Shown in pieces: positions 1-64,000 of a stretch of DNA of 64,000 bases. The stretch covers positions 673,984 through 737,983 of the forward strand of contig NZ_LHQS01000002.1 of NCBI RefSeq assembly GCF_004102725.1. The letters run 5' to 3'. Position numbers and translations under genes: made by a program. Under the pieces are notes generated by a model. It saw only the letters and a list, made by a program, of their open reading frames with translations. It did not search any database and was not told the origin of the DNA. The first letter of the stretch is position 1. Every line of letters begins with the position of its first letter. This DNA is from Methanoculleus taiwanensis (GTDB taxonomy: Archaea; Halobacteriota; Methanomicrobia; Methanomicrobiales; Methanoculleaceae).

Positions 1-88
1 CATGGGGATGACGAAGGCCGAAGTTCTGCAGATGGAACTTGATGGGTTTGCCGCCCTGATCAACACCATCAACCTCCACGGGCGGTAG
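1..88 (+). CDS. C-terminal end of a truncated gene, function unknown
   Basis: An open frame enters from the left edge and ends at a TAG at 86-88. It gives about 28 residues ending in INLHGR, with an in-frame ATG at position 2 that is probably internal. The segment contains an acidic helix (KAEVLQMELDGFAALI). It stops only 3 bp before the convergent stop codon of the sensor kinase, which fits a real gene end. Too little is visible to name a family. Confidence 0.4.
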   Translation, partial: MGMTKAEVLQMELDGFAALINTINLHGR

Positions 89-91
89 CGC

Positions 92-2740
92 TCACTCAGC
101 GGCTTTCGGCAGCGTAAACCGGATCGCCGCCCCTTCGCCGGGAGAGCCCGCCACCCGGTCATCCGCCCGGATCTCCCCGCCGTAGCGCTCTACGAGAACC
201 CGGCTGATATAGAGGCCAAGACCCTTCCCGCTCTTTTTCCCCCCGCTCCTCCGGAACCGGTGAAATATCTCGGGTTTTAAGGGGTCGGGAATCCCGGGGC
301 CGGTATCCTCCACCGATACCTCGACAGATCCGTCTCTCTCCCGGACGCCTATCATGATCGCCACACCAGGCCCGCCGAACTTCGCGGCGTTGCCGATAAG
401 GTTGATGAAGACCTCCGGGAGGAGATCGTCGGCGAGCACGACCGCATCCGTCCCCGGGTAGCGGACGTCCGCCTCCGGGAAGAGGCGTATCACCTCGCGT
501 ATGGCTGTATCGAGCACCGTCGGGGCGAGAGCGGCCGTCTCCTCCTGCAGCCTCCGGATCGTCGAGACGTTGCCGATGATCTCGATGCTCTGCCGGATGC
601 CGGTGAGGAGTTTCTGCGCGTATACCTTCTCGTCCCCGGTGAGGATCTCTTCGAGGAGGGTCGCATACATCAGCGACGAGGTGTTGGCGTTGCTGATGTC
701 GTGCGCCATCACGTCGAGGTAGAAGTTCGCCTGCTCGTTTGCCTCCTCGAGCCTGCGCTGGAGCATCAGCCGGTCGAGGGCTCTGCCGACCTCCCTGCCG
801 ATCGAGACGAGAATGCTCTTCTCCTCGTCCGTGAAGCGGTGCGGACGCCTGCCGGTAAGGATCATCGCCCCGAGACGGCCGCCGTCCGAGGTGAGGGGGA
901 TCCGGGCGAAGGCACGGATCGCGGCGTTGCCCGGATGGTCGTCAGCGAAACAGGCTCCCTCTCCCGCAAGGATACGATCGAAGGGGGGTGCATCGAGGCC
1001 GACTTCTCCCGTCCCGGGCAGCAGATCCGCGGGAAGTCCTCGCCCGACGATCAGTCTCGCCGTCCGGCCGGATAGGTTGAAGAGGAAGACCCCTCCCCCT
1101 TCTATCCCGACGAGATCGAGTGTCCGGTGAAGCGTTTTCCGCACCAGATCCTCCGGGTCGGCAGAGGTGCTCGTGGCGCCGATCACCTGGTTGATCGCGT
1201 AAAGTTGCCGGTTCCGCCTCGTTATCCGCTCCTCGGCGGTCTTCCGCTCGCTGATATCGCTGATGTAGAGGGAGAGGCCCCGCTCCTGCGGGAAGACCCT
1301 GACCTCGAAGTATCTGTTGTGCCGGGGAGAGAAGATTTCGAACGTGGCGGGATGCCGCCCGGTAAGCACCCGGCGGAGGCTCTCCTCAAACGCGGGGCTT
1401 TCGGGTCCCGGAAAGACCTCGGAGTACTGTTTGCCGACGATCTCGCTGCGCTGCATCCCGAGCAGCCGCCCGGCGGCCTCGTTGGTGTAGGTGATCCGGC
1501 GTTCGTCGTCCATGGCGATGAATGCGTCGCTGATGCTCTCGAGGATCGCCTGTACCCGTATCTTCGACTCAAGCAGCGCTCTTTCCGCCAGTTTCCTCGC
1601 GGTGATGTCGTGGACGATCGAATGGAGGAGAGGCCGGTTTTTTACGGTGATCGCCCCGCTGTACACCTCGACGTCCCTGACCTCGCCGCTCGCAAGCACG
1701 TGGCAGAATTCGAAGTAGTTCCTGCGCTCGGCGGCTGCATCCGCCATCTCAGTGAGAATCGCCTCCTTGTTCGGTGTGCTGATATCGGCGATCGTCATCC
1801 GGGTCAGGACGTCGTGCGGATACCCGTAGAAGTGTGACGCAGCAGGGTTTGCATCGACGATCTCCCCGGTGGCGGGATCGATGAGGAGCATAACGGCGAG
1901 GCTCTCGGTGAAGATGCTTCGATACCGCTCTTCGCTCTCGCGGAGCATCTTTTCGGTCCGTATCCGTTCCACGAACCTGCCGAGCTGCCCGGCGACGGTA
2001 TCGACGAACAATCGCTCCTCCTTCAGGAAAGGCCCTTCCTCCTCCTCCGGATGATCGCTTCGGTAGAAGACTTCAAGCGCCCCGACCGGTCTGCCGTGAA
2101 CCCAGATCCCGCTTGCCAGAACCCGGGGCGTCGCCGTGACCGGTCCGGTGCAGAACGAAGCGCCGTCGATGACGATCCGGGCACCGGCGTCCTCCGGGTA
2201 CTGTAGGGCGGAGGGGATGACGGCGAGCACTTCTGAAAAGAGCTCTTCGCGCTGCAGGCCGGGTCTCTCGGTGAGGCGGGCGATGCTGTAGAGGCACGCA
2301 AGTTCCCGTTCCCGCTTGTGGAGATCGCGTCGCTCTTTTGCGCAACAGACTGCCTGGCGGATACGGTCGGGACCGAGCTGCTCTCCCGGAAGGTAGTCGT
2401 CGGCGCCCTGCAGCGACGCGATCTCGTCGCCGAGAGCGATAACGGGTATGCCGGGCGCCTGCCGCCGGATACGGGCAAGCATCTCAGGTGCCCTGCTCCC
2501 GGCAGATCCGGGATCCAGGAGGACGACCGCGAACGTTCCGGCGGCAAGTGCGTCGAGCCCCTCGAAGAGACTCCCGGCAGAGACCGTCTCGAAACGGGGG
2601 CAGCTCTCCTCGAGCAGCCTCCGGACGAGCCTTGCGTCTTTCGGGTCACTCTCGATGAGGAGAACCTTCTGTCTCGCGCTCATGTCTGGCACACGATCAA
2701 ACCCGGCTATTTTCTGCGTCTCCGCGGCGTCCCCCACCAT
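92..2740 (-). CDS. Sensor histidine kinase with N-terminal receiver, two GAF and two PAS domains
   Basis: Predicted cytoplasmic sensor kinase of 882 residues with no membrane segment. Domains in order: receiver-like (about 24-138; acidic pair at Glu30/Asp32, phosphoacceptor candidate Asp76), GAF (about 145-262), PAS (268-388), PAS (392-505), GAF (512-660), then the kinase core with H-box MAHDISNAN (His680), N-box around Asn780/Asn784, and G-boxes DTGPGIP (812-818) and GKGLGLYI. The receiver lacks the usual Lys after GADDYL (it reads GADDYLPGEQ), so phosphorelay through it is uncertain. The ATG at 2740 has GGAG directly against it; an internal ATG at residue 20 would still keep the receiver. 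The kinase core matches those at 6223-7470, 23452-25260, 35180-38329 and 39285-40229. Signal and partner are unknown. Confidence 0.9.
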   Translation of the reverse strand: MVGDAAETQKIAGFDRVPDMSARQKVLLIESDPKDARLVRRLLEESCPRFETVSAGSLFEGLDALAAGTFAVVLLDPGSAGSRAPEMLARIRRQAPGIPVIALGDEIASLQGADDYLPGEQLGPDRIRQAVCCAKERRDLHKRERELACLYSIARLTERPGLQREELFSEVLAVIPSALQYPEDAGARIVIDGASFCTGPVTATPRVLASGIWVHGRPVGALEVFYRSDHPEEEEGPFLKEERLFVDTVAGQLGRFVERIRTEKMLRESEERYRSIFTESLAVMLLIDPATGEIVDANPAASHFYGYPHDVLTRMTIADISTPNKEAILTEMADAAAERRNYFEFCHVLASGEVRDVEVYSGAITVKNRPLLHSIVHDITARKLAERALLESKIRVQAILESISDAFIAMDDERRITYTNEAAGRLLGMQRSEIVGKQYSEVFPGPESPAFEESLRRVLTGRHPATFEIFSPRHNRYFEVRVFPQERGLSLYISDISERKTAEERITRRNRQLYAINQVIGATSTSADPEDLVRKTLHRTLDLVGIEGGGVFLFNLSGRTARLIVGRGLPADLLPGTGEVGLDAPPFDRILAGEGACFADDHPGNAAIRAFARIPLTSDGGRLGAMILTGRRPHRFTDEEKSILVSIGREVGRALDRLMLQRRLEEANEQANFYLDVMAHDISNANTSSLMYATLLEEILTGDEKVYAQKLLTGIRQSIEIIGNVSTIRRLQEETAALAPTVLDTAIREVIRLFPEADVRYPGTDAVVLADDLLPEVFINLIGNAAKFGGPGVAIMIGVRERDGSVEVSVEDTGPGIPDPLKPEIFHRFRRSGGKKSGKGLGLYISRVLVERYGGEIRADDRVAGSPGEGAAIRFTLPKAAE

Positions 2741-2867
2741 CTCCTGCAGAGTGCGGGCAGGCCGATACTCCCCTCAGGGGCGATGCGGTATTAAGGATTA
2801 CTCTCTTCAAAAGCTACCCTGCGGGTCGCGGAGCCCCAGTCCGGGAAACGGGTATCTCTGCCCTTTT

Positions 2868-3434
2868 TCAGTCTGCGAGCCCGTAACGCTGCAGGAATCG
2901 GGTTACGATCCATTCGTTCCGGACTTCGGGGTGGAACATAACGCCGTACACCGGCAGCGTCCTGTGCCTGATCGCCTGAACGCACGTATCGGAGCGTGCG
3001 AGAACCTCAAGCGACTCCGGGGGCTCGACCGAGAAGGTGTGCAGTTCGAAGGCTGAAAAACGTTCATAGCCGTCAAAGAGCGGGTCGTTGACGGATCGCA
3101 GGATCTCGGTCATACCGATCTCGCTGCACGGCACGATAGCACCGCCGAAGAGGCGTGCGATGATCTGCATCCCCGCACAGATGCCGAGCACGGGTTTTTG
3201 ATACGAACGGAGGTGCGAAAACTCCTCCGTCCGGTCGGCAAACACGTTGTCCATCAGGGCGGTTCCGCAGAGGATGACGGCGTCCGCCTCGTCGAGCAGC
3301 CCGTCGTCGACCTCGGCAAAATGCCGGACGGTATTCCGGGCATGCATGCTCTCTACAATCTGCACGACCGGCCGGACGAACTCGTCCGCGCCGAGCGAAT
3401 CCTTTCTCCAGCTGAGATCGACGATGAGTATCAT
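2868..3434 (-). CDS. Class I glutamine amidotransferase, GMP synthase-like, coupled to Dph6
   Basis: A 188-residue class I glutamine amidotransferase, which releases ammonia from glutamine. The nucleophile elbow is GICAGMQ (Cys86) and the His/Glu of the triad are in FHPE (His168, Glu170), so the catalytic residues are complete. It has no ATP-pyrophosphatase or synthase domain, so it must pass ammonia to a partner. It is not GuaA subunit A, whose N-terminus is different. Its ATG overlaps the stop codon of the upstream dph6 gene by 4 bp (ATGA), which indicates translational coupling. I infer that it could supply ammonia to the diphthine-ammonia ligase; a role in another amidation is possible. 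Confidence 0.85.
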   Translation of the reverse strand: MILIVDLSWRKDSLGADEFVRPVVQIVESMHARNTVRHFAEVDDGLLDEADAVILCGTALMDNVFADRTEEFSHLRSYQKPVLGICAGMQIIARLFGGAIVPCSEIGMTEILRSVNDPLFDGYERFSAFELHTFSVEPPESLEVLARSDTCVQAIRHRTLPVYGVMFHPEVRNEWIVTRFLQRYGLAD

Positions 3435-4111
3435 CTCTCCACCAGCCGTGCTTTTCGGATCAGGTACCTGCCGTTGTGGTTCCGGTATGCTGTGGAGGCC
3501 TCGTCGACCAGGATTCGCCGTGAAAAGAACGGTGCATCGATCACGAACGTCTCGTACTCCCCGCCTTCGCCGGTCAGGGTGATCCGGTGAGTCCGGACCA
3601 TCTTTCGGAGATCGGAGAGGGCGTCCTCGTCAAGCTCCCTCCCGAGCCACTGCTCGTCGAAGGGGGCGGAGAAAACCCCCGCGATCAGCACCCGGAACCC
3701 GGCCGCAAGCAGTGCCTCCATGTAGGCCTCCTGGTCGATATACCAGAGGGGATTATAGCACCAGAGATGCAGTTCGTTGCAGATCCGCTGGATACGTGTC
3801 GCCTGGTAGACCGAGAGGATTGCACCGGTGACGACCCCCTCGATCCCATACTCTTCCCGGGCGCGGAGAAGTGCCCGTTTCAGGTCGTCGAGTTCCACCT
3901 CTTCCTCGCCTGCCGTCTCCACTTCGACGAGCGGGAGTCCGGCGGCCTCCGCCTGGAGCGCTGCGAGGCGGATGTTCGGGGTGTGAAACATGTAACTCTC
4001 GTCGTTCCGGGAGACGATGGTGATCAGGCAGACAACGTCCTCCTTCATCATTGCCTGGTAGCAGGCAAACAGGGAATCTTTCCCTCCGGAGAATAACACA
4101 CCGAGTTTCAT
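3431..4111 (-). CDS. dph6: Diphthine--ammonia ligase (Dph6-type ATP pyrophosphatase)
   Basis: Member of the Dph6/DUF71 family of N-type ATP pyrophosphatases. In this family the enzyme performs the last step of diphthamide synthesis on elongation factor 2, ATP-dependent amidation of diphthine. The PP-loop SGGKDS is at residues 8-13 and the family hallmark GEGGEYET is at 181-188. The 226-residue length is normal for archaeal members. It is the first gene of a two-gene operon with the amidotransferase that overlaps its stop codon. The start ATG at 4109-4111 (complement) follows GAGCTGGA. Confidence 0.9.
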   Translation of the reverse strand: MKLGVLFSGGKDSLFACYQAMMKEDVVCLITIVSRNDESYMFHTPNIRLAALQAEAAGLPLVEVETAGEEEVELDDLKRALLRAREEYGIEGVVTGAILSVYQATRIQRICNELHLWCYNPLWYIDQEAYMEALLAAGFRVLIAGVFSAPFDEQWLGRELDEDALSDLRKMVRTHRITLTGEGGEYETFVIDAPFFSRRILVDEASTAYRNHNGRYLIRKARLVER

Positions 4112-4596
4112 TCCAGCTCTGTACTGTTAGGTTCATGAGCCATAACTCAAACGATCACGCATCTGCTCCGGCGGGGTATGAGTGCCGGAACGCAGGGAGG
4201 CACGGTGCCGCCGCGGGAGTGAAGGCCGTCCGACGGGAAGGGAATGAACACCTGCAGCGTCCGCATAATTGTCGCTGCCACTGTGCACCTGCCAAAGACG
4301 CCCCGTGAGAGGTGAATGCAGCTGGTCGGGGGACGCCTAAAAGAAGGTTGGTGTCCGTGCGAATCCGTCTTCTCATCGGAGGAGCCGATCGTGATTGGGT
4401 CATGCTTGAATCTGTATTCGAAGGCCTGGATGGTGGAAAGTTGTTGTTTTCTCGAAATATGGGAATATTGTGAGTGGTGAAGATCGATTGTATTATATTT
4501 TGGTACGTGCTAAAAAGATACGTTCGCCGCTCTGGTGAATATTAAGCGTTCCGATTGCGCATGTCATGTCGAAGAATGGAAGAACGGTGAAACGAT
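4112..4596. other. Intergenic region between divergent dph6 and a sensor kinase
   Basis: 485 bp with no convincing gene on either strand; the small open frames have poor composition and no ribosome binding site. The last 150 bp are AT-rich, unlike the flanking genes, and hold the probable promoter of the downstream sensor kinase. Confidence 0.5.
4491..4501 (+). promoter_or_regulatory. Candidate TATA box for the Cache-like sensor kinase
   Basis: TATTATATTTT lies in an AT-rich island about 95 bp before the kinase start. This implies a 5' leader of roughly 65-70 nt if used. Assigned only by match to the archaeal TATA consensus. Confidence 0.35.
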
Positions 4597-6003
4597 ATGG
4601 GCAGACGTACTCTCTTCTCCGGCCGGATTTGGTGCAATGACGGGTTACGACGAGTACGGCAATCGTTCCCGGTCAACTGCCACCATGTTCTGGTTTCCGT
4701 TGCGGTATTCATCCTGATTGTTCTGTCGATCTTTTTTGTCTGCCAGCAGGATGAGGCCATCAGCCATACGGCAACCGCATCGTACCAACAGACGGAACTA
4801 GAGGTGGTTCGTGAAGCCGCACGGAGTATGCAGGAGTACGTATACATCCAGACAGAAGTTCTCGGAAGACAGGACATTGAGAATATCGAACAGGAAGTTC
4901 TCAAGAAGTTCATCGAACCCATCCACCTGCTGGAAAACGGCGATGCCTGGATCTATGCCCCGGATCACGTTGTCTTTGACCGGAGCTCCGACTTTCCCGA
5001 CATCTACCGCGGAAAAAGCATGGCTGAAATATTCGCCATCCAGTTGGATCACGGAGCAAGCCACTTTGAGGAGATGACCGACGACGTCACGAACGTCCGG
5101 GAGGGTTACGGCTGGTATATCTGGCTGCCGGAAAAGGGGCCCGAGATCGCTGCGTGGACTCCGGTCCGTGTCGGAAACTACTCCTGGACGATCGGCCTGT
5201 CGACACCGCTCCCGGAAATTCTGGAAGCGTCCGGTGCGTCCGGCCAGAGTGCGCGATCGGTGTTCGTCCTCGCTACAGGGATTTTTCTGGCTCTTGCCTT
5301 GTATTCGGCCTGGCTGTTCTCGGATATTAAGAGGGTGCGTGCGGAACGTGCGCTCCAGAAGGCAAACAACAAACTGCACCTCCTGAGCAGCATGACGCGG
5401 CACGATACCCTGAATAAAGTCATGGTGCTGGCAGGGTATCTCGCACTGGTGCAGGAATCAACGCACGAAGAATCGGTTCGGTCTCTTCTGAGTAAAATGG
5501 ATCGTGAACTGGACGCTGTCCGCAAGCAGATCCTCTTCACCCGGGAGTACCAGCAGCTCGGGATACTGTCTCCCGTGTGGCAGGATGCAGGAGCGGTATT
5601 TGAAAAGATTCTGCGTGAATTCGATCTCCGGGACGTGTCGAAGTCAAGCACGGTCGACGGGCTGCTGATCTATGCAGACCCGCTGTTTGAGCGGGTGCTG
5701 TATAATCTGGTCGACAATTCGCTCCGGCACGGTCAGACGGTGACCAGAATCTCGCTGGACGTTGCGATGCAACCGTCAGGTCCTGTGCTTATCTACGGAG
5801 ACGACGGGGTCGGTGTTCCGGATAAAATCAAAGGGCAGATTTTTGAGCGCGGGTTTGGGTCAAACACCGGTTTTGGACTTTTCCTCACCAGGGAGATCCT
5901 GGAGATCACCGGTATCAAGATCCGGGAAACCGGAGTTCCGGGTGAGGGCGCACGGTTTGAGATGACCCTTCCGCCGAAGGGGTGGCGACGGGGAAATGCG
6001 TGA
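4597..6003 (+). CDS. Membrane sensor histidine kinase with extracellular Cache-like domain
   Basis: 468 residues. A membrane helix at about 31-49 and a second at about 221-241 bracket an extracytoplasmic sensor of about 170 residues. Features of that segment (NGDAWIYAPDHVVFD, YGWYIW, SWTIGLSTP) resemble Cache/PAS-like ligand-binding folds. After the second helix comes the kinase core with H-box MTRHDTLNKV (His269), an N-box (YNLVDNSLRHG) and a G-box (FGLFLTREIL). This core type differs from the neighbouring THDxxN kinases but matches the one at 12613-16683. The start is supported by GGTGA six bases before the ATG at 4597. It stands alone, with no response regulator nearby. The ligand is unknown. 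Confidence 0.85.
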   Translation: MGRRTLFSGRIWCNDGLRRVRQSFPVNCHHVLVSVAVFILIVLSIFFVCQQDEAISHTATASYQQTELEVVREAARSMQEYVYIQTEVLGRQDIENIEQEVLKKFIEPIHLLENGDAWIYAPDHVVFDRSSDFPDIYRGKSMAEIFAIQLDHGASHFEEMTDDVTNVREGYGWYIWLPEKGPEIAAWTPVRVGNYSWTIGLSTPLPEILEASGASGQSARSVFVLATGIFLALALYSAWLFSDIKRVRAERALQKANNKLHLLSSMTRHDTLNKVMVLAGYLALVQESTHEESVRSLLSKMDRELDAVRKQILFTREYQQLGILSPVWQDAGAVFEKILREFDLRDVSKSSTVDGLLIYADPLFERVLYNLVDNSLRHGQTVTRISLDVAMQPSGPVLIYGDDGVGVPDKIKGQIFERGFGSNTGFGLFLTREILEITGIKIRETGVPGEGARFEMTLPPKGWRRGNA

Positions 6004-6222
6004 CTGTCGTGCGGCATACCGTAGACCTGCCATCGATATGAGATCCTAAAACCCGTGGAAACTTCTGATTCTCATCGTCGGTATCAGCGAAGCACTGCCG
6101 TTTGGCTATATCTCCGGGTCGGGTGCGGAGTGTTCTCTTTTCCTCTCCCGCTCTCATGGCCGATGCGGGTGTTGCAGAAATGATATCGCCGCTGCTCTGA
6201 CCTGACAGTGCGGTTCCATCGA

Positions 6223-7470
6223 TTACGTGTATTCCTGCTCGTGTTTCTTGAGGGTGAACCGGAATGCCGCCCCTTCGGCGGGGGAGCCCGGCACCCGGTC
6301 GTCCACCCGGATCTCTCCGCCGTACCGCTCGACGAGAGTCTTTGTGATGTAGAGCCCGAGCCCTTCGCCCCGTCCTGCATGCTTCCCCTGCTCGAAGCGA
6401 TAGAATATCGCCTCTTTCATATCGTCCGGAACCCCGGGGCCGGTATCCTCCACCGTCACGAGGAGCATCCCGGGCATCTGCTCCTCGATGCGAATGGTGA
6501 TCGTAACGCCGGGTCCGCCGAACTTGGTGGCGTTCCCGAGCAGGTTTGCGAAGACCTCGGCGAGGAGCGGATCGGCCACAACCCGGTGGGAGCCGCACTC
6601 GTACCGGATAGCCGCGTCCGGGAAGTTTGCGATACTCTCGAGGATGATGCCGTCAAGGTCGACGCTCGCGGTGCTGACGGCCTCCTGGTAAATCCTCCTG
6701 ATGGTGGAGACGTTCTCAAGGATCTCGATGCTCTTATAGATGCTGGCTCTGAACTTTCGCGCGTACTCCGACTGTTCCCGGTCGAGGAGGTCGAGCAGCA
6801 GGTCCGCGTACAGCGTGGAGACATTGAGCGCGTTCCTGATGTCGTGGGTGAGGATATCGAGGTAGAGGTTCGCCTCCCGGTTCGCCGCCTCGAGCTGCTG
6901 CGAAAGCTGCATCCGATGAATACCGGAACCGACCTCCCTCCCGATTGCCTCGAGGAGTATCTTCTCCTCGTCCGTAAAGATCCGGTCCTCACGGCTCCCG
7001 ATGAAGATCGCACCGACGGTTACGGATCCGGCGATGAGCGGGATGCAGGCGAGCGAGGATATCTCGAGTTCTTTGAGGATCTGCTCTTCATGAGGGCTCT
7101 GTGCGGTGTCTGTCCCGATATAGTGCGGCTGCTGTTCGATAAGGACGGCATGGCAGGGCCACGTGTCGACAGGAAGCACCCGGTGCCGTGAGAGGTACCA
7201 TTCGGGAACGTTCAGTGAATACCGGACCGCCGCCTCTGTCTGCCCGGCGTCCAGCAGGTAGATCATCCCGCAGTGCAGGCCCATATGGGTGAGCACCCTC
7301 TCGAGGGCTTCGGTGAGCATCGCGTCGAGAGAGCCGGACGCGGCAGTGATCCCGACGATCCGGTTCAGTACGGTGAGATGCCTGTTCTGCTGCCGGAGCG
7401 CCTCCTCTGCGGTTGCCGCTCTCTCTTCCCGGTGGTGCGCCTCACTTCGGGTAAGCACGATCGAATTCAC
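6223..7470 (-). CDS. GAF-domain sensor histidine kinase
   Basis: 415-residue soluble kinase. A short coiled coil (about 10-35) leads into one GAF domain (about 38-188) and the kinase core: H-box YLDILTHDIRNALN (His209), N-box FANLLGNATKFGG, G-boxes DTGPGVPD and GEGLGLYITK. The start is a GTG at 7468-7470 (complement) with GAGG five bases upstream. The core is closely related to the one at 92-2740. No PAS or membrane segments. A TATA-like box lies about 50 bp upstream. The partner regulator is not in the neighbourhood. Confidence 0.88.
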   Translation of the reverse strand: MNSIVLTRSEAHHREERAATAEEALRQQNRHLTVLNRIVGITAASGSLDAMLTEALERVLTHMGLHCGMIYLLDAGQTEAAVRYSLNVPEWYLSRHRVLPVDTWPCHAVLIEQQPHYIGTDTAQSPHEEQILKELEISSLACIPLIAGSVTVGAIFIGSREDRIFTDEEKILLEAIGREVGSGIHRMQLSQQLEAANREANLYLDILTHDIRNALNVSTLYADLLLDLLDREQSEYARKFRASIYKSIEILENVSTIRRIYQEAVSTASVDLDGIILESIANFPDAAIRYECGSHRVVADPLLAEVFANLLGNATKFGGPGVTITIRIEEQMPGMLLVTVEDTGPGVPDDMKEAIFYRFEQGKHAGRGEGLGLYITKTLVERYGGEIRVDDRVPGSPAEGAAFRFTLKKHEQEYT

Positions 7471-7815
7471 GAATCCTCATTTCCCCCAGTCTTCAACTGA
7501 GTAACACCATTATCCGTTGCATTTTATACTGCTATGCCCTTGGAAAGATCCAATGGTACTGGATCGAGCATCCCCGGGTCTCGCCCGGCACTTCCGGTTC
7601 TAAAAAATGTGTCGATCGTGAGGCCACCCCCTTTCGTAGTCGGGAATGGCAGAAAAAAGCCCCTGTGGCCTCCGCTGCCGGATGCCCGCTGAAGGCCGCT
7701 ACCCGGTTTCCGCCGGATGCCGGCGTACCTATTTAGGACTGCGTAGCCTACAGTCATCCTGCATACAGAGTGACGACGCTTCCTGCCGGTACCCGCCGGC
7801 GACGGGGGCAGATAG
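7471..7815. other. Divergent intergenic region
   Basis: 345 bp between the GAF kinase and the RMD1-like gene, with no credible gene. On the minus strand a TATAAAA box at 7522-7528 could drive the kinase. On the plus strand CCTATTTAGG near 7726-7735 could serve the RMD1-like gene. Both assignments are by motif only. Confidence 0.4.
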
Positions 7816-8892
7816 GTGAATTATACGTACGCCATACGTTTTTACCGGATATTCGATGCCGGCGATACGATAGATCTGAACCTTCTTGAAGAGAACCTTG
7901 CCGTCGGCCATGCGACCACCCGTGCGAGTTTCACCCGGGTCAAACCGAAATCGGTCTCGATGGACGTCCCCCCGCTGCTTGTCCGGCTCCCTCCCGTCCG
8001 GGCGACTGCAGGCGGTCGGGAGTGGCAGATGGATACGGTCGCCCGGATATACGACATCGGTGCGATAAGTCTCTGCTTCATCCTCGAAGACCGCGGAGCA
8101 CCGCCCTCCGCTCTGCAGGAGACGGCTCTCCTCTTCGCCGGCCAGAACGGTCTCGACCCGCTTTTCTCCGGTTTTCTCGATCAGATTCGGAGAATCCTCT
8201 TCCCGCATCTCGGGGATCTCCCCATCGATCCCGGGTTCTACGAAGACTATACCATCTTCATCACCGACCGCACCGATGCGGCGCTCGACCCGGTCGTTCT
8301 CCTCCTCGGGGAGGATATGGTCTACAGTGCGCAGACACGCGAGGATCTGCTCCGAAATGCTCTGAGTTACGGGATCGACGATCTTACTATCCTTTCCTGG
8401 GACTCCGCCCTGCTCGTCAGCCCCGATGCTCCCGGCGATCTCATCGATATCATCGAATACGCCGCTGTCCAGACACTTGAGTTCCGCTACTACGACAGAG
8501 TGCTCAGCCAGCAGATGGAACGGATGTACGACGATATCGGGTGCACGGAGCGGCGTTCCCAGCTCCGGCGCATCGCCAGGTACCGCAGCATCATGACCCG
8601 CCTGATGGAAACCCTTGCCGAGATATCCGAAATCACCGATAAAGTCGACAATCTCATCAAAATAACCGAGGATATCTACTACGCCCGGGTCTACGCGATG
8701 GCGCTCGGAGTGCTCCGGATCTCGCAGTGGCGTTCCAGCGTCAACCGGCGGATCGAGCTCATCCACCGGAACTACGCGATGCTCTCGGACGAAGTGAACG
8801 TCCGGCACTCGCACTTTCTCGAGCTTATCGTCATTCTCCTGATCGCGTTCGAGGCCGTTATCCTCCTCTGGGAGGTCAGCGGTCTTCAATAG
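7816..8892 (+). CDS. RMD1/DUF155-family membrane-anchored protein
   Basis: 358 residues with the general plan of the RMD1/DUF155 (YagE/Sif2) family: a globular alpha/beta N-terminal half, an LxWDSALL motif followed by a helix leading to LEFRYYD (about residue 220), a long helical region, and one hydrophobic segment near the C-terminus (LIVILLIAFEAVILLW, about 335-350). In yeast, relatives have been linked to mitochondrial membrane and ribosome organisation; the prokaryotic role is unknown. The start is GTG at 7816. It stands alone between a sensor kinase and an MscS-like gene. The family assignment is from remembered motifs. Confidence 0.6.
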   Translation: MNYTYAIRFYRIFDAGDTIDLNLLEENLAVGHATTRASFTRVKPKSVSMDVPPLLVRLPPVRATAGGREWQMDTVARIYDIGAISLCFILEDRGAPPSALQETALLFAGQNGLDPLFSGFLDQIRRILFPHLGDLPIDPGFYEDYTIFITDRTDAALDPVVLLLGEDMVYSAQTREDLLRNALSYGIDDLTILSWDSALLVSPDAPGDLIDIIEYAAVQTLEFRYYDRVLSQQMERMYDDIGCTERRSQLRRIARYRSIMTRLMETLAEISEITDKVDNLIKITEDIYYARVYAMALGVLRISQWRSSVNRRIELIHRNYAMLSDEVNVRHSHFLELIVILLIAFEAVILLWEVSGLQ

Positions 8893-9047
8893 TGCCTGCC
8901 GTGCCGGGAGCAACCTGCTTGCCGGCGCCCCGGCGGATATGCGTAGCCCGGTGATCGGACACGAAGAAGAGTCCGGATCAGCGATACCTTTCCCTCTCTG
9001 CCTGTAGGTGTGCGGAGATGACGCCGGTGGGTTCTGGCATAATGTAC

Positions 9048-9055
9048 TTTATATA
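9048..9055 (+). promoter_or_regulatory. TATA box for the MscS-like gene
   Basis: TTTATATA about 33-40 bp before the preferred ATG at 9088. A start site about 25 bp downstream would fall near 9078, after the alternative ATG at 9067. This favours the 9088 start. Confidence 0.5.
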
Positions 9056-9087
9056 TAATTCCGTTTATGTCTCCCCCGGTGATAACC

Positions 9088-9789
9088 ATGGTAAACGGAA
9101 TCATCCCGTCGCAGATGACGGCACAACTGCAAGAGATCAATAACGTGATCGGCAGCAGCATAGCATTCCTTCCGAATCTCATTCTGGCAATCATTATTCT
9201 TATCATCGGCTGGATTGTAGGGCGAATCCTCGGGCGGATCACCGCAGAAGTTCTCGACAGGATCGGTGTCGATGACGCGCTCCGGAAGACCTCCGTCGGA
9301 AAGTACATCGAACGCTCGACGATGACCCTCGGGCATCTCTTTGATCTCATCGTCCGCTGGTTCATCTATCTTATCGCAATTCTGGCGGCGGTCAGCATTC
9401 TCCAGGTTCCCGGGCTGACGGCTGCCGTTGGAGCGATTGTCGCGTACATCCCGAACGTCGTGGCATTCCTCCTGATCCTGATCATAGGGTTCATCGTCGT
9501 CGACTGGGTGCTCGACTTCATCGGCAGTATCGGTGAGCAGAATGAGATCGAGTACATGGGTCTCATCACCATGGTGCTGCGGGCGTTCTTCTACTTCGTC
9601 ATCGTGATCCTCGCCCTTGAACAGCTTCTGCTCGACCTCTCGATCATCTACGTCTTCGTCGTCCCGATCGCGTGGGGCGTCGGCATCGGCATCGGTGCTG
9701 CAATCGCCATCATCGTCGGGTTCGGCCTCAAAGACCGGGCGCCGGAGATGATGGAGGGTATGACAGGCAAGATGAAAAAGAGACAATAA
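9088..9789 (+). CDS. Small MscS/CmpX-like multi-helix membrane protein
   Basis: 233 residues with about five hydrophobic helices, beginning with LILAIIILIIGWIVGRILG, which matches the conserved TM-helix repeat of CmpX-type mechanosensitive-channel relatives. A second repeat-like helix pair (FLLILIIGFIVVDWVLDF) follows. It lacks the large cytoplasmic beta domain of true MscS. GGTGA at 9079-9083 precedes the ATG at 9088; an upstream in-frame ATG at 9067 would overlap the predicted promoter region. Likely a membrane protein involved in osmotic or envelope homeostasis, by family. It is followed by a T-rich terminator and hairpin. Confidence 0.75.
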   Translation: MVNGIIPSQMTAQLQEINNVIGSSIAFLPNLILAIIILIIGWIVGRILGRITAEVLDRIGVDDALRKTSVGKYIERSTMTLGHLFDLIVRWFIYLIAILAAVSILQVPGLTAAVGAIVAYIPNVVAFLLILIIGFIVVDWVLDFIGSIGEQNEIEYMGLITMVLRAFFYFVIVILALEQLLLDLSIIYVFVVPIAWGVGIGIGAAIAIIVGFGLKDRAPEMMEGMTGKMKKRQ

Positions 9790-9821
9790 TTTCTCTTTTT
9801 TGAGGACTCCTGTGGGAGTCC
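9790..9821 (+). terminator. T-tract and hairpin after the MscS-like gene
   Basis: A T-rich tract right after the stop is followed by a perfect 7-bp stem, GGACTCC (9804-9810) with GGAGTCC (9815-9821), around a 4-base loop. The order is T-tract then hairpin, so the T-tract alone may be the archaeal terminator. Confidence 0.5.
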
Positions 9822-10093
9822 CTCTTCTCGCCGTTTCTCTGCTCTGCAGGGGTGCCGGGTACGTTGCCGGTCGAACGGCTGTGCTCCCCCCGTTCTGATC
9901 CGGACTCCGGAGATTCGCCGACGCGGCTACGGCACACCGGTTCGGCTCTCCGGAGACCCGGTTTCGCTCTCCTGCAGGGAACGTCTCTCAAGCTCACTCC
10001 CCGGCGGGATGAGGATACTATTAAGAGTTCTGAGTACGTGATTGCGGGCACTGCCCCACACCGGCAGGAACCTGGGAAGCGGAGATGATCTGA
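9822..10093. other. Intergenic region upstream of the first PRC-barrel gene
   Basis: Together with the terminator, about 300 bp without a supported gene. An AT-rich ACTATTAAGAG near 10017-10027, about 70 bp before the next start, is the best promoter candidate. The second PRC-barrel gene has a similarly placed AT-rich box. Confidence 0.35.
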
Positions 10094-10978
10094 ATGGCGA
10101 ATGGGAGATCGAGTGTTGTTCTGGAGCGAAGGACCCGGAGGACGGAAGCGGAAGGGTTCATGAGGTCCGAGCATATTATCGGGAAGAGCGTGAAGAATAT
10201 GGAAGGCTACGACCTCGGCGAGATCGCGAGCATGTGGGTAGGACTGCTCCGGGGCCGGGTCGAGTACGTCGTGCTCGCGTACGGAGGCGGCGGCGGGAGG
10301 AAACTCTTTGCCGTTCCGATCGAGGCTCTCGCCTACCGGCCTGGGGACGATAGCTTCCTGGTAAATATCGACAAGAATGTTCTGGACTCCGAAGCGGGCT
10401 TTTCGGAGAGTGACTGGCCCCGTGAAGCGAACTGGGATCTGATCGCGTCGGACCGCCCCATCGTGCCCCCGACCCGGGAAGAGGCGCTCGCCGTGGAGTC
10501 GACCGAGGCGCCGCCCCCGGTGATCACCACGACGGAACGCGTCGTCGTGAGCGAGCGGCTTACGCCGGTCGGTAAGGTGGTCGTCGATCAGCAGGTCGAA
10601 GTTACGGCCGGAGAGTGGGCATCCACCGAAGCCTCGGAAGCTTCGGTGGCGGGAGAAATGCCTTCAGCCGGGGTCACGGAGTCTGAAGAGGCGCAGGGAG
10701 AGAGGATGGTGGTCGAACAGGAGCGGCCGGGGGGTCCGCTGCATCTCCAGCAGAAGAAAGGCGCCGGCACTGAGACGCCGTCCGCACGGCAGATAGGAGC
10801 TCCCGAGTTCCTCGTCTACCTGGAAGGCACGGAGTACCCTGCAGGGAAGCACGACCTTATCAGCCGTGCGAAGACGAACAATGCACCGAGAGACATGATC
10901 GACGTGCTCGATAGATTCGCGACAAAGAATTACTCCTCCGTCGAGGATGTAAGGAACGAGTTTAACCGGGTTACATAA
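10094..10978 (+). CDS. PRC-barrel protein with C-terminal DUF2795 domain
   Basis: 294 residues. Residues about 22-110 form a PRC-barrel (IIGKSVKNMEGYDLGEI, VEYVVLAYGG, KLFAVPIEALAY). Residues about 125-235 are a low-complexity Glu/Val/Thr-rich linker. Residues about 237-294 resemble DUF2795 (YPAGKHDLISRAK, then VLDRFATKNYSSVEDV). The N-terminal 110 residues are paralogous to the gene at 11179. PRC barrels occur in ribosome-maturation and photosynthetic reaction-centre proteins and in many archaeal stress proteins; the specific role here is unknown. The start has GGAGATGA about 6 bases upstream, and a T7 tract follows the stop. Confidence 0.8.
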   Translation: MANGRSSVVLERRTRRTEAEGFMRSEHIIGKSVKNMEGYDLGEIASMWVGLLRGRVEYVVLAYGGGGGRKLFAVPIEALAYRPGDDSFLVNIDKNVLDSEAGFSESDWPREANWDLIASDRPIVPPTREEALAVESTEAPPPVITTTERVVVSERLTPVGKVVVDQQVEVTAGEWASTEASEASVAGEMPSAGVTESEEAQGERMVVEQERPGGPLHLQQKKGAGTETPSARQIGAPEFLVYLEGTEYPAGKHDLISRAKTNNAPRDMIDVLDRFATKNYSSVEDVRNEFNRVT

Positions 10979-10981
10979 CCC

Positions 10982-10988
10982 TTTTTTT
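10982..10988 (+). terminator. Poly-T terminator after the PRC-barrel/DUF2795 gene
   Basis: A run of seven T four bases after the stop codon, the usual form of an archaeal intrinsic terminator. Confidence 0.55.
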
Positions 10989-11178
10989 ATCCACCCGGAA
11001 GTGAGATCCGTTCCGGTCTCGCTGGATTCTGCGTATCCCCGTGACGTTTTGGGCAAATTCCGCCCTGAAACAGCGCCGGTTTCACACCCCTCGGAACGCT
11101 TAAATAATCTCAATGTACCCCTACCGCCCCTGCCCCGGTGTGGCCGATGCATCCGGGCAGGCCTGGGAGATGAGTGCA

Positions 11179-11631
11179 ATGGCTGAAGGAAGATCCGGAA
11201 TGGTCATGGAGCGAAGGGTGCGGGAGACCGGGGCGGAGTGGTATATGTCGGGCGACGACGTGATGGGCAAGAGCGTCATCAACCCGCAGGGAGAAGACCT
11301 TGGAAAGATATCCGATATGCGGATCGCTTTCCCCCAGGGCCGGGTCGAGTACGTCGTCCTCAGATATGGGGGCGTGCTCGGCATGGGTGGGAAGCATTTT
11401 GCCGTTCCGGTTGAGGCACTGACGTACCGGTCGAGGGATGATGTCCTCGTCGCGAACATAGCAAAAGATACCCTGGACAAAGCGGCAGGTTTTTCGGAGA
11501 ACGACTGGCCGAGGGAGCCGGACTGGAACCTGATTGAGTCTGCCAGAGTCCGGGCACCCCCGAGCAGGGAAGAAGCGGAGGTCGTCACGACGGAGCGGGT
11601 CGAGGTGCGCGACCAACCCCGGCAGAGGTAG
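11179..11631 (+). CDS. PRC-barrel domain protein
   Basis: 150 residues, mostly one PRC-barrel (VMGKSVINPQGEDLGKI, GRVEYVVLRYGG, KHFAVPVEALTYRSRDD) with a short charged tail. It is a paralogue of the first 110 residues of the 10094 gene, and the two share an opening of the type MA(N/E)GRS...ER. That alignment and GGAGATGA upstream decide the ATG at 11179 over upstream in-frame codons. The AT-rich TTAAATAATC around 11100 is a promoter candidate. Function unknown; it sits next to a hemerythrin. Confidence 0.8.
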   Translation: MAEGRSGMVMERRVRETGAEWYMSGDDVMGKSVINPQGEDLGKISDMRIAFPQGRVEYVVLRYGGVLGMGGKHFAVPVEALTYRSRDDVLVANIAKDTLDKAAGFSENDWPREPDWNLIESARVRAPPSREEAEVVTTERVEVRDQPRQR

Positions 11632-11727
11632 ATTCCTTCCCGATGATTTTTTCGCCGGTGTGTGCGAACCACCACGACCATTTTGATGCTTCCACATAAG
11701 GGGCATCCACCACAGGAGGGTGAGTGT

Positions 11728-12171
11728 ATGGCACAAAACGTGATTGATATCCTGAAACAGGAGCACGAGGAGGTTCTCTCGATACTCGAGAAACTGTCGA
11801 GCAAGGGCATCAGCGACCGAAGCAGCATGTATTCTTCGATGAAGAGTGCTCTCCTGCCGCACATGGAGGGTGAGGAGAGGGCCGTCTATCCTGCATTTGA
11901 TCAGGCGGGCATGCACGAGAGGGTTCTGGAATCGATAGAGGAGCACAACGCCGTGAAAACCCTGCTCGGCCAGCTCGACAGCGCCTCCATGTCGAACGAG
12001 GACGAGTGGGTTGCCAGGATGAAGGTGATCCGGGAGAACGTCCAGCACCATGTCAAGGAAGAGGAGGAGATCTTCCCGAAAGCCCGACAGTCGTTCAGCA
12101 GCGGCGACCTTGAGGAGATGGGCAGCCGGTTTGAAGAAGCAAAAGGGAAAGTGCCGATGGCAGCACGCTGA
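11728..12171 (+). CDS. Hemerythrin HHE-domain protein
   Basis: 147 residues forming a four-helix hemerythrin-like bundle. Expected iron ligands appear in order: KQEHEEV (helix 1), LLPHMEGEER (helix 2), EEHNAV (helix 3) and QHHVKEEEEIFP (helix 4). Members bind a di-iron centre and may sense or scavenge O2 or NO, which fits an anaerobe. The strong ribosome binding site GGAGGGTGA a few bases upstream fixes the ATG at 11728. A T6 tract at 12179-12184 follows the stop. It is near two PRC-barrel genes, possibly a stress-response group. Confidence 0.88.
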   Translation: MAQNVIDILKQEHEEVLSILEKLSSKGISDRSSMYSSMKSALLPHMEGEERAVYPAFDQAGMHERVLESIEEHNAVKTLLGQLDSASMSNEDEWVARMKVIRENVQHHVKEEEEIFPKARQSFSSGDLEEMGSRFEEAKGKVPMAAR

Positions 12172-12327
12172 CCGCTCCTTTTTTCATGCGACGCAGGGGC
12201 GGCATGGGCATAAGATGTGCCCGTGCCGATCCGGATACCGTCATCCGCCCCCGTCCGGGAGCTGCAGTCATCTGGGAGAAGAGATGCCGGCAGGTGTTTT
12301 TTCCGAAAGGGGACGCTGGGAGATCTG

Positions 12328-12610
12328 CTAAACGAACCCGCTGGTTCGCACCGGAGAAAAGGTGGTGCCCCCGGTCGATCGGCGGGCTCGATCGAGGAAG
12401 GTGCTCACGATCGCGGTGAACTCATCCGGGTACTGGTACATGAGTCTGTGGCCTGCACCACGGAGGCCGACGGGATCCGCTCACCGATGAAGAAGGAGGT
12501 CCGGGGCGGGGCGATATTTTCCGGGCTGCTGCTCTCGGTGACGTTCGGGAGGTACTCCCGCGGGAGTGCGAGCGTCTTCCTGACCTCGGGCGCGTCCATG
12601 AGGGTGGTGG
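12328..12610 (-). pseudogene. Decayed 3' fragment of an alpha/beta-hydrolase gene
   Basis: On the minus strand one frame encodes TLMDAPEVRKTLALPREYL and then GERIPSASVVQA. A different frame continues with GHRLMYQYPDEFTAIVSTFL and ends at a TAG at 12328-12330. Read together they resemble the C-terminus of an alpha/beta hydrolase (AERIPGAxLVxxxGAGHxxMYQYP...F). Part of the expected Asp-containing segment is missing, and the reading frame is broken between VQA and GHR. The 5' part of the gene is absent, being replaced by the end of the sensor kinase. I read this as a truncated, frameshifted remnant. A sequencing error alone would not restore the missing N-terminal portion. Confidence 0.6.
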
Positions 12611-12612
12611 GC

Positions 12613-15600
12613 TTATCCGCCGCTTTCGGCTCTCCACACCCCGGCGGGAATGCGGATCTCAAACCTGACCCCCCACCCGGCATCGCCGTTCTCGATGATG
12701 GTCATTCCGGTTATGGCAAGGATCCTGCGGATGAGGAAGAGCCCGAGCCCGGTATTCCTCCCGACGCCGCGCTCGAATATCCGTTCCTTCTGGGCGTCCG
12801 GGATCCCGATCCCGTCGTCTTCGTATACGACGGTCAGACCCTCGTCGTCTGCAACGGAGGAGATCCGGATCGCCGATACCCGTTCTCCGTGGCGGACGGA
12901 GTTATCGACCAGGTTCTCAAAGACCTTCACGAGCATCGGATCCGCATAGACCTCTCCGGGGGTGCACTCGACCGAGAAGACAACCCCTTGCGGCACCTGC
13001 AGTCCCGTGGCAATTGAGCGGAGATCCTGCCAGTGCGGTTCGGTGGTGCCGAGGTTCTGGTAGACCCGGGAGAACTCGATCTGGGACTGTATCCTCCCGG
13101 TCGCCGCCTCCAGTCTCTCAAGGTAGTAGGTGATAAGCGGATCCGGTGAGATCTCCCGTGCAAGTTCGATATAGCCGAGGATGCCGGTCACCATATTGAG
13201 GATGTCGTGCCGGGTGACGCCGGAGAGGAGATTGAGTTTTTCGTTTGCAGCCCGGAGCGCCTCTTCCGCCTGCTTGCGGTCGGTGACGTTGCGGAACGAG
13301 AGCAGCATTGCCGGCTCTCCCTCGTACACGATTCTTTTTCCGGTGCACTCCACGAAGATGCGGTGGGATTCCGGTGTCAGGATAACGTATTCGTCATCCG
13401 AGACGTCGTTCCCGCGGGCAAGCTCTTCCACCCGGCAGGCGGCAGCCTCCTGTGATTCCGGGGCGATGAACTCCATGATGTTCCTGCCGATCAGGAGACC
13501 CTTCTCCCCGTAGCCTGCAACGGCTGCAGCCGCTCTGTTGGCAAGAAGGACGGTTCCTCTCCGGTCGAGGACGAGCGTGCCCTCAAGCGCATGCTCGACC
13601 AGCGTACGTGACTTCGCCTCGCTCTCCCGGAGCCTCTCCTCCATACGTCTCCGGTCGGTGATATCGACCACGATACCGGTGACGCGCCGCGGTCGCCCAT
13701 CGGATCCGCGGTCGGTTATGCCTCCCGTGTCACGGAACCAGAGGTATTCGCCGGAGGCTGCACGGATCCGGTACTCTACGTCGTAGCGGGAGACCGTCCC
13801 CTCGAGGTGGTTTCGCATCGCCTGCATGGCCGCGGTGCAGTCGTCCGGGTGGATCAGGGCAACGAAATCGGAGTAGTGTGAGAACCGTTCCCGGGGATAC
13901 CCGAGCATCTCCGCTTTCTGGTCGCTGAACGCCACGTTCCCGGTATCGCAGTCCATCTGCCACCAGGCGAGGTTTCCCATCGCCATCGCTCCTTCAAGCC
14001 TCTCCTGGTAAGCCTGCAGTTTCTCTCCGGTCTCTTTCTGCTCTGTAACGTCCCGGCCGACGGACTGGTACTCGATGATCCGTCCGCTCGGATCGAAGAT
14101 CGCCCGCCCGCTCCACCGGAGCCATCGGACGCCGCCGTCGTTTTGGATAACCCGGTGCTCGTTCATCGCAGCCGGATGTGCCGGTGTGAGGGATGCGAAG
14201 AAAGCGCTGACCTGTTCCCGTTCCTCCTCCGGAACAGCGGGGTAGAAGCGTTTCCCGATCAGGGTCTCCCGGGTAAGACCGAAGTACCGCAGGAACGCCT
14301 CGTTGGCAAAGAGGAACACTCCATCCGGCGTGAACCGGCAGATGATCTCGGTCTGGCTCTCGACGACGTCCCGGTAGCGTTCTTCGCTCTTTGCAAGTTC
14401 CTGTTGCGCCGCTGCGATCTCGTTCACCTGCTGACGGAGTTCCTCTTCGACAGCGCTCAGACGCTCGTTCGCATCGAGCAGTGCGTTGTTCTTCTCTTGA
14501 AGCGCTTCTTCACGGCATCTCAGATCGCTAATATCGTGGGTGACCGTTGCGAATCCGTCGTCACCCATCGGGATGGCAGAGATGCTGAAGTGTCTCTTCA
14601 GAGGCGAATAGTACGTCTCGAAACGTACGGCATCCCCCGATGCGACGACTCTTTCGTAGGTCTTCAGGAACGGCGGGGGAACGGAGCCGTACAATCGGGA
14701 GGCCGGCGATCCGATCGCCTGCTGGGAAGAGATGCCGGTGATCTCGGTGAACGTCGGATTGCAGTCGATGATCTCGTAGTCGACGGCGCCTCTGTTCTCG
14801 TCGCGCACCAATCTGTGGAAGGCCACCATATCGGATGTCCACCAATAGACCGACCGGAACTGCTCTTCGCTCTCCCGGAGTTTTCGGTGCGCCGCTGCAA
14901 TCTCGTCCACCTGCTGGCGGAGTTCTTCTTCCGCTGCCGCCAGCTGTTCGTTCGTTGCCAGAAGCTCTTCATTCGCCTGGAGGAGAGCCTGCTCCCCCGC
15001 TCGCTGCTCCGTAATATCACGGATGGACTCGATGGCGCCGACGACCGCTCCGGTTCCATCGTAGAGCGGCGCAGCCGTTGCCCAGAGCACCACGCTCTTT
15101 CCTTTCACCCGGGCATTCTCCGTCTCGATTACGGCGCTCTGCCGGCTGTGGCTGATCCGGGAGTACCGCTCGCGGAGAGACGTTTCGTCACCTTTCAGTA
15201 CAAGATCGATGAGAACCGGCCGCCGCTCCCCGTAAAAGAGGCGGGCATACTCATAATCTCCTTTTCCGACGACCTCGGCCGCTGCAATACCCGTCATCTC
15301 CTGGATCGCCCGGTTCCAGGCGATGACCTTCCGGTCGGTATCGATGACGAAGGTGGCATCCGGGAGGAACTCGATGATATCGGCAAACCGGCGTTCGCTC
15401 TCCCGCAGATGCTCCCCGGTGGCGGCGAGTTCGTCGAAACTTGACCGGAGTTCCTCTTCGATCGCGGTGAGTTCCTCATAAGCCGAGCCGAGCTCCTCAT
15501 GCTGCTGGATAAGCATCCTCTCAGTCTGTTTCCTCCCGGTAATGTCGAGCAGGGATGCTATGCTCCTGCTGGTTCCGGGGATACTCCCGATCGTCATGAG

Positions 15601-16683
15601 TATGTCATACGCCGTTCCATCGCGGGCAATGAACCGGAACTCATACTGATGCAGTGCCTTCGCCGGGTCGGTTCTCCGAAGCCGGTGCTGCTCGAGCATC
15701 CGATCGCGGTCGGCCGGGTTGACGAACTCGGTCCACCGTCGTTTTCCCTCGATCTCCTCGCGGGAGTAGCCCGATTGCCGGACGAACTCTGCGTTGACGA
15801 GGCTGATCGTCGCGTCCTCTTCGACGATGACGATGGCCGTTCCGGTATTCTCGACTATCGCCCGATACCGCTCCTCGCTCTCCCGGAGGGCTTTTTCCGC
15901 CCGTTTCCGGTCGGTGATATCCTGGCCCTGGGCGATCGTCGCAACGATCCGGTTTCCGTCCCGGTCGAGGATATGCGAAGAGTTCCAGAGGACGGTTCGA
16001 ACGGTGCCCGAGCGGTGGCGGATAGGGATCTCCGCCGCTTCAAGCCGTTCGCCGGTCAGTGTCGTCCGGGCCAGCGCAGTGCAGGTTTCGGGACAATTAT
16101 CCAAAAAAAGGGCGGTGAGCGGGCTTCCGACAGCTTCGGCGACCGGTATGCCGGTCAGGTTCTCGGCGGCGCGGTTGAACCGGGTGACGACGAGTTCCGG
16201 GTTCCAGACAATGATCGGAGCGTTTGCGTATCCTATGAGACTCTCGAGAAAATCGGTCTGCGCCGCAAGTTCGATCTCCGCCCGCCGCGCCTTGACGGCC
16301 TGCCGCAGCTTATGTGCAAGTTCGGCAAACTGAGCCCTCGGGTCTCCTCCTTTCTGGAGGTAAAAATCAGCACCGCTGTTCAAGGCCTCGATCACGACCT
16401 CTTCCCGGCCCTTGCCGGTGAATATGATGAACGGGACGGTGCAGCCCGACTGGCGGATCGTCTTGAGCAGTGTGATACCGTCCATTCCCGGCATCTGGTA
16501 ATCGGAGACGACGGCCTCGTAGCGTCCGGATGCCGCCTGCAGGGGCGCCTGCCTCGGATCCGAGAGAATATCGACGGCAAAGCCGCCGGTGCGTTCGAGG
16601 TAGAGTTTGGTTACTTCGAGCAGCGCCGGTTCGTCGTCGACGTATAGAACAGGGATAGGCTCGGCACCTGCAGTATCGGGCAT
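12613..16683 (-). CDS. Hybrid sensor kinase: receiver, seven PAS domains, histidine kinase
   Basis: 1356 residues, soluble. An intact receiver at the N-terminus (about 10-130) has Asp16/Asp17, phosphoacceptor Asp61 in VVSDYQMPGMDG, and Lys111. Seven PAS domains follow, most preceded by RESE-type linkers, with three coiled-coil segments of AIEEELR/AAEEELRQQVDEI type between PAS2/3, 3/4 and 4/5. The kinase core has H-box GVTRHDILNMV (His1159), N-box ENLVDNSVRHG and G-box GLGLFLIRRIL. The core is of the same type as the Cache-like kinase at 4597-6003. Putting the receiver first suggests it takes phosphate from another kinase and gates this one. It stands alone, with a TATTC-rich upstream region. 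Signals unknown. Confidence 0.9.
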   Translation of the reverse strand: MPDTAGAEPIPVLYVDDEPALLEVTKLYLERTGGFAVDILSDPRQAPLQAASGRYEAVVSDYQMPGMDGITLLKTIRQSGCTVPFIIFTGKGREEVVIEALNSGADFYLQKGGDPRAQFAELAHKLRQAVKARRAEIELAAQTDFLESLIGYANAPIIVWNPELVVTRFNRAAENLTGIPVAEAVGSPLTALFLDNCPETCTALARTTLTGERLEAAEIPIRHRSGTVRTVLWNSSHILDRDGNRIVATIAQGQDITDRKRAEKALRESEERYRAIVENTGTAIVIVEEDATISLVNAEFVRQSGYSREEIEGKRRWTEFVNPADRDRMLEQHRLRRTDPAKALHQYEFRFIARDGTAYDILMTIGSIPGTSRSIASLLDITGRKQTERMLIQQHEELGSAYEELTAIEEELRSSFDELAATGEHLRESERRFADIIEFLPDATFVIDTDRKVIAWNRAIQEMTGIAAAEVVGKGDYEYARLFYGERRPVLIDLVLKGDETSLRERYSRISHSRQSAVIETENARVKGKSVVLWATAAPLYDGTGAVVGAIESIRDITEQRAGEQALLQANEELLATNEQLAAAEEELRQQVDEIAAAHRKLRESEEQFRSVYWWTSDMVAFHRLVRDENRGAVDYEIIDCNPTFTEITGISSQQAIGSPASRLYGSVPPPFLKTYERVVASGDAVRFETYYSPLKRHFSISAIPMGDDGFATVTHDISDLRCREEALQEKNNALLDANERLSAVEEELRQQVNEIAAAQQELAKSEERYRDVVESQTEIICRFTPDGVFLFANEAFLRYFGLTRETLIGKRFYPAVPEEEREQVSAFFASLTPAHPAAMNEHRVIQNDGGVRWLRWSGRAIFDPSGRIIEYQSVGRDVTEQKETGEKLQAYQERLEGAMAMGNLAWWQMDCDTGNVAFSDQKAEMLGYPRERFSHYSDFVALIHPDDCTAAMQAMRNHLEGTVSRYDVEYRIRAASGEYLWFRDTGGITDRGSDGRPRRVTGIVVDITDRRRMEERLRESEAKSRTLVEHALEGTLVLDRRGTVLLANRAAAAVAGYGEKGLLIGRNIMEFIAPESQEAAACRVEELARGNDVSDDEYVILTPESHRIFVECTGKRIVYEGEPAMLLSFRNVTDRKQAEEALRAANEKLNLLSGVTRHDILNMVTGILGYIELAREISPDPLITYYLERLEAATGRIQSQIEFSRVYQNLGTTEPHWQDLRSIATGLQVPQGVVFSVECTPGEVYADPMLVKVFENLVDNSVRHGERVSAIRISSVADDEGLTVVYEDDGIGIPDAQKERIFERGVGRNTGLGLFLIRRILAITGMTIIENGDAGWGVRFEIRIPAGVWRAESGG

Positions 16684-16910
16684 GGCGGTCTTCCGTAGTT
16701 AGAATAAAATCTTTTCACTACTTAAGTGCTCTTATACGAACCCCGGTGCGAGCGTGCCCTGTGCGGTGAACAGACCCCTCTCCGCAGGGAATGCCGCCCA
16801 TGGGCGTCTGCCGGTGGGTGAGCCCTCTTGGTACACAGCGCCGCTGCGTCCCGGGAAGACGGCCGGAACAAAGAGAAGAGTATTCGGCTCTTGAACGACA
16901 GACATAGTTC

Positions 16911-17504
16911 ATGGATGAACGTGTGGCGGAGATCCGGGAGCATGTCAGGACGGTGTATCAGGACTCGGGGGCACACGGATTTGACCATACCGTCCGGGTC
17001 ACCCGGCTCTGCGAGCTGCTCGGCGCCCGTGAAGGTGCGAATATGGGCGTTCTCATCCCGGCCGCTCTCTTTCACGACATCGCACGGCCGCTCGAGGAGA
17101 AGGAGGGTCTTCCCCATGAAGAGGAGGGGGCGAGGATGGCGGAGTCATACCTCCGGTCGATGGACTACCCGGGCGATCTCATTCCCGGCATCGCTCACGC
17201 CATCCGGGCACACCGGTACAGCACGGGCGCGGCGCCCGAGACGCTTGAGGCACAGATCCTCTCGGACGCGGACAAGCTGGATGCGATGGGCGCCGTCGGT
17301 ATCGCCAGGACGTTCATGCAGGCGGGGGAGCGCGGAGGCGGTATTGCCGACGCCACTGCCCATTTCCACGAAAAGCTCCTGCAGTTACAGAGGTGCATGT
17401 ACACTGAGAGTGCCCGGAGTATTGCCGGGCGCAGGCATGCGTTCCTGACCGCGTTCCTCGAGGCACTCGACGACGAGATGAACGGCCACCTCCCGCGGCT
17501 GTGA
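16911..17504 (+). CDS. HD-domain metal-dependent phosphohydrolase
   Basis: 197 residues with an HD-superfamily signature: GFDHTVRV (His26), FHDIARP (His55-Asp56), His101 in RAHRYS and Asp119/Asp121 in LSDADKLDAMG. These are the expected metal ligands and catalytic residues. The family cleaves phosphate esters of nucleotides or related compounds; the substrate cannot be told from the sequence. It is close to the archaeal/bacterial YedJ-like group. The K+ channel gene follows after 45 bp on the same strand, so they may be co-transcribed. The start is the ATG at 16911. Confidence 0.85.
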   Translation: MDERVAEIREHVRTVYQDSGAHGFDHTVRVTRLCELLGAREGANMGVLIPAALFHDIARPLEEKEGLPHEEEGARMAESYLRSMDYPGDLIPGIAHAIRAHRYSTGAAPETLEAQILSDADKLDAMGAVGIARTFMQAGERGGGIADATAHFHEKLLQLQRCMYTESARSIAGRRHAFLTAFLEALDDEMNGHLPRL

Positions 17505-17549
17505 AGACCGTTCCCGGAATCTGATATACATCGGAGCAATGTACACCAT

Positions 17550-18368
17550 ATGGTCTCTGCAACCTCCCGGATAACGATATCATTCGCGCTTCTCGCCCTG
17601 ATCGTCACTGCCGGCGTTCTCGGCGTGATGGTGACCGAAGGCCTCTCATGGATCGATGCCGTCTACTTCGTCGTCGTCACCATCGCGACGGTCGGCTACG
17701 GGGATATCGCGCCGGCGACCGGTGCCGGACGGCTGGTGGCGGTCCTGCTCATCGTCGCCGGGGTCGGGACATTCGTCTCGGTCTTCGCAACCGTCGTCGA
17801 GAGCCTTGTATCGCAGAATGAGCGGCAGGCACGCATCCGGAAGATCAACATGATCCTCGGCATCTTCTACAGCGAGGCCGGAACCGAGATCCTCACGGCC
17901 TTCGCCCGTCTTGACCCGGATGCCGAAGATATCCGGGAGCAGCTTGCCGTCCGCGGAGATTCGGATACGGAAGACTTCAGGCGGATCCGGCAGTGCCTCG
18001 CCGGCCACCGGTACGCCGTCGACGGGTCCGCGGCGGATCTTGCAGGGCTGGCGCAGCTCCTCGAAGGGAAGAAGGAGTTTCTCCTGCGGCTCATGGAGAA
18101 CCCGGCTATCTTCGAGCACGATGCGTTCACCGATCTTCTGCATGCGGTCTTCCACCTGCGGGAGGAACTCATGCTCCGCGACGATCTCGCGACACTTCCC
18201 GAGGCCGACCGTGCCCACCTGACGGGTGACATCTCCCGGGCATACCGGCTTTTAGCCCTCGAATGGCTCGGCTACCTGCGGCACCTGCAGACAACGTACC
18301 CGTATCTCTTCTCGCTTGCAGTCCGGAGAAACCCGTTCGATGATCGTGCCTCTCCGACGGTCCGGTGA
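17550..18368 (+). CDS. Two-helix potassium channel with cytoplasmic domain
   Basis: 272 residues. Helix at about 10-30, pore loop with the canonical selectivity filter TVGYGD (47-52), second helix at about 62-85, then about 185 cytoplasmic residues. The cytoplasmic part is helical and charged and has no recognisable RCK/TrkA-N Rossmann motif, so the gating domain is not the usual one. The predicted channel would be a tetramer conducting K+. It lies 45 bp downstream of the HD hydrolase. No clear ribosome binding site is visible before the ATG at 17550. Confidence 0.85.
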   Translation: MVSATSRITISFALLALIVTAGVLGVMVTEGLSWIDAVYFVVVTIATVGYGDIAPATGAGRLVAVLLIVAGVGTFVSVFATVVESLVSQNERQARIRKINMILGIFYSEAGTEILTAFARLDPDAEDIREQLAVRGDSDTEDFRRIRQCLAGHRYAVDGSAADLAGLAQLLEGKKEFLLRLMENPAIFEHDAFTDLLHAVFHLREELMLRDDLATLPEADRAHLTGDISRAYRLLALEWLGYLRHLQTTYPYLFSLAVRRNPFDDRASPTVR

Positions 18369-18642
18369 GCGAGATCGAGGATGCCCGGGTCACGAGCGGC
18401 TCCTTCACTCCCACTGTAGGCGGTCGGCGTTCCCGGAGCTCCGGAGACTTCTGCACCTCTCCGATGCTATCGCGGCCCATCACCGTATACGTTTTCCGTA
18501 TCACGCTCTTTCCCACAGCTTCCCCCGACCCGGTGCAAAACCGCTCCGGGAGATCGGAAACCGCGGCACTACCGGGGGAGAACGCGCACGCAGGCGAATA
18601 GAAAGGGTGATATGTGCGTCAGACAGTATTTCTGTAGTGAAT

Positions 18643-19470
18643 ATGGAAAAGACCTCATATCTGGATATCTATGACGAATTCCGTGAAGAAATTCAGGCTA
18701 TCTTCCGATCGAGGCTTTTAACCCAGATGCTGGTTGCGCTCGGGGGCGGAAGCAGATCCCTCTCCGATCTTCGTGACATCACCGGCAGTTCCTCACAGGC
18801 GCTCATCCCCAAGATCCGGCAGCTGGAGTCGGCTCACTACATCGAATCCGAGCGAGGAGATTACACGCTCTCGCCGCTCGGCAGGATTGTGGAACCCGAG
18901 ATCGAGCGGCTGGTAACGTTGATGGGAGTGCTTCAGCGCCACCGGGACTTCTGGATACAGCATGATATCGAGAGCATCCCGCCGGTGCTCCTGAAAGAGA
19001 TCGGCGACCTCTACAACTCGGATATTGTCAGGGACGTTGAGGAGAACATATTTGCCGTATATACCACATTTTTGAATGTCCTGCAGAACGCGAAGTGGGT
19101 ACATGCCGTATCCTCGATCATGAGTCCTGCTCACGCCGAAGCGATGATGGGTGCGGCGCGACAGGGTAAACCGGTTGAACTGGTTGTTTCTGCAGACCTT
19201 GCCGGCAAGTTAACCGCCGAGCCGTATATTGACATGCTGAAGTCCCTGGCCGATTACCGGGACTTCAGGATCTATGTTTCTCCGGTTTCTGTCAGGCTTG
19301 GAATGACCGTAGCCGACGGCTGCCTGTCGTTAGGGTTTTATAAACGGGGAACCGACGCCTACGACGCGGCCGTAGATCTCATCAGCCTCGATCCGACGGC
19401 GATTGCCTGGGGTGAACGGCTGTTCCAGCACTATAAGCAGCGATCCGAGCCGCTGGTGTACAATCTCTGA
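18643..19470 (+). CDS. Winged-helix regulator with FilR1-type domain
   Basis: 275 residues. The N-terminal winged helix (about 20-85; SLSDLRDITGSSSQALIPKIRQ as separate helices, then a wing with SERGDYTLSPLG) is followed by a C-terminal domain matching the FilR1 (formerly DUF1724) middle domain of methanogen regulators (about 120-265). In Methanothrix, FilR regulators work with the kinase FilI. Here the gene is alone, but histidine kinases are abundant nearby. The start at 18643 is chosen because the family N-terminus begins there; earlier in-frame sequence is non-homologous. A short T-rich stretch follows the stop. Confidence 0.75.
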   Translation: MEKTSYLDIYDEFREEIQAIFRSRLLTQMLVALGGGSRSLSDLRDITGSSSQALIPKIRQLESAHYIESERGDYTLSPLGRIVEPEIERLVTLMGVLQRHRDFWIQHDIESIPPVLLKEIGDLYNSDIVRDVEENIFAVYTTFLNVLQNAKWVHAVSSIMSPAHAEAMMGAARQGKPVELVVSADLAGKLTAEPYIDMLKSLADYRDFRIYVSPVSVRLGMTVADGCLSLGFYKRGTDAYDAAVDLISLDPTAIAWGERLFQHYKQRSEPLVYNL

Positions 19471-19620
19471 AATAACATCTTTATTCCCTCAATTGCTGGA
19501 TTGGGGCTCTTAATTTCTCTATTCTATGAGCCCCGGCAGTGAATCTTTTCCGACGGATTAATCCGATCGATGAATTTTCATTGTCATAATAAATGTTAAC
19601 CCGTCTTCTGAAAACTATGC

Positions 19621-20523
19621 ATGTTCGAGACTGCATATCAGCCCGAAACAAACCTGATTGATTTCCGGGGGATTATTCAACCTCTGGTGTACAGTTCTGC
19701 GTACCTATCGCTTGCCGGAGCGGCAATGGTGTGGATCTCCTGTGCCATGCAGGGTCTCGCCTTTGACCCCGTCGCCGCAGGCATCATGGTGCTCGTCACC
19801 TTCTCCATCTACAACCTGAACCGGAAGACGGACGAGAGCGAGGATGCCATCAACCATGCCGAACGCTACGCATTTACGAAAAAGTACGGGCGTTTCCTCT
19901 TCTATTCTGCAATCGCTGCGTATGGTATTGCTCTTCTGGTATCCGTTCTTCAGGGTTTCGACAGCCTCCTTATCACGGCCATACCGCTTATCGGCGGGGT
20001 CATCTACAGTATCCCGCTCCTCCCCGGGCTCCGGCGCCTCAAAGAGATCCCGGTGATGAAAAGCCTGATCGTAGCCTTCGCCTGGGCGGTTCCGCCCGCT
20101 CTCCTGCCGATCTGCCATGCCGGCCTCCACGCAGACATCTCCACGGCTATCGTCGGAGTCTTCTACTTCTCGCTGGTCTTCATCAACACCGTGGTCTTTG
20201 ACATGCGGGACGTAGAGGGCGACATCGTCTCCGGCGTTCGAACCATTCCGGTGATCCTCGGCATGCGAAGGACAAAGATCGCCCTTACGATCCTCAACGT
20301 CTGCCTCGGGACTGCGGTCGTCTGCGGTGGCCTCTCCTGCATGGGCCTCCCCGTAACGCTGCTTTTGATCGTGAGCGTCCTCTACGCCCAGTGGTACATC
20401 ACCTCCTTCAACCGCCTCTGCACGGAGAAGATCTTCGGCGAGCTGCTGGCGGACGGGCAGTTTATTCTGCTCTCCGGAGTGTTGTATGTCTTTATCAGCG
20501 CAATCCCGCTCCGTCTGCTCTGA
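19621..20523 (+). CDS. UbiA-family prenyltransferase
   Basis: 300-residue membrane protein with about eight to nine helices. The first Asp-rich motif NRKTDESED (Asn67, Asp71, Asp75) and the second DMRDVEGD (Asp194, Asp197, Asp201) are the Mg-diphosphate binding motifs of UbiA prenyltransferases. The family attaches isoprenoid chains to acceptors; in archaea these include geranylgeranylglyceryl phosphate and quinone-like head groups. The substrate here is open, and the gene has no lipid-pathway neighbours. An ATAATAAAT box about 30 bp before the ATG suggests a very short leader. Confidence 0.85.
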   Translation: MFETAYQPETNLIDFRGIIQPLVYSSAYLSLAGAAMVWISCAMQGLAFDPVAAGIMVLVTFSIYNLNRKTDESEDAINHAERYAFTKKYGRFLFYSAIAAYGIALLVSVLQGFDSLLITAIPLIGGVIYSIPLLPGLRRLKEIPVMKSLIVAFAWAVPPALLPICHAGLHADISTAIVGVFYFSLVFINTVVFDMRDVEGDIVSGVRTIPVILGMRRTKIALTILNVCLGTAVVCGGLSCMGLPVTLLLIVSVLYAQWYITSFNRLCTEKIFGELLADGQFILLSGVLYVFISAIPLRLL

Positions 20524-20678
20524 ACCGGCCGTCCGGCCTTCTCCTGGGCAGGTAAAAATCCTTCATTTTCAGCCCGGGGATCTCCGGTTCCCGTACGCAT
20601 CTCCCGGCATTCATCTGCCTGACGAATCTTCACCGGCGCAATAAATGTCTATGAACCCGGAGAATCTGTCATCGTGTG

Positions 20679-20942
20679 ATGACTCCGTCGCTTCAGGCCT
20701 GCCCGGAGATGCGAGATCCGGATACAGATGCGGATCACGCTGCACCCTGCTGCGAGGGGACGGCCACCGGCAGGTGTGCGGGGAGCGATAACGGGGTAGC
20801 TCCGGCAGAGAACCTCAACCTGAGGCCGACCCGGTGCGGATGTGCCCTGTGCGCCTATTATGACCCTGAACGCGCCTACTGCCTCTATGTGGACACGCCG
20901 GTAACTATTCTGTTCGCCTGCCCGCGGTTCCTTGATCTGTAG
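20679..20942 (+). CDS. Small Cys-rich protein, function unknown
   Basis: 87 residues. The C-terminal half has an orderly cysteine pattern, CGCALCAYYDPERAYC then VTILFACPRF, which could bind a metal or form an iron-sulfur site. The N-terminal half is low-complexity. A GTG directly before the ATG is also in frame. No strong ribosome binding site is visible, and another short frame overlaps the 5' half, so the gene is likely but not certain. Confidence 0.45.
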   Translation: MTPSLQACPEMRDPDTDADHAAPCCEGTATGRCAGSDNGVAPAENLNLRPTRCGCALCAYYDPERAYCLYVDTPVTILFACPRFLDL

Positions 20943-21144
20943 GGTTCCAGGCCGGCACCGCCCTGGTTTTCTCTTTCCTGGCAAGGGCTGTAAGCACGAG
21001 GGGTGCGAGAAGAGGGGCAGGAGACCCGGAGGTTCGGAATCAGGTCAATACATCATTTTCATCGGGGCTGCAATAGCGCGTCTGGTTCTGACTGACGGAG
21101 ATGCTCCCCGTTTCGGTGATTGCTTTCTCCAGGGGGGCAGCCAC

Positions 21145-21585
21145 TCAGAAGAACTCGTCGCCGTAGACGCCCGTCGCGATCTCATCCTCGATCGTGCCGG
21201 TCTCCGTCTCCATGATCGCTTCCTCCCGCCGCCGCTGCAGTTCCCTGACAAGGTCCCTGACGGCATACGGATCGGGGGAGCCTTCCGGAGACGCTTCACG
21301 AGCAAGGTCGGCGATCTCCGTCAGTGCCTCTCCGATGCGGTCAAGGTCGCTGTACTGCCCGATCTCGATCAGGAACTGATTCCGGGCTGATCCGGATCGG
21401 TAGGCGAAATCCCCCTGGATCGAGGCGAGCATCAGGATCTCGTCGGCAGCACTGCCCGGTTCCACCTCGATCTCAAGGCTCGCCGGGGAGATCTCGTAGG
21501 TGTCGCTACCACCTGTTCCGAACGGCCGAACCAGCCGAATGCTCATAGACCGGGTGCTGCAGAGTTCCGTATTACAATCCCTCAT
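21145..21585 (-). CDS. Hypothetical acidic protein
   Basis: 146 residues, soluble and acidic, with no recognised domain. It has a beta-rich first half (SIRLVRPFGTGGSDTYEIS, LEIEVEPGSAADE) and a helical second half (RDLVRELQRRREEAIMETE). An internal ATG at residue 14 is an alternative start; neither has a strong ribosome binding site. It is on the same strand as the lipoprotein pair, 217 bp downstream of it. No function is proposed. Confidence 0.55.
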   Translation of the reverse strand: MRDCNTELCSTRSMSIRLVRPFGTGGSDTYEISPASLEIEVEPGSAADEILMLASIQGDFAYRSGSARNQFLIEIGQYSDLDRIGEALTEIADLAREASPEGSPDPYAVRDLVRELQRRREEAIMETETGTIEDEIATGVYGDEFF

Positions 21586-21802
21586 GAGTGCATCCCTTCC
21601 AGGAGATCACCGTGCCGGAACATTATCTTTTGCTCTTCCGACTCTTCGCAGAGCGTTACGGGGTTCGAAGCAGCTCTTGAAGAGGCCTGTAGCTGCCATC
21701 CGGCGTCCGCACCGGACGAATCCCCCGCTGCCGGGGTCTCCTGCCGTTGCGGCACCCCTCCTCACGGCCGGGGAAGGGTGTATCCGGCGAACGGTTCGAA
21801 GG

Positions 21803-22147
21803 TCATTTAGCCGTTTTGTTCCGGGCATCTTCTATCTCGCTCACCCTCGCTTCGAGCCGCTCCACCGACTGCCGGAGCGCCCGCAGCCCGGCCTCATGCT
21901 CCGGCACGGCAGCTTTCCGCTCAGCGATCGCCGCCACCTGGTTCTCGATCCATTCCTTGAGCCGTACAACGATGATGATCACGAGGGTAACGACGGTCAG
22001 GTTGACGATGGTGATGTACGCCATCGAGATGTATCCGAAGACCGGTGAGCCGGTCACCTCATAACCAATACGCCCTCCGAGCAGCAGGACGATTGCTGCA
22101 ACCCAGAGCGCCGCGAGGAAGTATTTGATTCGACTGGTTGCCGTCAT
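21803..22147 (-). CDS. Small two-helix membrane protein with coiled-coil tail
   Basis: 114 residues: two hydrophobic helices (YFLAALWVAAIVLLLGG, about 8-25; ITIVNLTVVTLVIIIVV, about 43-60) followed by a charged coiled-coil tail (LRALRQSVERLEARVSEIED). GGTGA six bases upstream fixes the ATG at 22147. It begins 7 bp after the stop of the lipoprotein gene, so the two are probably one operon and may form a membrane complex. Function unknown. Confidence 0.65.
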   Translation of the reverse strand: MTATSRIKYFLAALWVAAIVLLLGGRIGYEVTGSPVFGYISMAYITIVNLTVVTLVIIIVVRLKEWIENQVAAIAERKAAVPEHEAGLRALRQSVERLEARVSEIEDARNKTAK

Positions 22148-22154
22148 CTCCCGA

Positions 22155-23168
22155 TCACCCCCGCCGGAACGCAATGCTCACTGCCGACCCGCCGCTTGCG
22201 GTCGGGAAGGATACCCCATATGCCGGCCCATGGGTGACGGCGACGATGTAGCTGCCGTCATCGGTTCGGACGAGCGATCCTATCTGGCTCCCTTCGCCGA
22301 GATCGACGGCACTGTCCCAAACCATCGCCCCGGACTCATTGAGCCGGACGAGGTGCAGCACCGTTCCGTAGTAGTACCAGCTTCCCTCTCCGGTCGGGAA
22401 CGCGGCGAAGACGTAGCCGCTGTCCGGCAGCCGGAGCACCGGGGTGAAGGCATCCAGCGTCCGGCGACCGGCAGGCGTGCCGTCATGCCCGAACGTGGCA
22501 ACGACCGCCTCAGAGCTCCCGGCCTGCCCCGTTCGGATGACCTCGTAGATCATCCCGATCTCTCCATCCGCCTCCCAGAGATCCGAGATATCCCAGATAA
22601 GGGCGGAATCTCCCTCGTCCACCGTCTGCTCCCAGAGCACGCCCCCGCCGGCATCGACGCGTGCAATGGCGGCATCTCCGTAGGCACTGCCTCCGATCAG
22701 GTATCCACCGGAGGAGTCCGGCACGGCTTTCCTGATCGCCGCCCAGTCGGGCAGCGCCTTTTCCCACGACGCGGTACCGTTCGCATCGCCGGCGGTCGGA
22801 TCTGTAAATGGCGACAGTGTCCGGTTTCCGACAAGCGAGCCGTTCGCATCGAGCAGCGCCGTGAAGGAATGGGGGATACTGACGTTTTCACCACCCGGAA
22901 TCGTCTCGCCGGTGATGGCGTAGCTGCCGTTTGGCAGCGGGGTTACCGTCGACGGGATCGTGTCGCGCCCGAAGGAGAGGGGGGTCTGCCATTCGACGGT
23001 TCCGTTCGGATTGAATTTGATCACCGAGGCGTCGCGGAAGGGTGGGTACGGGAGATCGACGCCGGGTGAGGACGACCCGAAGAGGCACCCGGCCACCAGG
23101 ACGGTGGCGAGGAGCAGCCCGATGACCGGCAGATGGTATCGCATTAACGTCTGCTTTCTTCCGGCCAT
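22155..23168 (-). CDS. Secreted lipoprotein with beta-propeller-like repeats
   Basis: 337 residues. An N-terminal hydrophobic segment ends in a lipobox LVAGC (about residue 28), predicting a lipid-anchored extracellular protein. The mature part contains repeated patterns of the type IKFNPNGTVEWQ, LPNGSYAITGET, RVDAGGGVLWEQ and RLNESGAMVWD, spaced as in beta-propeller blades with Asn-x-Ser/Thr sites. There are five or six blade-like units. A second Met at residue 9 is an alternative start. It is upstream of, and nearly contiguous with, the small membrane protein gene. The ligand or role is unknown. Confidence 0.7.
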   Translation of the reverse strand: MAGRKQTLMRYHLPVIGLLLATVLVAGCLFGSSSPGVDLPYPPFRDASVIKFNPNGTVEWQTPLSFGRDTIPSTVTPLPNGSYAITGETIPGGENVSIPHSFTALLDANGSLVGNRTLSPFTDPTAGDANGTASWEKALPDWAAIRKAVPDSSGGYLIGGSAYGDAAIARVDAGGGVLWEQTVDEGDSALIWDISDLWEADGEIGMIYEVIRTGQAGSSEAVVATFGHDGTPAGRRTLDAFTPVLRLPDSGYVFAAFPTGEGSWYYYGTVLHLVRLNESGAMVWDSAVDLGEGSQIGSLVRTDDGSYIVAVTHGPAYGVSFPTASGGSAVSIAFRRG

Positions 23169-23291
23169 CGATTAACCTTCCCTTTTTTGTCTCCCGGGCG
23201 GTGGGGTCCCTGCCCGGTATCCCGTGCGGCCGCACGACCCCGTCACCGGGATCGATCCGGGACGCCGTCAGCCGTGTGAGGACGAGAATGC

Positions 23292-23483
23292 ATGAAACTG
23301 CCTGGTGGTTGCGGAGAAGAGGTCTATCTTTGCTATCAGGGAGCGGCCGGGAATTGCCCGAGACAGCCCGGCCGTATGGCTCCGGAGACCGCTCACGAAC
23401 AGTGGGCGTGCCTGATGCATTACCGGGAGATCGAAGGGGATGTCAGGGAACCTACGGCCGGTACCCGGCCTTCCGGAGCGTGA
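23292..23483 (+). CDS. Possible small Cys-containing protein
   Basis: 63 codons: GGCGEEVYLCYQGAAGNCP then WACLMHYREIEGD. The spacing of four cysteines and the codon pattern look gene-like, but the last 32 bp overlap the convergent sensor kinase and the ribosome binding site is weak (GAGGA about 12 bases upstream). Listed as tentative. Confidence 0.3.
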   Translation: MKLPGGCGEEVYLCYQGAAGNCPRQPGRMAPETAHEQWACLMHYREIEGDVREPTAGTRPSGA

Positions 23484-25260
23484 ACCGGAACGCCGCCCCC
23501 TGCTCCGGCTGGCCGGGTATCCGATCCTCTATCCAGACCTCCCCGCCGTAGCGTTCGACGAGCATCCGGACAATGAAGAGCCCGAGCCCCTGGCCGCTCC
23601 CTCCTGCCCTGCCCCGTTCGAACCGGGTGAAGAGTTTCTTCTTCACCTCGTCCGGCACACCCGGGCCGGTGTCCTCGACTGAGACCAGCACCTCGCCGCC
23701 CTGCTCTTCGACCACGATGGTGATCTCGACACCGGGCTCCCCGTATTTGATGGCGTTCCCGATCAGGTTCGTGAAGATCATCGGCAGAAGATTGTCTGCC
23801 AGCACCTCGACCGCGGGGTCGATATACCTGATCGATGCCCCGGGGAAGTTTCCGATCTCCTCTTTAATGATCGCATCGAGGTTCACCGGCACCAGACGGT
23901 CGTGTTCCGCCTGAGTTCGCCGGATAGTGGCGACGTTCCTGAGGATTCCGGTGCTCCGGTCGATGCTGTCACGCAGTTTCTCGGCATAGGCCGTCAGGTC
24001 TCCTTCGGCGAGCTCGACCAGAAGGCCGGCGTACATGCTCGAGACGTTGTTCGCGTTCCGGACGTCGTGGGTCATGATGTCGAGGTACATGTTCGCCTCG
24101 TCGCGTGCTGCTACGACCTCCCGGCTCTGCCGGACGAGGTCTTCGGTGCGGCGCCGCAGCGCCTCTTCCGCCCGTTTGCGCTCGGTGATATCGATAAAAG
24201 CACCTACCGCGCCATGGGATCTGCCGCTCTCGTCCAGCAGCGGCACGGCATTGCCGAGCAGGTGCCGCGTCGTCCCGTCATTAAAGACCAGGTCGAATTC
24301 AAACTGCTGTACCGGCCGGCCGGTTGCGGCGGCTCTCTGTACCGGCAGTTCCTCCGGCGGGATCTCGGCGCCGTCTTTCATAGTCCGGAAATGTGCCTGC
24401 CGCTCGCCTTCGGGTGCCGATTTTGAAAGGTTGCTTCCCGGCGGCAGGTGGAGCAGTTCGTAGGTATACCTGCTGCCGAACATAGAGCGGCATTCGGGAT
24501 CGAGCGCGATGAAGATCGCCGCCGGTACCGCTTCCGTAATTGCCTGCAGCTCCGTCGCCCGCCGCCGCTCCCGCGCCTCGCTCTCCCGGAGCGCATCCTC
24601 GACCTTTATGCGCTCCTCGATCTCGACCTGGAGCCTGGCATTGATCTGCGCCAGTTCGGCGGTCCTTTCCTCCACCCGGTCCTCGAGTTCGTCGTACGCC
24701 CGCTGCAGCGTCTCTTCCGCTTGCTTCCGCTCGGTCAGATCCGTGGCGACCAGGGAGAATACCGACATTCCGTCCATCGGCAGCAGCCGCAGGGAGAGGT
24801 ATACCGGCACCAGGCCTCCCCCGGTCGCCTGCAGCGTGCTTTCGCCCGTGCTGCCGGAGGGATCTCCCGCCTCCATCATCCTCCGGAAGCTCCCCGCACC
24901 GGCAGGAGCGATGAAGGCGTGAATCGACTCCCCCATCACCTTCTCGAGGGGCATACGGATCAGCCGGGCGAAGCTCGCGTTGCTGTAGAGGACGGTGCCG
25001 TCGGTCGAAAGAATAGCTGCTCCTTCCCGCATCTGCTCGATGAGCACGCGGTAGGGATGCTCGGCGGTCTTTAAGGTATAGATCTTCTCCCCTTCGTCCG
25101 TAGAGACGAGGAAGGCATCGACCTCTCCCCTCCGGATCGCTGAAAGGGTCTCTTCAGCCTCGGCAAAGCCTCCGTACAACTCCTCAAGGACGCGGAGGAG
25201 TTCCTCCTTTCTCGGGAGCCGGGAAGCGTTCGTATCGGACAGATGACCCTGATCCTGCAT
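23452..25260 (-). CDS. PAS sensor histidine kinase, last gene of the kai operon
   Basis: 602 residues, soluble. An N-terminal helical segment (LRVLEELYGGFAEAEETL) is followed by PAS1 (about 70-182), a coiled coil (about 185-225), PAS2 (about 235-362) and the kinase core with H-box DIMTHDVRNANNVSSMY (His398), N-box TNLIGNAIKYG and G-boxes DTGPGVPD/GQGLGLFIV. The start has GGTGA six bases before the ATG at 25260. It lies 25 bp after the second kaiB. Unlike cyanobacterial SasA it has no KaiB-like sensor domain, so any readout of KaiC would use another surface. Its core is most similar to the orphan kinase at 39285-40229. Confidence 0.9.
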   Translation of the reverse strand: MQDQGHLSDTNASRLPRKEELLRVLEELYGGFAEAEETLSAIRRGEVDAFLVSTDEGEKIYTLKTAEHPYRVLIEQMREGAAILSTDGTVLYSNASFARLIRMPLEKVMGESIHAFIAPAGAGSFRRMMEAGDPSGSTGESTLQATGGGLVPVYLSLRLLPMDGMSVFSLVATDLTERKQAEETLQRAYDELEDRVEERTAELAQINARLQVEIEERIKVEDALRESEARERRRATELQAITEAVPAAIFIALDPECRSMFGSRYTYELLHLPPGSNLSKSAPEGERQAHFRTMKDGAEIPPEELPVQRAAATGRPVQQFEFDLVFNDGTTRHLLGNAVPLLDESGRSHGAVGAFIDITERKRAEEALRRRTEDLVRQSREVVAARDEANMYLDIMTHDVRNANNVSSMYAGLLVELAEGDLTAYAEKLRDSIDRSTGILRNVATIRRTQAEHDRLVPVNLDAIIKEEIGNFPGASIRYIDPAVEVLADNLLPMIFTNLIGNAIKYGEPGVEITIVVEEQGGEVLVSVEDTGPGVPDEVKKKLFTRFERGRAGGSGQGLGLFIVRMLVERYGGEVWIEDRIPGQPEQGAAFRFTLRKAGYRP

Positions 25261-25285
25261 TATGCATCACCGATGGGAGTACTGC

Positions 25286-25642
25286 TCACTTCTTCTCCTG
25301 GATTCCAAGCCCGATCAGAACCCGGTCTCTATTTGACATATCCCCGATAAGTTTTCGGAGCGGCAGGGGAAGCTCCTTGATGAGTGTGGGGGCTGCGAAG
25401 ACCTGGGCTTCCTCTGCCCGCTCGGGCTGCTGGTAGATATCGATCACCTCGAGGTCGTAGCGCCCCGAAAGGTGCGTCTCGCAGATCTCCTTGATGTTCT
25501 CGATAGCCTCCCGGGATCGGGGTGTCATTCCCGTAATATAAAGGCGCAGGACGTAGCGGGCATCCGTCCTCTCCAGCGCCAGCTCGAACCTCTCCGTCGT
25601 CGACCGCGGGTCCTGCCCGGTTATCTTTTTCTCGTTTGTCAT
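25286..25642 (-). CDS. kaiB: KaiB-like protein (second copy)
   Basis: 118 residues with a KaiB thioredoxin-like fold: VLRLYITGMTPRSREAI, then EVIDIYQQPE, then the diagnostic AAPTLIKELPLPLRKLIGD. An N-terminal extension of about 25 residues precedes the fold. The start is the ATG at 25642, four bases after the stop of the first kaiB. In cyanobacteria, fold-switched KaiB binds the KaiC CI ring. The two copies differ at many positions, so they may bind KaiC differently or hetero-oligomerise. Confidence 0.88.
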   Translation of the reverse strand: MTNEKKITGQDPRSTTERFELALERTDARYVLRLYITGMTPRSREAIENIKEICETHLSGRYDLEVIDIYQQPERAEEAQVFAAPTLIKELPLPLRKLIGDMSNRDRVLIGLGIQEKK

Positions 25643-25646
25643 CCAG

Positions 25647-25961
25647 TCAGCACCCCGGCCGGATGTCCAGACCGACGAGAACCTTCTCGGTGTTCGAGAG
25701 GTCGCCGATGATCTTGCGCAGGGGCGGAGGCAGCTTCCGGACGAGCGTGGGGACGGCAAAGATCTGATCGCCCCTGGCGAGCTGGGGCTGCTCGAGGAGA
25801 TCGATCACCTCGATTGTATACCGTCCGGCGAGGTGCTCCTCGCAGAGTTTCTTTAAGTTGGCAAATGCGGTGAGTGACTTCGGGGTCTGGCCGGCGACGT
25901 AGAGCCGCAGTATCCAGACCTCCCCGTTCACCGCTCCGCAGTTCTCCTCTTCCCCGGTCAT
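25647..25961 (-). CDS. kaiB: KaiB-like protein (first copy)
   Basis: 104 residues, close to canonical KaiB length: [35 protein letters not shown], then [19 protein letters not shown] and LVGLDI. The start ATG overlaps the kaiC stop by 4 bp, so its translation is coupled to kaiC. It is more like cyanobacterial KaiB than the second copy (for example [10 protein letters not shown]). Confidence 0.92.
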
Positions 25962-27727
25962 CGCTCTTCCTCCGTTCTTCTCCCGGCCAGGTGAACCCTT
26001 CGATCATCGTCCGAATCCTCCGGCATACGCAGCCTCCGGATTGCCTGCATCTCCGCATCGGCACTCCTCTGCCGGCGCCCCTCGGTCTGGATCTCCCTCC
26101 GGAGACTCTCCTCGTACGAGGCGAATTCATCCTGCAACACAGCGATCTGCCCCTCCATAATACGCTTTTTCCGCTCGAGCTCGCGCTGCCGGAGCGCGAT
26201 CTCCTCTCTCCTCGCCTCGAGTTCCGCCCGATCCTTCGCCTCCTGCACGAACCGGGCGGTGCCCATGAACATCCCGGCATGACCGACGTAGGCGTCGGCA
26301 AGCTCGATGCCATTGTCCGTGATCCGGTACTCCCGGATCTGGTTGGAATGCCCCATCCCCCGGGATTTCAGGATGTAGAGTCCGCGGTTGTGCTCTCCGG
26401 CAGACTCAACGTACTGCAGCCGGATCAGCGTATCGATGAGTGAAGATACGGCAAGATCCGATGGGGCACCCTCCTCCCGCGAGTGAACCAGGTGGGTGAA
26501 GAGTGCGGTGGTCCGGTTCGTCTTCAGGTAGTCGATCAGGCGCGTGAGCATGACCTTGACATCTTTTGTGGTACCGATAGCGATGAGATCGGTTAATGGA
26601 TCGATCACCACGACCTCGGGCTGCTTCTGCCGGATCTCCTTGAGCAGCATCACGAGGTGCATCTCAAGGCCGTACATCGTCGGGCGGGAGGACTGGATCT
26701 CAAGCAGATCGCTCTCGATATGGGGTGCAAGGTCGATGCCGATCGACTGCATGTTGCGCACGATCTGGTCGGGAGACTCTTCAAAGGAGAAGTAAAGGCA
26801 CTTCTCCCCCCGGAGGCAGGCGGCCTGCACGAAGCTCGCCCCGAAACTGGTCTTTCCGGTGCCTGCCGTCCCCGCAACCATGATTGTGCTGCCGCGGTAG
26901 AACCCCTCCCCCTCGAACATGGCATCAAGCTCCCCGACGCCGCTCGATACGCGTTCGCGGGTGACGGTATGCGCAAGACCCGTCGAGGTGATCGGCAGCA
27001 CGGAGATCCCGGCCTCGTCGATCAGGAAGGGGTACTCGTTGGTGCCGTGAACCGACCCGCGGTACTTTACCACCCGCAGGCGGCGCGTCGAGATCTGCTC
27101 GTCCACCCGGTGGTCGAGGTGGATCACGCAGTCTGAGACATACTCCTCAAGGCCGTGGCGGGTCATGGTTCCTTCGCCGCTCTCACCGGTGATAACTGCG
27201 GTGATGCCTTTATTCTTCAGCCAGAAGAAGAGCCGCCGGAGTTCGGCGCGGAGGATGGTGGTGTCCGTGAAACCGGAGAAGAGCGACTCGATGGTGTCGA
27301 GGACGATCCGCGAAGCACCGATGGAGTCGATGGCGTACCCGAGCCTGATGAAGAGCGCCTCGAGGTCGAACTCTCCCGTTTCGATAATGTCGCTTCTTGA
27401 GATCTCTACGTGGTCGATGACGAGCAGATCCTTCGCTATGAGATCGTTCAGGTCGTAGCCGAGCGACGCGACGTTCTGAATGAGGTCTTCGACCGGCTCT
27501 TCGAAGGAGACGAGGACGCCCGGTTCCCCGTACTCCAGCGCACCGTAGATCAGAAACTCCATTCCGAGCAGGGTTTTGCCCGACCCCGCCTTCCCGACGA
27601 CGAGGGTTGGGCGCCCCTTCGGCAGTCCGCCCCAGGTGACCTCATCAAGGCCCTGGATCCCGGTCGGACTTTTCGGCAACTCGGTGCGGGGCGATCTCCG
27701 GGGTTCTTCTCTGTCGTGCATATGCAT
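25958..27727 (-). CDS. kaiC: KaiC-like double RecA ATPase
   Basis: 589 residues with CI and CII RecA-like domains. Walker A motifs are GKAGSGKT (45-52) and GTAGTGKT (286-293); the catalytic Glu pairs are Glu76-Glu77 and Glu316-Glu317. In CII the motif [19 protein letters not shown] aligns with the cyanobacterial autophosphorylation loop, placing Ser428-Ser429 at the two phosphosites and Ser423 at the Thr426 position. Residues about 495-589 form a long charged coiled coil instead of the KaiA-binding tail. No KaiA is present. First gene of kaiC-kaiB-kaiB-kinase. It probably acts as an ATP-driven hexamer; whether it oscillates cannot be told. Confidence 0.92.
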
Positions 27728-27886
27728 CAGCGGTAAAAAGGTCTATTGGATTTCACGGCTATTAAAACTCGCGTGAAGGCAGGACGCTGCAGGAGGCGAA
27801 ACGCCGGAGAAGAGCCCCTGCTCCGGGCGGAGAGTTTCGGCTCTCCTGTTCAGGCAGTGCCCCCTCCTGGTGCACGATGCAAAGTG

Positions 27887-27892
27887 TTTAAA
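27887..27892 (+). promoter_or_regulatory. Candidate TATA box for glnA
   Basis: TTTAAA within the palindrome GTTTAAAC, 26-31 bp before the glnA ATG, implying a leaderless or near-leaderless transcript. The palindrome could also be an operator half. Confidence 0.4.
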
Positions 27893-27917
27893 CTCCAAAA
27901 GAGGCAACGCTTCTCCT

Positions 27918-29246
27918 ATGTCCCCGGATACCGTTTCGACACTCCTCAAAAAAATAGAACAGGACAACGTCCGGTTCTTGCGCCTCCAGTTCACCGATCT
28001 CCTCGGGATGCCGAAGAACGTCGCAATCCCTGTCAGTCAGGCGGAGAAGGCTTTGACCGACGGTATCGGGTTCGACGGCTCCTCGATCGAGGGGTTCGCC
28101 CGGATAGAAGAGTCCGACATGCTCTTAAAGCCCGATCCGTCGACCTACACGATCCTTCCGTGGCGGTCTCAGGCGAAGGCGGTCGCCCGGTTCGTCTGCG
28201 ATGTGACCGGACCCGGCGGCCAGCCGTTCGAGGGCGACCCGCGTTATATCCTCCGGAAGGTGGCGGAGGATGCGAGGAAGGACGGCTACACCTTCAACAC
28301 CGGCCCGGAACTTGAGTTCTTCCTCTTCCGGATGGTCGACGGCAGGCCGACGACCGCCTTCCAGGACGTCGGGGGGTACTTCGACCTTGCCCCGACCGAC
28401 CTTGCCGAGAACGTCCGCAGCGATATCGTCCTCGCCCTCGAGGCGATGGGTTTTGAGATCGAGGCCTCCCACCACGAGGTGGCCGAGAGCCAGCACGAGA
28501 TCGACTTCAAGTACAGCGACGCCCTGACGACCGCCGACCGTGTCATGACCTTCAAGTTCGCGGTCAAGACGCTCGCCCTCATGAATAACCTCCACGCGAG
28601 TTTCATGGCCAAACCGATCTACGGCATCTGCGGCAGCGGCATGCACGTGAACTGCTCGCTCGCAAAAGACGGGAAGAACGCCTTCTACGACCCGGACGGC
28701 TGGCAGCAGCTCTCCGAGACCTGCATGCACTTCATCGGCGGCGTCCTTTCCCACGCAAAGGCGATCACCCGGGTGGCGAACCCGACGATCAACTCCTATA
28801 AAAGACTCGTCCCGGGTTTTGAGGCGCCGTGCTACATCACCTGGAGCACGAGCAACCGGTCGACGCAGGTCCGTATCCCCGCACCCCGCGGCAACAGCAC
28901 CCGCGTTGAGTTCCGGAGCCCCGACCCGACCTGCAACCCCTACCTGACGTTCGCCGCGCTCCTTGCGGCGGGCATGGACGGCGTGCGGAACCGGATCGAG
29001 CCCCCGGCGAGCACCAATGCGAATATATTCCACATGACTCCCGCGGAGCGGCAGAGAGCGGGTATCGAGACACTGCCGGCAGACCTCGCCGAGGCGCACC
29101 AGGCGCTCCTCGCCGACGATGTCGTCTGCAGGGCGCTCGGCAGCCATGTCGTCGACGCACTCTCGTCGATTGCCGAGCTCGAATGGGATTCGTTCCGCAC
29201 CGCAGTGCACCCCTGGGAACTCGACCGGTACCTGGCGACCTACTGA
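27918..29246 (+). CDS. glnA: Glutamine synthetase, type I
   Basis: 442-residue GSI enzyme making glutamine from glutamate, ammonia and ATP; expected dodecamer in the cytoplasm. Signatures: GFDGSSIEGF near residue 57, the ATP/metal region NTGPELEFFLF, NLHASFMAKPIYGICGSGMH in separate strands, NPTINSYKRLVPG, and RIPAPRGNSTRVEFRSPD. The region of the bacterial adenylylation tyrosine reads differently, as expected for the archaeal alpha subtype controlled by effectors and GlnK rather than by adenylylation. The start at 27918 matches family N-termini. No nitrogen regulator is adjacent. It converges with enolase, 30 bp apart. Confidence 0.97.
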   Translation: MSPDTVSTLLKKIEQDNVRFLRLQFTDLLGMPKNVAIPVSQAEKALTDGIGFDGSSIEGFARIEESDMLLKPDPSTYTILPWRSQAKAVARFVCDVTGPGGQPFEGDPRYILRKVAEDARKDGYTFNTGPELEFFLFRMVDGRPTTAFQDVGGYFDLAPTDLAENVRSDIVLALEAMGFEIEASHHEVAESQHEIDFKYSDALTTADRVMTFKFAVKTLALMNNLHASFMAKPIYGICGSGMHVNCSLAKDGKNAFYDPDGWQQLSETCMHFIGGVLSHAKAITRVANPTINSYKRLVPGFEAPCYITWSTSNRSTQVRIPAPRGNSTRVEFRSPDPTCNPYLTFAALLAAGMDGVRNRIEPPASTNANIFHMTPAERQRAGIETLPADLAEAHQALLADDVVCRALGSHVVDALSSIAELEWDSFRTAVHPWELDRYLATY

Positions 29247-29276
29247 TCCCCCATTTTTCCCGTTCTCACTCTGTCT

Positions 29277-30569
29277 TTATCGGACGAATCCACCCCGCCC
29301 GGCATACCGGGCTGCCTCTCCTGCCGCTTCTTCGATCCGGAGGAGCTGGTTGTACTTCGCCACCCGCTCGCCCCGTGCCGGCGCCCCGGTCTTGAGGTGG
29401 CCGGTCTGCATGGCGACGGTGAAATCGGCGATGAAGGTGTCGACGGTCTCGCCGCTCCGGTGGGAGACCATGGCACCCCAGCCGTTCTTCTGCGCGAGCC
29501 GAACAGCGGCGATCGTCTCGGTGACGGTTCCGATCTGGTTCGGCTTGATCAGGACGGCGTTCGCCGCGCCTTCCCGGATCCCCCGCTCGATACGCGCAAC
29601 GTTCGTCACGAAGAGATCGTCGCCGACGAGTTCCACCCGATCCCCGAGTGTTGCGGTCAGCAGCCGCCACCCGTCCCAGTCGTCCTCGGCGAGGCCGTCC
29701 TCAATGACGATGACGGGGTAGGCGTCGGCGAGCTCGCGGTACCGGTCGACCATCTCCGCGGCGGTCAGGGTGAGCCCTTCGGTCCGGAGCTCGTAGGCGC
29801 CGCCCGTGTAGAAACTGCTCGATGCGGGGTCGAGAGCGATCCCGACCTCCCTGCCGGGGTCGTAGCCCGCCCGCTCGATCGCTTCCACGATCAGGTCGAG
29901 CGGTTCGGTGTTCGAGGAGACCGTCGGCGCAAACCCGCCTTCGTCGCCGACGCCGGTGCTGTAGCCCTTTTCCTTGAGGAGGGCTTTGAGCGCGTGGTAG
30001 ATCTCGGCACCCCAGCGGAGCGCCTCGGCGAAGGTCGGGGCGCCGTAGGGTGCGATCATGTACTCCTGGAAGTCCGGCCCCTGCCAGTTCGCGTGCACGC
30101 CCCCGTTCAGGATGTTCAGCATCGGCACCGGGAGGAGCGGGCGTGCAGGGTCGCCGAGGTACTCCCAGAGCCAGCGCCCCTCAGCAGCGGCGGCAGCCCG
30201 GGCGACGGCCATCGAGACCGCAAGCGTGGTGTTGGCGCCGAGGTTCTCCTTGTTCGGTGTTCCGTCGAGCCGGATGAGCGCTTCGTCCACCGCCTGCTGC
30301 TCAAGGGCGTCGAGCCCCGCCAGGCGATCCCTGATCTCACCGTTGATCAGGCTGACGGGCCGCTGCACCCCTTTGCCGCCATACCTGCCTATGACGCCGT
30401 CCCGGAGTTCGAGTGCCTCGTGAACCCCGGTGGACGCCCCGGAAGGCGATGCAGCCCGGGCGAGCGCCCCGCAGGCGAGGGTGACTTCGGCTTCGACGGT
30501 CGGGTTGCCCCGGGAATCGAGGATCTCCCGGGCACGGATCGATTGGATGGTTGTGTCAATCTCGGTCAT
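29277..30569 (-). CDS. eno: Enolase
   Basis: About 430 residues; interconverts 2-phosphoglycerate and phosphoenolpyruvate. Signatures: [13 protein letters not shown] near the N-terminus, [44 protein letters not shown] and SHRSGET, so metal ligands and the catalytic Lys are present. The loop that usually reads HADNNVDIQEFM reads [13 protein letters not shown], which marks a divergent subgroup. An ATG three codons earlier (30578) is also possible; GGAG stands before both, better spaced for 30569. It is monocistronic, divergent from a TrmB-type regulator. Confidence 0.95.
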
Positions 30570-30807
30570 ACGTATCATCTCCGCAGTTCTCCTGCCCGGT
30601 CGGGAGGGCGAGCGCCCTGCACCGCGGCCGGGTGCTTGAGAGACGCGGGTATCGCTTCGGGGTTATTAAGGTAACCGAACCCCGGGTGCCGGCGCCCGCA
30701 GAAGGCAGCGTTCGGCACTGAGGCGGCCGTAGTTCCCGCTGCTTCGCTGACCGGCTTATCCCGGCCGGCTCTCCCCTCTCGCAGGGCATCGGGTTCGCCG
30801 GGGTAAT

Positions 30808-30815
30808 CCTATACC
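30808..30815 (+). promoter_or_regulatory. TATA box for the TrmB-type regulator
   Basis: CCTATACC centred 27 bp before the ATG at 30839, so the transcript would start at or just before the start codon. This supports 30839 over an in-frame GTG at 30818. Confidence 0.45.
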
Positions 30816-30838
30816 TGGTGCAACCAAATAGAGTTGCA

Positions 30839-31579
30839 ATGACTATCGCACCCATCCCGCAGCTCCGCACTCTCGGCCTCAATGAGTACGAGGCGAAGGT
30901 CTACTCCACCCTCGTCGGGCTCCGGAAGGGCACCGCTCGGGATATCAACCGGCTGAGCGGCGTCCCCCGCGGGAGGATCTACGAGATCCTCCACGACCTC
31001 GCCCGACGGGGTTTCATCGGCATCGAGGAGGGATCCCCGAACTCCTACTACGTGCTCGACACCGACGAGGTGATCGACCGGCTCAAGGAGGATGCCATCC
31101 GCTCGCTCGAAGAGGCCCGCACCGCCTTAAAAAGCCTCGAGGTCGAGCTGCCGGTGACACGCGCTCCGTGGTTCGTCCTTCGGAGTGACTGGGCGATCGA
31201 GAACCACTTCCAGTCGGTCTTCCGGAAGGTGCAGGAGGAACTCATCGTCCTCTGCCGCGACCTTCGGTTCCTGCAGGAGCACGAACGGCTCTTCAAACAG
31301 CTCCGGCGGCGGATCCAGGTCTCTGTCGTCGTCAGCGACAAGGAACTGTTCTCCGGGGTCAACCTCCCGATCTACGAGGCCACCGGACTCCTCCGGGACT
31401 TTTTCGAGAGTGACCTCCCGGGGCCGGAGCACGTCGAGATGACCGCCGCCTTCTTCATCGATGCAAAGGAATCGTTCTTCATCGGCAGAAGCGGCGCCGA
31501 GCGGCTCGCCGTCATCGGTACTGAGCGAGCCCTGATCCGCTACCTCGCGAAGAGCATCGCCGAGCGGATACGGGAATAA
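30839..31579 (+). CDS. TrmB-family transcriptional regulator
   Basis: 246 residues. The N-terminal winged helix (LRTLGLNEYEAKVYSTLVG, VPRGRIYEILHDLARRGFI) is typical of TrmB. It is followed by a coiled coil (about 80-105) and a C-terminal PLD-like effector domain (about 110-246). The full maltose-binding domain of TrmB is not evident, so the effector is unknown. It is divergent from enolase and convergent with the MMPL exporter, with only 11 bp between stops, and may control either. The start is supported by TATA spacing. Confidence 0.85.
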   Translation: MTIAPIPQLRTLGLNEYEAKVYSTLVGLRKGTARDINRLSGVPRGRIYEILHDLARRGFIGIEEGSPNSYYVLDTDEVIDRLKEDAIRSLEEARTALKSLEVELPVTRAPWFVLRSDWAIENHFQSVFRKVQEELIVLCRDLRFLQEHERLFKQLRRRIQVSVVVSDKELFSGVNLPIYEATGLLRDFFESDLPGPEHVEMTAAFFIDAKESFFIGRSGAERLAVIGTERALIRYLAKSIAERIRE

Positions 31580-31584
31580 AAAAA
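31578..31584 (-). terminator. Poly-T terminator for the MMPL exporter operon
   Basis: Seven T on the minus strand starting 6 bp past the exporter stop codon. The same stretch overlaps the stop of the convergent regulator. Confidence 0.5.
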
Positions 31585-31590
31585 GAGGTA

Positions 31591-33897
31591 TCAGGCCGCC
31601 GATCCCTGCTCCGCGCCCGCATCCCGCTTCGCGGCGAGGTGGTACATAAGCGAGAGCACGGCCGGCATGACGAAGATCGCGCCCACGAGCGAGAAGCCGA
31701 CGGTGATCACCGTCACGACCCCGAAGTTCGAGATGATGTTGAAAGACGAGAGGATCAGCGCCGAGAAGCCGAAGACCGTGGTCATGCCCGAGACCGTGAT
31801 TGCAGTGCCGATCTTCTGGACGGCAGTCTGGATCGCCGTCGAGATCTCCATCCCCCGTGCAAGTTCCTCCTCGCATCGCTCCATGATCAGGATGGTGTAC
31901 TCCGAGGCGACGCCGATCGTCATCGAGCCGAGCACGGCGGTCAGGGGTGTATAATCGATCCCGAGCAGGTACATGATCGCCCCGTTCCACCCCACGATCA
32001 GGACGATCGGGATGAGGGGCGAGACTGCGTTGATCTTCCGGTAGATAAGCAGCAGAAAGCCGAGGATGAACGCAAAGCCGAGCACGGTCATCCCGGTCTT
32101 GGACTCCTTGATATCGTCCATCAGCCCTGCAAACATCTCGAGGGTGCCCGTGACCTGTCCGTGGACTCCTGCGGGAGGCTGGAACCAGCCGATATCCTTT
32201 TCGATATCCTGCACGAGCGAGCGGGAGGCATCCATTTCCATCTCCACCGTCGTAAACTGCAGCACCGCCTCCATATTCCCGTTCAGGTAGCGGTTCTTCG
32301 ACTCCTCCGGGATGCGGTCGACGACCGCAGCAATCTCCTGTTTCGTCGTCGGGAGAGACCCGCCGTTATACTGCGCAATGAGAGTGGCTATGCTGGTAAC
32401 GCCGGTGATCTTCTCGTCGCTTTGTTCGTACGCCCCGAAATCGTGAATCCAGCTGAGCACCTCGGGGTCGAGGACGTCGTCCGCGGCGATGACGACGGGG
32501 ATGCTCGAGGTGGCGCCCATCGTGCGGGTGATCTTCTTCATATCGAGCAGCGCCGGCATCTCCGAGGGGACGAAGGTCTCCTCGTCGGCGTTGATGGGGA
32601 CACGGGTGTCAAGCTGGAAGCCCACTGCCGCCACGACGCAGAAGAGCAGAATAACCGGGATAGGATGCTTTGCTACCGTGTAGGCAAGTTTGCCGAGCAT
32701 CGCGTCGTAGCGTTCGATGAGTGACCCGCGAGTCCCCTCCGCGTGCGGCGGCACCGTCTCGCAGCCCTTCCAGTCGAGCTCGCAGGAGGCGACGTCGTCG
32801 AGTACGCCGGTATGGGCTTTCGGCCGGTACTGCATGATAAGGGCGAAGGTCGGCACGATGACGAGGGCCGCGAGGTAGCAGCAGACCACCCCGATGGTGC
32901 AGGTGACGCCGAAATCGGCCACCATCGGCACCGGCGCGAGGAACATGGCGATAAAGCCCATCGAGGTCGCTCCCATCGCGATGAGGATGGAAGGACCAGC
33001 GTTCGTGACCGCCGCCCTGACCGCTGCGGGAAGTGGCATCTGCTGAGCGCATTCGTCGAGCCGGGAGTGGAACTGGATGGCGTAGTCGATCCCGATCCCG
33101 ATGAGCACCGGGAAGGCGGCGATCACCGTCATGCTGATGGGAATCCCGAAGAGACCCATGACCCCGAAGGTCAGGATCAGCCCTACCGCGACGACGGCTA
33201 CCGACAACAGGCGGTAGCGGACGTGGGAGAAGAGCAGCATCACGGCGAGCACCATGAGGAGCATGGCACCTGCGATCAGCATTCCCATCGACGAACCCAT
33301 CTCCTGCCGCATCTCCACCTGGAACGCGGGGCTGCCGGAGACCGTCACGCTGACGCCCGGCGGCGGATTGGAGATGCTGATGAGCGAATCGATCCCGGCG
33401 AGCACCTGGCCCTGAGCGGCGCTCGAGACGCCAGGTTCAAGCGTGATCGCGGTAATGGTCATCAGCTGGGACGGCATGTAGCGCATGCGCAGGTCCTCGG
33501 GCACGGTCGCTTCGATCTCCGTGATCTCCGCCCGGGACGACGGCACCGCTCCGCCGTTAGCGCCCTTCATCAGGGTCACGATGCCCGAGACGCCCGCTAT
33601 GTAGCGCTCGTTTCGGATATCCTCTTCGAGAAAATCGATATAGGCGAGGACGTCGGGACTGATGACATCATCGGCCTCGAAGATGATCATGATGGCATCG
33701 GAGCCGTAGGTTTCCTTGTAGTGGTTGAGCAGGGCGCCCCGCGAGGTGGTTTTGTCGACGTAAGTGCCGTCGCCGGTCTCCATCGAGACCATCGTCATGC
33801 CGAAGAGCGCGACGATGAAGACGAAGGCGAAGATGCCCGCGACGGCAAACGGGCGCGAGGCGATGGCATCCGCGAGCAGTTCGAACGGCGATCTCAT
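31591..33897 (-). CDS. RND-superfamily MMPL/HAE3-type exporter
   Basis: 768 residues with twelve predicted membrane helices in two six-helix repeats. Each repeat starts with one helix (FAVAGIFAFVFIVALFGM near 18-38; PIPVILLFCVVAAVG near 412) followed by a large extracellular loop and five helices. The motif GIGIDYAIQFHSRLDE in repeat one and GVASEYTILIMERCEEE in repeat two correspond to the proton-relay region of MMPL/HpnN-like proteins. These export lipids or hydrophobic compounds. Translation is coupled to the upstream small gene through a 4-bp overlap (ATGA). The substrate is unknown. Confidence 0.88.
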   Translation of the reverse strand: MRSPFELLADAIASRPFAVAGIFAFVFIVALFGMTMVSMETGDGTYVDKTTSRGALLNHYKETYGSDAIMIIFEADDVISPDVLAYIDFLEEDIRNERYIAGVSGIVTLMKGANGGAVPSSRAEITEIEATVPEDLRMRYMPSQLMTITAITLEPGVSSAAQGQVLAGIDSLISISNPPPGVSVTVSGSPAFQVEMRQEMGSSMGMLIAGAMLLMVLAVMLLFSHVRYRLLSVAVVAVGLILTFGVMGLFGIPISMTVIAAFPVLIGIGIDYAIQFHSRLDECAQQMPLPAAVRAAVTNAGPSILIAMGATSMGFIAMFLAPVPMVADFGVTCTIGVVCCYLAALVIVPTFALIMQYRPKAHTGVLDDVASCELDWKGCETVPPHAEGTRGSLIERYDAMLGKLAYTVAKHPIPVILLFCVVAAVGFQLDTRVPINADEETFVPSEMPALLDMKKITRTMGATSSIPVVIAADDVLDPEVLSWIHDFGAYEQSDEKITGVTSIATLIAQYNGGSLPTTKQEIAAVVDRIPEESKNRYLNGNMEAVLQFTTVEMEMDASRSLVQDIEKDIGWFQPPAGVHGQVTGTLEMFAGLMDDIKESKTGMTVLGFAFILGFLLLIYRKINAVSPLIPIVLIVGWNGAIMYLLGIDYTPLTAVLGSMTIGVASEYTILIMERCEEELARGMEISTAIQTAVQKIGTAITVSGMTTVFGFSALILSSFNIISNFGVVTVITVGFSLVGAIFVMPAVLSLMYHLAAKRDAGAEQGSAA

Positions 33898-34286
33898 TGC
33901 TGGTTTCCCGCCCCGTATTCGCCGATGACGGCCATCGTTACGTCCCGGGCGATCGCCTCATCGCTTCGCCGGTCGGTGGGAAGGCCGTACTCGGCGGCGA
34001 ACCGCCGGAGAAGGACCGGATCGTGGATGGTGTAGTCACCTCCGTAGCCGAAGATCCCCAGGTACCGCGATACGAGCAGGGCAATAGTCTTCTCATCGAT
34101 CTCGTCCTCCATCATGCTGCAGTGCAGCAGATCGACGATGCACCGGTGGATCCGCGGAGGGAGGAACCCTGCCTCGGTCCAGATCCGGGATGTCGCAAAG
34201 CCCTCGCCATCATGCCGGCTGCATGGGAAAGGACACGCCTCTCCGGGGAGTGCCGGCCGGATCGCTGAAGAATGTGATAGAATCAT
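33894..34286 (-). CDS. Hypothetical protein coupled to the MMPL exporter
   Basis: About 130 residues from the ATG at 34286, with GGTG six bases upstream. A TATA-like box (CCTATATC) at 34329-34336 would start transcription some 20 bp before this ATG, so longer upstream frames are unlikely. The sequence is helical (RIHRCIVDLLHCSMMEDEID, then LLVSRYLGIFGYGGDYTIHD) with a Cys-containing N-terminus (ACPFPCSRH). Its stop overlaps the exporter start. It may be a partner of the exporter, but no family is recognised. Confidence 0.65.
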   Translation of the reverse strand: MILSHSSAIRPALPGEACPFPCSRHDGEGFATSRIWTEAGFLPPRIHRCIVDLLHCSMMEDEIDEKTIALLVSRYLGIFGYGGDYTIHDPVLLRRFAAEYGLPTDRRSDEAIARDVTMAVIGEYGAGNQQ

Positions 34287-34630
34287 GGCAAACACCGAAA
34301 TCGTGAGGACAAGTCGACGGGATCTGCTGATATAGGTGGTGCAACTGCAGAAGGGAGCAAGCACGGGACGCTCGCATACGTCGGCCTCCGGACGCAATTT
34401 TTCATCGCTCCGGCCTTTGAGATCTGCATCCGCCCCCTTCGAGTACGCCCTGTGGCCGGTGATGAATGGGTCGACGGCACTGCGTGCGGGCTGAGCGACT
34501 CCGGACACGTCGAGATCGACTCTCCTATTGCTCTCGAGTAGGCAGTTTCATATCGTTAGAGGCATAGTGGAGCCGCAGCCCCGGGGCGAGGGGCAGCCCT
34601 AAAGAGCAGAATGGAAAGGAGATGGGTAGT
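34287..34630. other. Divergent intergenic region
   Basis: 344 bp between the exporter operon and the NTF2-like gene. It contains the minus-strand TATA-like box at 34329-34336 and no supported gene. On the plus strand, TTTCATATCG around 34547-34556 is a weak promoter candidate for the NTF2-like gene. Confidence 0.4.
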
Positions 34631-35044
34631 ATGCAACAAACTGGTTTGGTTGATGAAGCCCGAAAAGCCATCGAAGAGGCGAATACGCGATTTTCTGAAG
34701 GTTTCATGAGGGGTGACGCCTCGATAACGGCATCCGGATTTGCCGATGATGCGGTCATCTTCCCTCCCGATGCGGAGATGGTCAGGGGGAAGCGGGCTAT
34801 TGAGGAGTTCTGGCGGACGGTCATGGCGTCAGGCGTGAAAGAAGCGACGTTGGCCACGGTTGAACTATCAGGGAGCGGCGAGTATCGCCATGAGATGGGC
34901 ACGGGTATCCTCAAGGTAAGCACTCAGGGCGGGACGCCTGCCGAGCAGAAGATCAAATACGTGGTTGTGTGGAAGCGCACGGCCGAAGGCTGGAAGAACG
35001 TATGGGATATCTGGAATAGTTCTCCTGGCGCATCCGAGAAGTGA
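34631..35044 (+). CDS. SnoaL/DUF4440-like NTF2-fold protein
   Basis: 137 residues with the NTF2-like pattern: a first helix EEANTRFSEGFMRGDA, then SGFADDAVIFPPDAEMVRGKRAIEEFW, and a strand-rich end (IKYVVVWKRTAEGWKNVWDIWN). Family members are small enzymes or ligand binders; no function can be assigned here. AAAGGAG sits 9 bases before the ATG at 34631 and directly against an earlier ATG at 34622, so the later start is preferred. A strong inverted repeat follows the stop. Confidence 0.75.
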   Translation: MQQTGLVDEARKAIEEANTRFSEGFMRGDASITASGFADDAVIFPPDAEMVRGKRAIEEFWRTVMASGVKEATLATVELSGSGEYRHEMGTGILKVSTQGGTPAEQKIKYVVVWKRTAEGWKNVWDIWNSSPGASEK

Positions 35045-35057
35045 GGGAAAACCTTTG

Positions 35058-35106
35058 GATCGGTGCCGGGCAGATCTTCCTTGCACAGGAGAGCCCGGCA
35101 CCGATC
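35058..35106 (+). repeat. Long perfect inverted repeat after the NTF2-like gene
   Basis: GATCGGTGCCGGGC (35058-35071) and its exact reverse complement (35093-35106) flank a 21-base centre, which can add further pairs (TCTTCCT with AGGAGA, one bulge). It starts 14 bp after the stop codon and is not followed by a T run. It may be a 3' stabilising hairpin, a bidirectional terminator or a protein site. Confidence 0.7.
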
Positions 35107-35179
35107 ACAGGATCCGCCGCACGACTCAAGAGCGCACGGGAATCACATAGCAAGACTGTCTGCCGAAATATCGGCTTTT

Positions 35180-38100
35180 CTACGTGGTTTTCCTGAGCGT
35201 GAATTTGAACGCCGCCCCTTTCTCGGGGGTGCCCGGCACCCGGTCATCGACCCAGACCTTCCCGCCGTAGCGCTCGACGAGTATCTGCACGAGATAGAGT
35301 CCCAGCCCCTCGCCGACGCCCCGCTTCTTCATCTCGTAGAGGTGGAAGATCTCCTCCTTTTCGTCGTCCGGCACGCCCGGCCCGGTATCCTCGACCGACA
35401 CCCGGACGAACCCATCGTCCTCTTCAACCGCAACAGCGATCGTGACATCAGGACCGCCGAACTTGACGGCATTGCCGATCAGGTTGTTGAAGACTACAGG
35501 GAGAAGGTCGTCTGCCTCAACCTGGTGGTCTGTTCCAGAATAGAGGAAGGTGCTGGCGGGATAGTCTTCCATCACCACTCGGACTGCTGCCTCAAGGTCT
35601 ATCGGCTTGAGTTCGGTCGTTGTCCGATGAATCCGGCGAATAGTTGAGACAGTGCCCAGGATCTCGATGCTCTTCTGGATACTGCGCTGCAGTTTCTTCA
35701 TGTATCCGGCGGCTTCGCCGTCGAGCGTCTCGATCAAGAGGTCGGCGTAGAGGTTCGAGACGTTCTCGGTGTTGCCGATGTCGTGGGTGAGGATGTCGAG
35801 ATACAGGTTCGCCTCCCGGTTTGCGACTTCGAGGTCGTTGTGAAGCCGGGTGAGGTCTTCCGTGTGGCGTACGAGGGCGTCTTCGGCAAGCTTCTGCTCG
35901 GTGATGTCTCTCGCCACTATGACGGATCCGACGATCCTGCCGTCTTTGTCGCGGATGGGGGCGAAACTGTAACTTCCGACCCAGGTTTCGCCTGTGTCTT
36001 TGCGTTGCAGTATATACACCTCGTTCGTACCCGTCTCGCCCCGCAATGCCCTGGGTACCGCCCACATATCGAGCGGTGTGGGAGTTCCGTCGGCAAAATA
36101 CACGTCGATATAATCGGGGTACTCGGCCAGCGTCCTGTAGCATTCGCTCTTGTTCCCAAACCTGTGGAATGTCGAAAAAGCATCGTTGAACTCGATGAAC
36201 CGGCCCTCTGCATCCGATATAAAGACGGCATCGGTCATGCTCGCGAGAGCCGCCTCCAGCTTCGCCCGGCTCTCCCGCACTGCCTCTTCTGCCCGCTTGC
36301 GCTCACGAATATCGACGCCGATGCCGATCAGGGTATCATCCGAGAGGCCGATGTTTGCCCAGGAACTCTCGACGATACTGCCATCTTTCGCCGTTGTCTT
36401 CCAGTCCCGCCAGACCGGTTCGAGCGACCGCATGAATGCAGAGACTTCTGCCCGGTACTCCGGGTCGGGATAGGCCAGGGCCATGAAGTCGCCTTTTGCG
36501 GCATCCTCCTCGGTCCAGCCCAGGATCTCCCGGAACGCCCTGTTGAACCGGAACTCCTGGAGTTTCGGATCGAAGATGGCAACCATCGCCGGGATCGTAT
36601 CGATGAGCCGCTGGAACATCTCCGCCTGGTGCCGCAGTGCCTCTTCCGCATGTTTGCGCTCGGTGATGTCCCGGAAGAATACCATTATTGAAGGAAGGTT
36701 TTCGAACGTTATTGGGGTAGCGACAACCTCGACATCCACAACCTGACCGTCGAGCTTCATAAACTTCTCTGCGATCCTGGGCACGGTTGCCCCTGTCTCC
36801 GCCACCTGGCGGATACGTTCTCTCACTAATTCATGGTTGTCCGGATGGACAAACTGGAGGATTGGCTTTCCGACGAGATCCTCCCGCTTTTCTCCACCAA
36901 AGAGCGCAACACAGGGGGCATTGACGTAGACCAGTACGCCCTGGCGGTGGACCGCGATTGGCTCAGGTGCGAGTTCTACGAGGTTCCGGTACTTCTCTTC
37001 GCTCTCCCGCAGTGCCTCTTCCGCATGTTTGCGCTCGGTAATATCCTGATCGGTGCCGAAGAACTGGATCGGGTGGCCTGCGTCGTCCAGCACGACTTCC
37101 CCCTCGGAATGGATGAACCGCACCTCTCCATCCGGGCGGATGATGCGGCAATCCACGCTCAATTTGGTTTGTTCAGCTATCGCCCGCCGGACGGCCTCTT
37201 CGACCATTTTCCGGTCATCGGGGTGGGTCGAATTCTGGAACACGCTGTTGTCTGCCTCGGGACCATACGTATCAACACCATAGATGCGGACAAGTTCGCG
37301 GGAAACGACTGTTCTGTTCGTCCGCAGGTCCCAGATCCAGTTCCCGATATGGGTCATCTTCTGGGCTTTCTCCAGCGCCGCCTGGCTCTCCCGGAGGGCA
37401 TCTTCGGCCTGCTTTCTCTCGGTGATGTCCCGCATGATCACCTGGACGACGGGGGTGCCGGCAATGGAAGTCCTGACTCCTTTTCCCTCCACCCAGAAGG
37501 AGGTTCCATCCAGCCGGAGGATCTGGAACTGGGCGGCCGGCGAGGGTTCGCCCCGGAGATCCTTAGTATAGTTCTCCCGGACACGGTCGCGGAAGTCGGG
37601 ATGAACGATCTCGAGGACCTTTCTCCCCAGGATCTCGTCCGGACTGGGTGCGCCGAGAAGGGTCACCCCGGTCGGATTGATGTAGAGGATTCTATCGCCG
37701 TCGTGGATGAGGACGATGTCGAGAGCGGTCTCCACCAGGGTCCGGTACTTCGCTTCGCTCTCCCGCAAGGCTTCTTCCACGTGCTTGCGCTCGGTGATGT
37801 CGGTGAAGCTCTCCAGAACCCGGACGACTTCTCCGGATCCATCTTTGATGGGCTGGGCTACAATGTCGAACCAGCGCCCACGGTACGGGACGAACTTCTC
37901 GATTCTCGTGACCTCGCCCGTCGAGAAGGCAGCCCGTGCCGCACAGACCTCGCACGGTTCGCTCAGGCCTTCGAAGAGGCGGTGACATTTCTGCCCGATG
38001 GGCTCGTATTCGGGGAAAAACTCGCGGGCTTTCTGGTTGACCCAGACGATCGTCATATCCGGTTCGACAAGGGACTGTCCGGTATCGAGCGCGGACAGGA

Positions 38101-38329
38101 TGGCACCGACTCTCTCGTTCTCCCGGCGCAGCGCCTCCTCGTCTTTCTTATGTTCGGTATCAGCCAGCCTGAGCTCGTTATTCTCCTGCAAAAGCGCATC
38201 GATCTCTGCCTGGAGCTCGCTGATCCGCTCATCGACAGGCCGTTTTGCCTTTGCAGGGATGTCCTGTGGAACCACATCCCGTCTATCGGGTTCAGGCTTC
38301 TTCCGTGGAGTTTCTGGGGGCGCTGGCAT
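35180..38329 (-). CDS. Sensor histidine kinase with six PAS domains
   Basis: 1049 residues, soluble. Basic N-terminus, a coiled coil (about 33-75), then six PAS domains separated by ITERKxAE-type linkers, and the kinase core with H-box DILTHDIGNTENVSNLY (His849), N-box NNLIGNAVKFGG and G-boxes DTGPGVPD/GEGLGLYLVQ. PAS1 carries three cysteines (Cys115, Cys126, Cys129; KCHRLFEGLSEPCEVC), a known Cys pattern in some PAS domains that may bind metal or sense redox state. Located 130 bp past the NTF2-like gene on the opposite strand. No regulator partner nearby. Confidence 0.9.
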   Translation of the reverse strand: MPAPPETPRKKPEPDRRDVVPQDIPAKAKRPVDERISELQAEIDALLQENNELRLADTEHKKDEEALRRENERVGAILSALDTGQSLVEPDMTIVWVNQKAREFFPEYEPIGQKCHRLFEGLSEPCEVCAARAAFSTGEVTRIEKFVPYRGRWFDIVAQPIKDGSGEVVRVLESFTDITERKHVEEALRESEAKYRTLVETALDIVLIHDGDRILYINPTGVTLLGAPSPDEILGRKVLEIVHPDFRDRVRENYTKDLRGEPSPAAQFQILRLDGTSFWVEGKGVRTSIAGTPVVQVIMRDITERKQAEDALRESQAALEKAQKMTHIGNWIWDLRTNRTVVSRELVRIYGVDTYGPEADNSVFQNSTHPDDRKMVEEAVRRAIAEQTKLSVDCRIIRPDGEVRFIHSEGEVVLDDAGHPIQFFGTDQDITERKHAEEALRESEEKYRNLVELAPEPIAVHRQGVLVYVNAPCVALFGGEKREDLVGKPILQFVHPDNHELVRERIRQVAETGATVPRIAEKFMKLDGQVVDVEVVATPITFENLPSIMVFFRDITERKHAEEALRHQAEMFQRLIDTIPAMVAIFDPKLQEFRFNRAFREILGWTEEDAAKGDFMALAYPDPEYRAEVSAFMRSLEPVWRDWKTTAKDGSIVESSWANIGLSDDTLIGIGVDIRERKRAEEAVRESRAKLEAALASMTDAVFISDAEGRFIEFNDAFSTFHRFGNKSECYRTLAEYPDYIDVYFADGTPTPLDMWAVPRALRGETGTNEVYILQRKDTGETWVGSYSFAPIRDKDGRIVGSVIVARDITEQKLAEDALVRHTEDLTRLHNDLEVANREANLYLDILTHDIGNTENVSNLYADLLIETLDGEAAGYMKKLQRSIQKSIEILGTVSTIRRIHRTTTELKPIDLEAAVRVVMEDYPASTFLYSGTDHQVEADDLLPVVFNNLIGNAVKFGGPDVTIAVAVEEDDGFVRVSVEDTGPGVPDDEKEEIFHLYEMKKRGVGEGLGLYLVQILVERYGGKVWVDDRVPGTPEKGAAFKFTLRKTT

Positions 38330-39284
38330 CTGGTGTGGGGACTCCTATTAAAACGGTACCAATGACTTACCCATAGGTTGTAATAACAATAGCTCTCTTG
38401 GTCTGCTCAGGTCGACCTTCAGGTGTTAATGAAAAGTGCTTGCCTGTTGACAAGGATCCGATTTTTCTGAGCTATCTGTAACCCGATGTATGAGTGCGAA
38501 GAGCCGGATGTAAACCATCGGACGATCGGGCGAGATCCCTCGTTCGCGCTGCTCGCTTCGGAACAACTGCCCCGGTTCTTTTCGGTGTTCGGTACCCCGG
38601 ACGCCCTCACTCGCCCGGCGAGGCCTCGCAGCGTGACGGCTGCTCTCTGACCGCCGTTCGCATCACCGGCTCAAGCCCGGGCATGCATCAAGGCTGTCAT
38701 TTCGGTAAAGCACTCCTTACATACCCGTAATTCCGGCCAAATCCGCCGGAAAAACCACCCTCACAGAAGCCCCCAGACGGCCGATCTCGAGGCGAGGTAG
38801 GGCATCCATCCTCTGGAAATTACTGTCCCGCATATGGGGCATTATACCTCGATGAATCTGCCGTATTTCTACAATCGGGCTAATATACTTAGGATTACAT
38901 TTCCGCCGGAATCCACCCTCTGATCTCGCCGTTAAAACCGGGAAATACCCAAAAAATAGCCTTCTTTCAGGACGGGGAGAGGGGTGTTTCCCTCTCACGC
39001 CAGATCGCGGCGCCGGAGGAACTCCCGGATCGCCCGGGACTCGACCCGCCCCCGGTCGAGCTGCCTGACGATATCGCGGTTCGTCTCACCTGCGCCTGGC
39101 TACTTGCGGCGGTCTCCCCGCCGGCCATGCCACGCTCGGTCTCGACCTCACCCACGAGACGCTCGCATTCCCGCCCGGCTTACAAGAGTGTCGATAGAGT
39201 GACGGTCGGCAGGATATGCCCGTGCGCGGCGTCTCTGCAGGGCGACGTACTGCCGTTCATCTGCGCGCGTACCGGCGGATCCGC
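38330..39284. other. 955-bp region without an intact gene
   Basis: The region between two sensor kinases has lower and uneven GC. It holds the kinase promoter region at the left, a weak 54-codon frame at 38486-38650 (+), and a broken coding remnant at 38995-39172 (-). AT-rich stretches occur around 38860-38890. Nothing else is supported. Confidence 0.5.
38995..39172 (-). pseudogene. Frameshifted 3' remnant of an unidentified gene
   Basis: On the minus strand one frame reads ECERLVGEVETERGMAGG, then a second frame reads GETNRDIVRQLDRGR and VESRAIREFLRRRDLA to a TGA at 38995. Both pieces look like charged helical protein and the join needs a frame change. I interpret this as the tail of a decayed gene; the family is not recognised. 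Confidence 0.35.
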
Positions 39285-40229
39285 TCAGGCGTGATCCGCC
39301 TTCCGGAGCGTGAATTTGAACGCCGCCCCTTTCTCGGGGGCACCCGGTACCCGATCCTCGATCCAGATCTTCCCGCCGTAGCGCTCGACGAGCGTCCGGA
39401 CGATGAAGAGCCCGAGGCCTTCCCCGCGTCCCGAGGCTCTGCCTCGTTCGAACCGGGTGAAGAGTTTCCTCTTGATCTCATCCGGAATACCCGGACCGGT
39501 GTCTTCGACTGAGATCATCACCTCACGGTCATGCTTTTCGACCCGGATGGTGATCTCGACACCGGAGCCGCCGTGTTTTACGGCATTGCCGACGAGGTTC
39601 GTGAGGACGGTCGGCAGGAGGCCGTCCGCCAGCACACTGACCGGAGGATCGATATACCGGATCGTTGCATCGGGGAAGTTCCTGATCTCGTTCCTGATGA
39701 CCGCATCGAGGTTCACCGGCACCAGGCGACTGGATTCCTCGGAAGCCCGCCGGATGGTGGCGACATTCATGAGTATCTCGCTGCTCCGCCCGATGCTGTC
39801 GTGGAGTTTCTCGACATAGGCCTTCAGGTCTCCGTCCGCAAGATCGACGAGGAGGTCGGCGTACATGCTCGAGACGTTGTTTGCGTTCCGGACGTCGTGG
39901 GTCATGATGTCGAGGTACATGTTCGCCTCGTTGCGTGCCGCTTCGAGTTCCTCGCTCTTCCGGATGAGGGCTTCTTCGGCCCTCCTCCGTTCGCGCACTT
40001 CGACCGTCATCGCGGTGAGGAGCTTTTGCTGGGTGCGAAAGACGAAGTACGCGGCGAATACGGCCAGCAGGGTGGTGAACGCGATGGTGGTGATATGCGT
40101 CTCCGTGATGGAGATGTTCGGGTAGAGATACGCCTTGCCGAACTGGAAGACGCTCATCAAGAGGAGCGTGATTGCGGCGACCTTGCCGAGCGCCAGAACC
40201 ATGCTGCCGGACTGGAAGTCTTCGTTCAT
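39285..40229 (-). CDS. Short membrane-anchored histidine kinase
   Basis: 314 residues. Two membrane helices (about 13-35 and 45-65) with almost no extracellular loop, a short coiled coil, then the kinase core directly: H-box DIMTHDVRNANNVSSMY (His111), N-box TNLVGNAVKHGG, G-boxes DTGPGIPD/GEGLGLFIV. There is no PAS or GAF sensor, so the membrane helices themselves or a partner must provide the input. The kinase core is a sister of the kai-operon kinase. GGAGG 7 bases before the ATG at 40229 supports the start. Confidence 0.9.
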   Translation of the reverse strand: MNEDFQSGSMVLALGKVAAITLLLMSVFQFGKAYLYPNISITETHITTIAFTTLLAVFAAYFVFRTQQKLLTAMTVEVRERRRAEEALIRKSEELEAARNEANMYLDIMTHDVRNANNVSSMYADLLVDLADGDLKAYVEKLHDSIGRSSEILMNVATIRRASEESSRLVPVNLDAVIRNEIRNFPDATIRYIDPPVSVLADGLLPTVLTNLVGNAVKHGGSGVEITIRVEKHDREVMISVEDTGPGIPDEIKRKLFTRFERGRASGRGEGLGLFIVRTLVERYGGKIWIEDRVPGAPEKGAAFKFTLRKADHA

Positions 40230-40558
40230 AGTCGCCCTCCGGAAAAGTGAGGCATCTCTTCACGTATCATGCGGGAGCGTCGGCGTGACAGAGTCACAGG
40301 CATTGATGTGTGCGCGGGCATAATTCGTGGGAAGATGAATACTCCCCCGTACTTTTGGTGGCTGAGGTGTGTTTCAGATGAGATCCGGTATTCGCAGATT
40401 ATCTGAATCTTGCGCATTTGTCATGATAAAGCATTCTCCGGCATCTTTATGGCACATCCGTACGGCAGATTATCTCCCCGGTTACTATGTATTTCAGCAA
40501 AAACCCTGCTGGAATGAGCAGTTAGCCTTAAGATCATAAGAGCGGGGGGGCGTCCCCC
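40230..40558. other. AT-rich intergenic region
   Basis: 329 bp with many AT-rich blocks (for example AGATTATCTGAATC near 40396) that could hold promoters for the kinase on the minus strand. A run of eight G occurs around 40543-40550. No gene is supported. Confidence 0.4.
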
Positions 40559-40705
40559 TCACCCGGGCGCCGGCACGCCGTCCGCCTGGGAACTCGAGAT
40601 CCTGACCGCATCATGGTTGCACGGGACGTAGTAGATCCTGCCGGAGCGGTCGCGGCACTTGAGCCGGCACGAGCAGGTCTCGTGCTCGACGGCGCGGACG
40701 GCCAT
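40559..40705 (-). CDS. Possible small Cys-containing protein
   Basis: 48 codons: ETCSCRLKCRDRSGRIYYVPC gives four cysteines in a CxCx3C...C pattern with a central beta-hairpin-like segment; the C-terminus is Pro/Gly-rich. An upstream GGAG is about 18 bases away. Codon use resembles the neighbours. It is divergent from trkH. Too short for certainty. Confidence 0.35.
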   Translation of the reverse strand: MAVRAVEHETCSCRLKCRDRSGRIYYVPCNHDAVRISSSQADGVPAPG

Positions 40706-40859
40706 CCCCTGGCCGGTTCTCCGGTGGGCTATGCTGAATTTTGGGAGGGAGCTGCTGCCCCTGCACTTATCGGAGATCGACCAACACCTTGATATCTCAC
40801 ACGATGGAGAGTGTCGGTGCGGAACGTCGCCTTACCGATCTCCGCACCAGGTGCCCTGT

Positions 40860-42419
40860 ATGCACCGATCAACCCATACCCCGCCTCCTGCTCGCGCCGG
40901 CGGACGGTTTCCGGCGACGATACGCTACCGGCAGCTCGCTATCATCGCTTCCGACATAGGGCAGCTCTTCCTCTTCATAGGTCTCTTTGCCTGTCTTCCG
41001 CTCCTGGTCGGTTTCTGGTACGACGAGGCAGCCTGCCTCCTGCCGATGGCGTCCGTTCCCTTTGTGTTCATGCTCCTTGGCCTTTTCCTGGCATCCGTCC
41101 CGCAGGCGGAGGGAGAGGTGCGCATCAGCGTCGCCCTCTCTGCGGTTGCCCTGATCTGGCTCGCCGCCGCTCTCATCGGTGCTCTGCCGTTTACTCTCGG
41201 GCTCGGGATGCCGTATACCGACGCCGTCTTCGAGGCGATGTCGGGCTGGACGTCGACGGGCCTCTCGATGATAGTATCGGTCGATGCTGTTCCCCACACG
41301 CTCCTCTTCTGGCGGTCGCTGATGCAGTGGGTGGGCGGCCTTGGGATCGTCGCGTTCACAGTGGCGATGGCCGGCCGGTCCGGGCTGACGCGGTTCCGGC
41401 TCTACCGGTCCGAGGGGCGGAGCGAGACGTTCCTGCCGAGTGTCGTGGCCACCGGGATGCAGATGTGGAAGATCTACGTGGTGCTCACGCTCCTCGGCAC
41501 GGGACTTGTCCTTGTCTCCGGCATCCCGCTCTGGGACGCGGTGAATATTGCCATGACAGCAATCTCGACCGGGGGCTTTTCAGTCCACTCGACAGGTATT
41601 CTCTACTATGATAGTCCGTTGCTTGAGATGCTCGTCATCCCGATCATGCTCGCTGGCGCCCTGCCGTTCAAGCTCTACTACCTCCTCGCCCACCGGCGGC
41701 GGTTCGGCATCCTCGACGACCAGCAGGCGCTCCTCCTCTTCGGCCTCACTCTTCTCGGCTGCGCCGTCGTGACGTACGATCTGGTGGCATTCTCCGGCAT
41801 CCCGCCCCTGCCTGCACTGCGGCAGGGGATCTTTATGGTAGTAAGCGGGATCACCTGCACGGGGTTCCAGAACGCGAATCCGTTTGAGTGGCCGGGCGTC
41901 ACGGTCATCTTCCTCGCAGCCCTGATGCTCGTCGGCGGATCGACCGGGAGCACGGCCGGCGGAATCAAGCTCGCCAGGATCATTCTTGCCGGCGAGACGC
42001 TCCGGTGGTGGTTCCGGCGGCTTTTCATCGGCTGGCGGGGACGGGTCTCGCTCCAGCACGACGGTAAACCGATCCAGGAGCACCTGGCGGAGTACGAGGT
42101 CTCGAAGAACCTGCTCATCGCAATTCTCTTCATGCTGGTGGTGATGATTGCGACACTCCTTCTCCTTCACACCTGGCCGGCTGCCGGCTATGACTCGGGC
42201 GATGTTATCTTTGAGGTCGTCTCCGCCATCTCCAATGTCGGCATCAGCACGGGATACGCCAGCCCGGCCATGAGCACGGCTGCGAAGTGGCTGTTCATCA
42301 TCGTGATGTGGGCAGGACGGCTGGAGATTGTACCGGTTATCGCTCTCGTAATGATGATCGGCGCTCAGGTTCCACCTGGCAGGGAGCACGAGGATGCGAC
42401 GGGGCGATGGTCTGAATGA
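40860..42419 (+). CDS. trkH: TrkH-family potassium uptake protein
   Basis: 519 residues with four membrane-pore-membrane repeats. The pore loops carry the filter glycines: MSGWTSTGLS, MTAISTGGFS, SGITCTGFQ and NVGISTGYAS. GGSTGSTAGGIKLARI is a TrkH/KtrB signature. It imports K+ (or Na+/K+) across the membrane. The usual cytoplasmic NAD-binding partner TrkA/KtrA is not adjacent. The start ATG at 40860 has AGGTG eight bases upstream; earlier in-frame ATGs lack homology. Confidence 0.93.
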   Translation: MHRSTHTPPPARAGGRFPATIRYRQLAIIASDIGQLFLFIGLFACLPLLVGFWYDEAACLLPMASVPFVFMLLGLFLASVPQAEGEVRISVALSAVALIWLAAALIGALPFTLGLGMPYTDAVFEAMSGWTSTGLSMIVSVDAVPHTLLFWRSLMQWVGGLGIVAFTVAMAGRSGLTRFRLYRSEGRSETFLPSVVATGMQMWKIYVVLTLLGTGLVLVSGIPLWDAVNIAMTAISTGGFSVHSTGILYYDSPLLEMLVIPIMLAGALPFKLYYLLAHRRRFGILDDQQALLLFGLTLLGCAVVTYDLVAFSGIPPLPALRQGIFMVVSGITCTGFQNANPFEWPGVTVIFLAALMLVGGSTGSTAGGIKLARIILAGETLRWWFRRLFIGWRGRVSLQHDGKPIQEHLAEYEVSKNLLIAILFMLVVMIATLLLLHTWPAAGYDSGDVIFEVVSAISNVGISTGYASPAMSTAAKWLFIIVMWAGRLEIVPVIALVMMIGAQVPPGREHEDATGRWSE

Positions 42420-42639
42420 CCATCGTCGCAGCGTCTCTGTGGCTTTTTGAGCCATTTTTAAGGGTTTCTCTGGAGCGTGCCGAATATGACCCGCATCCGG
42501 ACGTATCGTCTTTGATAGGCGACGCTTGGATCCTGCCGACGAGAGGCTGCCTTGAGTGGGATCAGGCGCTCTTTCGCGACCCGGACGTCAGAAGAGAGGA
42601 TATCAGCGTTTGCTGAAAGATCTGAATGTGAATAAGAAA

Positions 42640-42750
42640 TGCTGCGGGTGGGATCCGAACCCACGATTTCCAGATGTCCCAGGTCTGGACGCTCCGTTTT
42701 TTCTCAAAACCCTATGAGTCTGGCGCCCTAACCGACTAGGCCACCGCAGC
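42640..42750 (-). tRNA. Elongator tRNA-Met (CAT) with intron
   Basis: The acceptor stem GCTGCGG/CCGCAGC, D-arm with GCC...GGC, T-arm GTGGG-TTCGGAT-CCCAC and anticodon stem CCAGA/TCTGG all pair. The anticodon loop reads CTCATA before an intron of about 37 nt (42676-42712) placed after position 37, the usual archaeal site; the mature length is 74 nt. CCA is not encoded. The GCC-rich D-arm and GC acceptor fit elongator rather than initiator tRNA-Met. AT-rich boxes lie 15-40 bp upstream. It is 70 bp downstream of pycA on the same strand. Confidence 0.93.
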
Positions 42751-42820
42751 ACGGACGTGCAGTATAACAATGATGCTCGGACACATAAACCTTCTGATTT
42801 GAGCGGAAAAAGAAGGAGTT

Positions 42821-44296
42821 CTATTTTTTCGTATTCTGTATGTAGACGTTCACCGCCGCCGCAATTGCAGCGACTTCTTTCCCCTGCCGGAGCGAGGCGG
42901 CGAGCGTCTGCATCCGGGTCTCCTCTTCGAGGAGGTAGCGGCGCAGGCTCCTGATGATATGCTCTTCCTGCAGGAAATGGGTGTGCGTATCCCCGGCGAC
43001 GAAGTGGCGGTTGTTCATGATGGCGTGGTGGAGCGGCAGCGTCGTCTTCACGCCGAGGATGACGTACTCGTAGATAGCCCGCCGCATCCGCTCGATCGCC
43101 TCCTTGCGGTTCGAGCCGTGGGCGCAGAGCTTCGAGATCATCGAGTCGTAGTGAGCGGGGATGGTATACCCCATATGGATGCCTGAGTCGACCCGGATAC
43201 CGGGACCGCCCGGAGACCGGTAGCGGAGGATCTTCCCGGGGTCGGCGGTGAAGTTATTCAGCGGATCCTCGGCGTTGATCCGGCACTCGATCGCGTGCCC
43301 GCGGATACTGATATCCTCCTGGGCAAAGGCGAGCGGTTCGCCCGTCGCGATCGCGATCTGCTGCTTGACGAGGTCGATTCCGGTGATGAACTCGGTGATG
43401 GTATGCTCCACCTGCAGCCGGGTGTTCATCTCCATGAAGTAGTACTCCCCGTTCGAGTAGAGGAACTCGACCGTGCCTGCGTTCGTATACCCGGCGGTCT
43501 TCGCCACCGTCACGGCCGATGCGGCCATCTTCTCGCGGAGCTCCGGCGTCATGATCGGGCAGGGCGCCTCTTCGACGAGTTTCTGGTGCCGCCGCTGGAT
43601 GGAGCATTCCCTGTCGTAGAGGTGCACCGTCTCGCCGTCCTTATCGGCGAGCACCTGGAACTCGATATGGCGGGGCTTCGTGAGGTACTTCTCGATCAGG
43701 ATGGTCGCATCGCCGAAGGCCGACTCTGCAATCCGCATGCCCTTGTTGATAGCCTCCTCGAGTCCCGCCTCGTCCTCGACGATCTGCATCCCGATACCGC
43801 CGCCGCCGGCGCTCGCCTTGGCGATCACGGGGTAGCCGATCTCGGCGGCGATCCTCTTTGCCTCTTCGATACCGGAGACGCCCCCTTCGGTGCCCGGCAG
43901 CACAGGGACGCCTGCTTCGCGCATCATCTGCTTGCTGCCGATCTTCGAGCCCATCGCCTGAATCGTCCGTGAAGACGGCCCGATGAATATGATGTCCTGC
44001 TTCTCGCAGAGCTCGGCAAACCTGCAGTTCTCAGCAAGGAATCCGTAGCCGGGATGGATTGCTTCCGCACCCGATTTCCCTGCGATATCGCAGATCCGCT
44101 CCATGTTCAGGTAACTCTGCGAGGGGTGGGCGTCGCCGACACAGAACGCTTCATCCGCATACTTGACGTGAAGCGCATTTTTATCCGGCTTTGAGTAGAT
44201 CGCCACCGTCTCGATGCCGAGCTCACGGCATGCCCGCATCACCCGGATGGCTATCTCGCCGCGGTTTGCGATCAGAATCTTATCGAAGTATGTCAT
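42821..44296 (-). CDS. pycA: Pyruvate carboxylase subunit A (biotin carboxylase)
   Basis: 491 residues. ATP-grasp biotin carboxylase that charges biotin with bicarbonate. Signatures: [19 protein letters not shown] at the N-terminus, the Gly-rich loop [28 protein letters not shown] in strands, and [14 protein letters not shown]. It works with PycB to make oxaloacetate for the incomplete reductive TCA pathway and amino acids in methanogens. It follows pycB by 40 bp. The order pycB-pycA is reversed from several other methanogens. A T-rich stretch follows its stop. Confidence 0.96.
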
Positions 44297-44336
44297 CCCG
44301 GAAGTCTCTCCTCTGTGAGTACTGCGAGATACATTG

Positions 44337-46079
44337 CTACTCCACGATCATCAGTACATCGCCGCTATGGACGACATCGCCGGCATCGACGAAGATATCG
44401 GTCACCTTGCCGTCACGCGGGCTGTGGATCGGGTTCTCCATCTTCATCGCCTCGAGGATGATGAGGGTATCTCCCTTCTTCACCGTTGCGCCGCGCTGCA
44501 CCGGGACTTTCAGCACCATGCCCTGCATATTGCTCTTCACGCCGCCGGCGACGTTGCCGCGTGGGATCTGCTCCTTGGCCACGGTGGCGGGCAGGGTCTC
44601 GACTGCGCTCCCCTCGACCGAGATGATCCGCACCGCGAAGATCTCGCCGTCGACCTCCACCTCCATGGAGGCGGGGAAATCGGCCGCACCCGACGGTTCG
44701 GGCTGGGGCTTTGGAATCACCTCGGGTTTTCGCTCTCCTTTCAGGAACGACGGGGCGATGCTCGGGTAGAGGATGTAGGTCAGCACATCCTCCTCTTTCC
44801 GGATGAGCCCTGCCTCCTCTGCCTGCTGCTTCATCTTCTCGTATATCGGCTCGAGGAGATCGGCGGGCCTGACGGTGACGACCGTCTCGTCACCGATGAT
44901 ATGGCGTCGGATCTCCTCGCTGATAGGCGCCGGCGGCATACCGTAGAGGCCGCGGACGTAGTCCCGCACCTCCGTGGTGACGTTCTTGTAGCGTTCGCCG
45001 AGGAGAACGTTGATGACCGCCTGGGTGCCGACGATCTGGCTTGTCGGGGTGACGAGCGGGGGATAGCCGAGGTCCTCTCGCACCCGGGGAACCTCCGCCA
45101 GCAACTCCTCGTGGCGGTCGAGAGCGTCCTGCTCCTTGAGCTGGGAGATGAGGTTTGAGATCATGCCGCCCGGCAGCTGGTAGATGAGCACGTCCGAGTC
45201 GACCCGCTCTGAGATAGGGTCGATGAGAGCGCCGTACTTCTCCCGGAGATCGACGCAGAGATTGCGCACCTTCCGGAGAGCGACGAGGTCGATCCCGGTA
45301 TCCCGGGGTGTTCCTGCGAGGGACGCGACCACGCTCTCGGTCGGCGGCTGCGAGGTGCCGAGGGCGAAGGGCGACATCGCCGTATCGAGGATATCGACGC
45401 CGGCCTCGATAGCCGCCTGGTAGCTGAGCGAAGCAAGACCGCTCGTCGAGTGCGAGTGGAGGCAGACTTTGATATCCATCTCGGCCTTGATCCCGGTGAT
45501 GAGATCGCGTGCCGCCGACGGCGTGATCAGCCCGGCCATATCCTTGATGCAGATAGAGTCGCAGTCAAGGGCGTAGAGGTCGCGTGCCAGCCGGATGAAC
45601 GACTCGGTGCTGTGCACGGGACTTGTCGTATAGGAGATTGCCCCCTGGAGGTGGGAGCCGTTGTTCTTAACCTCCTCCATCGCCTTCTTCATATTCCGGA
45701 TGTCGTTCAAGGCATCGAAGACCCGGAAGATATCGACGCCGTTCCCTGCCGCTGCCGAGACGAACCGCTCGACGACATCGTCGGGATAGTGCCGGTAGCC
45801 GACGAGGTTCTGCCCGCGGAGGAGCATCTGGATCGGTGTGTTGGGGAGTACTGCTTTGAGCTCACGCAGGCGGTCCCAGGGGTCTTCGTTCAGAAACCTG
45901 ATGCTGCTGTCAAAGGTCGCCCCGCCCCATGCTTCGACGGAGAAAAAACCTACGGTATCCATCGCACGCGCAAGAGGAAGCATATCCTCCGTCCGCAGTC
46001 TTGTCGCAATGAGAGACTGGTGCGCATCCCGGAGCGTAGTATCGGTTATGAGTATCGTATTCGGATTGGCAGCATACAT
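44337..46079 (-). CDS. pycB: Pyruvate carboxylase subunit B (carboxyltransferase with biotinyl domain)
   Basis: 580 residues. An N-terminal carboxyltransferase TIM barrel ([12 protein letters not shown], metal-site [10 protein letters not shown]-type segment [12 protein letters not shown]) is followed by a conserved carboxylase domain and a C-terminal biotinyl domain with the attachment motif EAMKMENPI, Lys546. It transfers CO2 from carboxybiotin to pyruvate. It is just downstream (50 bp) of the ECF transporter genes that would import its cofactor, and in the same run as birA. Confidence 0.96.
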
Positions 46080-46129
46080 CGAAAGTACACCTCGGGGCTC
46101 GGGAATGTGGAATAAAGCCTCTCAAAACT

Positions 46130-46783
46130 TCACTGTACAACTATAAAAACATCACGAACGGGAATGAATGCAAAAATTGCGATGAATACGGCGAAAATTG
46201 CCGCAGTCGCGTCGCGAAGGCCGGGCTCGAATCTCGGGTGGATATGCCCCCCGTTCCGGTATCCCCTGACGGTGAGCAGTTTCGCCGTCTCCTCCGTGCG
46301 CCGAAGCTGGTTGATGATGATATTCGAGGCCAGAGGGACGATCGTCCCGATCGACGGCCGCATTCCCTTGATCGTCATCGCCCTTCCGACCTCGCGTATG
46401 TCGTGCTCGATGATATGGAGGCTCTGTAAGCCCATCTCCGCGACGAGGCCGATATCGAACCCGAGCCGGTCGCCGAGGAGCCAGACCGAGACGTCGAGGA
46501 GTTCGCCGTCCTGCCGCTCGGCGTATGCCCAGGCGGCGATGAGGAGGATCGCCGTCATCCGGATCAGGTAGGAGAGCCCGTCCCCGCCTGAGAGAGCGGA
46601 GAGAGCAGCGGAGGCCGCGATCATCACGATCACCCCCGCAAACATCTTCGGGTGCGGGAGTGCCGAGAACCGTGGCGTGAAGAGAGCCCACCAGAGGAGT
46701 GCCGCCGCCGCCCCGGCCACGCTTGCGAATGCGGCGATGGAGAGCATTACGGTAGCGAGGATTCTCAGCCGCGGATCCCGCAT
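46130..46783 (-). CDS. ecfT: ECF transporter transmembrane component (EcfT/BioN-like)
   Basis: 217 residues with about five membrane helices and two short Arg-Gly motifs (AMTIKGMRP and LLTVRGYRNGG) that form the coupling helices contacting the ATPases. It is the energy-coupling T subunit. The start overlaps the end of the upstream ATPase gene by 19 bp. With BioY it should form a biotin-specific ECF importer. Confidence 0.9.
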   Translation of the reverse strand: MRDPRLRILATVMLSIAAFASVAGAAAALLWWALFTPRFSALPHPKMFAGVIVMIAASAALSALSGGDGLSYLIRMTAILLIAAWAYAERQDGELLDVSVWLLGDRLGFDIGLVAEMGLQSLHIIEHDIREVGRAMTIKGMRPSIGTIVPLASNIIINQLRRTEETAKLLTVRGYRNGGHIHPRFEPGLRDATAAIFAVFIAIFAFIPVRDVFIVVQ

Positions 46784-47463
46784 AGCGCCTCCCTAACATC
46801 GGTGAGCGTGATATTCGCCGGTCTTACGCCGAGCGTGAGGGCGTAACGGAGGTACGGCGGCGCCGATTGCCAGAGCGGGATGGCGCCGGGAACCTCTCCG
46901 CGGGAGACGAGCCTTCCACCCGCCATCTCGGAGATCGTCCGCACCCGGGGGAGCACCGAACGTTCGTGCGAGAAGATGACGGTGATGCCGCTTCGCCGCT
47001 CCTCGATCGCCCGGCATGCGCGCACCTTTGCGGCACAGTCGAGCGAGCTGAACGGCTCGTCGAGGAGGAGCAGGTCGGGATTCTTTGCAAACGCACACGC
47101 AAGATTCAGCCTCTTGAGCTCGCCCCGGCTGAGTCTCAGGGGGTCGTCGTCATCCCTCCCCGAAAGCCTTGCCCTGGAGAGGATCTCGGCGGGGTCGAGC
47201 CCCCACGAACGAACCTCCGCGGCGACTGTGCCGCAGGTGACGTGGTACTCCGGGAACTGAAGGGAGAGCAGGGACGAGGCCACCCCCTCCCGGTGCAGGC
47301 CGCCCCGTTCGGGTTTCTCAAGACCCGCAAGGATGAGAGCCAGCGTCGACTTCCCGCTCCCGACCGGGCCGCTCACGAGGTGCACCCCTTCCGTAAACGA
47401 GGCGTTTGCCCGGAGCGTGAACGAGCCGCGGCGGAGTTCGAGGTCGTCCGCACGGATCAGCAT
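46765..47463 (-). CDS. ecfA2: ECF transporter ATPase, second copy
   Basis: 232 residues. Walker A GPVGSGKST (32-40), signature LSRGELKRLNLACAFA, Walker B LLLLDEPFSSLD. The signature has Arg in place of the second Gly, which is seen in some ECF ATPases. The start ATG at 47463 overlaps the previous gene's stop by 7 bp. Pairs with the first ATPase as a heterodimer, by family. Confidence 0.9.
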   Translation of the reverse strand: MLIRADDLELRRGSFTLRANASFTEGVHLVSGPVGSGKSTLALILAGLEKPERGGLHREGVASSLLSLQFPEYHVTCGTVAAEVRSWGLDPAEILSRARLSGRDDDDPLRLSRGELKRLNLACAFAKNPDLLLLDEPFSSLDCAAKVRACRAIEERRSGITVIFSHERSVLPRVRTISEMAGGRLVSRGEVPGAIPLWQSAPPYLRYALTLGVRPANITLTDVREALCGIRG

Positions 47464-48131
47464 CCCCGCACCCTCCAGACCGCCGGATAAAAGCAGGTTT
47501 CTTTGAGGTGTTCGAAGACCTCCTCCGCCGTTCCGGCATGGCGGATGCACCCCTCTTCAATGTAGAGCAGGAGATCCGCCTCTGCTGCCGTATCCATATT
47601 CTGGGTGCAGGCGATCACCGATACCCCCGGCCGGCTTTTGATCGCATCGGCGACCCGGCGGCCTGCCTCCTCGTCGAGATGCGAGTCCACCTCGTCGAGA
47701 ATGAGGACTTCGGGGTCGTGAACCAGTGCTGCAGCAAACGCGACGAGCGCTTTCTCCCCGCCGGAGAGTTCGTCGGTCGCTTTTGGAAGGAGCCCCTCAA
47801 TGCCGAGCAGGGCTGCGGTCTCGTGCACCCGTGTGTCGGACTCCCGGCAGGAGACGTGGCGGAACCGGAGCGACGAGGCTATCTCGTCATAAACCCGGGA
47901 GAAGAGCATCGTCCTGTCCGGAAACTCGCCGACCCAGCCGATCCGCACCTCGGACGGCTTTCTCCCAAAGAGCGTAACCTCGCCCTTGTTGGGCTCCTCC
48001 ATTCCCGCGCAGAGCCCGAGGAACGTCGTCTTTCCGGCACCGTTCGGCCCGATAACGGCGATCTGCCGGGCATTGGCGGCGAGCGAAGGGATGGTGAGGC
48101 GGCGGTGCCGCACCCCGGTACAGCGGATCAT
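47457..48131 (-). CDS. ecfA1: ECF transporter ATPase, first copy
   Basis: 224 residues. Walker A GPNGAGKT (28-35), signature LSGGEKALVAFAAAL, Walker B EVLILDEVDSHLDEE. The start ATG at 48131 overlaps the bioY stop by 4 bp (ATGA); earlier in-frame sequence lies inside bioY and is rejected. Confidence 0.9.
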   Translation of the reverse strand: MIRCTGVRHRRLTIPSLAANARQIAVIGPNGAGKTTFLGLCAGMEEPNKGEVTLFGRKPSEVRIGWVGEFPDRTMLFSRVYDEIASSLRFRHVSCRESDTRVHETAALLGIEGLLPKATDELSGGEKALVAFAAALVHDPEVLILDEVDSHLDEEAGRRVADAIKSRPGVSVIACTQNMDTAAEADLLLYIEEGCIRHAGTAEEVFEHLKETCFYPAVWRVRGC

Positions 48132-48628
48132 GCGACCCGTTTCCCGATGGAGTATGCTGCGGCGAGTTTGATTATATCGCCGAGCAGGAACGGCACCATT
48201 CCGAGCAGCACCGCCGAGAAGAGCGGGAGCGATGCGGAGTACGAGAGCCAGGAGACCCCGAAGAGGTATACGGTGCCGGTCGCGGCAACAAGCCCTGCTA
48301 TACGGAGACACTCGCTTTTCCGCTCGTAGGCGAGACCTGCGACCACTGCGGCGGAGATGAACCCTATGAGAAACCCGCCGGTCGGCCCGAGCAGCACGCC
48401 GAGCCCGGCCGTCCCGTTGTGGAACACCGGAAGGCCGAGGGCGCCGAGGAGCACGAAGAGCGTGACCGGGATGACGGCATACCGGCGCATCGTGATGCCC
48501 GCAAGCATGACAAAGAGCGTCTGGAGCGTCAGCGGCACCGGGAAAAAAGGGATAGAAATCCAGCTTCCCGCGGCAATAAGGGCAATGAACGTCCCGCTGT
48601 AGGCGAGGATCTCGGCACGCTGTTTCAT
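48128..48628 (-). CDS. bioY: BioY biotin substrate-binding membrane protein
   Basis: 166 residues with six helices. Conserved BioY features include SIPFFPVPLTLQTLFVML near the start, GALGLPVF and GPTGGFLIGF. It is the S-component that binds biotin. It is translationally coupled to the two ATPase genes and to ecfT downstream, and it follows birA by 82 bp. The ATG at 48628 has GAGG a few bases upstream; earlier in-frame codons lack homology. Confidence 0.95.
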   Translation of the reverse strand: MKQRAEILAYSGTFIALIAAGSWISIPFFPVPLTLQTLFVMLAGITMRRYAVIPVTLFVLLGALGLPVFHNGTAGLGVLLGPTGGFLIGFISAAVVAGLAYERKSECLRIAGLVAATGTVYLFGVSWLSYSASLPLFSAVLLGMVPFLLGDIIKLAAAYSIGKRVA

Positions 48629-48710
48629 CGTCAACCTCTCTACAATTCGCTGGTTGACGATATGAATATTGCTCAGGATCCTGCTGATTGCGATAAAAAA
48701 TGAGTATGCG

Positions 48711-49691
48711 TTAGAGCTGGTAGCAGTCGCCGGCGATAACGCGTTCGATCCTGCCGTTATCCTTCCTGATGATGAGTGCGCCGTGGTCGTCGATATCGAT
48801 CGCCTCGCCGTCGAAGGTCTTGCGCATCGTCTTGATCTGCACCCGGTGATCGAGGGTGAGCGAGAGGCTCTTCCACTCGCGGATAATCGTCTCGTACTCC
48901 TCGCTCTCGAGCAGCAGGTAGCGCTGCTCGAACTCTTTGAGCACCCGGGCAAGGAGCGCCACCCGGTCGACGTCCCCGCCGGTCTCGGCCTTGAGCGAGG
49001 TGACGGTCTCTTTCAGGGATGGGGAGAGTTCGTCGAGCAGAATGTTGGCGTCGATCCCGATCCCGAGGAGGCAGTAGTGGATGGTATCGGCCTCGGCGGA
49101 GAGCTCGAGGAGCAGGCCTGCAACCTTCTTATCGCCGATGAAGATGTCGTTCGGCCACTTGATCAGCGCACCGATGTCGTACTCCTTCCTGATGGCGCGG
49201 GCGACCGCGATGGATCCGGCCATGGTGATCATGAAGAGCCGTTCGAGCGGGAGATTCGGTTTTAGTACGATGGTGCACCAGATGCCTCCGGCAGGAGAGG
49301 CCCATGACCTCCCGAGCCGTCCGACGCCGCCGGTCTGCTCCTCGGCGAGGATCACCATGCCGTGCAGATCCTCGGGGTTGCCCTCGTCGGCAAGTTTCTT
49401 TCCGACCCAGGTCGTCGACGCAGTACGGTCGAAGTACCGCATCTGCTTTCCGATGAACTTCGTCCGGAGCCGCTTATGCACCTCGTGGGGAAGCAGCATG
49501 GATGTCGAACCCGTCAGCTGGTATCCTGCCGTCTGGGATGAGGTGATGTTGTAACCCATCTTCCGGAGTTCCCTGATCTGTTTCCATATCGCCGAACGCG
49601 TAATGCCCAGACGTTCGGCGATGATTTCCCCTGACAGAGGGCCGTCCGCTTCTTCGAGAATTCTCAGTACATTGAGTGCCGTATCCTTCAT
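48711..49691 (-). CDS. birA: Biotin--protein ligase with N-terminal HTH (BirA)
   Basis: 326 residues. An N-terminal winged helix (LSGEIIAERLGITRSAIWKQI) precedes the ligase domain with the biotin-binding loop EEQTGGVGRLGRSWASPAGG, IKWPNDI and GIGIDANI. The C-terminal domain is of the usual BirA type. It attaches biotin to Lys546 of PycB and may repress biotin genes when loaded, as in bacteria. The start at 49691 is 5 bp after the stop of the previous gene. Confidence 0.95.
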   Translation of the reverse strand: MKDTALNVLRILEEADGPLSGEIIAERLGITRSAIWKQIRELRKMGYNITSSQTAGYQLTGSTSMLLPHEVHKRLRTKFIGKQMRYFDRTASTTWVGKKLADEGNPEDLHGMVILAEEQTGGVGRLGRSWASPAGGIWCTIVLKPNLPLERLFMITMAGSIAVARAIRKEYDIGALIKWPNDIFIGDKKVAGLLLELSAEADTIHYCLLGIGIDANILLDELSPSLKETVTSLKAETGGDVDRVALLARVLKEFEQRYLLLESEEYETIIREWKSLSLTLDHRVQIKTMRKTFDGEAIDIDDHGALIIRKDNGRIERVIAGDCYQL

Positions 49692-49696
49692 TTCAA

Positions 49697-50125
49697 CTAC
49701 CTTTTCGCTGCGGTTGACTCTGTCGGGAGTGGACACGGATCTGCTCCGCAGACCTGTTTCCTGATCGTGGTATACTGCTCCATGAGATCGGCGATGTCGA
49801 AGACCCCCGTGACGTCGACGATGCCGATAACCGCAATTGCATCTCCGCTTCCGTCACGCACCGGTGCGACGGTGACGGGAACGCCCCGGTACGGGCCTGT
49901 CGGCGGTATCACCTTTCTGATGGCATTATTGCGGAGGACATCCTCCAGAATTGGCCCTGAATAGTGTTCGTCGATGATCTCGCCGTCCTCGATACGGATG
50001 CCCGGATGATCCCGTGATCGCGCCGTAACCGGCAGGCGACCGAGCAGTTCATGGATACACTGCATAACCGGCACGAGATCGCGTGCAGTTGACACAGCAG
50101 AGATAACATACTGATCCACGGCCAT
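49697..50125 (-). CDS. DUF2111-like conserved methanogen protein
   Basis: 142 residues. The features HPGIRIEDGEIIDEHY, IPPTGPYRGVPVTVAPVRD and AIAVIGIVDVTG fit a PAS/GAF-like ligand-binding fold, and I recall them from the methanogen DUF2111 family. Pro-rich Cys-containing end (VCGADPCPLP). It lies 5 bp upstream of birA, so the two are almost surely co-transcribed; a regulatory role in biotin use is conceivable but unproven. Confidence 0.6.
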   Translation of the reverse strand: MAVDQYVISAVSTARDLVPVMQCIHELLGRLPVTARSRDHPGIRIEDGEIIDEHYSGPILEDVLRNNAIRKVIPPTGPYRGVPVTVAPVRDGSGDAIAVIGIVDVTGVFDIADLMEQYTTIRKQVCGADPCPLPTESTAAKR

Positions 50126-50151
50126 TCCCCATATTTCCCATAAATTTTAAC

Positions 50152-50730
50152 CTAAAATAAGGTTTCCCTATCTCCGCAGGAAAACGCTGCCAGAAACGTC
50201 CGTGACGGGTATTCGTGGATACTCGTAACAATGACCGTTCCGGCTCCGATATCCTTTTTAAGGACGATCGGCCTGCCGGCCGCGTCGGATGCGATCGCCT
50301 CGGCATCGCTCCCGGCAAACGATCCGTCGCACTCGATGGCGCACGGATCGTATCCTTCGATGATGGAGGCGTACGGGTCTTCAGGCGCGAACGAGATCGA
50401 GCAGGGGGCGTAGGTGTGGCTGTACCGGACGGTGAACGGCAGCCAGTCGTAGGCGTCCTGCCGGCCGTCCCCTGCGCCGAAGACTAAAAGCCGTCCGCCG
50501 TTCTCGACGAACCGGCGGATCCGGCCCTGCGAGGCGCGGAGCGCCGGCATCAGGTTCGAGTATGCGGCGTTCGCAAACCCGGTCGGGATGATGAGCGAGA
50601 CGAATCTGCCCCGGTAGAAGGGTGAAGCGAGCATATGTGGAGTGATGTACTCGCAGCAGGTGCCGCAGTCCTCGATCAACCTCCCGAACATGAGGGGTGT
50701 GTCCCATATCAGGCCGGCTTTGCAGATCAC
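50152..50730 (-). CDS. Conserved hypothetical protein with GATase-like fold
   Basis: 192 residues. The pattern FVSLIIPTGFANAAYSN, FVENGGRLLVFGAGDG and AGTVIVTSIHEYPSR resembles class I amidotransferase-like or biotin-ligase N-terminal (BPL-N-like) folds, but the Cys nucleophile motif is not present. Cys pair CGTCCEY at residues 22-27. The start overlaps the rtcB stop by 4 bp (ATGA), so it is coupled to RtcB. Function unknown. Confidence 0.55.
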   Translation of the reverse strand: MICKAGLIWDTPLMFGRLIEDCGTCCEYITPHMLASPFYRGRFVSLIIPTGFANAAYSNLMPALRASQGRIRRFVENGGRLLVFGAGDGRQDAYDWLPFTVRYSHTYAPCSISFAPEDPYASIIEGYDPCAIECDGSFAGSDAEAIASDAAGRPIVLKKDIGAGTVIVTSIHEYPSRTFLAAFSCGDRETLF

Positions 50731-52163
50731 CCCTTGATCACTCCTTGCGGTTCGAGTCTTGCGACGAGCGTCGAGAGACCCACCCTGTCGACCACCCTGA
50801 CGACCTCGTTGCTCGGTTTGTAGGCGCCGGGCGCCTCTTCGGCGAGCACCGAGTCGGAGTGGGCGCGGACGAGTATCCCTTCCTTTGCGAGCTGCTCCCG
50901 GAGGGCTTTCCCCGTGATATCCTTCTTCGCCTGCGTTCGCGAAAGAACTCTGCCCGCCCCGTGACAGGTGCTCCCGAACGACCGCTCCATGGCGGTCGCG
51001 GTGCCGCGCAGCAGGTACGAACTCGTTCCCATGCTGCCGGGGATGATGACCGGCTGGCCGATCTCCTCGTATACCGGTGGAATGTCGGATGCGCCCGGCC
51101 CGAAAGCACGGGTGGCTCCCTTCCGGTGGACACAGAGTTCCCGCTCCCTGCCGTCGACCGTATGGCGTTCGTACTTGGCGACGTTGTGTGCGACGTCGTA
51201 GACGAGCGGCAGGTCTTCATCTGCAATCCCGAAGGTCTTTGCGACGACGTTCCTGACCTCGTGGGTGATCATCTGGCGGTTCGCCCAGGCGTAGTTGGCG
51301 GCGCAGGCCATCGCACCAAAGTAGGAGCGCCCTTCGGGAGACTCCACGGGAGCGCACGCAAGCTGGCGGTCAGGGAGGCTTATCCCGTACTTCTTCGTCG
51401 CCTTCTCGAGGATCTGGAGGTGATCCGTGCAGACCTGGTGGCCGAGGCCGCGTGAACCGCAGTGGATCATGAAACAGATCTGCCCCTCCGTGATTCCCAT
51501 CGCCGCCGCCGCCGGAGCGTCGAGGATCTCCTCCGCGATCTGGATCTCGAGGAAGTGGTTGCCCGCCCCGAGCGTGCCGGCCTGCGGGAGTCCCCGCTGC
51601 CGTGCTTTTGCACTGACGGCATCCGGGTCGGCGTGCTCCATCCTGCCCTGCTCCTCGCAATGTACGAGGTCGGACGGAAGCCCGAATCCGTGCTCGACGC
51701 ACCAGCCCACGCCGTCCGTCATCATCCCGGTCAGGTCCTTGTTCGAGAGGGTACGTGCGCTGCGGGCGCCGACGCCCGTCGGCACGGCTTTGAAGATCTC
51801 CTCGATAAGCTCCCGTTTCGTCCCGGCGAGGTCGTCACCGGTCAGGGGCGACGCGATGAGCCGGACGCCGCAGTTGATATCGAACCCGACCCCTCCGGGC
51901 GAGATGACGCCTTCGGTCATGTCGAAGGCGGCGACCCCGCCGATGGGAAACCCGTATCCCCAGTGGATATCCGGCATTGCAAGCGAATTTCCGACAATGC
52001 CCGGCATCGTGGCAACATTGGCGAGCTGCTGAACCGCTCCCGCCTCCAGTGTCTGGCCGAGGTCCTCCGAGAGGAAGAACCGGCCCGGTACCCGCATGCC
52101 CGGGACAAAACCGATCGGAACTTCCCACTCAAACAGACCTGCTCTCTTCACGCCCTCAATCAT
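50727..52163 (-). CDS. rtcB: RNA-splicing ligase RtcB
   Basis: 478 residues. Joins tRNA half-molecules (2',3'-cyclic phosphate and 5'-OH ends) using GTP and Mn. Signatures: DINCGVRLI, GAGNHFLEIQ, MIHCGSRGLGHQ, and near the end GSTCHGAGRVLSR. The metal ligands Cys and His and the guanylylated His are present. It follows archease by 9 bp and precedes the GATase-like gene with a 4-bp overlap. The intron-containing tRNA-Met at 42640 would be a substrate. Confidence 0.97.
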   Translation of the reverse strand: MIEGVKRAGLFEWEVPIGFVPGMRVPGRFFLSEDLGQTLEAGAVQQLANVATMPGIVGNSLAMPDIHWGYGFPIGGVAAFDMTEGVISPGGVGFDINCGVRLIASPLTGDDLAGTKRELIEEIFKAVPTGVGARSARTLSNKDLTGMMTDGVGWCVEHGFGLPSDLVHCEEQGRMEHADPDAVSAKARQRGLPQAGTLGAGNHFLEIQIAEEILDAPAAAAMGITEGQICFMIHCGSRGLGHQVCTDHLQILEKATKKYGISLPDRQLACAPVESPEGRSYFGAMACAANYAWANRQMITHEVRNVVAKTFGIADEDLPLVYDVAHNVAKYERHTVDGRERELCVHRKGATRAFGPGASDIPPVYEEIGQPVIIPGSMGTSSYLLRGTATAMERSFGSTCHGAGRVLSRTQAKKDITGKALREQLAKEGILVRAHSDSVLAEEAPGAYKPSNEVVRVVDRVGLSTLVARLEPQGVIKG

Positions 52164-52172
52164 ACCTATCCC

Positions 52173-52580
52173 TCATACATCGAAGAGTACGTCCACTCCA
52201 TAGGTCTCATCGTCTTTAACAATTCGCAGCCCCGAATAGGAGATTCCTTTGATGATCGTCCCACCGGCGTGTTTCGCCGGGTCGAACGGCTCTCCGTGCA
52301 TCACTGCCGAGAGGCTGCCTTCGCCGACGTCGAGCTCGAACCTGCAGAGGACGACATTCTCGACGTCGGCGATGAAGAGCAGTTCGGAGAGAAAATCGTG
52401 GAGCAGGGATTCCGGATCTCCTGCTTCAACCGTGAGCCTCTGCACGATACCGGCGTCCCGGCAGGGTCCGTACATGACGGAGAAGAGGGCACGTGCTGCA
52501 TCTGCAAAGAGTTCGTTTATGCTCGCGGCCCGCACGCGCACGAGGACGTCCGCGGTATGCTCAAGTTCCTCGAAGGTCAT
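52173..52580 (-). CDS. Archease (RtcB cofactor)
   Basis: 135 residues. The opening MTFEELEHTADVLVRVRA and the C-terminal SGLRIVKDDETYGVDVLFDV match archease, which enables multiple turnover of RtcB. The acidic metal site (Asp near residue 11 and the C-terminal Asp residues) is present. It lies 3 bp downstream of the 89-residue gene and upstream of rtcB, in one operon. Confidence 0.92.
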   Translation of the reverse strand: MTFEELEHTADVLVRVRAASINELFADAARALFSVMYGPCRDAGIVQRLTVEAGDPESLLHDFLSELLFIADVENVVLCRFELDVGEGSLSAVMHGEPFDPAKHAGGTIIKGISYSGLRIVKDDETYGVDVLFDV

Positions 52581-52583
52581 TTT

Positions 52584-52853
52584 TTAGAACTCGTCGAAGA
52601 AGATCGGGATCATTCCTTTGTGAATGGTATCGAGGTATCGCGCCTGGTATTTTGATACGTACACGGTATAATCACCGACGGAGACCACAAGATCCGTCAT
52701 CTTTGCCGGTTTCACCGAGGTCGGAAGAAGGATGGGGCCGCTGCAGGATGTGCTCACCCGGAAGTCGCGTTTCCGTGAGAGAATGTACGTTCTGACATCC
52801 TCCGTGACGAATATTGCATGGTCGGAGGAGTGGCTGTCGGTGTCGCTGTGCAT
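52584..52853 (-). CDS. Conserved hypothetical protein upstream of archease
   Basis: 89 residues, basic, beta-rich (DHAIFVTEDVRTYILSRKRDF, then TDLVVSVGDYTVYVSKYQARY). Two Cys-Ser-Gly-type features (STSCSGPILLP). Stops 3 bp before archease, so probably part of the RNA-ligase operon. Family unrecognised; an RNA-related role is only suggested by context. Confidence 0.6.
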   Translation of the reverse strand: MHSDTDSHSSDHAIFVTEDVRTYILSRKRDFRVSTSCSGPILLPTSVKPAKMTDLVVSVGDYTVYVSKYQARYLDTIHKGMIPIFFDEF

Positions 52854-52909
52854 GGTGCTCTGTAAATCTGGTAGTGGAGTTAAAAAATGGTTGTGGTTAC
52901 CGGCAGGGC

Positions 52910-53224
52910 CTAGGCCGTTCTCAGTATCTGGGTCACGACCTCCAGATACTGATCTTTTATCTCGTAGAGTGTATTTGTCCCCTCGGCGTTTCGTTTCACA
53001 TGCAGAATCCCTATTCTGGATGCGATGATGCCTACCATGGAGGCGACGGAATGATAGCTGATGCTGAAATGCTCCTGCAATTTCTCATGAATCTGCGGGA
53101 TGGTCAGTGACTTCACCTTCACGAAGAGGTTCAGCAGTTCGTGCCTGATACCATCCCTGTCCCGCGAGAGATAACCATGGAGTCGAGACTCAATCTCTTT
53201 TTTGAGCTCAGCGGGCGATCTCAT
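52910..53224 (-). CDS. DUF2551 winged-helix-like protein
   Basis: 104 residues matching the archaeal DUF2551 family: an N-terminal helix AELKKEIESRLHGYLSRD, a winged-helix-like LTIPQIHEKLQEHF, SYHSVASMVGIIASRIGILH, and a short wing RNAEGTNTLYEIKDQYLE. A perfect TATA box 22-29 bp upstream of the ATG implies a leaderless transcript. It heads the same-strand run toward archease and RtcB, 56 bp from the next gene. A DNA-binding role is plausible but unproven. Confidence 0.75.
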   Translation of the reverse strand: MRSPAELKKEIESRLHGYLSRDRDGIRHELLNLFVKVKSLTIPQIHEKLQEHFSISYHSVASMVGIIASRIGILHVKRNAEGTNTLYEIKDQYLEVVTQILRTA

Positions 53225-53245
53225 ATGTGCTACTATTTCAGTATT

Positions 53246-53253
53246 TTATATAA
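53246..53253 (-). promoter_or_regulatory. TATA box for the DUF2551 gene
   Basis: TATATAAA inside a 40-bp AT-only-rich stretch, centred about 25 bp before the ATG at 53224. A leaderless transcript is predicted. Confidence 0.55.
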
Positions 53254-53489
53254 ATTTTATCATTTTAATTATTTATCCCGCAATACGTCCGGAAACATTG
53301 CCCCTGTCTGACATTTCTGCGCCGACAATGGAGCCGTGAGTATTCCCGTCGCAAAAAGGTGCTTGTTTTCGGAGAAAATCCGTCCGAAGTTCCGGTTGAA
53401 TATCCGTCTCTCTTAAGAATACCGAATAGATCCGCTGCGATCGGCTACAACTAACCCTTTAACCTTTCATCGCTCACTACTACAGTACT

Positions 53490-54344
53490 ATGGCATTTGT
53501 CAATTATGACATCAATAGATACACGCCGAAGCAGATGGTGATTCTGCCTCTGGCTCTCCTCCTCATTGCCATGGCGGTGCTCGGTGTCAGCACGCTCATG
53601 ACCGGGATGCCCGTGCAGGCGGGCATCGACTTCGCGGGAGGAACCGCCGTCACCATCTTTACAGCCGATAGCAGGGAGACGATAGAGTCGTACTTCTCTG
53701 CATATCCGCTGCTCTCAATCGACGAGAGTGTCAACAACGGCAAATACATCAAGTTCGGGCCGATGAGCGACGATGAATTCCGCGCCTTTACCGAAGACGT
53801 CGTCGAGCGATACCCCGATGCCGGGATCGACCAGATCGGTGAGACCTTCGGAAAGACGCTCCAGCAGCAGTCGCTGATAGCCCTGCTCTTCTCATTCGTC
53901 GGGATGTCGATCGTCGTATTCATCGCGTTCCGGAGCGCCGTCCCGTCACTTGCCGTCGTCCTCTCGGCGTTCTCGGATATCGTCATCGCCGCCGCGACCA
54001 TGCAGGTGCTCGGTATTCCCCTCTCGCTCGGGACGACCGCCGCTCTCCTGATGCTGATCGGCTACTCCGTGGACAGTGATATCCTGCTGACCTCGCGGGT
54101 GCTGAAGCGGAAAGGGAAACTCGATGAGAAACTCGGCGGTGCGTTTCGGACCGGGTTCATCATGACGACGACGACCCTCTCGGCACTCGTCGCGATGTGG
54201 GTGGTCGCGACTATCGGACAGATCCAGATCATCAGCGCGATCGCCGGTGTCCTGATCATCGGCCTCCTCATCGATCTCATGAATACGTGGCTTCTGAATG
54301 CCGGAATAATCAAGTGGTACGTTCAAAGGAGTGGGACGCGATGA
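53490..54344 (+). CDS. secF: Protein-export membrane protein SecF
   Basis: 284 residues, six predicted helices. The first is at about 18-38, then an extracellular domain starting IDFAGGTAVTIF, then five helices including SFVGMSIVVFIAFRS and LMLIGYSVDSDIL, the SecF signature region. Assists protein export using membrane energy with SecD. Its TGA overlaps the secD ATG (ATGA), so order is secF-secD, as in many archaea. Confidence 0.95.
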   Translation: MAFVNYDINRYTPKQMVILPLALLLIAMAVLGVSTLMTGMPVQAGIDFAGGTAVTIFTADSRETIESYFSAYPLLSIDESVNNGKYIKFGPMSDDEFRAFTEDVVERYPDAGIDQIGETFGKTLQQQSLIALLFSFVGMSIVVFIAFRSAVPSLAVVLSAFSDIVIAAATMQVLGIPLSLGTTAALLMLIGYSVDSDILLTSRVLKRKGKLDEKLGGAFRTGFIMTTTTLSALVAMWVVATIGQIQIISAIAGVLIIGLLIDLMNTWLLNAGIIKWYVQRSGTR

Positions 54345-55807
54345 ACAGCGATACACTCGGTAAAATGGTGCGCGACTGGCGCGTTGCACTGATGCTCGTG
54401 CTCGTCGTCGCCTCCCTCGTCGGGATCTATCTCGCACCGCCGGCCTTCCAGAACGGCATCGAAGGCAACCTCCAGTTCGGCCTCGACCTTGAGGGAGGCT
54501 CCTGGCTGCAGCTCGAGTTCCAGTCGGTGATCGTCGGTTTTGAGACCGATCGCCCGCTCGAAGAACTGATCCCCGACCTCCAGCAGCAACTCGATACCGA
54601 GGTATTCGTCCTCGAAGACGGGCAGCACCTCGAGATCCGGAAGAATATCCCCCGTTCTGCGCTCGAACCGGCCTTCGCAGCCTCGGGAGCGACGCTGACG
54701 TCGTACCAGATGGGCGCCTCGGAGAATACGGCCGAGACCGTCAAGCGGATCCTCGAAGAGAAGGTCAACAGTCTCGGAACCCAGGACGCCCGGGTGAACA
54801 TCTTAACGCCGACCGGCAGCGACTATCCGCAGTACGTCCGCGTTGAGCTTGCGGGCGTGGATATGGCCACCGCACAGGAGATCGTCGGGAAACAGGGTAA
54901 ATTCGAGATCCGCATCCAGACGACGGCGAACGAGACGGCTCACGTTCTCTTCGGCGACTCCATCACCAGTGTCAGCTCGCCGAGCCAGAACCCGCCGGGC
55001 AGCAACTACTGGGGTGTCGGGTTCACACTGGACGAGCAGGGAGCCCAGGCGTTCCGTCAGGCGGCGCTGGATTACGGTGCGGTGAGCAACCCGAAGAGCC
55101 ACGAACTCCTGATGTTCCTCGACAACGATACGGTCTACAGCGCCCCGCTCGACCCCGAACTTGCTGCACAGCTCCGCTCTGCACCTGTCAGGCAGCTCTC
55201 CGCCTCGACGGGGTACGGCGAAGAAGGCCTTGAGGAGGCTCAGGCGCTCGAGATCCACCTCCGTGCCGGGGCACTGCCGGTCGACGTGCAGATCGTCGGT
55301 TCCGGCTCGGTGCCGGCCGCCCTCGGCGAGCACTTCAAGGTAATGAGCCTCATCGCCGGGCTGTTTGCGCTTGCGGCCGTCGGTGTCGTCGTCTACTACC
55401 GTTACCGGGAGCCGTTCATCGTCATTCCGATGCTCGCGGTCAACGTAGCGGAGATCATCATCCTGCTCGGTATCGCCCGGTACATCCAGCAGCTCGATCT
55501 TGCCGCGATCGCGGGATTGATTGCGGTGCTCGGAACCGGTATCGACCAGCTCGTCATCATCACCGACGAAGTGGTCCACGACGGGAAGGTTCCCTCGCAG
55601 AACCTCTACATGAAGCGATACGGCCGGGCACTCGGGATTATTGCCGTCGCGGCGTCGACGATGTTCATCGCGATGCTCCCGCTGGCGCTGATGGATCTCT
55701 CCACCCTGCGCGGATTTGCCATCATCACCATCCTCGGCGTGGTGATCGGCGTGCTGGTCACACGGCCCGCCTACGGGAAGATAATCATGGCAATCCTCTC
55801 CAAATAA
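54341..55807 (+). CDS. secD: Protein-export membrane protein SecD
   Basis: 488 residues. First helix about 18-38, signature LQFGLDLEGGSWLQLEF, a large extracellular domain (about 60-350), then five helices including GIDQLVIITDEVVHDG, matching the SecD GTGIDxxI region. AAAGGAG about 11 bases upstream and the 4-bp overlap with secF fix the ATG at 54341. A thioredoxin gene follows after 62 bp. Confidence 0.95.
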   Translation: MNSDTLGKMVRDWRVALMLVLVVASLVGIYLAPPAFQNGIEGNLQFGLDLEGGSWLQLEFQSVIVGFETDRPLEELIPDLQQQLDTEVFVLEDGQHLEIRKNIPRSALEPAFAASGATLTSYQMGASENTAETVKRILEEKVNSLGTQDARVNILTPTGSDYPQYVRVELAGVDMATAQEIVGKQGKFEIRIQTTANETAHVLFGDSITSVSSPSQNPPGSNYWGVGFTLDEQGAQAFRQAALDYGAVSNPKSHELLMFLDNDTVYSAPLDPELAAQLRSAPVRQLSASTGYGEEGLEEAQALEIHLRAGALPVDVQIVGSGSVPAALGEHFKVMSLIAGLFALAAVGVVVYYRYREPFIVIPMLAVNVAEIIILLGIARYIQQLDLAAIAGLIAVLGTGIDQLVIITDEVVHDGKVPSQNLYMKRYGRALGIIAVAASTMFIAMLPLALMDLSTLRGFAIITILGVVIGVLVTRPAYGKIIMAILSK

Positions 55808-55869
55808 CCTCCCTACAATAACCTTTATGTGCCCGTTCACCAACAAGATTGGTGAAAGGGGTACTGAAC

Positions 55870-56157
55870 ATGGCAAAACCTGTTTTGATGGACTTTTTTG
55901 CAGAATGGTGCGGCCCGTGCCGCCAGCAGACGCCGATCCTCGACCAGCTCAAAGAGAGGATGGGCGATCGCGTAGAGATCCGCAAAGTCGACGTCGGTGT
56001 CGACAGCGCCGAGACGCGACAGTATGCCTCGAAGTACGATATCCAGTTCGTTCCGACGATCGTCATCGAGAAAGACGGCGAACTTGTCCAGAAACTCGTA
56101 GGGGTTCAGGACCTGGAGAGGCTTGAGGGGATCTTAACGCCGCTGGTGGAGCAGTGA
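55870..56157 (+). CDS. trx: Thioredoxin
   Basis: 95 residues with the WCGPC active site (Trp13, Cys14, Cys17) and the cis-Pro segment VPTIVI. Cytoplasmic disulfide reductase. An in-frame GTG at 55849 is possible but adds non-family residues, so the ATG at 55870 is preferred. The next gene begins inside its stop (GTGA), so thioredoxin and the F420-dependent NADP reductase are translationally coupled. Confidence 0.93.
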   Translation: MAKPVLMDFFAEWCGPCRQQTPILDQLKERMGDRVEIRKVDVGVDSAETRQYASKYDIQFVPTIVIEKDGELVQKLVGVQDLERLEGILTPLVEQ

Positions 56158-56804
56158 GGATCGGCATCGTCGGAGGGACCGGGGATATCGGAGAGGGGAT
56201 GGCGCTCCGCCTCTCCACCGCGCACGAGGTCGTCGTCGGTTCGCGTGAAGCGGAGAAGGCCGTCGCATCCTGCACCGCCTGTGAGGAGATCCTCACCGGG
56301 CGGGGGCTCGAGTGCAGCCTCCTCGGTGTGGGCAACCAGGCCGCCGTCGACGCGGCCGATATCATCGTGCTCGCCCTCCCGTTCAAGCACGTCGCCGCCA
56401 CGCTCGGATCGCTCCGTGGGTTTGAAGACAAGATCGTCATCACCCCCGTTAATCCGATCGAGCGGTCGACCCACTTCTACTATGCGCCGCCGCCGGAAGG
56501 CTCCGCCGCCCTGATGATCAAGGGGATGCTCCCGGAGAGCACCACGGTCTGTGCCGCCTTCAACAATATCGCTGCGAAGAAGTGGAAGATCCTCGATGAA
56601 GTGCTCGACTACTCCGTCGCCGTCTGCTGTGACGACGAAGGGGTGAAGCGCCAGGTGATGGATCTCGTCAACGGGATCTCGGAACTCAAAGCCTGCGATG
56701 CAGGGCCGCTTGCAGCCGCATCCATGGTCGAGAGCGTCACTCCACTGCTGCTCAATGTCGGGCGGCTGAATAAGATGCGGGACGCCGGCGTCCGGTTCGT
56801 ATAA
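56154..56804 (+). CDS. npdG: F420-dependent NADP reductase (NpdG)
   Basis: 216 residues, GTG start. Rossmann-type opening RIGIVGGTGDIGEGMALRL, VVVGSREAEKA (NADP 2'-phosphate contacts), VLALPFKH, TPVNPIERSTHFYY and AFNNIAAKKW. Transfers hydride between reduced F420 and NADP+, giving NADPH for biosynthesis. Coupled to thioredoxin by overlapping GTG/TGA. A T8 terminator follows. Confidence 0.93.
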   Translation: MRIGIVGGTGDIGEGMALRLSTAHEVVVGSREAEKAVASCTACEEILTGRGLECSLLGVGNQAAVDAADIIVLALPFKHVAATLGSLRGFEDKIVITPVNPIERSTHFYYAPPPEGSAALMIKGMLPESTTVCAAFNNIAAKKWKILDEVLDYSVAVCCDDEGVKRQVMDLVNGISELKACDAGPLAAASMVESVTPLLLNVGRLNKMRDAGVRFV

Positions 56805-56813
56805 TTCCCCACC

Positions 56814-56821
56814 TTTTTTTT
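56814..56821 (+). terminator. Poly-T terminator after npdG
   Basis: Eight T ten bases after the npdG stop. Confidence 0.6.
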
Positions 56822-56906
56822 GGACGGTCGTCTGCCCTGCAAGAGCCCTGCGGCTACGTGCCGGAATGAAATGCCATAAGACCTTCTGCCGCCATACCGT
56901 ACGGCA

Positions 56907-57446
56907 ATGGATCGTGAGTTTGAACGGATCGGAAAGCGTCTCTTTGCAGAGCACCTTGTCGGCGGCAGTTTCGGAAATATGAGCGTCAGGGGCGACGGTG
57001 GATTTCATATCACCCGGAGCGGGTCGTACCTGGACGCCCGGGAGATGCCGGTCTTTGTGCCGGACGAGGGCGTCGTGCCGAAGGAGGCCTCGAGCGAATA
57101 CCGGGTGCACCGGGAGGTCTACCGCCTGACCGGGCACCGCGCCATCGTCCACGCCCATCCGGTGCATGCGGTGGCGATCTCGTTTGATACCGACCGTATC
57201 GCCCCGATCGATAGCGAAGGAGAGATGCTCTGCCCTGCAATCCCCGTGGTCGGGGGGAGGCCCGGCAGCGACGAGATAGCAACGAGCGTTGCGGAAGCGC
57301 TCGCCGCCTCGCCGGTCGTCGTCGTCAGGGGACACGGGACGTTTGCCGGCGGAAAGTCGCTCGACGAGGCATACCTCTACACCTCCGTTGCAGAGTACGC
57401 CTGCCGGATTCTTCTCTTATCGGGGCGGTTTCGGGGGTCGCAGTAA
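56907..57446 (+). CDS. Class II aldolase, fuculose-phosphate-aldolase-like
   Basis: 179 residues. Zinc ligands in VHAHPVHAV (His-x-His) and RGHGTFAGG; substrate-loop GGSFGNMSVR; TRSGSYLD. Cleaves or forms carbon-carbon bonds next to phosphate sugars. In Methanocaldococcus a fuculose-phosphate aldolase homologue (MJ1418) supplies lactaldehyde for F420 synthesis, and npdG next door uses F420, so that role is plausible. The 3' end overlaps the convergent glycosyltransferase by 30 bp. Confidence 0.8.
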   Translation: MDREFERIGKRLFAEHLVGGSFGNMSVRGDGGFHITRSGSYLDAREMPVFVPDEGVVPKEASSEYRVHREVYRLTGHRAIVHAHPVHAVAISFDTDRIAPIDSEGEMLCPAIPVVGGRPGSDEIATSVAEALAASPVVVVRGHGTFAGGKSLDEAYLYTSVAEYACRILLLSGRFRGSQ

Positions 57447-58340
57447 CTCCATCTCCCGCATGATCTCCCGGTGGAACCCGAGGATCATGTCGCTGATGAC
57501 GCCGAACATGAATATCTGAAACCCGATCGTGATCAGGAGCATCGTCAGCACCGTCAGGGGGAGGTGCTCGATGTTCTGGAACCATTCGTAGACGACATAG
57601 ACTCCGGTTATGCCGCCTAAGATTGAGATGAAAAGCCCTATGATCCCGAAGTAGAAGATCGGGTTGTTCATCTTTGCGAGCCGGTATATCGTCGAAAATA
57701 TCCGAAATCCGTCCTGAACGGGATTCAGTTTCGTCTCGGTTCCGGGCCGTTTGAGGTACTGGATGGGAACGACTTCTATCTGCTGCCCGTTCCGCACCGC
57801 CTCGACCGCCATCTCGGTCTCTATCTCGAAACCCGACTCGGTCAGGTTCATCTGGCGGGCGGCCTCGAGTGAGAACGCCCGGTAGCCCGAGAGGATGTCA
57901 CGGAGATCTCTTCCGTGCGCGAGCCGGAACATCAGGTTCAGGAGGCGGTTGCCGATGAGATTTAGCCGGGTGAGCGCCCCCTCCCCGGGGTTTTCGAGCC
58001 GGTCGCCGATGACGTGGTCGAATCCGGAGAAGAGCGGCCGGAGCATCTTCTCGGCATCGGCCGGAGCGTAGGTGCCGTCGCCGTCGAGCATGAGCGCGTA
58101 GGGCTGTTCGATATACTCCAGCGCCTCGATGATGGCGTTCCCCTTCCCCTTGCCCGACTGCTGTCTGACGGTCGCACCGGCTTTTCTGGCAATATCGGGA
58201 GTGCCGTCGGTGCTGTTCCCGTCCATGACGAAGATATGGTGAAAACCCATCCGCTGGAACGTCGTGACGAGCTCTTCTATCGTCGGCGCCTCGTTCAGCG
58301 TGGGGATGAAGATGCAGACCTCATCGTTCTCGATTCTCAT
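57417..58340 (-). CDS. Dolichyl-phosphate sugar transferase, AglJ-like
   Basis: 307 residues. GT2 family opening IFIPTLNEAPTIEELV, nucleotide-sugar motif VMDGNSTDGT, metal motif MLDGDGTYAP, SGYRAFS. Two C-terminal helices (FGIIGLFISILGGITGVYVV; LTMLLITIGFQIFMFGVI). Looks like AglJ/DPM1-type enzymes that load the first sugar onto dolichyl phosphate for S-layer or archaellin N-glycosylation. Divergent from DUF99 with a 38-bp gap. Specific sugar unknown. Confidence 0.85.
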   Translation of the reverse strand: MRIENDEVCIFIPTLNEAPTIEELVTTFQRMGFHHIFVMDGNSTDGTPDIARKAGATVRQQSGKGKGNAIIEALEYIEQPYALMLDGDGTYAPADAEKMLRPLFSGFDHVIGDRLENPGEGALTRLNLIGNRLLNLMFRLAHGRDLRDILSGYRAFSLEAARQMNLTESGFEIETEMAVEAVRNGQQIEVVPIQYLKRPGTETKLNPVQDGFRIFSTIYRLAKMNNPIFYFGIIGLFISILGGITGVYVVYEWFQNIEHLPLTVLTMLLITIGFQIFMFGVISDMILGFHREIMREMELLRPPKPPR

Positions 58341-58378
58341 CGGTATAGTAATATGAATCTTTTATCATAAGGGCTTGC
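58341..58378. promoter_or_regulatory. Compact divergent promoter
   Basis: Only 38 AT-rich bases separate two divergent starts. TTTTATCATAAG serves the plus strand and a CATATTACTATA stretch serves the minus strand. If each TATA box sits near -25, both transcripts are leaderless or nearly so and the two promoters overlap. Confidence 0.45.
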
Positions 58379-58945
58379 ATGCATATTGCCAAAAAGGGTC
58401 TGCGGGTACTCGGGATTGCCGAGAGTTTCTCCGGGCGGGAACGCTCGACCCTCGCGGGCATCGTGATGCGCAAGGATCTCCGGATCGACGGGGCAGCGTT
58501 CGCCAACGCCACCGTCGGCGGCATGGACGCGACCGAAGCCGTCCTCCGGATCGTCCGTCTCCTCGACCGGCGGGACATCAACCTCATCATGATCGGCGGC
58601 AGCGTGATCGCCTGGTTCAATATCATCGATCCGGCGGCGATCACGGAGGAGACGGGGCTCCCCGTGATCGTCGTCACCTACGAGTCCTCGGAGGGCATCG
58701 AAGAGGATATCCTGCACCATTTTCCGGACGACCCTGCACGGCTTGCCGCGTACCGGAGGCTCGGAGAGCGGACGGCGGTTCGGCTCCGCACGGGCCACAC
58801 CATCTACATCCGGCCGCACGGTATCGCCCTCGCCGACGCCGCACGGCTCTGCGACGACGTTACGCTCGACGGCAGGGTTCCCGAACCCCTCAGGGCGGCA
58901 CGGCTCGTCGCACGGGGCATGATGCGGTCGGGTATCTGTGAATAA
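58379..58945 (+). CDS. DUF99 (UPF0215) family protein
   Basis: 188 residues. Motifs GIAESF, LAGIVMRKDLRIDG, MIGGSVIAWFNIID and VVTYESSEGIE are those of DUF99, an archaeal family with an RNase H-like fold related to endonuclease V. The acidic residues after GIAESF and LRIDG could bind metal. Biological role is not settled. It is divergent from the glycosyltransferase. Confidence 0.85.
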   Translation: MHIAKKGLRVLGIAESFSGRERSTLAGIVMRKDLRIDGAAFANATVGGMDATEAVLRIVRLLDRRDINLIMIGGSVIAWFNIIDPAAITEETGLPVIVVTYESSEGIEEDILHHFPDDPARLAAYRRLGERTAVRLRTGHTIYIRPHGIALADAARLCDDVTLDGRVPEPLRAARLVARGMMRSGICE

Positions 58946-58958
58946 AAAGAGGGGCGGG

Positions 58959-59825
58959 TTAAGCCCGGTCGGACGCTGCCGTGGTAAACGTCCAGACCTC
59001 CCCGGAGATGTAGTACATATCGCCGTCGGTCGCGGTCACCTGCCAGAAGTAGGTGGTTCCCGCCTCAAGCGTCTCCGGCCGGTATGCCGCCGGCGGCGCT
59101 TCGGTTACCACCTCCTCGCCGGGGGTCGGTGCTTTTCCGATAGTGACGGTGTAGAGCAGGGGGTACTGGCCGAAGTTCCCGCCGTGCCAGGCGAGTTCCG
59201 TATCGACCGGCACACCGGTGGCACCGTTCGCCGGGAACGGAGCGTCGGGCTGCTGCGGCGGTTCGATGATCGCATCAGGCCCGGGCGAGTCGCCGCCCCG
59301 GACGGTGAACGTCCAGACCTCACCCGGGATGGCGTACATGTCCCCGTCGGTCGCGGTCACCTGCCAGGCGTAGGTGACGCCGGGCGTGAGGTTCTGCGGG
59401 TCGTACTCCGTTTCCTCCAGATCACGGGCGACCGGCTCCTCCGGCAGGCTGCCTCTGCCGAGCGATATCATGTAGCGCACGGGGTACTGCCCGGTCTCCT
59501 CGGCCGACCACTGAAGGGTTATGTCGGCGGGGACGTCCGCTGCACCCGACGGCGGCACTGGTGTCTCGGGCGGGAAGGGTGGTTCGGTGATAGAGGTCTC
59601 GTCCGGTTCGGAGTATTCGTCGGTATCCTCGCGTGGAAGGCTGCGAAGCCCAGTCTGCACCGCCGCATCACCTCCGGCCGCATCCTCCGGGAGGAGCGGG
59701 ACGGCGATCCCGGGTGAAATCGCTGCTGCGGCGGCGGGTGCGGTCATGGCGGCGAGCAGGAGTCCTGCAGAGAGCAGGGCGGCACAGAGGTGCTGGAACC
59801 GGTTGTCGCTGTTTCTGATTGTCAC
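58959..59825 (-). CDS. Secreted protein with two fibronectin-like repeats
   Basis: 288 residues. A signal peptide (about 12-38; ALLSAGLLLAAMTAPAAAAA) is followed by an acidic linker and two repeats of about 92 residues (about 84-178 and 193-285). Each repeat ends in a shared pattern: TYxWQVTATDGDMY, then SGEVWTFT or PGEVWTFT. The fold resembles fibronectin type III. No cell-wall anchor or second membrane helix is visible, so it may be released or bind the S-layer. An ATATATAATT box at 59901-59910 lies about 80 bp upstream. Confidence 0.75.
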   Translation of the reverse strand: MTIRNSDNRFQHLCAALLSAGLLLAAMTAPAAAAAISPGIAVPLLPEDAAGGDAAVQTGLRSLPREDTDEYSEPDETSITEPPFPPETPVPPSGAADVPADITLQWSAEETGQYPVRYMISLGRGSLPEEPVARDLEETEYDPQNLTPGVTYAWQVTATDGDMYAIPGEVWTFTVRGGDSPGPDAIIEPPQQPDAPFPANGATGVPVDTELAWHGGNFGQYPLLYTVTIGKAPTPGEEVVTEAPPAAYRPETLEAGTTYFWQVTATDGDMYYISGEVWTFTTAASDRA

Positions 59826-59900
59826 TGGTATCCCTCGCTGTAGGTCGCTGATCCGGATGCCTTTCCCGGCATCGGACAGACGCCTTATACTCCGGGAACC

Positions 59901-59910
59901 ATATATAATT
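59901..59910 (-). promoter_or_regulatory. TATA box for the two-repeat secreted protein
   Basis: AATTATATAT on the minus strand, about 80 bp before the ATG at 59825, suggesting a leader of roughly 50 nt. Confidence 0.45.
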
Positions 59911-60090
59911 TTCGCACTTTAATAAAAATCTATAGATAGAATATGATCGGGCTGTTCCTGAAACGACCGTTTATCTCCCGCTTTTAGGAGAGTACCCGGC
60001 CGGAAAACTGCTTCGGTGCTCGTGGTCGGTTCCGTGCCTCCCCGAAACGTTGATACCTATCGTGGCGTAACCGGGCGGTTGCCGTCCCCG

Positions 60091-60537
60091 CTACGCCCGG
60101 GTGATCATCGTCGTGACGGGGCTGTTGTGGAGGACAAACTGGCTGACGCTTCCGAGGAGGATCGTATCGAGCCTGCTCCTGCCGTGCGAGCCGAGAATGA
60201 CGAGATCGGCTTCGAGTTCGACGGCGAGACCGACGATCTCCGCACCCGGCTGTCCGAAGCGCTTCTGCGGCGTGATCCGGACGCCCGCCTCCGCCCCTGC
60301 CTTCTCCGCATCCGCGAGGACGTACTCCGCCTCGCGTTCGAGCATCTCAAAGACTGCCTGCTGAGCGACGGCCACCGGCTCCATATCGTTCATGGTGAGC
60401 GAGGGGTACAGCCCCGCCTGGATGACGTGGATGGCGTGGATCTCGGCATCGAGCGCCTTCGCCAGGGCAAGAGCGGTATCGAGAGCTTTCTTCCCCACCT
60501 CCGAGCCGTCGACTGCGACCAGTATCGTTTTTAACAT
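60091..60537 (-). CDS. Universal stress protein (UspA family)
   Basis: 148 residues. Starts KTILVAVDGSEVGKKAL and ends with the ATP-binding motif GSHGRSRLDTILLGSVS (G-2x-G-9x-G-S), so it is of the ATP-binding subclass. Single Usp domain; acts in the cytoplasm in stress survival by family. Stands alone. Confidence 0.92.
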   Translation of the reverse strand: MLKTILVAVDGSEVGKKALDTALALAKALDAEIHAIHVIQAGLYPSLTMNDMEPVAVAQQAVFEMLEREAEYVLADAEKAGAEAGVRITPQKRFGQPGAEIVGLAVELEADLVILGSHGRSRLDTILLGSVSQFVLHNSPVTTMITRA

Positions 60538-60613
60538 GATAATCGTGCTCCGTTTCGCGTATACAGTTCAAGGCGCTGCGCGGATAAAAACACGACCATT
60601 TGGTTCCGCCCCG

Positions 60614-61144
60614 CTATGCAGCGTATGAATGGCGCGAGACCCGATTCCCGGTGCCGCGGTCGAAGATCTCGACGGTGACAAGGTCTCCGGGATGGAGGGT
60701 TCCGTCGTTTAAGTTGATCCAGATGCGTTCGTTCGGGTTCCAGTACTGATCCTCGCTCCCGCTGCCGTGCAGCGTCTGAACGCCGTAATGATGCGTCGAG
60801 ATGAAATTGTGCCCGTTCATCGTCAGGATGATGCACGGATAGATCTCTTCGCCGTCCCGGTAGAACTTCGCCGTCAGGAGATCGTTTGGAAAGCGCACCG
60901 TACTGTTGTTCCGGAGAGTCACCCTGCTCTCGTAGTTCAGGTTGTAGGGGTGATCGTTGTTTATGTGCCGGACATCGGTGATGATTATCGGGGGCAGCTC
61001 CGGCGGTGGCGGCGGCCAGGTCGGGAAGGTGAACCCGCTGCAGAGGAGCCACAGGATAAGCGCCAGGATGATGACCAGTGCAACCAGGATCAGCACCCCA
61101 TGCACCTGTGATGCGGCCCCGTCACCCTGCTTTCGGCTGTTCAC
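60614..61144 (-). CDS. Archaeal type IV pilin-like protein
   Basis: 176 residues. A short charged start is followed by a hydrophobic helix (VLILVALVIILALILWLLC, about 17-35) as in archaeal type IV pilin N-terminal domains, then a Pro-rich stalk (PTWPPPPPELPP) and a beta-rich extracellular domain with NESR-type N-glycosylation candidates (NNST). A cleavage site before a conserved AxxQVHG is possible but not standard. Start is GTG at 61144. It could alternatively be a simple anchored surface protein. Confidence 0.55.
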   Translation of the reverse strand: MNSRKQGDGAASQVHGVLILVALVIILALILWLLCSGFTFPTWPPPPPELPPIIITDVRHINNDHPYNLNYESRVTLRNNSTVRFPNDLLTAKFYRDGEEIYPCIILTMNGHNFISTHHYGVQTLHGSGSEDQYWNPNERIWINLNDGTLHPGDLVTVEIFDRGTGNRVSRHSYAA

Positions 61145-61221
61145 AGAGTATTTTTTAGAAGGAGCACTGAGATAAGGGTTGCGCCGAATCGCCGCCCGGG
61201 CGTGAAAAGAGGGGTACGCGC

Positions 61222-61563
61222 TTACTCCTGGTATTCTTCAAGAGCAAGCTGGTATATCCAATCGAGGAGCATCGCGCACTCTTCGGGCGTGCACTCCTGA
61301 TCGCATCCGATACAGGGCAGAATCTCCGTTCCTGCGAGGATAACCGACGGGTCAATCGCCCGCTTCTTCGCGCGGAGCAGGTAGGTCTTGATCCCCTCCT
61401 CCCGAAACTCGATCCGTTCGATCAGGCCGGAGTCCAGCAGCCGCTTCACGATGCGGGAGCACTTCCGGCTGTCGATCTCCAGCAGTTTCCAGAGGTCGCT
61501 CTGGCGCACTCCCTGCCGATGGGATTGAATGAGACTGAGCGCTGCTTCCTCCTGGTCGTTCAT
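61222..61563 (-). CDS. Winged-helix regulator with C-terminal Cys cluster
   Basis: 113 residues. Winged helix: EAALSLIQSHRQGVRQSDLW, KLLEIDSRKCSRIVKRLLDSG. After the wing, the tail has ILPCIGCDQECTPEECAML, four cysteines able to bind zinc or an iron-sulfur cluster, which would make this a metal- or redox-sensing DNA-binding protein. It begins 6 bp after the Lsm stop, so the two form a bicistron. A TTG upstream is less likely than the ATG at 61563. Confidence 0.7.
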   Translation of the reverse strand: MNDQEEAALSLIQSHRQGVRQSDLWKLLEIDSRKCSRIVKRLLDSGLIERIEFREEGIKTYLLRAKKRAIDPSVILAGTEILPCIGCDQECTPEECAMLLDWIYQLALEEYQE

Positions 61564-61569
61564 ACGCAA

Positions 61570-61806
61570 TCAGATCAGGGGTGCAATGGTCAGGATGTTG
61601 TTGCCGCGAATGACGACCGTGCCGAGGGAGCGTCCGCGCTGTTCTCCCGAATACTCGATGGTTTCGTCCATATGGATGTTTAAGTGCTCGTCCACCGCCA
61701 TAAGCCTGCCCTGGAGCTTACGGCCGTCATCCTTAATTTCAACGACAATTTTCGAGTCCACGAGCGAAAAAACTTTTTTAACTGGAAGTACAATGCCGTT
61801 AACCAT
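61570..61806 (-). CDS. Archaeal Sm-like (Lsm) RNA-binding protein
   Basis: 78 residues with Sm1 (GRKLQGRLMAVDEHLNIHMD) and Sm2 (LGTVVIRGNNILTI) motifs. Expected heptameric ring binding U-rich RNA. N-terminal helix PVKKVFSLVDSK is typical. No ribosome binding site is visible; a leaderless start is possible. Co-transcribed with the Cys-cluster winged-helix gene. Confidence 0.9.
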   Translation of the reverse strand: MVNGIVLPVKKVFSLVDSKIVVEIKDDGRKLQGRLMAVDEHLNIHMDETIEYSGEQRGRSLGTVVIRGNNILTIAPLI

Positions 61807-62141
61807 CCGTTCTTATGTGGTTACCGAGCGTAATTAATTTTTCCATGAGCGGCCGGCCGGTCGATACTCCTGTCTGCGTGGTTGCTACGCATCGGCGGCG
61901 GGAACGGTTCTCTGCGCCGGATACGCGCCTTCACCAGGACAAAAGAGTCTCTCCAGAACGACGATTTACCTGCATACCGAATCACCGGCGTGCGTGCCGT
62001 GCCCGCGATCCGGGATTACGTGGGTTTGCTCTAGCCCGAAGCGGTCTTCTTCAAATACCGGGCGCGTACGGAAAGCCCCTCGCAAAGGCGGTTCGACCGA
62101 TCGTGCTGGTTCGCTGCTTTTGAGCGGCAGGGAAAAAGAGA
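61807..62141. other. Intergenic region between fbp and the Lsm gene
   Basis: 335 bp with no convincing gene. It includes the promoter region of the Lsm gene (AATTAATTTTTCC at about 61831) and the 3' untranslated region of the FBP enzyme. Confidence 0.4.
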
Positions 62142-63239
62142 TTATTCGGGGAGGGGTTCCCATCTGTCTTTCAGCTGCTTCTCGACGCCGGGGAGGGTCG
62201 TGTACTCCATCTCGTCGAGCGAGAGGCGGTGGGGCTCGAAGGGTCCGTGGTTCCGCATCAGATCGGATATCTCGCAGCACTTGTCGCGGACGCGGTCGAA
62301 GGCGGGGTCGTCGAACATATCGGCGGGCCCGATGAGCTTGCAGTCGGAGACCTGGAATCCGAGACAGATGACCCGGGGCGGACCGTCGAACTGGGTACAG
62401 TTGGCGTCACAGACACCGACCGGCATGAACGGGCCGTGGTGCGAGCCGCGCATCCAGCCTGCGACCAGGATCGGCGTCCGGAACGGGTCGATGACCTCGC
62501 CGACTGACGGGAATCCGCTCTGTGCGCGGACAACCATCACGGGGTCGTCCTTGCCGACGTAGCGTCCTGCCATCATGTTGAGGCGCTGGGTGCTCGTCGA
62601 TGCGGCAATCTCGCCGCTCTTCTTGGAGACGCCCTTGATCACGTACCGGGACGGTGCGCCGATGTAGGCGAGCAGGCTGTACGTGTCCTCGGGCGTGTTG
62701 AAGTAGATCCTGCGCTTCGCGATGACATCGTGAACCTCGAAGACGAACCCTTCGTGCATGGACGGGTCGATGACGAGGCCGGACGTGTTGAAGGGGTCGG
62801 CAAACATCTTGTAGAGGAAGAAGTTCCATGCGCCGGGTTCGGTCTTGTCCGCCATGAAGACGAGGATAGGATCGCTGCCGCGCTCTTCAAACTCCATCTC
62901 AGCAACACCGGGCCCCATGCCCTTGACGTTGCCGCTGAACGCGTCGCCGAGGAGGTCCTGCCCTGCACCGTAGAGTTTCATCTCCTTTGCAATCTTGGCG
63001 CACTCCATGAAGACGTTCCAGGCGAGTTCGTGGATCTCGGCGTTGTCTTCACCCTTCGTGTGGGTCATGATAAGCTCGAGATCGTCCCCGCAGTGGGTGA
63101 CAAAAGAGTCGGTTATAACCGTGCCTTCGGCTTCTTTCAGCATCTGGGCTGCTTTTTCAAGAAGCTTCGGGTGCGTGCGGGAGTGCCCGGGGAAACTCCC
63201 GACATCTGCTTTAATTACTGAGACGGTAGTCTTTGCCAT
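62142..63239 (-). CDS. fbp: Fructose 1,6-bisphosphate aldolase/phosphatase
   Basis: 365 residues. Archaeal bifunctional enzyme that condenses triose phosphates to fructose 1,6-bisphosphate and then removes the 1-phosphate in gluconeogenesis. Signatures: VIKADVGSFPGHSRTHP, VTHCGDDLEL (metal-binding Asp pair), QDLLGDAFSGNVKGMGPG and GVSKKSGEIAAST. Length normal. The start has GGTGA five bases upstream, with a TATA box about 55 bp upstream. Confidence 0.96.
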   Translation of the reverse strand: MAKTTVSVIKADVGSFPGHSRTHPKLLEKAAQMLKEAEGTVITDSFVTHCGDDLELIMTHTKGEDNAEIHELAWNVFMECAKIAKEMKLYGAGQDLLGDAFSGNVKGMGPGVAEMEFEERGSDPILVFMADKTEPGAWNFFLYKMFADPFNTSGLVIDPSMHEGFVFEVHDVIAKRRIYFNTPEDTYSLLAYIGAPSRYVIKGVSKKSGEIAASTSTQRLNMMAGRYVGKDDPVMVVRAQSGFPSVGEVIDPFRTPILVAGWMRGSHHGPFMPVGVCDANCTQFDGPPRVICLGFQVSDCKLIGPADMFDDPAFDRVRDKCCEISDLMRNHGPFEPHRLSLDEMEYTTLPGVEKQLKDRWEPLPE

Positions 63240-63292
63240 AGAATCACCAATAGTACCATAGGCCTAGCCCTTATGGGTAATAGGCTTTGCCC

Positions 63293-63300
63293 TATATGTA
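63293..63300 (-). promoter_or_regulatory. TATA box for fbp
   Basis: TACATATA on the minus strand, about 55-60 bp before the ATG. The spacer holds short palindromes (AGGCCT; GGGCTA/TAGCCC) that could be an operator. Confidence 0.45.
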
Positions 63301-63343
63301 CATACGCTGAAAGTGAAAAAATGTTGTTGAGTGAGTTTCCTGG

Positions 63344-63808
63344 TCACTCGATTTTGATTGCTTTGCCGCGGTTGAATTTGACTTCGAGAACACCGTTTTT
63401 ATAGGACGACTGCATCGAGTCTGCGTCCACGGAAGGAAGGTCGACGCTCGTCAGCTGGTTGCCGCCGGCGATGACCGTAAGGGTACTGCCGATGAGTGAC
63501 AGATGAATGCCATCTTTCTCTGCACCCGGCAGATCGATAGCCACCGTCACCTCATCGTCGGTCATGTAGACCTCGGCGATCGGCTCGATGGAACCCTCCG
63601 ACGAGGGCTGCTCGGTCGGGGTTGCGGCAGCGGCTGCTCCGCTCTCGACGGTCTCGGCCTCCTTTGCGGAGACGGCGTCGGATATGATGATCTTGAAGCC
63701 GTATGCGAAGGGCTTGTTCATGTCCTCCTGATCTTTCATACCCTGTTCCATGAGGCGTTTCATCAGTTCGTTGAGCTGCTGGAAGATGTCTGCTGGGCTG
63801 TCACTCAT
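63344..63808 (-). CDS. Hsp20-like protein, possibly gas-vesicle GvpH-type
   Basis: 154 residues. An N-terminal helix (IFQQLNELMKRLMEQGM), then PFAYGFKIIISD, an Ala/Thr/Glu-rich linker, and a C-terminal alpha-crystallin-like domain (IAEVYMTDDEVTVAIDLPGA, GIHLSLIGSTLTV, YKNGVLEVKFNRG). The layout helix-YGF-linker-Hsp20 recalls GvpH from archaeal gas-vesicle clusters; a plain small heat-shock protein is the alternative. ATG at 63808 is preferred over GTG at 63817. The next gene upstream is on the same strand. Confidence 0.6.
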   Translation of the reverse strand: MSDSPADIFQQLNELMKRLMEQGMKDQEDMNKPFAYGFKIIISDAVSAKEAETVESGAAAAATPTEQPSSEGSIEPIAEVYMTDDEVTVAIDLPGAEKDGIHLSLIGSTLTVIAGGNQLTSVDLPSVDADSMQSSYKNGVLEVKFNRGKAIKIE

Positions 63809-63920
63809 GTGCATCACTGTCGTTGTCTGGTTGTCGCTGATGGTGGTGGGGCGGTATCTGCCCCTGCCGCCATGTGGAATCCGCCCTTCTCCGGCACTCC
63901 GGAGATGCGGGGTCTTTCCG

Positions 63921-64000
63921 TCAGTACGCCACTCCTGCCTGGGGCAGGGGGCGCTCGATCTTCGCTTTCAGTTCCTGGATGAGGCGCTTGATCTCGCTGA
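63921..64000 (-). CDS. C-terminal end of a gene running off the window
   Basis: Minus-strand frame entering from the right edge and ending at a TGA at 63921: SEIKRLIQELKAKIERPL then PQAGVAY. A helical, basic tail. It lies about 110 bp upstream of the GvpH/Hsp20-like gene on the same strand, so it may belong to a gas-vesicle gene group, but 25 residues are too few to tell. Confidence 0.5.
   Translation of the reverse strand, partial: SEIKRLIQELKAKIERPLPQAGVAY

Follow-up and report, generated by a model that had tools for sequence, protein, structure and literature searches.

The locus described here raises the question of where the last step of diphthamide synthesis obtains its nitrogen. Using ATP, Dph6 adenylates the carboxylate of diphthine on EF2. 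The enzyme also needs NH3, and the only sources offered so far, according to passages of a 2012 study, are domain fusions (class II AsnB or RidA; PMC3541065). In the window, the whole 64,000-nucleotide stretch of DNA that was analyzed, the initial annotation described a Dph6 gene overlapping a complete class I glutamine amidotransferase (GAT) by 4 bp and proposed that the two may form a glutamine-dependent diphthamide synthetase avoiding reliance on free ammonia. Both open reading frames were found on the minus strand, with the following features:

3431-4111, minus strand: dph6, diphthine--ammonia ligase (PP-loop ATP pyrophosphatase) of the GAT-coupled subtype, 226 aa (TIGR03679, PF01902).
2868-3434, minus strand: GAT, class I glutamine amidotransferase subunit, 188 aa (PF00117).
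3431-3434, minus strand: 4-bp start/stop overlap of dph6 and GAT (ATGA), with translational coupling likely.
4073-4090, minus strand: PP-loop SGGKDS of Dph6 (residues 8-13), invariant in a 26-row alignment and conserved in both Dph6 types.
3177-3179, minus strand: codon of the GAT nucleophile Cys86 in the motif GICAGMQ; Cys in 94 of 133 distinct GATs.
2925-2933, minus strand: codons of His168-Pro-Glu170, the remaining triad residues of the GAT; His168 in 121/133 and Glu170 in 128/133.
3267-3269, minus strand: codon of GAT Cys56 in the CGT motif; Cys in 131/133 distinct GATs.

The window Dph6 scored 276.5 bits against TIGR03679 (Dph6_archaeal), above the equivalog cut-off of 197.3, also matched PF01902, and was matched by sequence to the structures 3rjz and 2d13. 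Its C-terminal GEGGE motif (residues 181-185), like SGGKDS, is conserved in both types of Dph6 that are distinguished below. The GAT matched the class I family PF00117 with 74.3 bits (gathering cut-off 22.8), with no Pfam match to the class II families GATase_6 and GATase_7, and its triad of C86, H168, and E170 is complete. None of the NCBIfam equivalog cut-offs was reached by this GAT: its nearest named relative, archaeal GMP synthase subunit A (PRK00758), gave 76.9 bits (cut-off 198), the TrpG/PabA profile 45.2 bits (cut-off 121.05), and the HisH profile 30.3 bits (cut-off 105.4). The CGT of the GAT aligns to SGG of GMP synthase subunit A; that is, the usual oxyanion-loop sequence is replaced. 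The two open reading frames flanking the pair, at 92-2740 (minus strand) and 4597-6003 (plus strand), resemble sensor histidine kinases by eye.

The source genome is 99.98% complete and contained one Dph6 match only, in the GAT-paired gene; its dph2 and dph5 both scored over their cut-offs. Elsewhere in this genome, guaA-A (L003, 243.3 bits), HisH, and a TrpG/PabA-type GATase (TIGR00566) were each found over the cut-off, together with one further GATase. Because separate counterparts are present, the Dph6-linked GAT is not needed for the GMP, His, or TrpG/PabA roles. The explanation that a purine or tryptophan amidotransferase lies beside dph6 by accident was rejected, given that the GAT falls below all NCBIfam cut-offs and that such enzymes have their own genes elsewhere.

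We then analyzed the conservation of the pair. The close relatives searched comprised 61 genomes (the source genome and 60 relatives), 49 of which carried a close GAT, and all 49 loci were examined. The results revealed that the GAT was directly downstream of Dph6 on the same strand in 49/49 genomes, with the same 4-bp overlap in 47 and spacings of -1 and +154 bases in the remaining two. Among the named loci, which are the best 80 of 161 confirmed GAT loci, Dph6 was upstream on the same strand in 79 and the 4-bp overlap was present in 73; the sole miss, L103, begins where its contig does, and the 79 include one locus (L122) at which Dph6 and GAT are joined through an N run. In a phylum sample of 392 genomes, a GAT of the Dph6-linked family was identified in 25 genomes outside the class; any match scoring less than about 91 bits was treated as an ordinary GMP synthase subunit A-like GATase, and of these weaker matches G329 was examined. 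Dph6 was upstream on the same strand in 25/25, and one of these pairs (L201 of genome G234) was split by a 1.4-kb insertion and scored as disrupted. The 388-codon open reading frame of about 1.2 kb between dph6 and GAT at this locus (about 1768-2932, reverse strand) resembles a TnpB-type transposon protein. At L053 and L221 (genus g6), the GAT is enlarged by a low-complexity insertion in its C-terminal part and begins about 90-154 bases past dph6, without overlap.

Two departures from a simple pair were considered and rejected. A partner varying between relatives was not observed, with only Dph6 found beside the GAT in all three samples (49/49, 79 of the best 80 of 161, and 25/25). A third conserved gene was not observed either: after neighbor clusters mixing overlapping frames of GC-rich DNA were ignored, the commonest neighbor family occurred in 24 of the 80 named loci (best 80 of 161), and 22 of its 24 open reading frames were downstream on the opposite strand. 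The initial annotation had stated that no other synthase belongs to the unit and had treated pairing with other genes in relatives as a sign against its proposal; the first statement was confirmed in the best 80 of 161 loci, and no such pairing appeared in the samples given above. The dph6-GAT pair is a real unit, and the coupling of its two members is well supported.

The distribution of the GAT across the class was subsequently compared with that of Dph6, using 232 genomes. The Dph6 scores listed form two groups, one of at least 308 bits (the coupled type) and one of at most 184 bits (the other type), and both types pass the same Dph6 cut-off. The coupled type was present in 121/232 genomes, 118 of which had the GAT, and all 118 GAT-bearing genomes had the coupled type; neither the 94 genomes in which the other type was the only one nor the 17 lacking a Dph6 match contained the GAT. 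Uncorrected for kinship, the association over all 232 genomes gives a Fisher p of about 8e-64, and the pairing is far beyond chance. Three genera (g8, g13, and g16) hold both states, with Dph6 type and GAT switching together, and some genomes, such as G139, carry both Dph6 types. No GAT was present beside Dph6 in 30 loci of the other subtype.

The coupled type occurred without a GAT in five genomes. In two of these (G063 and G199, of the class), Dph6 is cut by the contig end and the GAT was not found there; in the remaining three (G145 of the class, G360 and G527 of the phylum sample), there was sequence to spare, and the coupled type is therefore apparently able to do without a GAT. In a tree of 91 Dph6 rows, all members of the other type fell into a single clade with a support of 100, and three GAT-less rows of the coupled type (L212, L249, and L250) were scattered among GAT-bearing relatives, as expected if the GAT had been lost from them. 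The GAT-coupled Dph6 is marked by a W-C-x-N motif at residues 117-120 (window 3752-3763; 94-98% per residue), whereas the other subtype lacks coupled-type residues such as W117, C118, N120, and Q108. This motif is a candidate GAT contact.

Fusions of Dph6 and GAT exist in two lineages. In Methanothrix sp. GL140 (L127), the two constitute a single 437-residue open reading frame with a linker, and in genus g14, which branches elsewhere in the tree, single-frame fusions were found at L216, L219, and L220; none of these loci contains an N run. The apparent fusion at L122 was rejected as an assembly gap (X residues). To examine the interface, we folded the L127 fusion with AlphaFold2, using row sets picked by proper placement in the alignment prior to folding. 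With 105 unpaired rows, the model reached a pLDDT of 93.4 and a pTM of 0.91, the linker being disordered, and in our judgement such a pTM would not be expected from two domains in unrelated orientation. With 33 rows (12 Dph6 rows new relative to the first fold and 20 GAT rows that are a subset of those in the first fold), both domains folded but the pTM dropped to 0.63. Since the thinner alignment gave this lower value, the pTM of 0.91 depends on the alignment. The interface whose absence the initial annotation would have counted against itself was thus predicted on a natural fusion but was not reproduced with 33 rows, and it is a prediction that needs adequate alignment depth. The Dph6 half of the L127 model matched PF0828 (3rk1) with a Z of 33.7 and an rmsd of 1.3 over 218 residues. 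For the GAT half, the match was GMP synthase subunit A (2a9v), with a Z of 25.2 and an rmsd of 2.0 over 179 residues. Foldseek and VIA-align matched the domains singly, with no solved chain clearly spanning both among the matches listed, where CPS matches starting near model residue 100 are given by their first and last aligned residues only.

We further investigated whether the glutaminase center is conserved. The residue at position 86 is Cys in 94 of the 133 distinct GATs, Ser in 36, Gly in 2, and Ala in 1, so that the nucleophile is absent from 39; at the positions of His168 and Glu170, five of the 133 have a gap in each case. Gly57, Thr58, and Asp62 are present in 133/133 and are, with Cys56, more conserved than the nucleophile. 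A tree of 124 pairs, built without the motif columns, requires a minimum of five changes between presence and absence of the Cys, all forced by well-supported branches. The Cys-less GATs comprise a Methanoculleus-type clade (genus g5, 29/29 sampled genomes), a clade next to Methanothrix (L193-L197) that has lost His168 as well, and three isolated rows (L117, L143, and the fused L220). The median dN/dS of the GAT was 0.33 in the Methanoculleus-type clade (27 sequences) and 0.27 in L193-L197 (5), compared with 0.40 in the GATs with Cys (80); the corresponding Dph6 medians were 0.20, 0.11, and 0.25. With medians of 0.33 and 0.27, the Cys-less GATs are under purifying selection and not decaying, and they therefore have a role as a subunit beyond that of a glutaminase. 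Judged from these sequences, glutaminase activity is not what keeps the GAT gene everywhere.

These findings suggest that Dph6 and the class I GAT encoded by the overlapping gene probably constitute a stable two-subunit diphthamide synthetase that takes NH3 derived by the GAT from glutamine, and that the glutaminase center was later lost in several lineages while the subunit was kept. In the proposed mechanism, the diphthine carboxylate on EF2 would be activated by Dph6 with ATP, and the GAT would dock on Dph6. Glutamine would be hydrolyzed by Cys86-His168-Glu170, and the NH3 would be handed to the Dph6 site as it passes from the GATase subunit to the PP-loop ATP pyrophosphatase in two-subunit GMP synthetase. 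Where the nucleophile has been lost, the complex that remains is probably supplied with ammonia from outside, as CPS1 is. We infer glutamine hydrolysis, NH3 transfer, any activation of the GAT by Dph6, and the switch to ammonia. Because the triad is intact, the use of glutamine is plausible in the organism of the window. Of the proposal in the initial annotation, the coupling of Dph6 and GAT is well supported; a glutamine-dependent synthetase is not the whole story for a family in which 39/133 members lack the nucleophile, and the avoidance of free ammonia does not extend to every lineage keeping the GAT, since pairing and purifying selection are retained in those members.

The same losses could be read differently, with the GAT serving Dph6 mainly in a structural or regulatory capacity (stabilizing it, docking EF2, or shaping an ammonia inlet), free ammonia being the donor everywhere and the triads being relics. 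The retention of gene and pairing through at least five changes of nucleophile state, the purifying selection on the Cys-less clades, the near invariance of Cys56, Gly57, Thr58, and Asp62 beside a variable nucleophile, and the dead GAT domain retained by human CPS1 (passages of PMC4655335) are all in line with this explanation. However, Cys86 persists in 94/133 GATs and the whole triad in most rows over deep divergence, and class II GATase domains have been joined to Dph6 independently. On balance, we regard a mainly structural or regulatory partner as unlikely. It is very improbable that the GAT acts on another amide or gamma-glutamyl compound as a mere operon mate of dph6: passing no curated NCBIfam cut-off, it is not assigned a substrate by homology, but its exclusive pairing, its co-distribution with one Dph6 subtype, the fusions in two lineages, and the predicted interface (pTM 0.91 with 105 rows, 0.63 with 33) all argue against that. 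Equally hard to credit is a substrate other than EF2, which would make this Dph6 not the diphthamide enzyme; some members have a link to B12 salvage according to passages of PMC3541065, whereas the window Dph6 exceeds the Dph6_archaeal equivalog cut-off, shares its catalytic motifs with the other type, and is the sole Dph6 match of a nearly complete genome that also has dph2 and dph5.

The two-subunit synthetase thus remains our preferred explanation. In a wider form, which we put forward tentatively and at slightly less than an even chance, a class I two-subunit synthetase would extend across Methanomicrobiales, relatives of Methanothrix, and further archaea, and its glutaminase would have been inactivated repeatedly (through replacement of Cys by Ser, Gly, or Ala, and in one clade through loss of His as well) with the subunit still bound, making the complex dependent on ammonia in the manner of CPS1. 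The whole sampled Methanoculleus genus would be the clearest case. Methanoculleus is described in passages of PMC5062929 as prevalent in ammonia-rich digesters, a habitat that would fit the loss of the glutaminase center.

The Dph6-GAT pair offers a directly testable class I answer to the question of what donates nitrogen in the final step of diphthamide synthesis, and its natural fusions can be expressed as a single protein. Repeated nucleophile loss under retained pairing provides a natural experiment on amidotransferases becoming ammonia-dependent enzymes, and Cys56-Gly-Thr and Asp62 are flagged as residues with a possible role other than glutaminase. A search of titles, abstracts, and passages, with most subscription journals outside it, returned no published description of a class I GATase with Dph6.

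Among known systems, the two-subunit archaeal GMP synthetase (GuaA-A and GuaA-B) is similar in combining a class I GATase subunit with a PP-loop ATP pyrophosphatase, and its subunit A gives the best family and fold matches of the GAT. Passages of PMC10526850 describe a channel connecting the two activities of GMP synthetase, which in many archaea reside on separate proteins. By contrast, the Dph6-linked GAT has Dph6 as its partner and diphthine on EF2 as the proposed acceptor, scores far below the cut-off for subunit A, carries CGT where subunit A has SGG, and occurs in a genome with a separate guaA-A elsewhere. The stand-alone Dph6 proteins (Pyrococcus PF0828 and the other Methanomicrobiales subtype) belong to the same family and have the same catalytic motifs, whereas those of the other Methanomicrobiales subtype have neither an adjoining GAT (the 30 loci mentioned above) nor the coupled-type residues.

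A glutamine-hydrolyzing module is also attached to Dph6 in the AsnB-Dph6 fusions. According to passages of the 2012 study, the NH3 was proposed to come from AsnB (class II GATase) domains joined to Dph6 or, in eukaryotes, from RidA domains, and AsnB-Dph6 fusions occur in Methanohalophilus, Methanosalsum, and others (PMC3541065). In our data, Asn_synthase domains were fused to Dph6 in 4/4 long frames scanned (L251, L252, L253, and L256), three of them with GATase_7 (class II), and Dph6 was the C-terminal part of these 636-727 aa proteins. Numerous further Dph6 frames, about 690-770 aa long, occur in families f8 and f10. The AsnB fusions differ in that an unrelated class II GATase and an extra AsnB PP-loop domain lie N-terminal to Dph6, whereas the Dph6-linked GAT is of class I, downstream, and mostly a separate subunit; it would represent a different solution from the AsnB and RidA fusions to the same need for NH3.

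Human CPS1 differs from the Dph6-GAT pair in having another synthetase partner, which is of the ATP-grasp fold and not a PP-loop enzyme, and Cys loss in the Dph6-linked GATs has occurred in several lineages and in part of the family only. The two are alike in that a class I GAT module is retained after loss of the catalytic Cys (Ser294 in its place in CPS1), with external ammonia being used by CPS1, as described in passages of PMC4655335. A similar mix of glutamine- and ammonia-using forms is described for the NAD synthetases in passages of PMC3376133.
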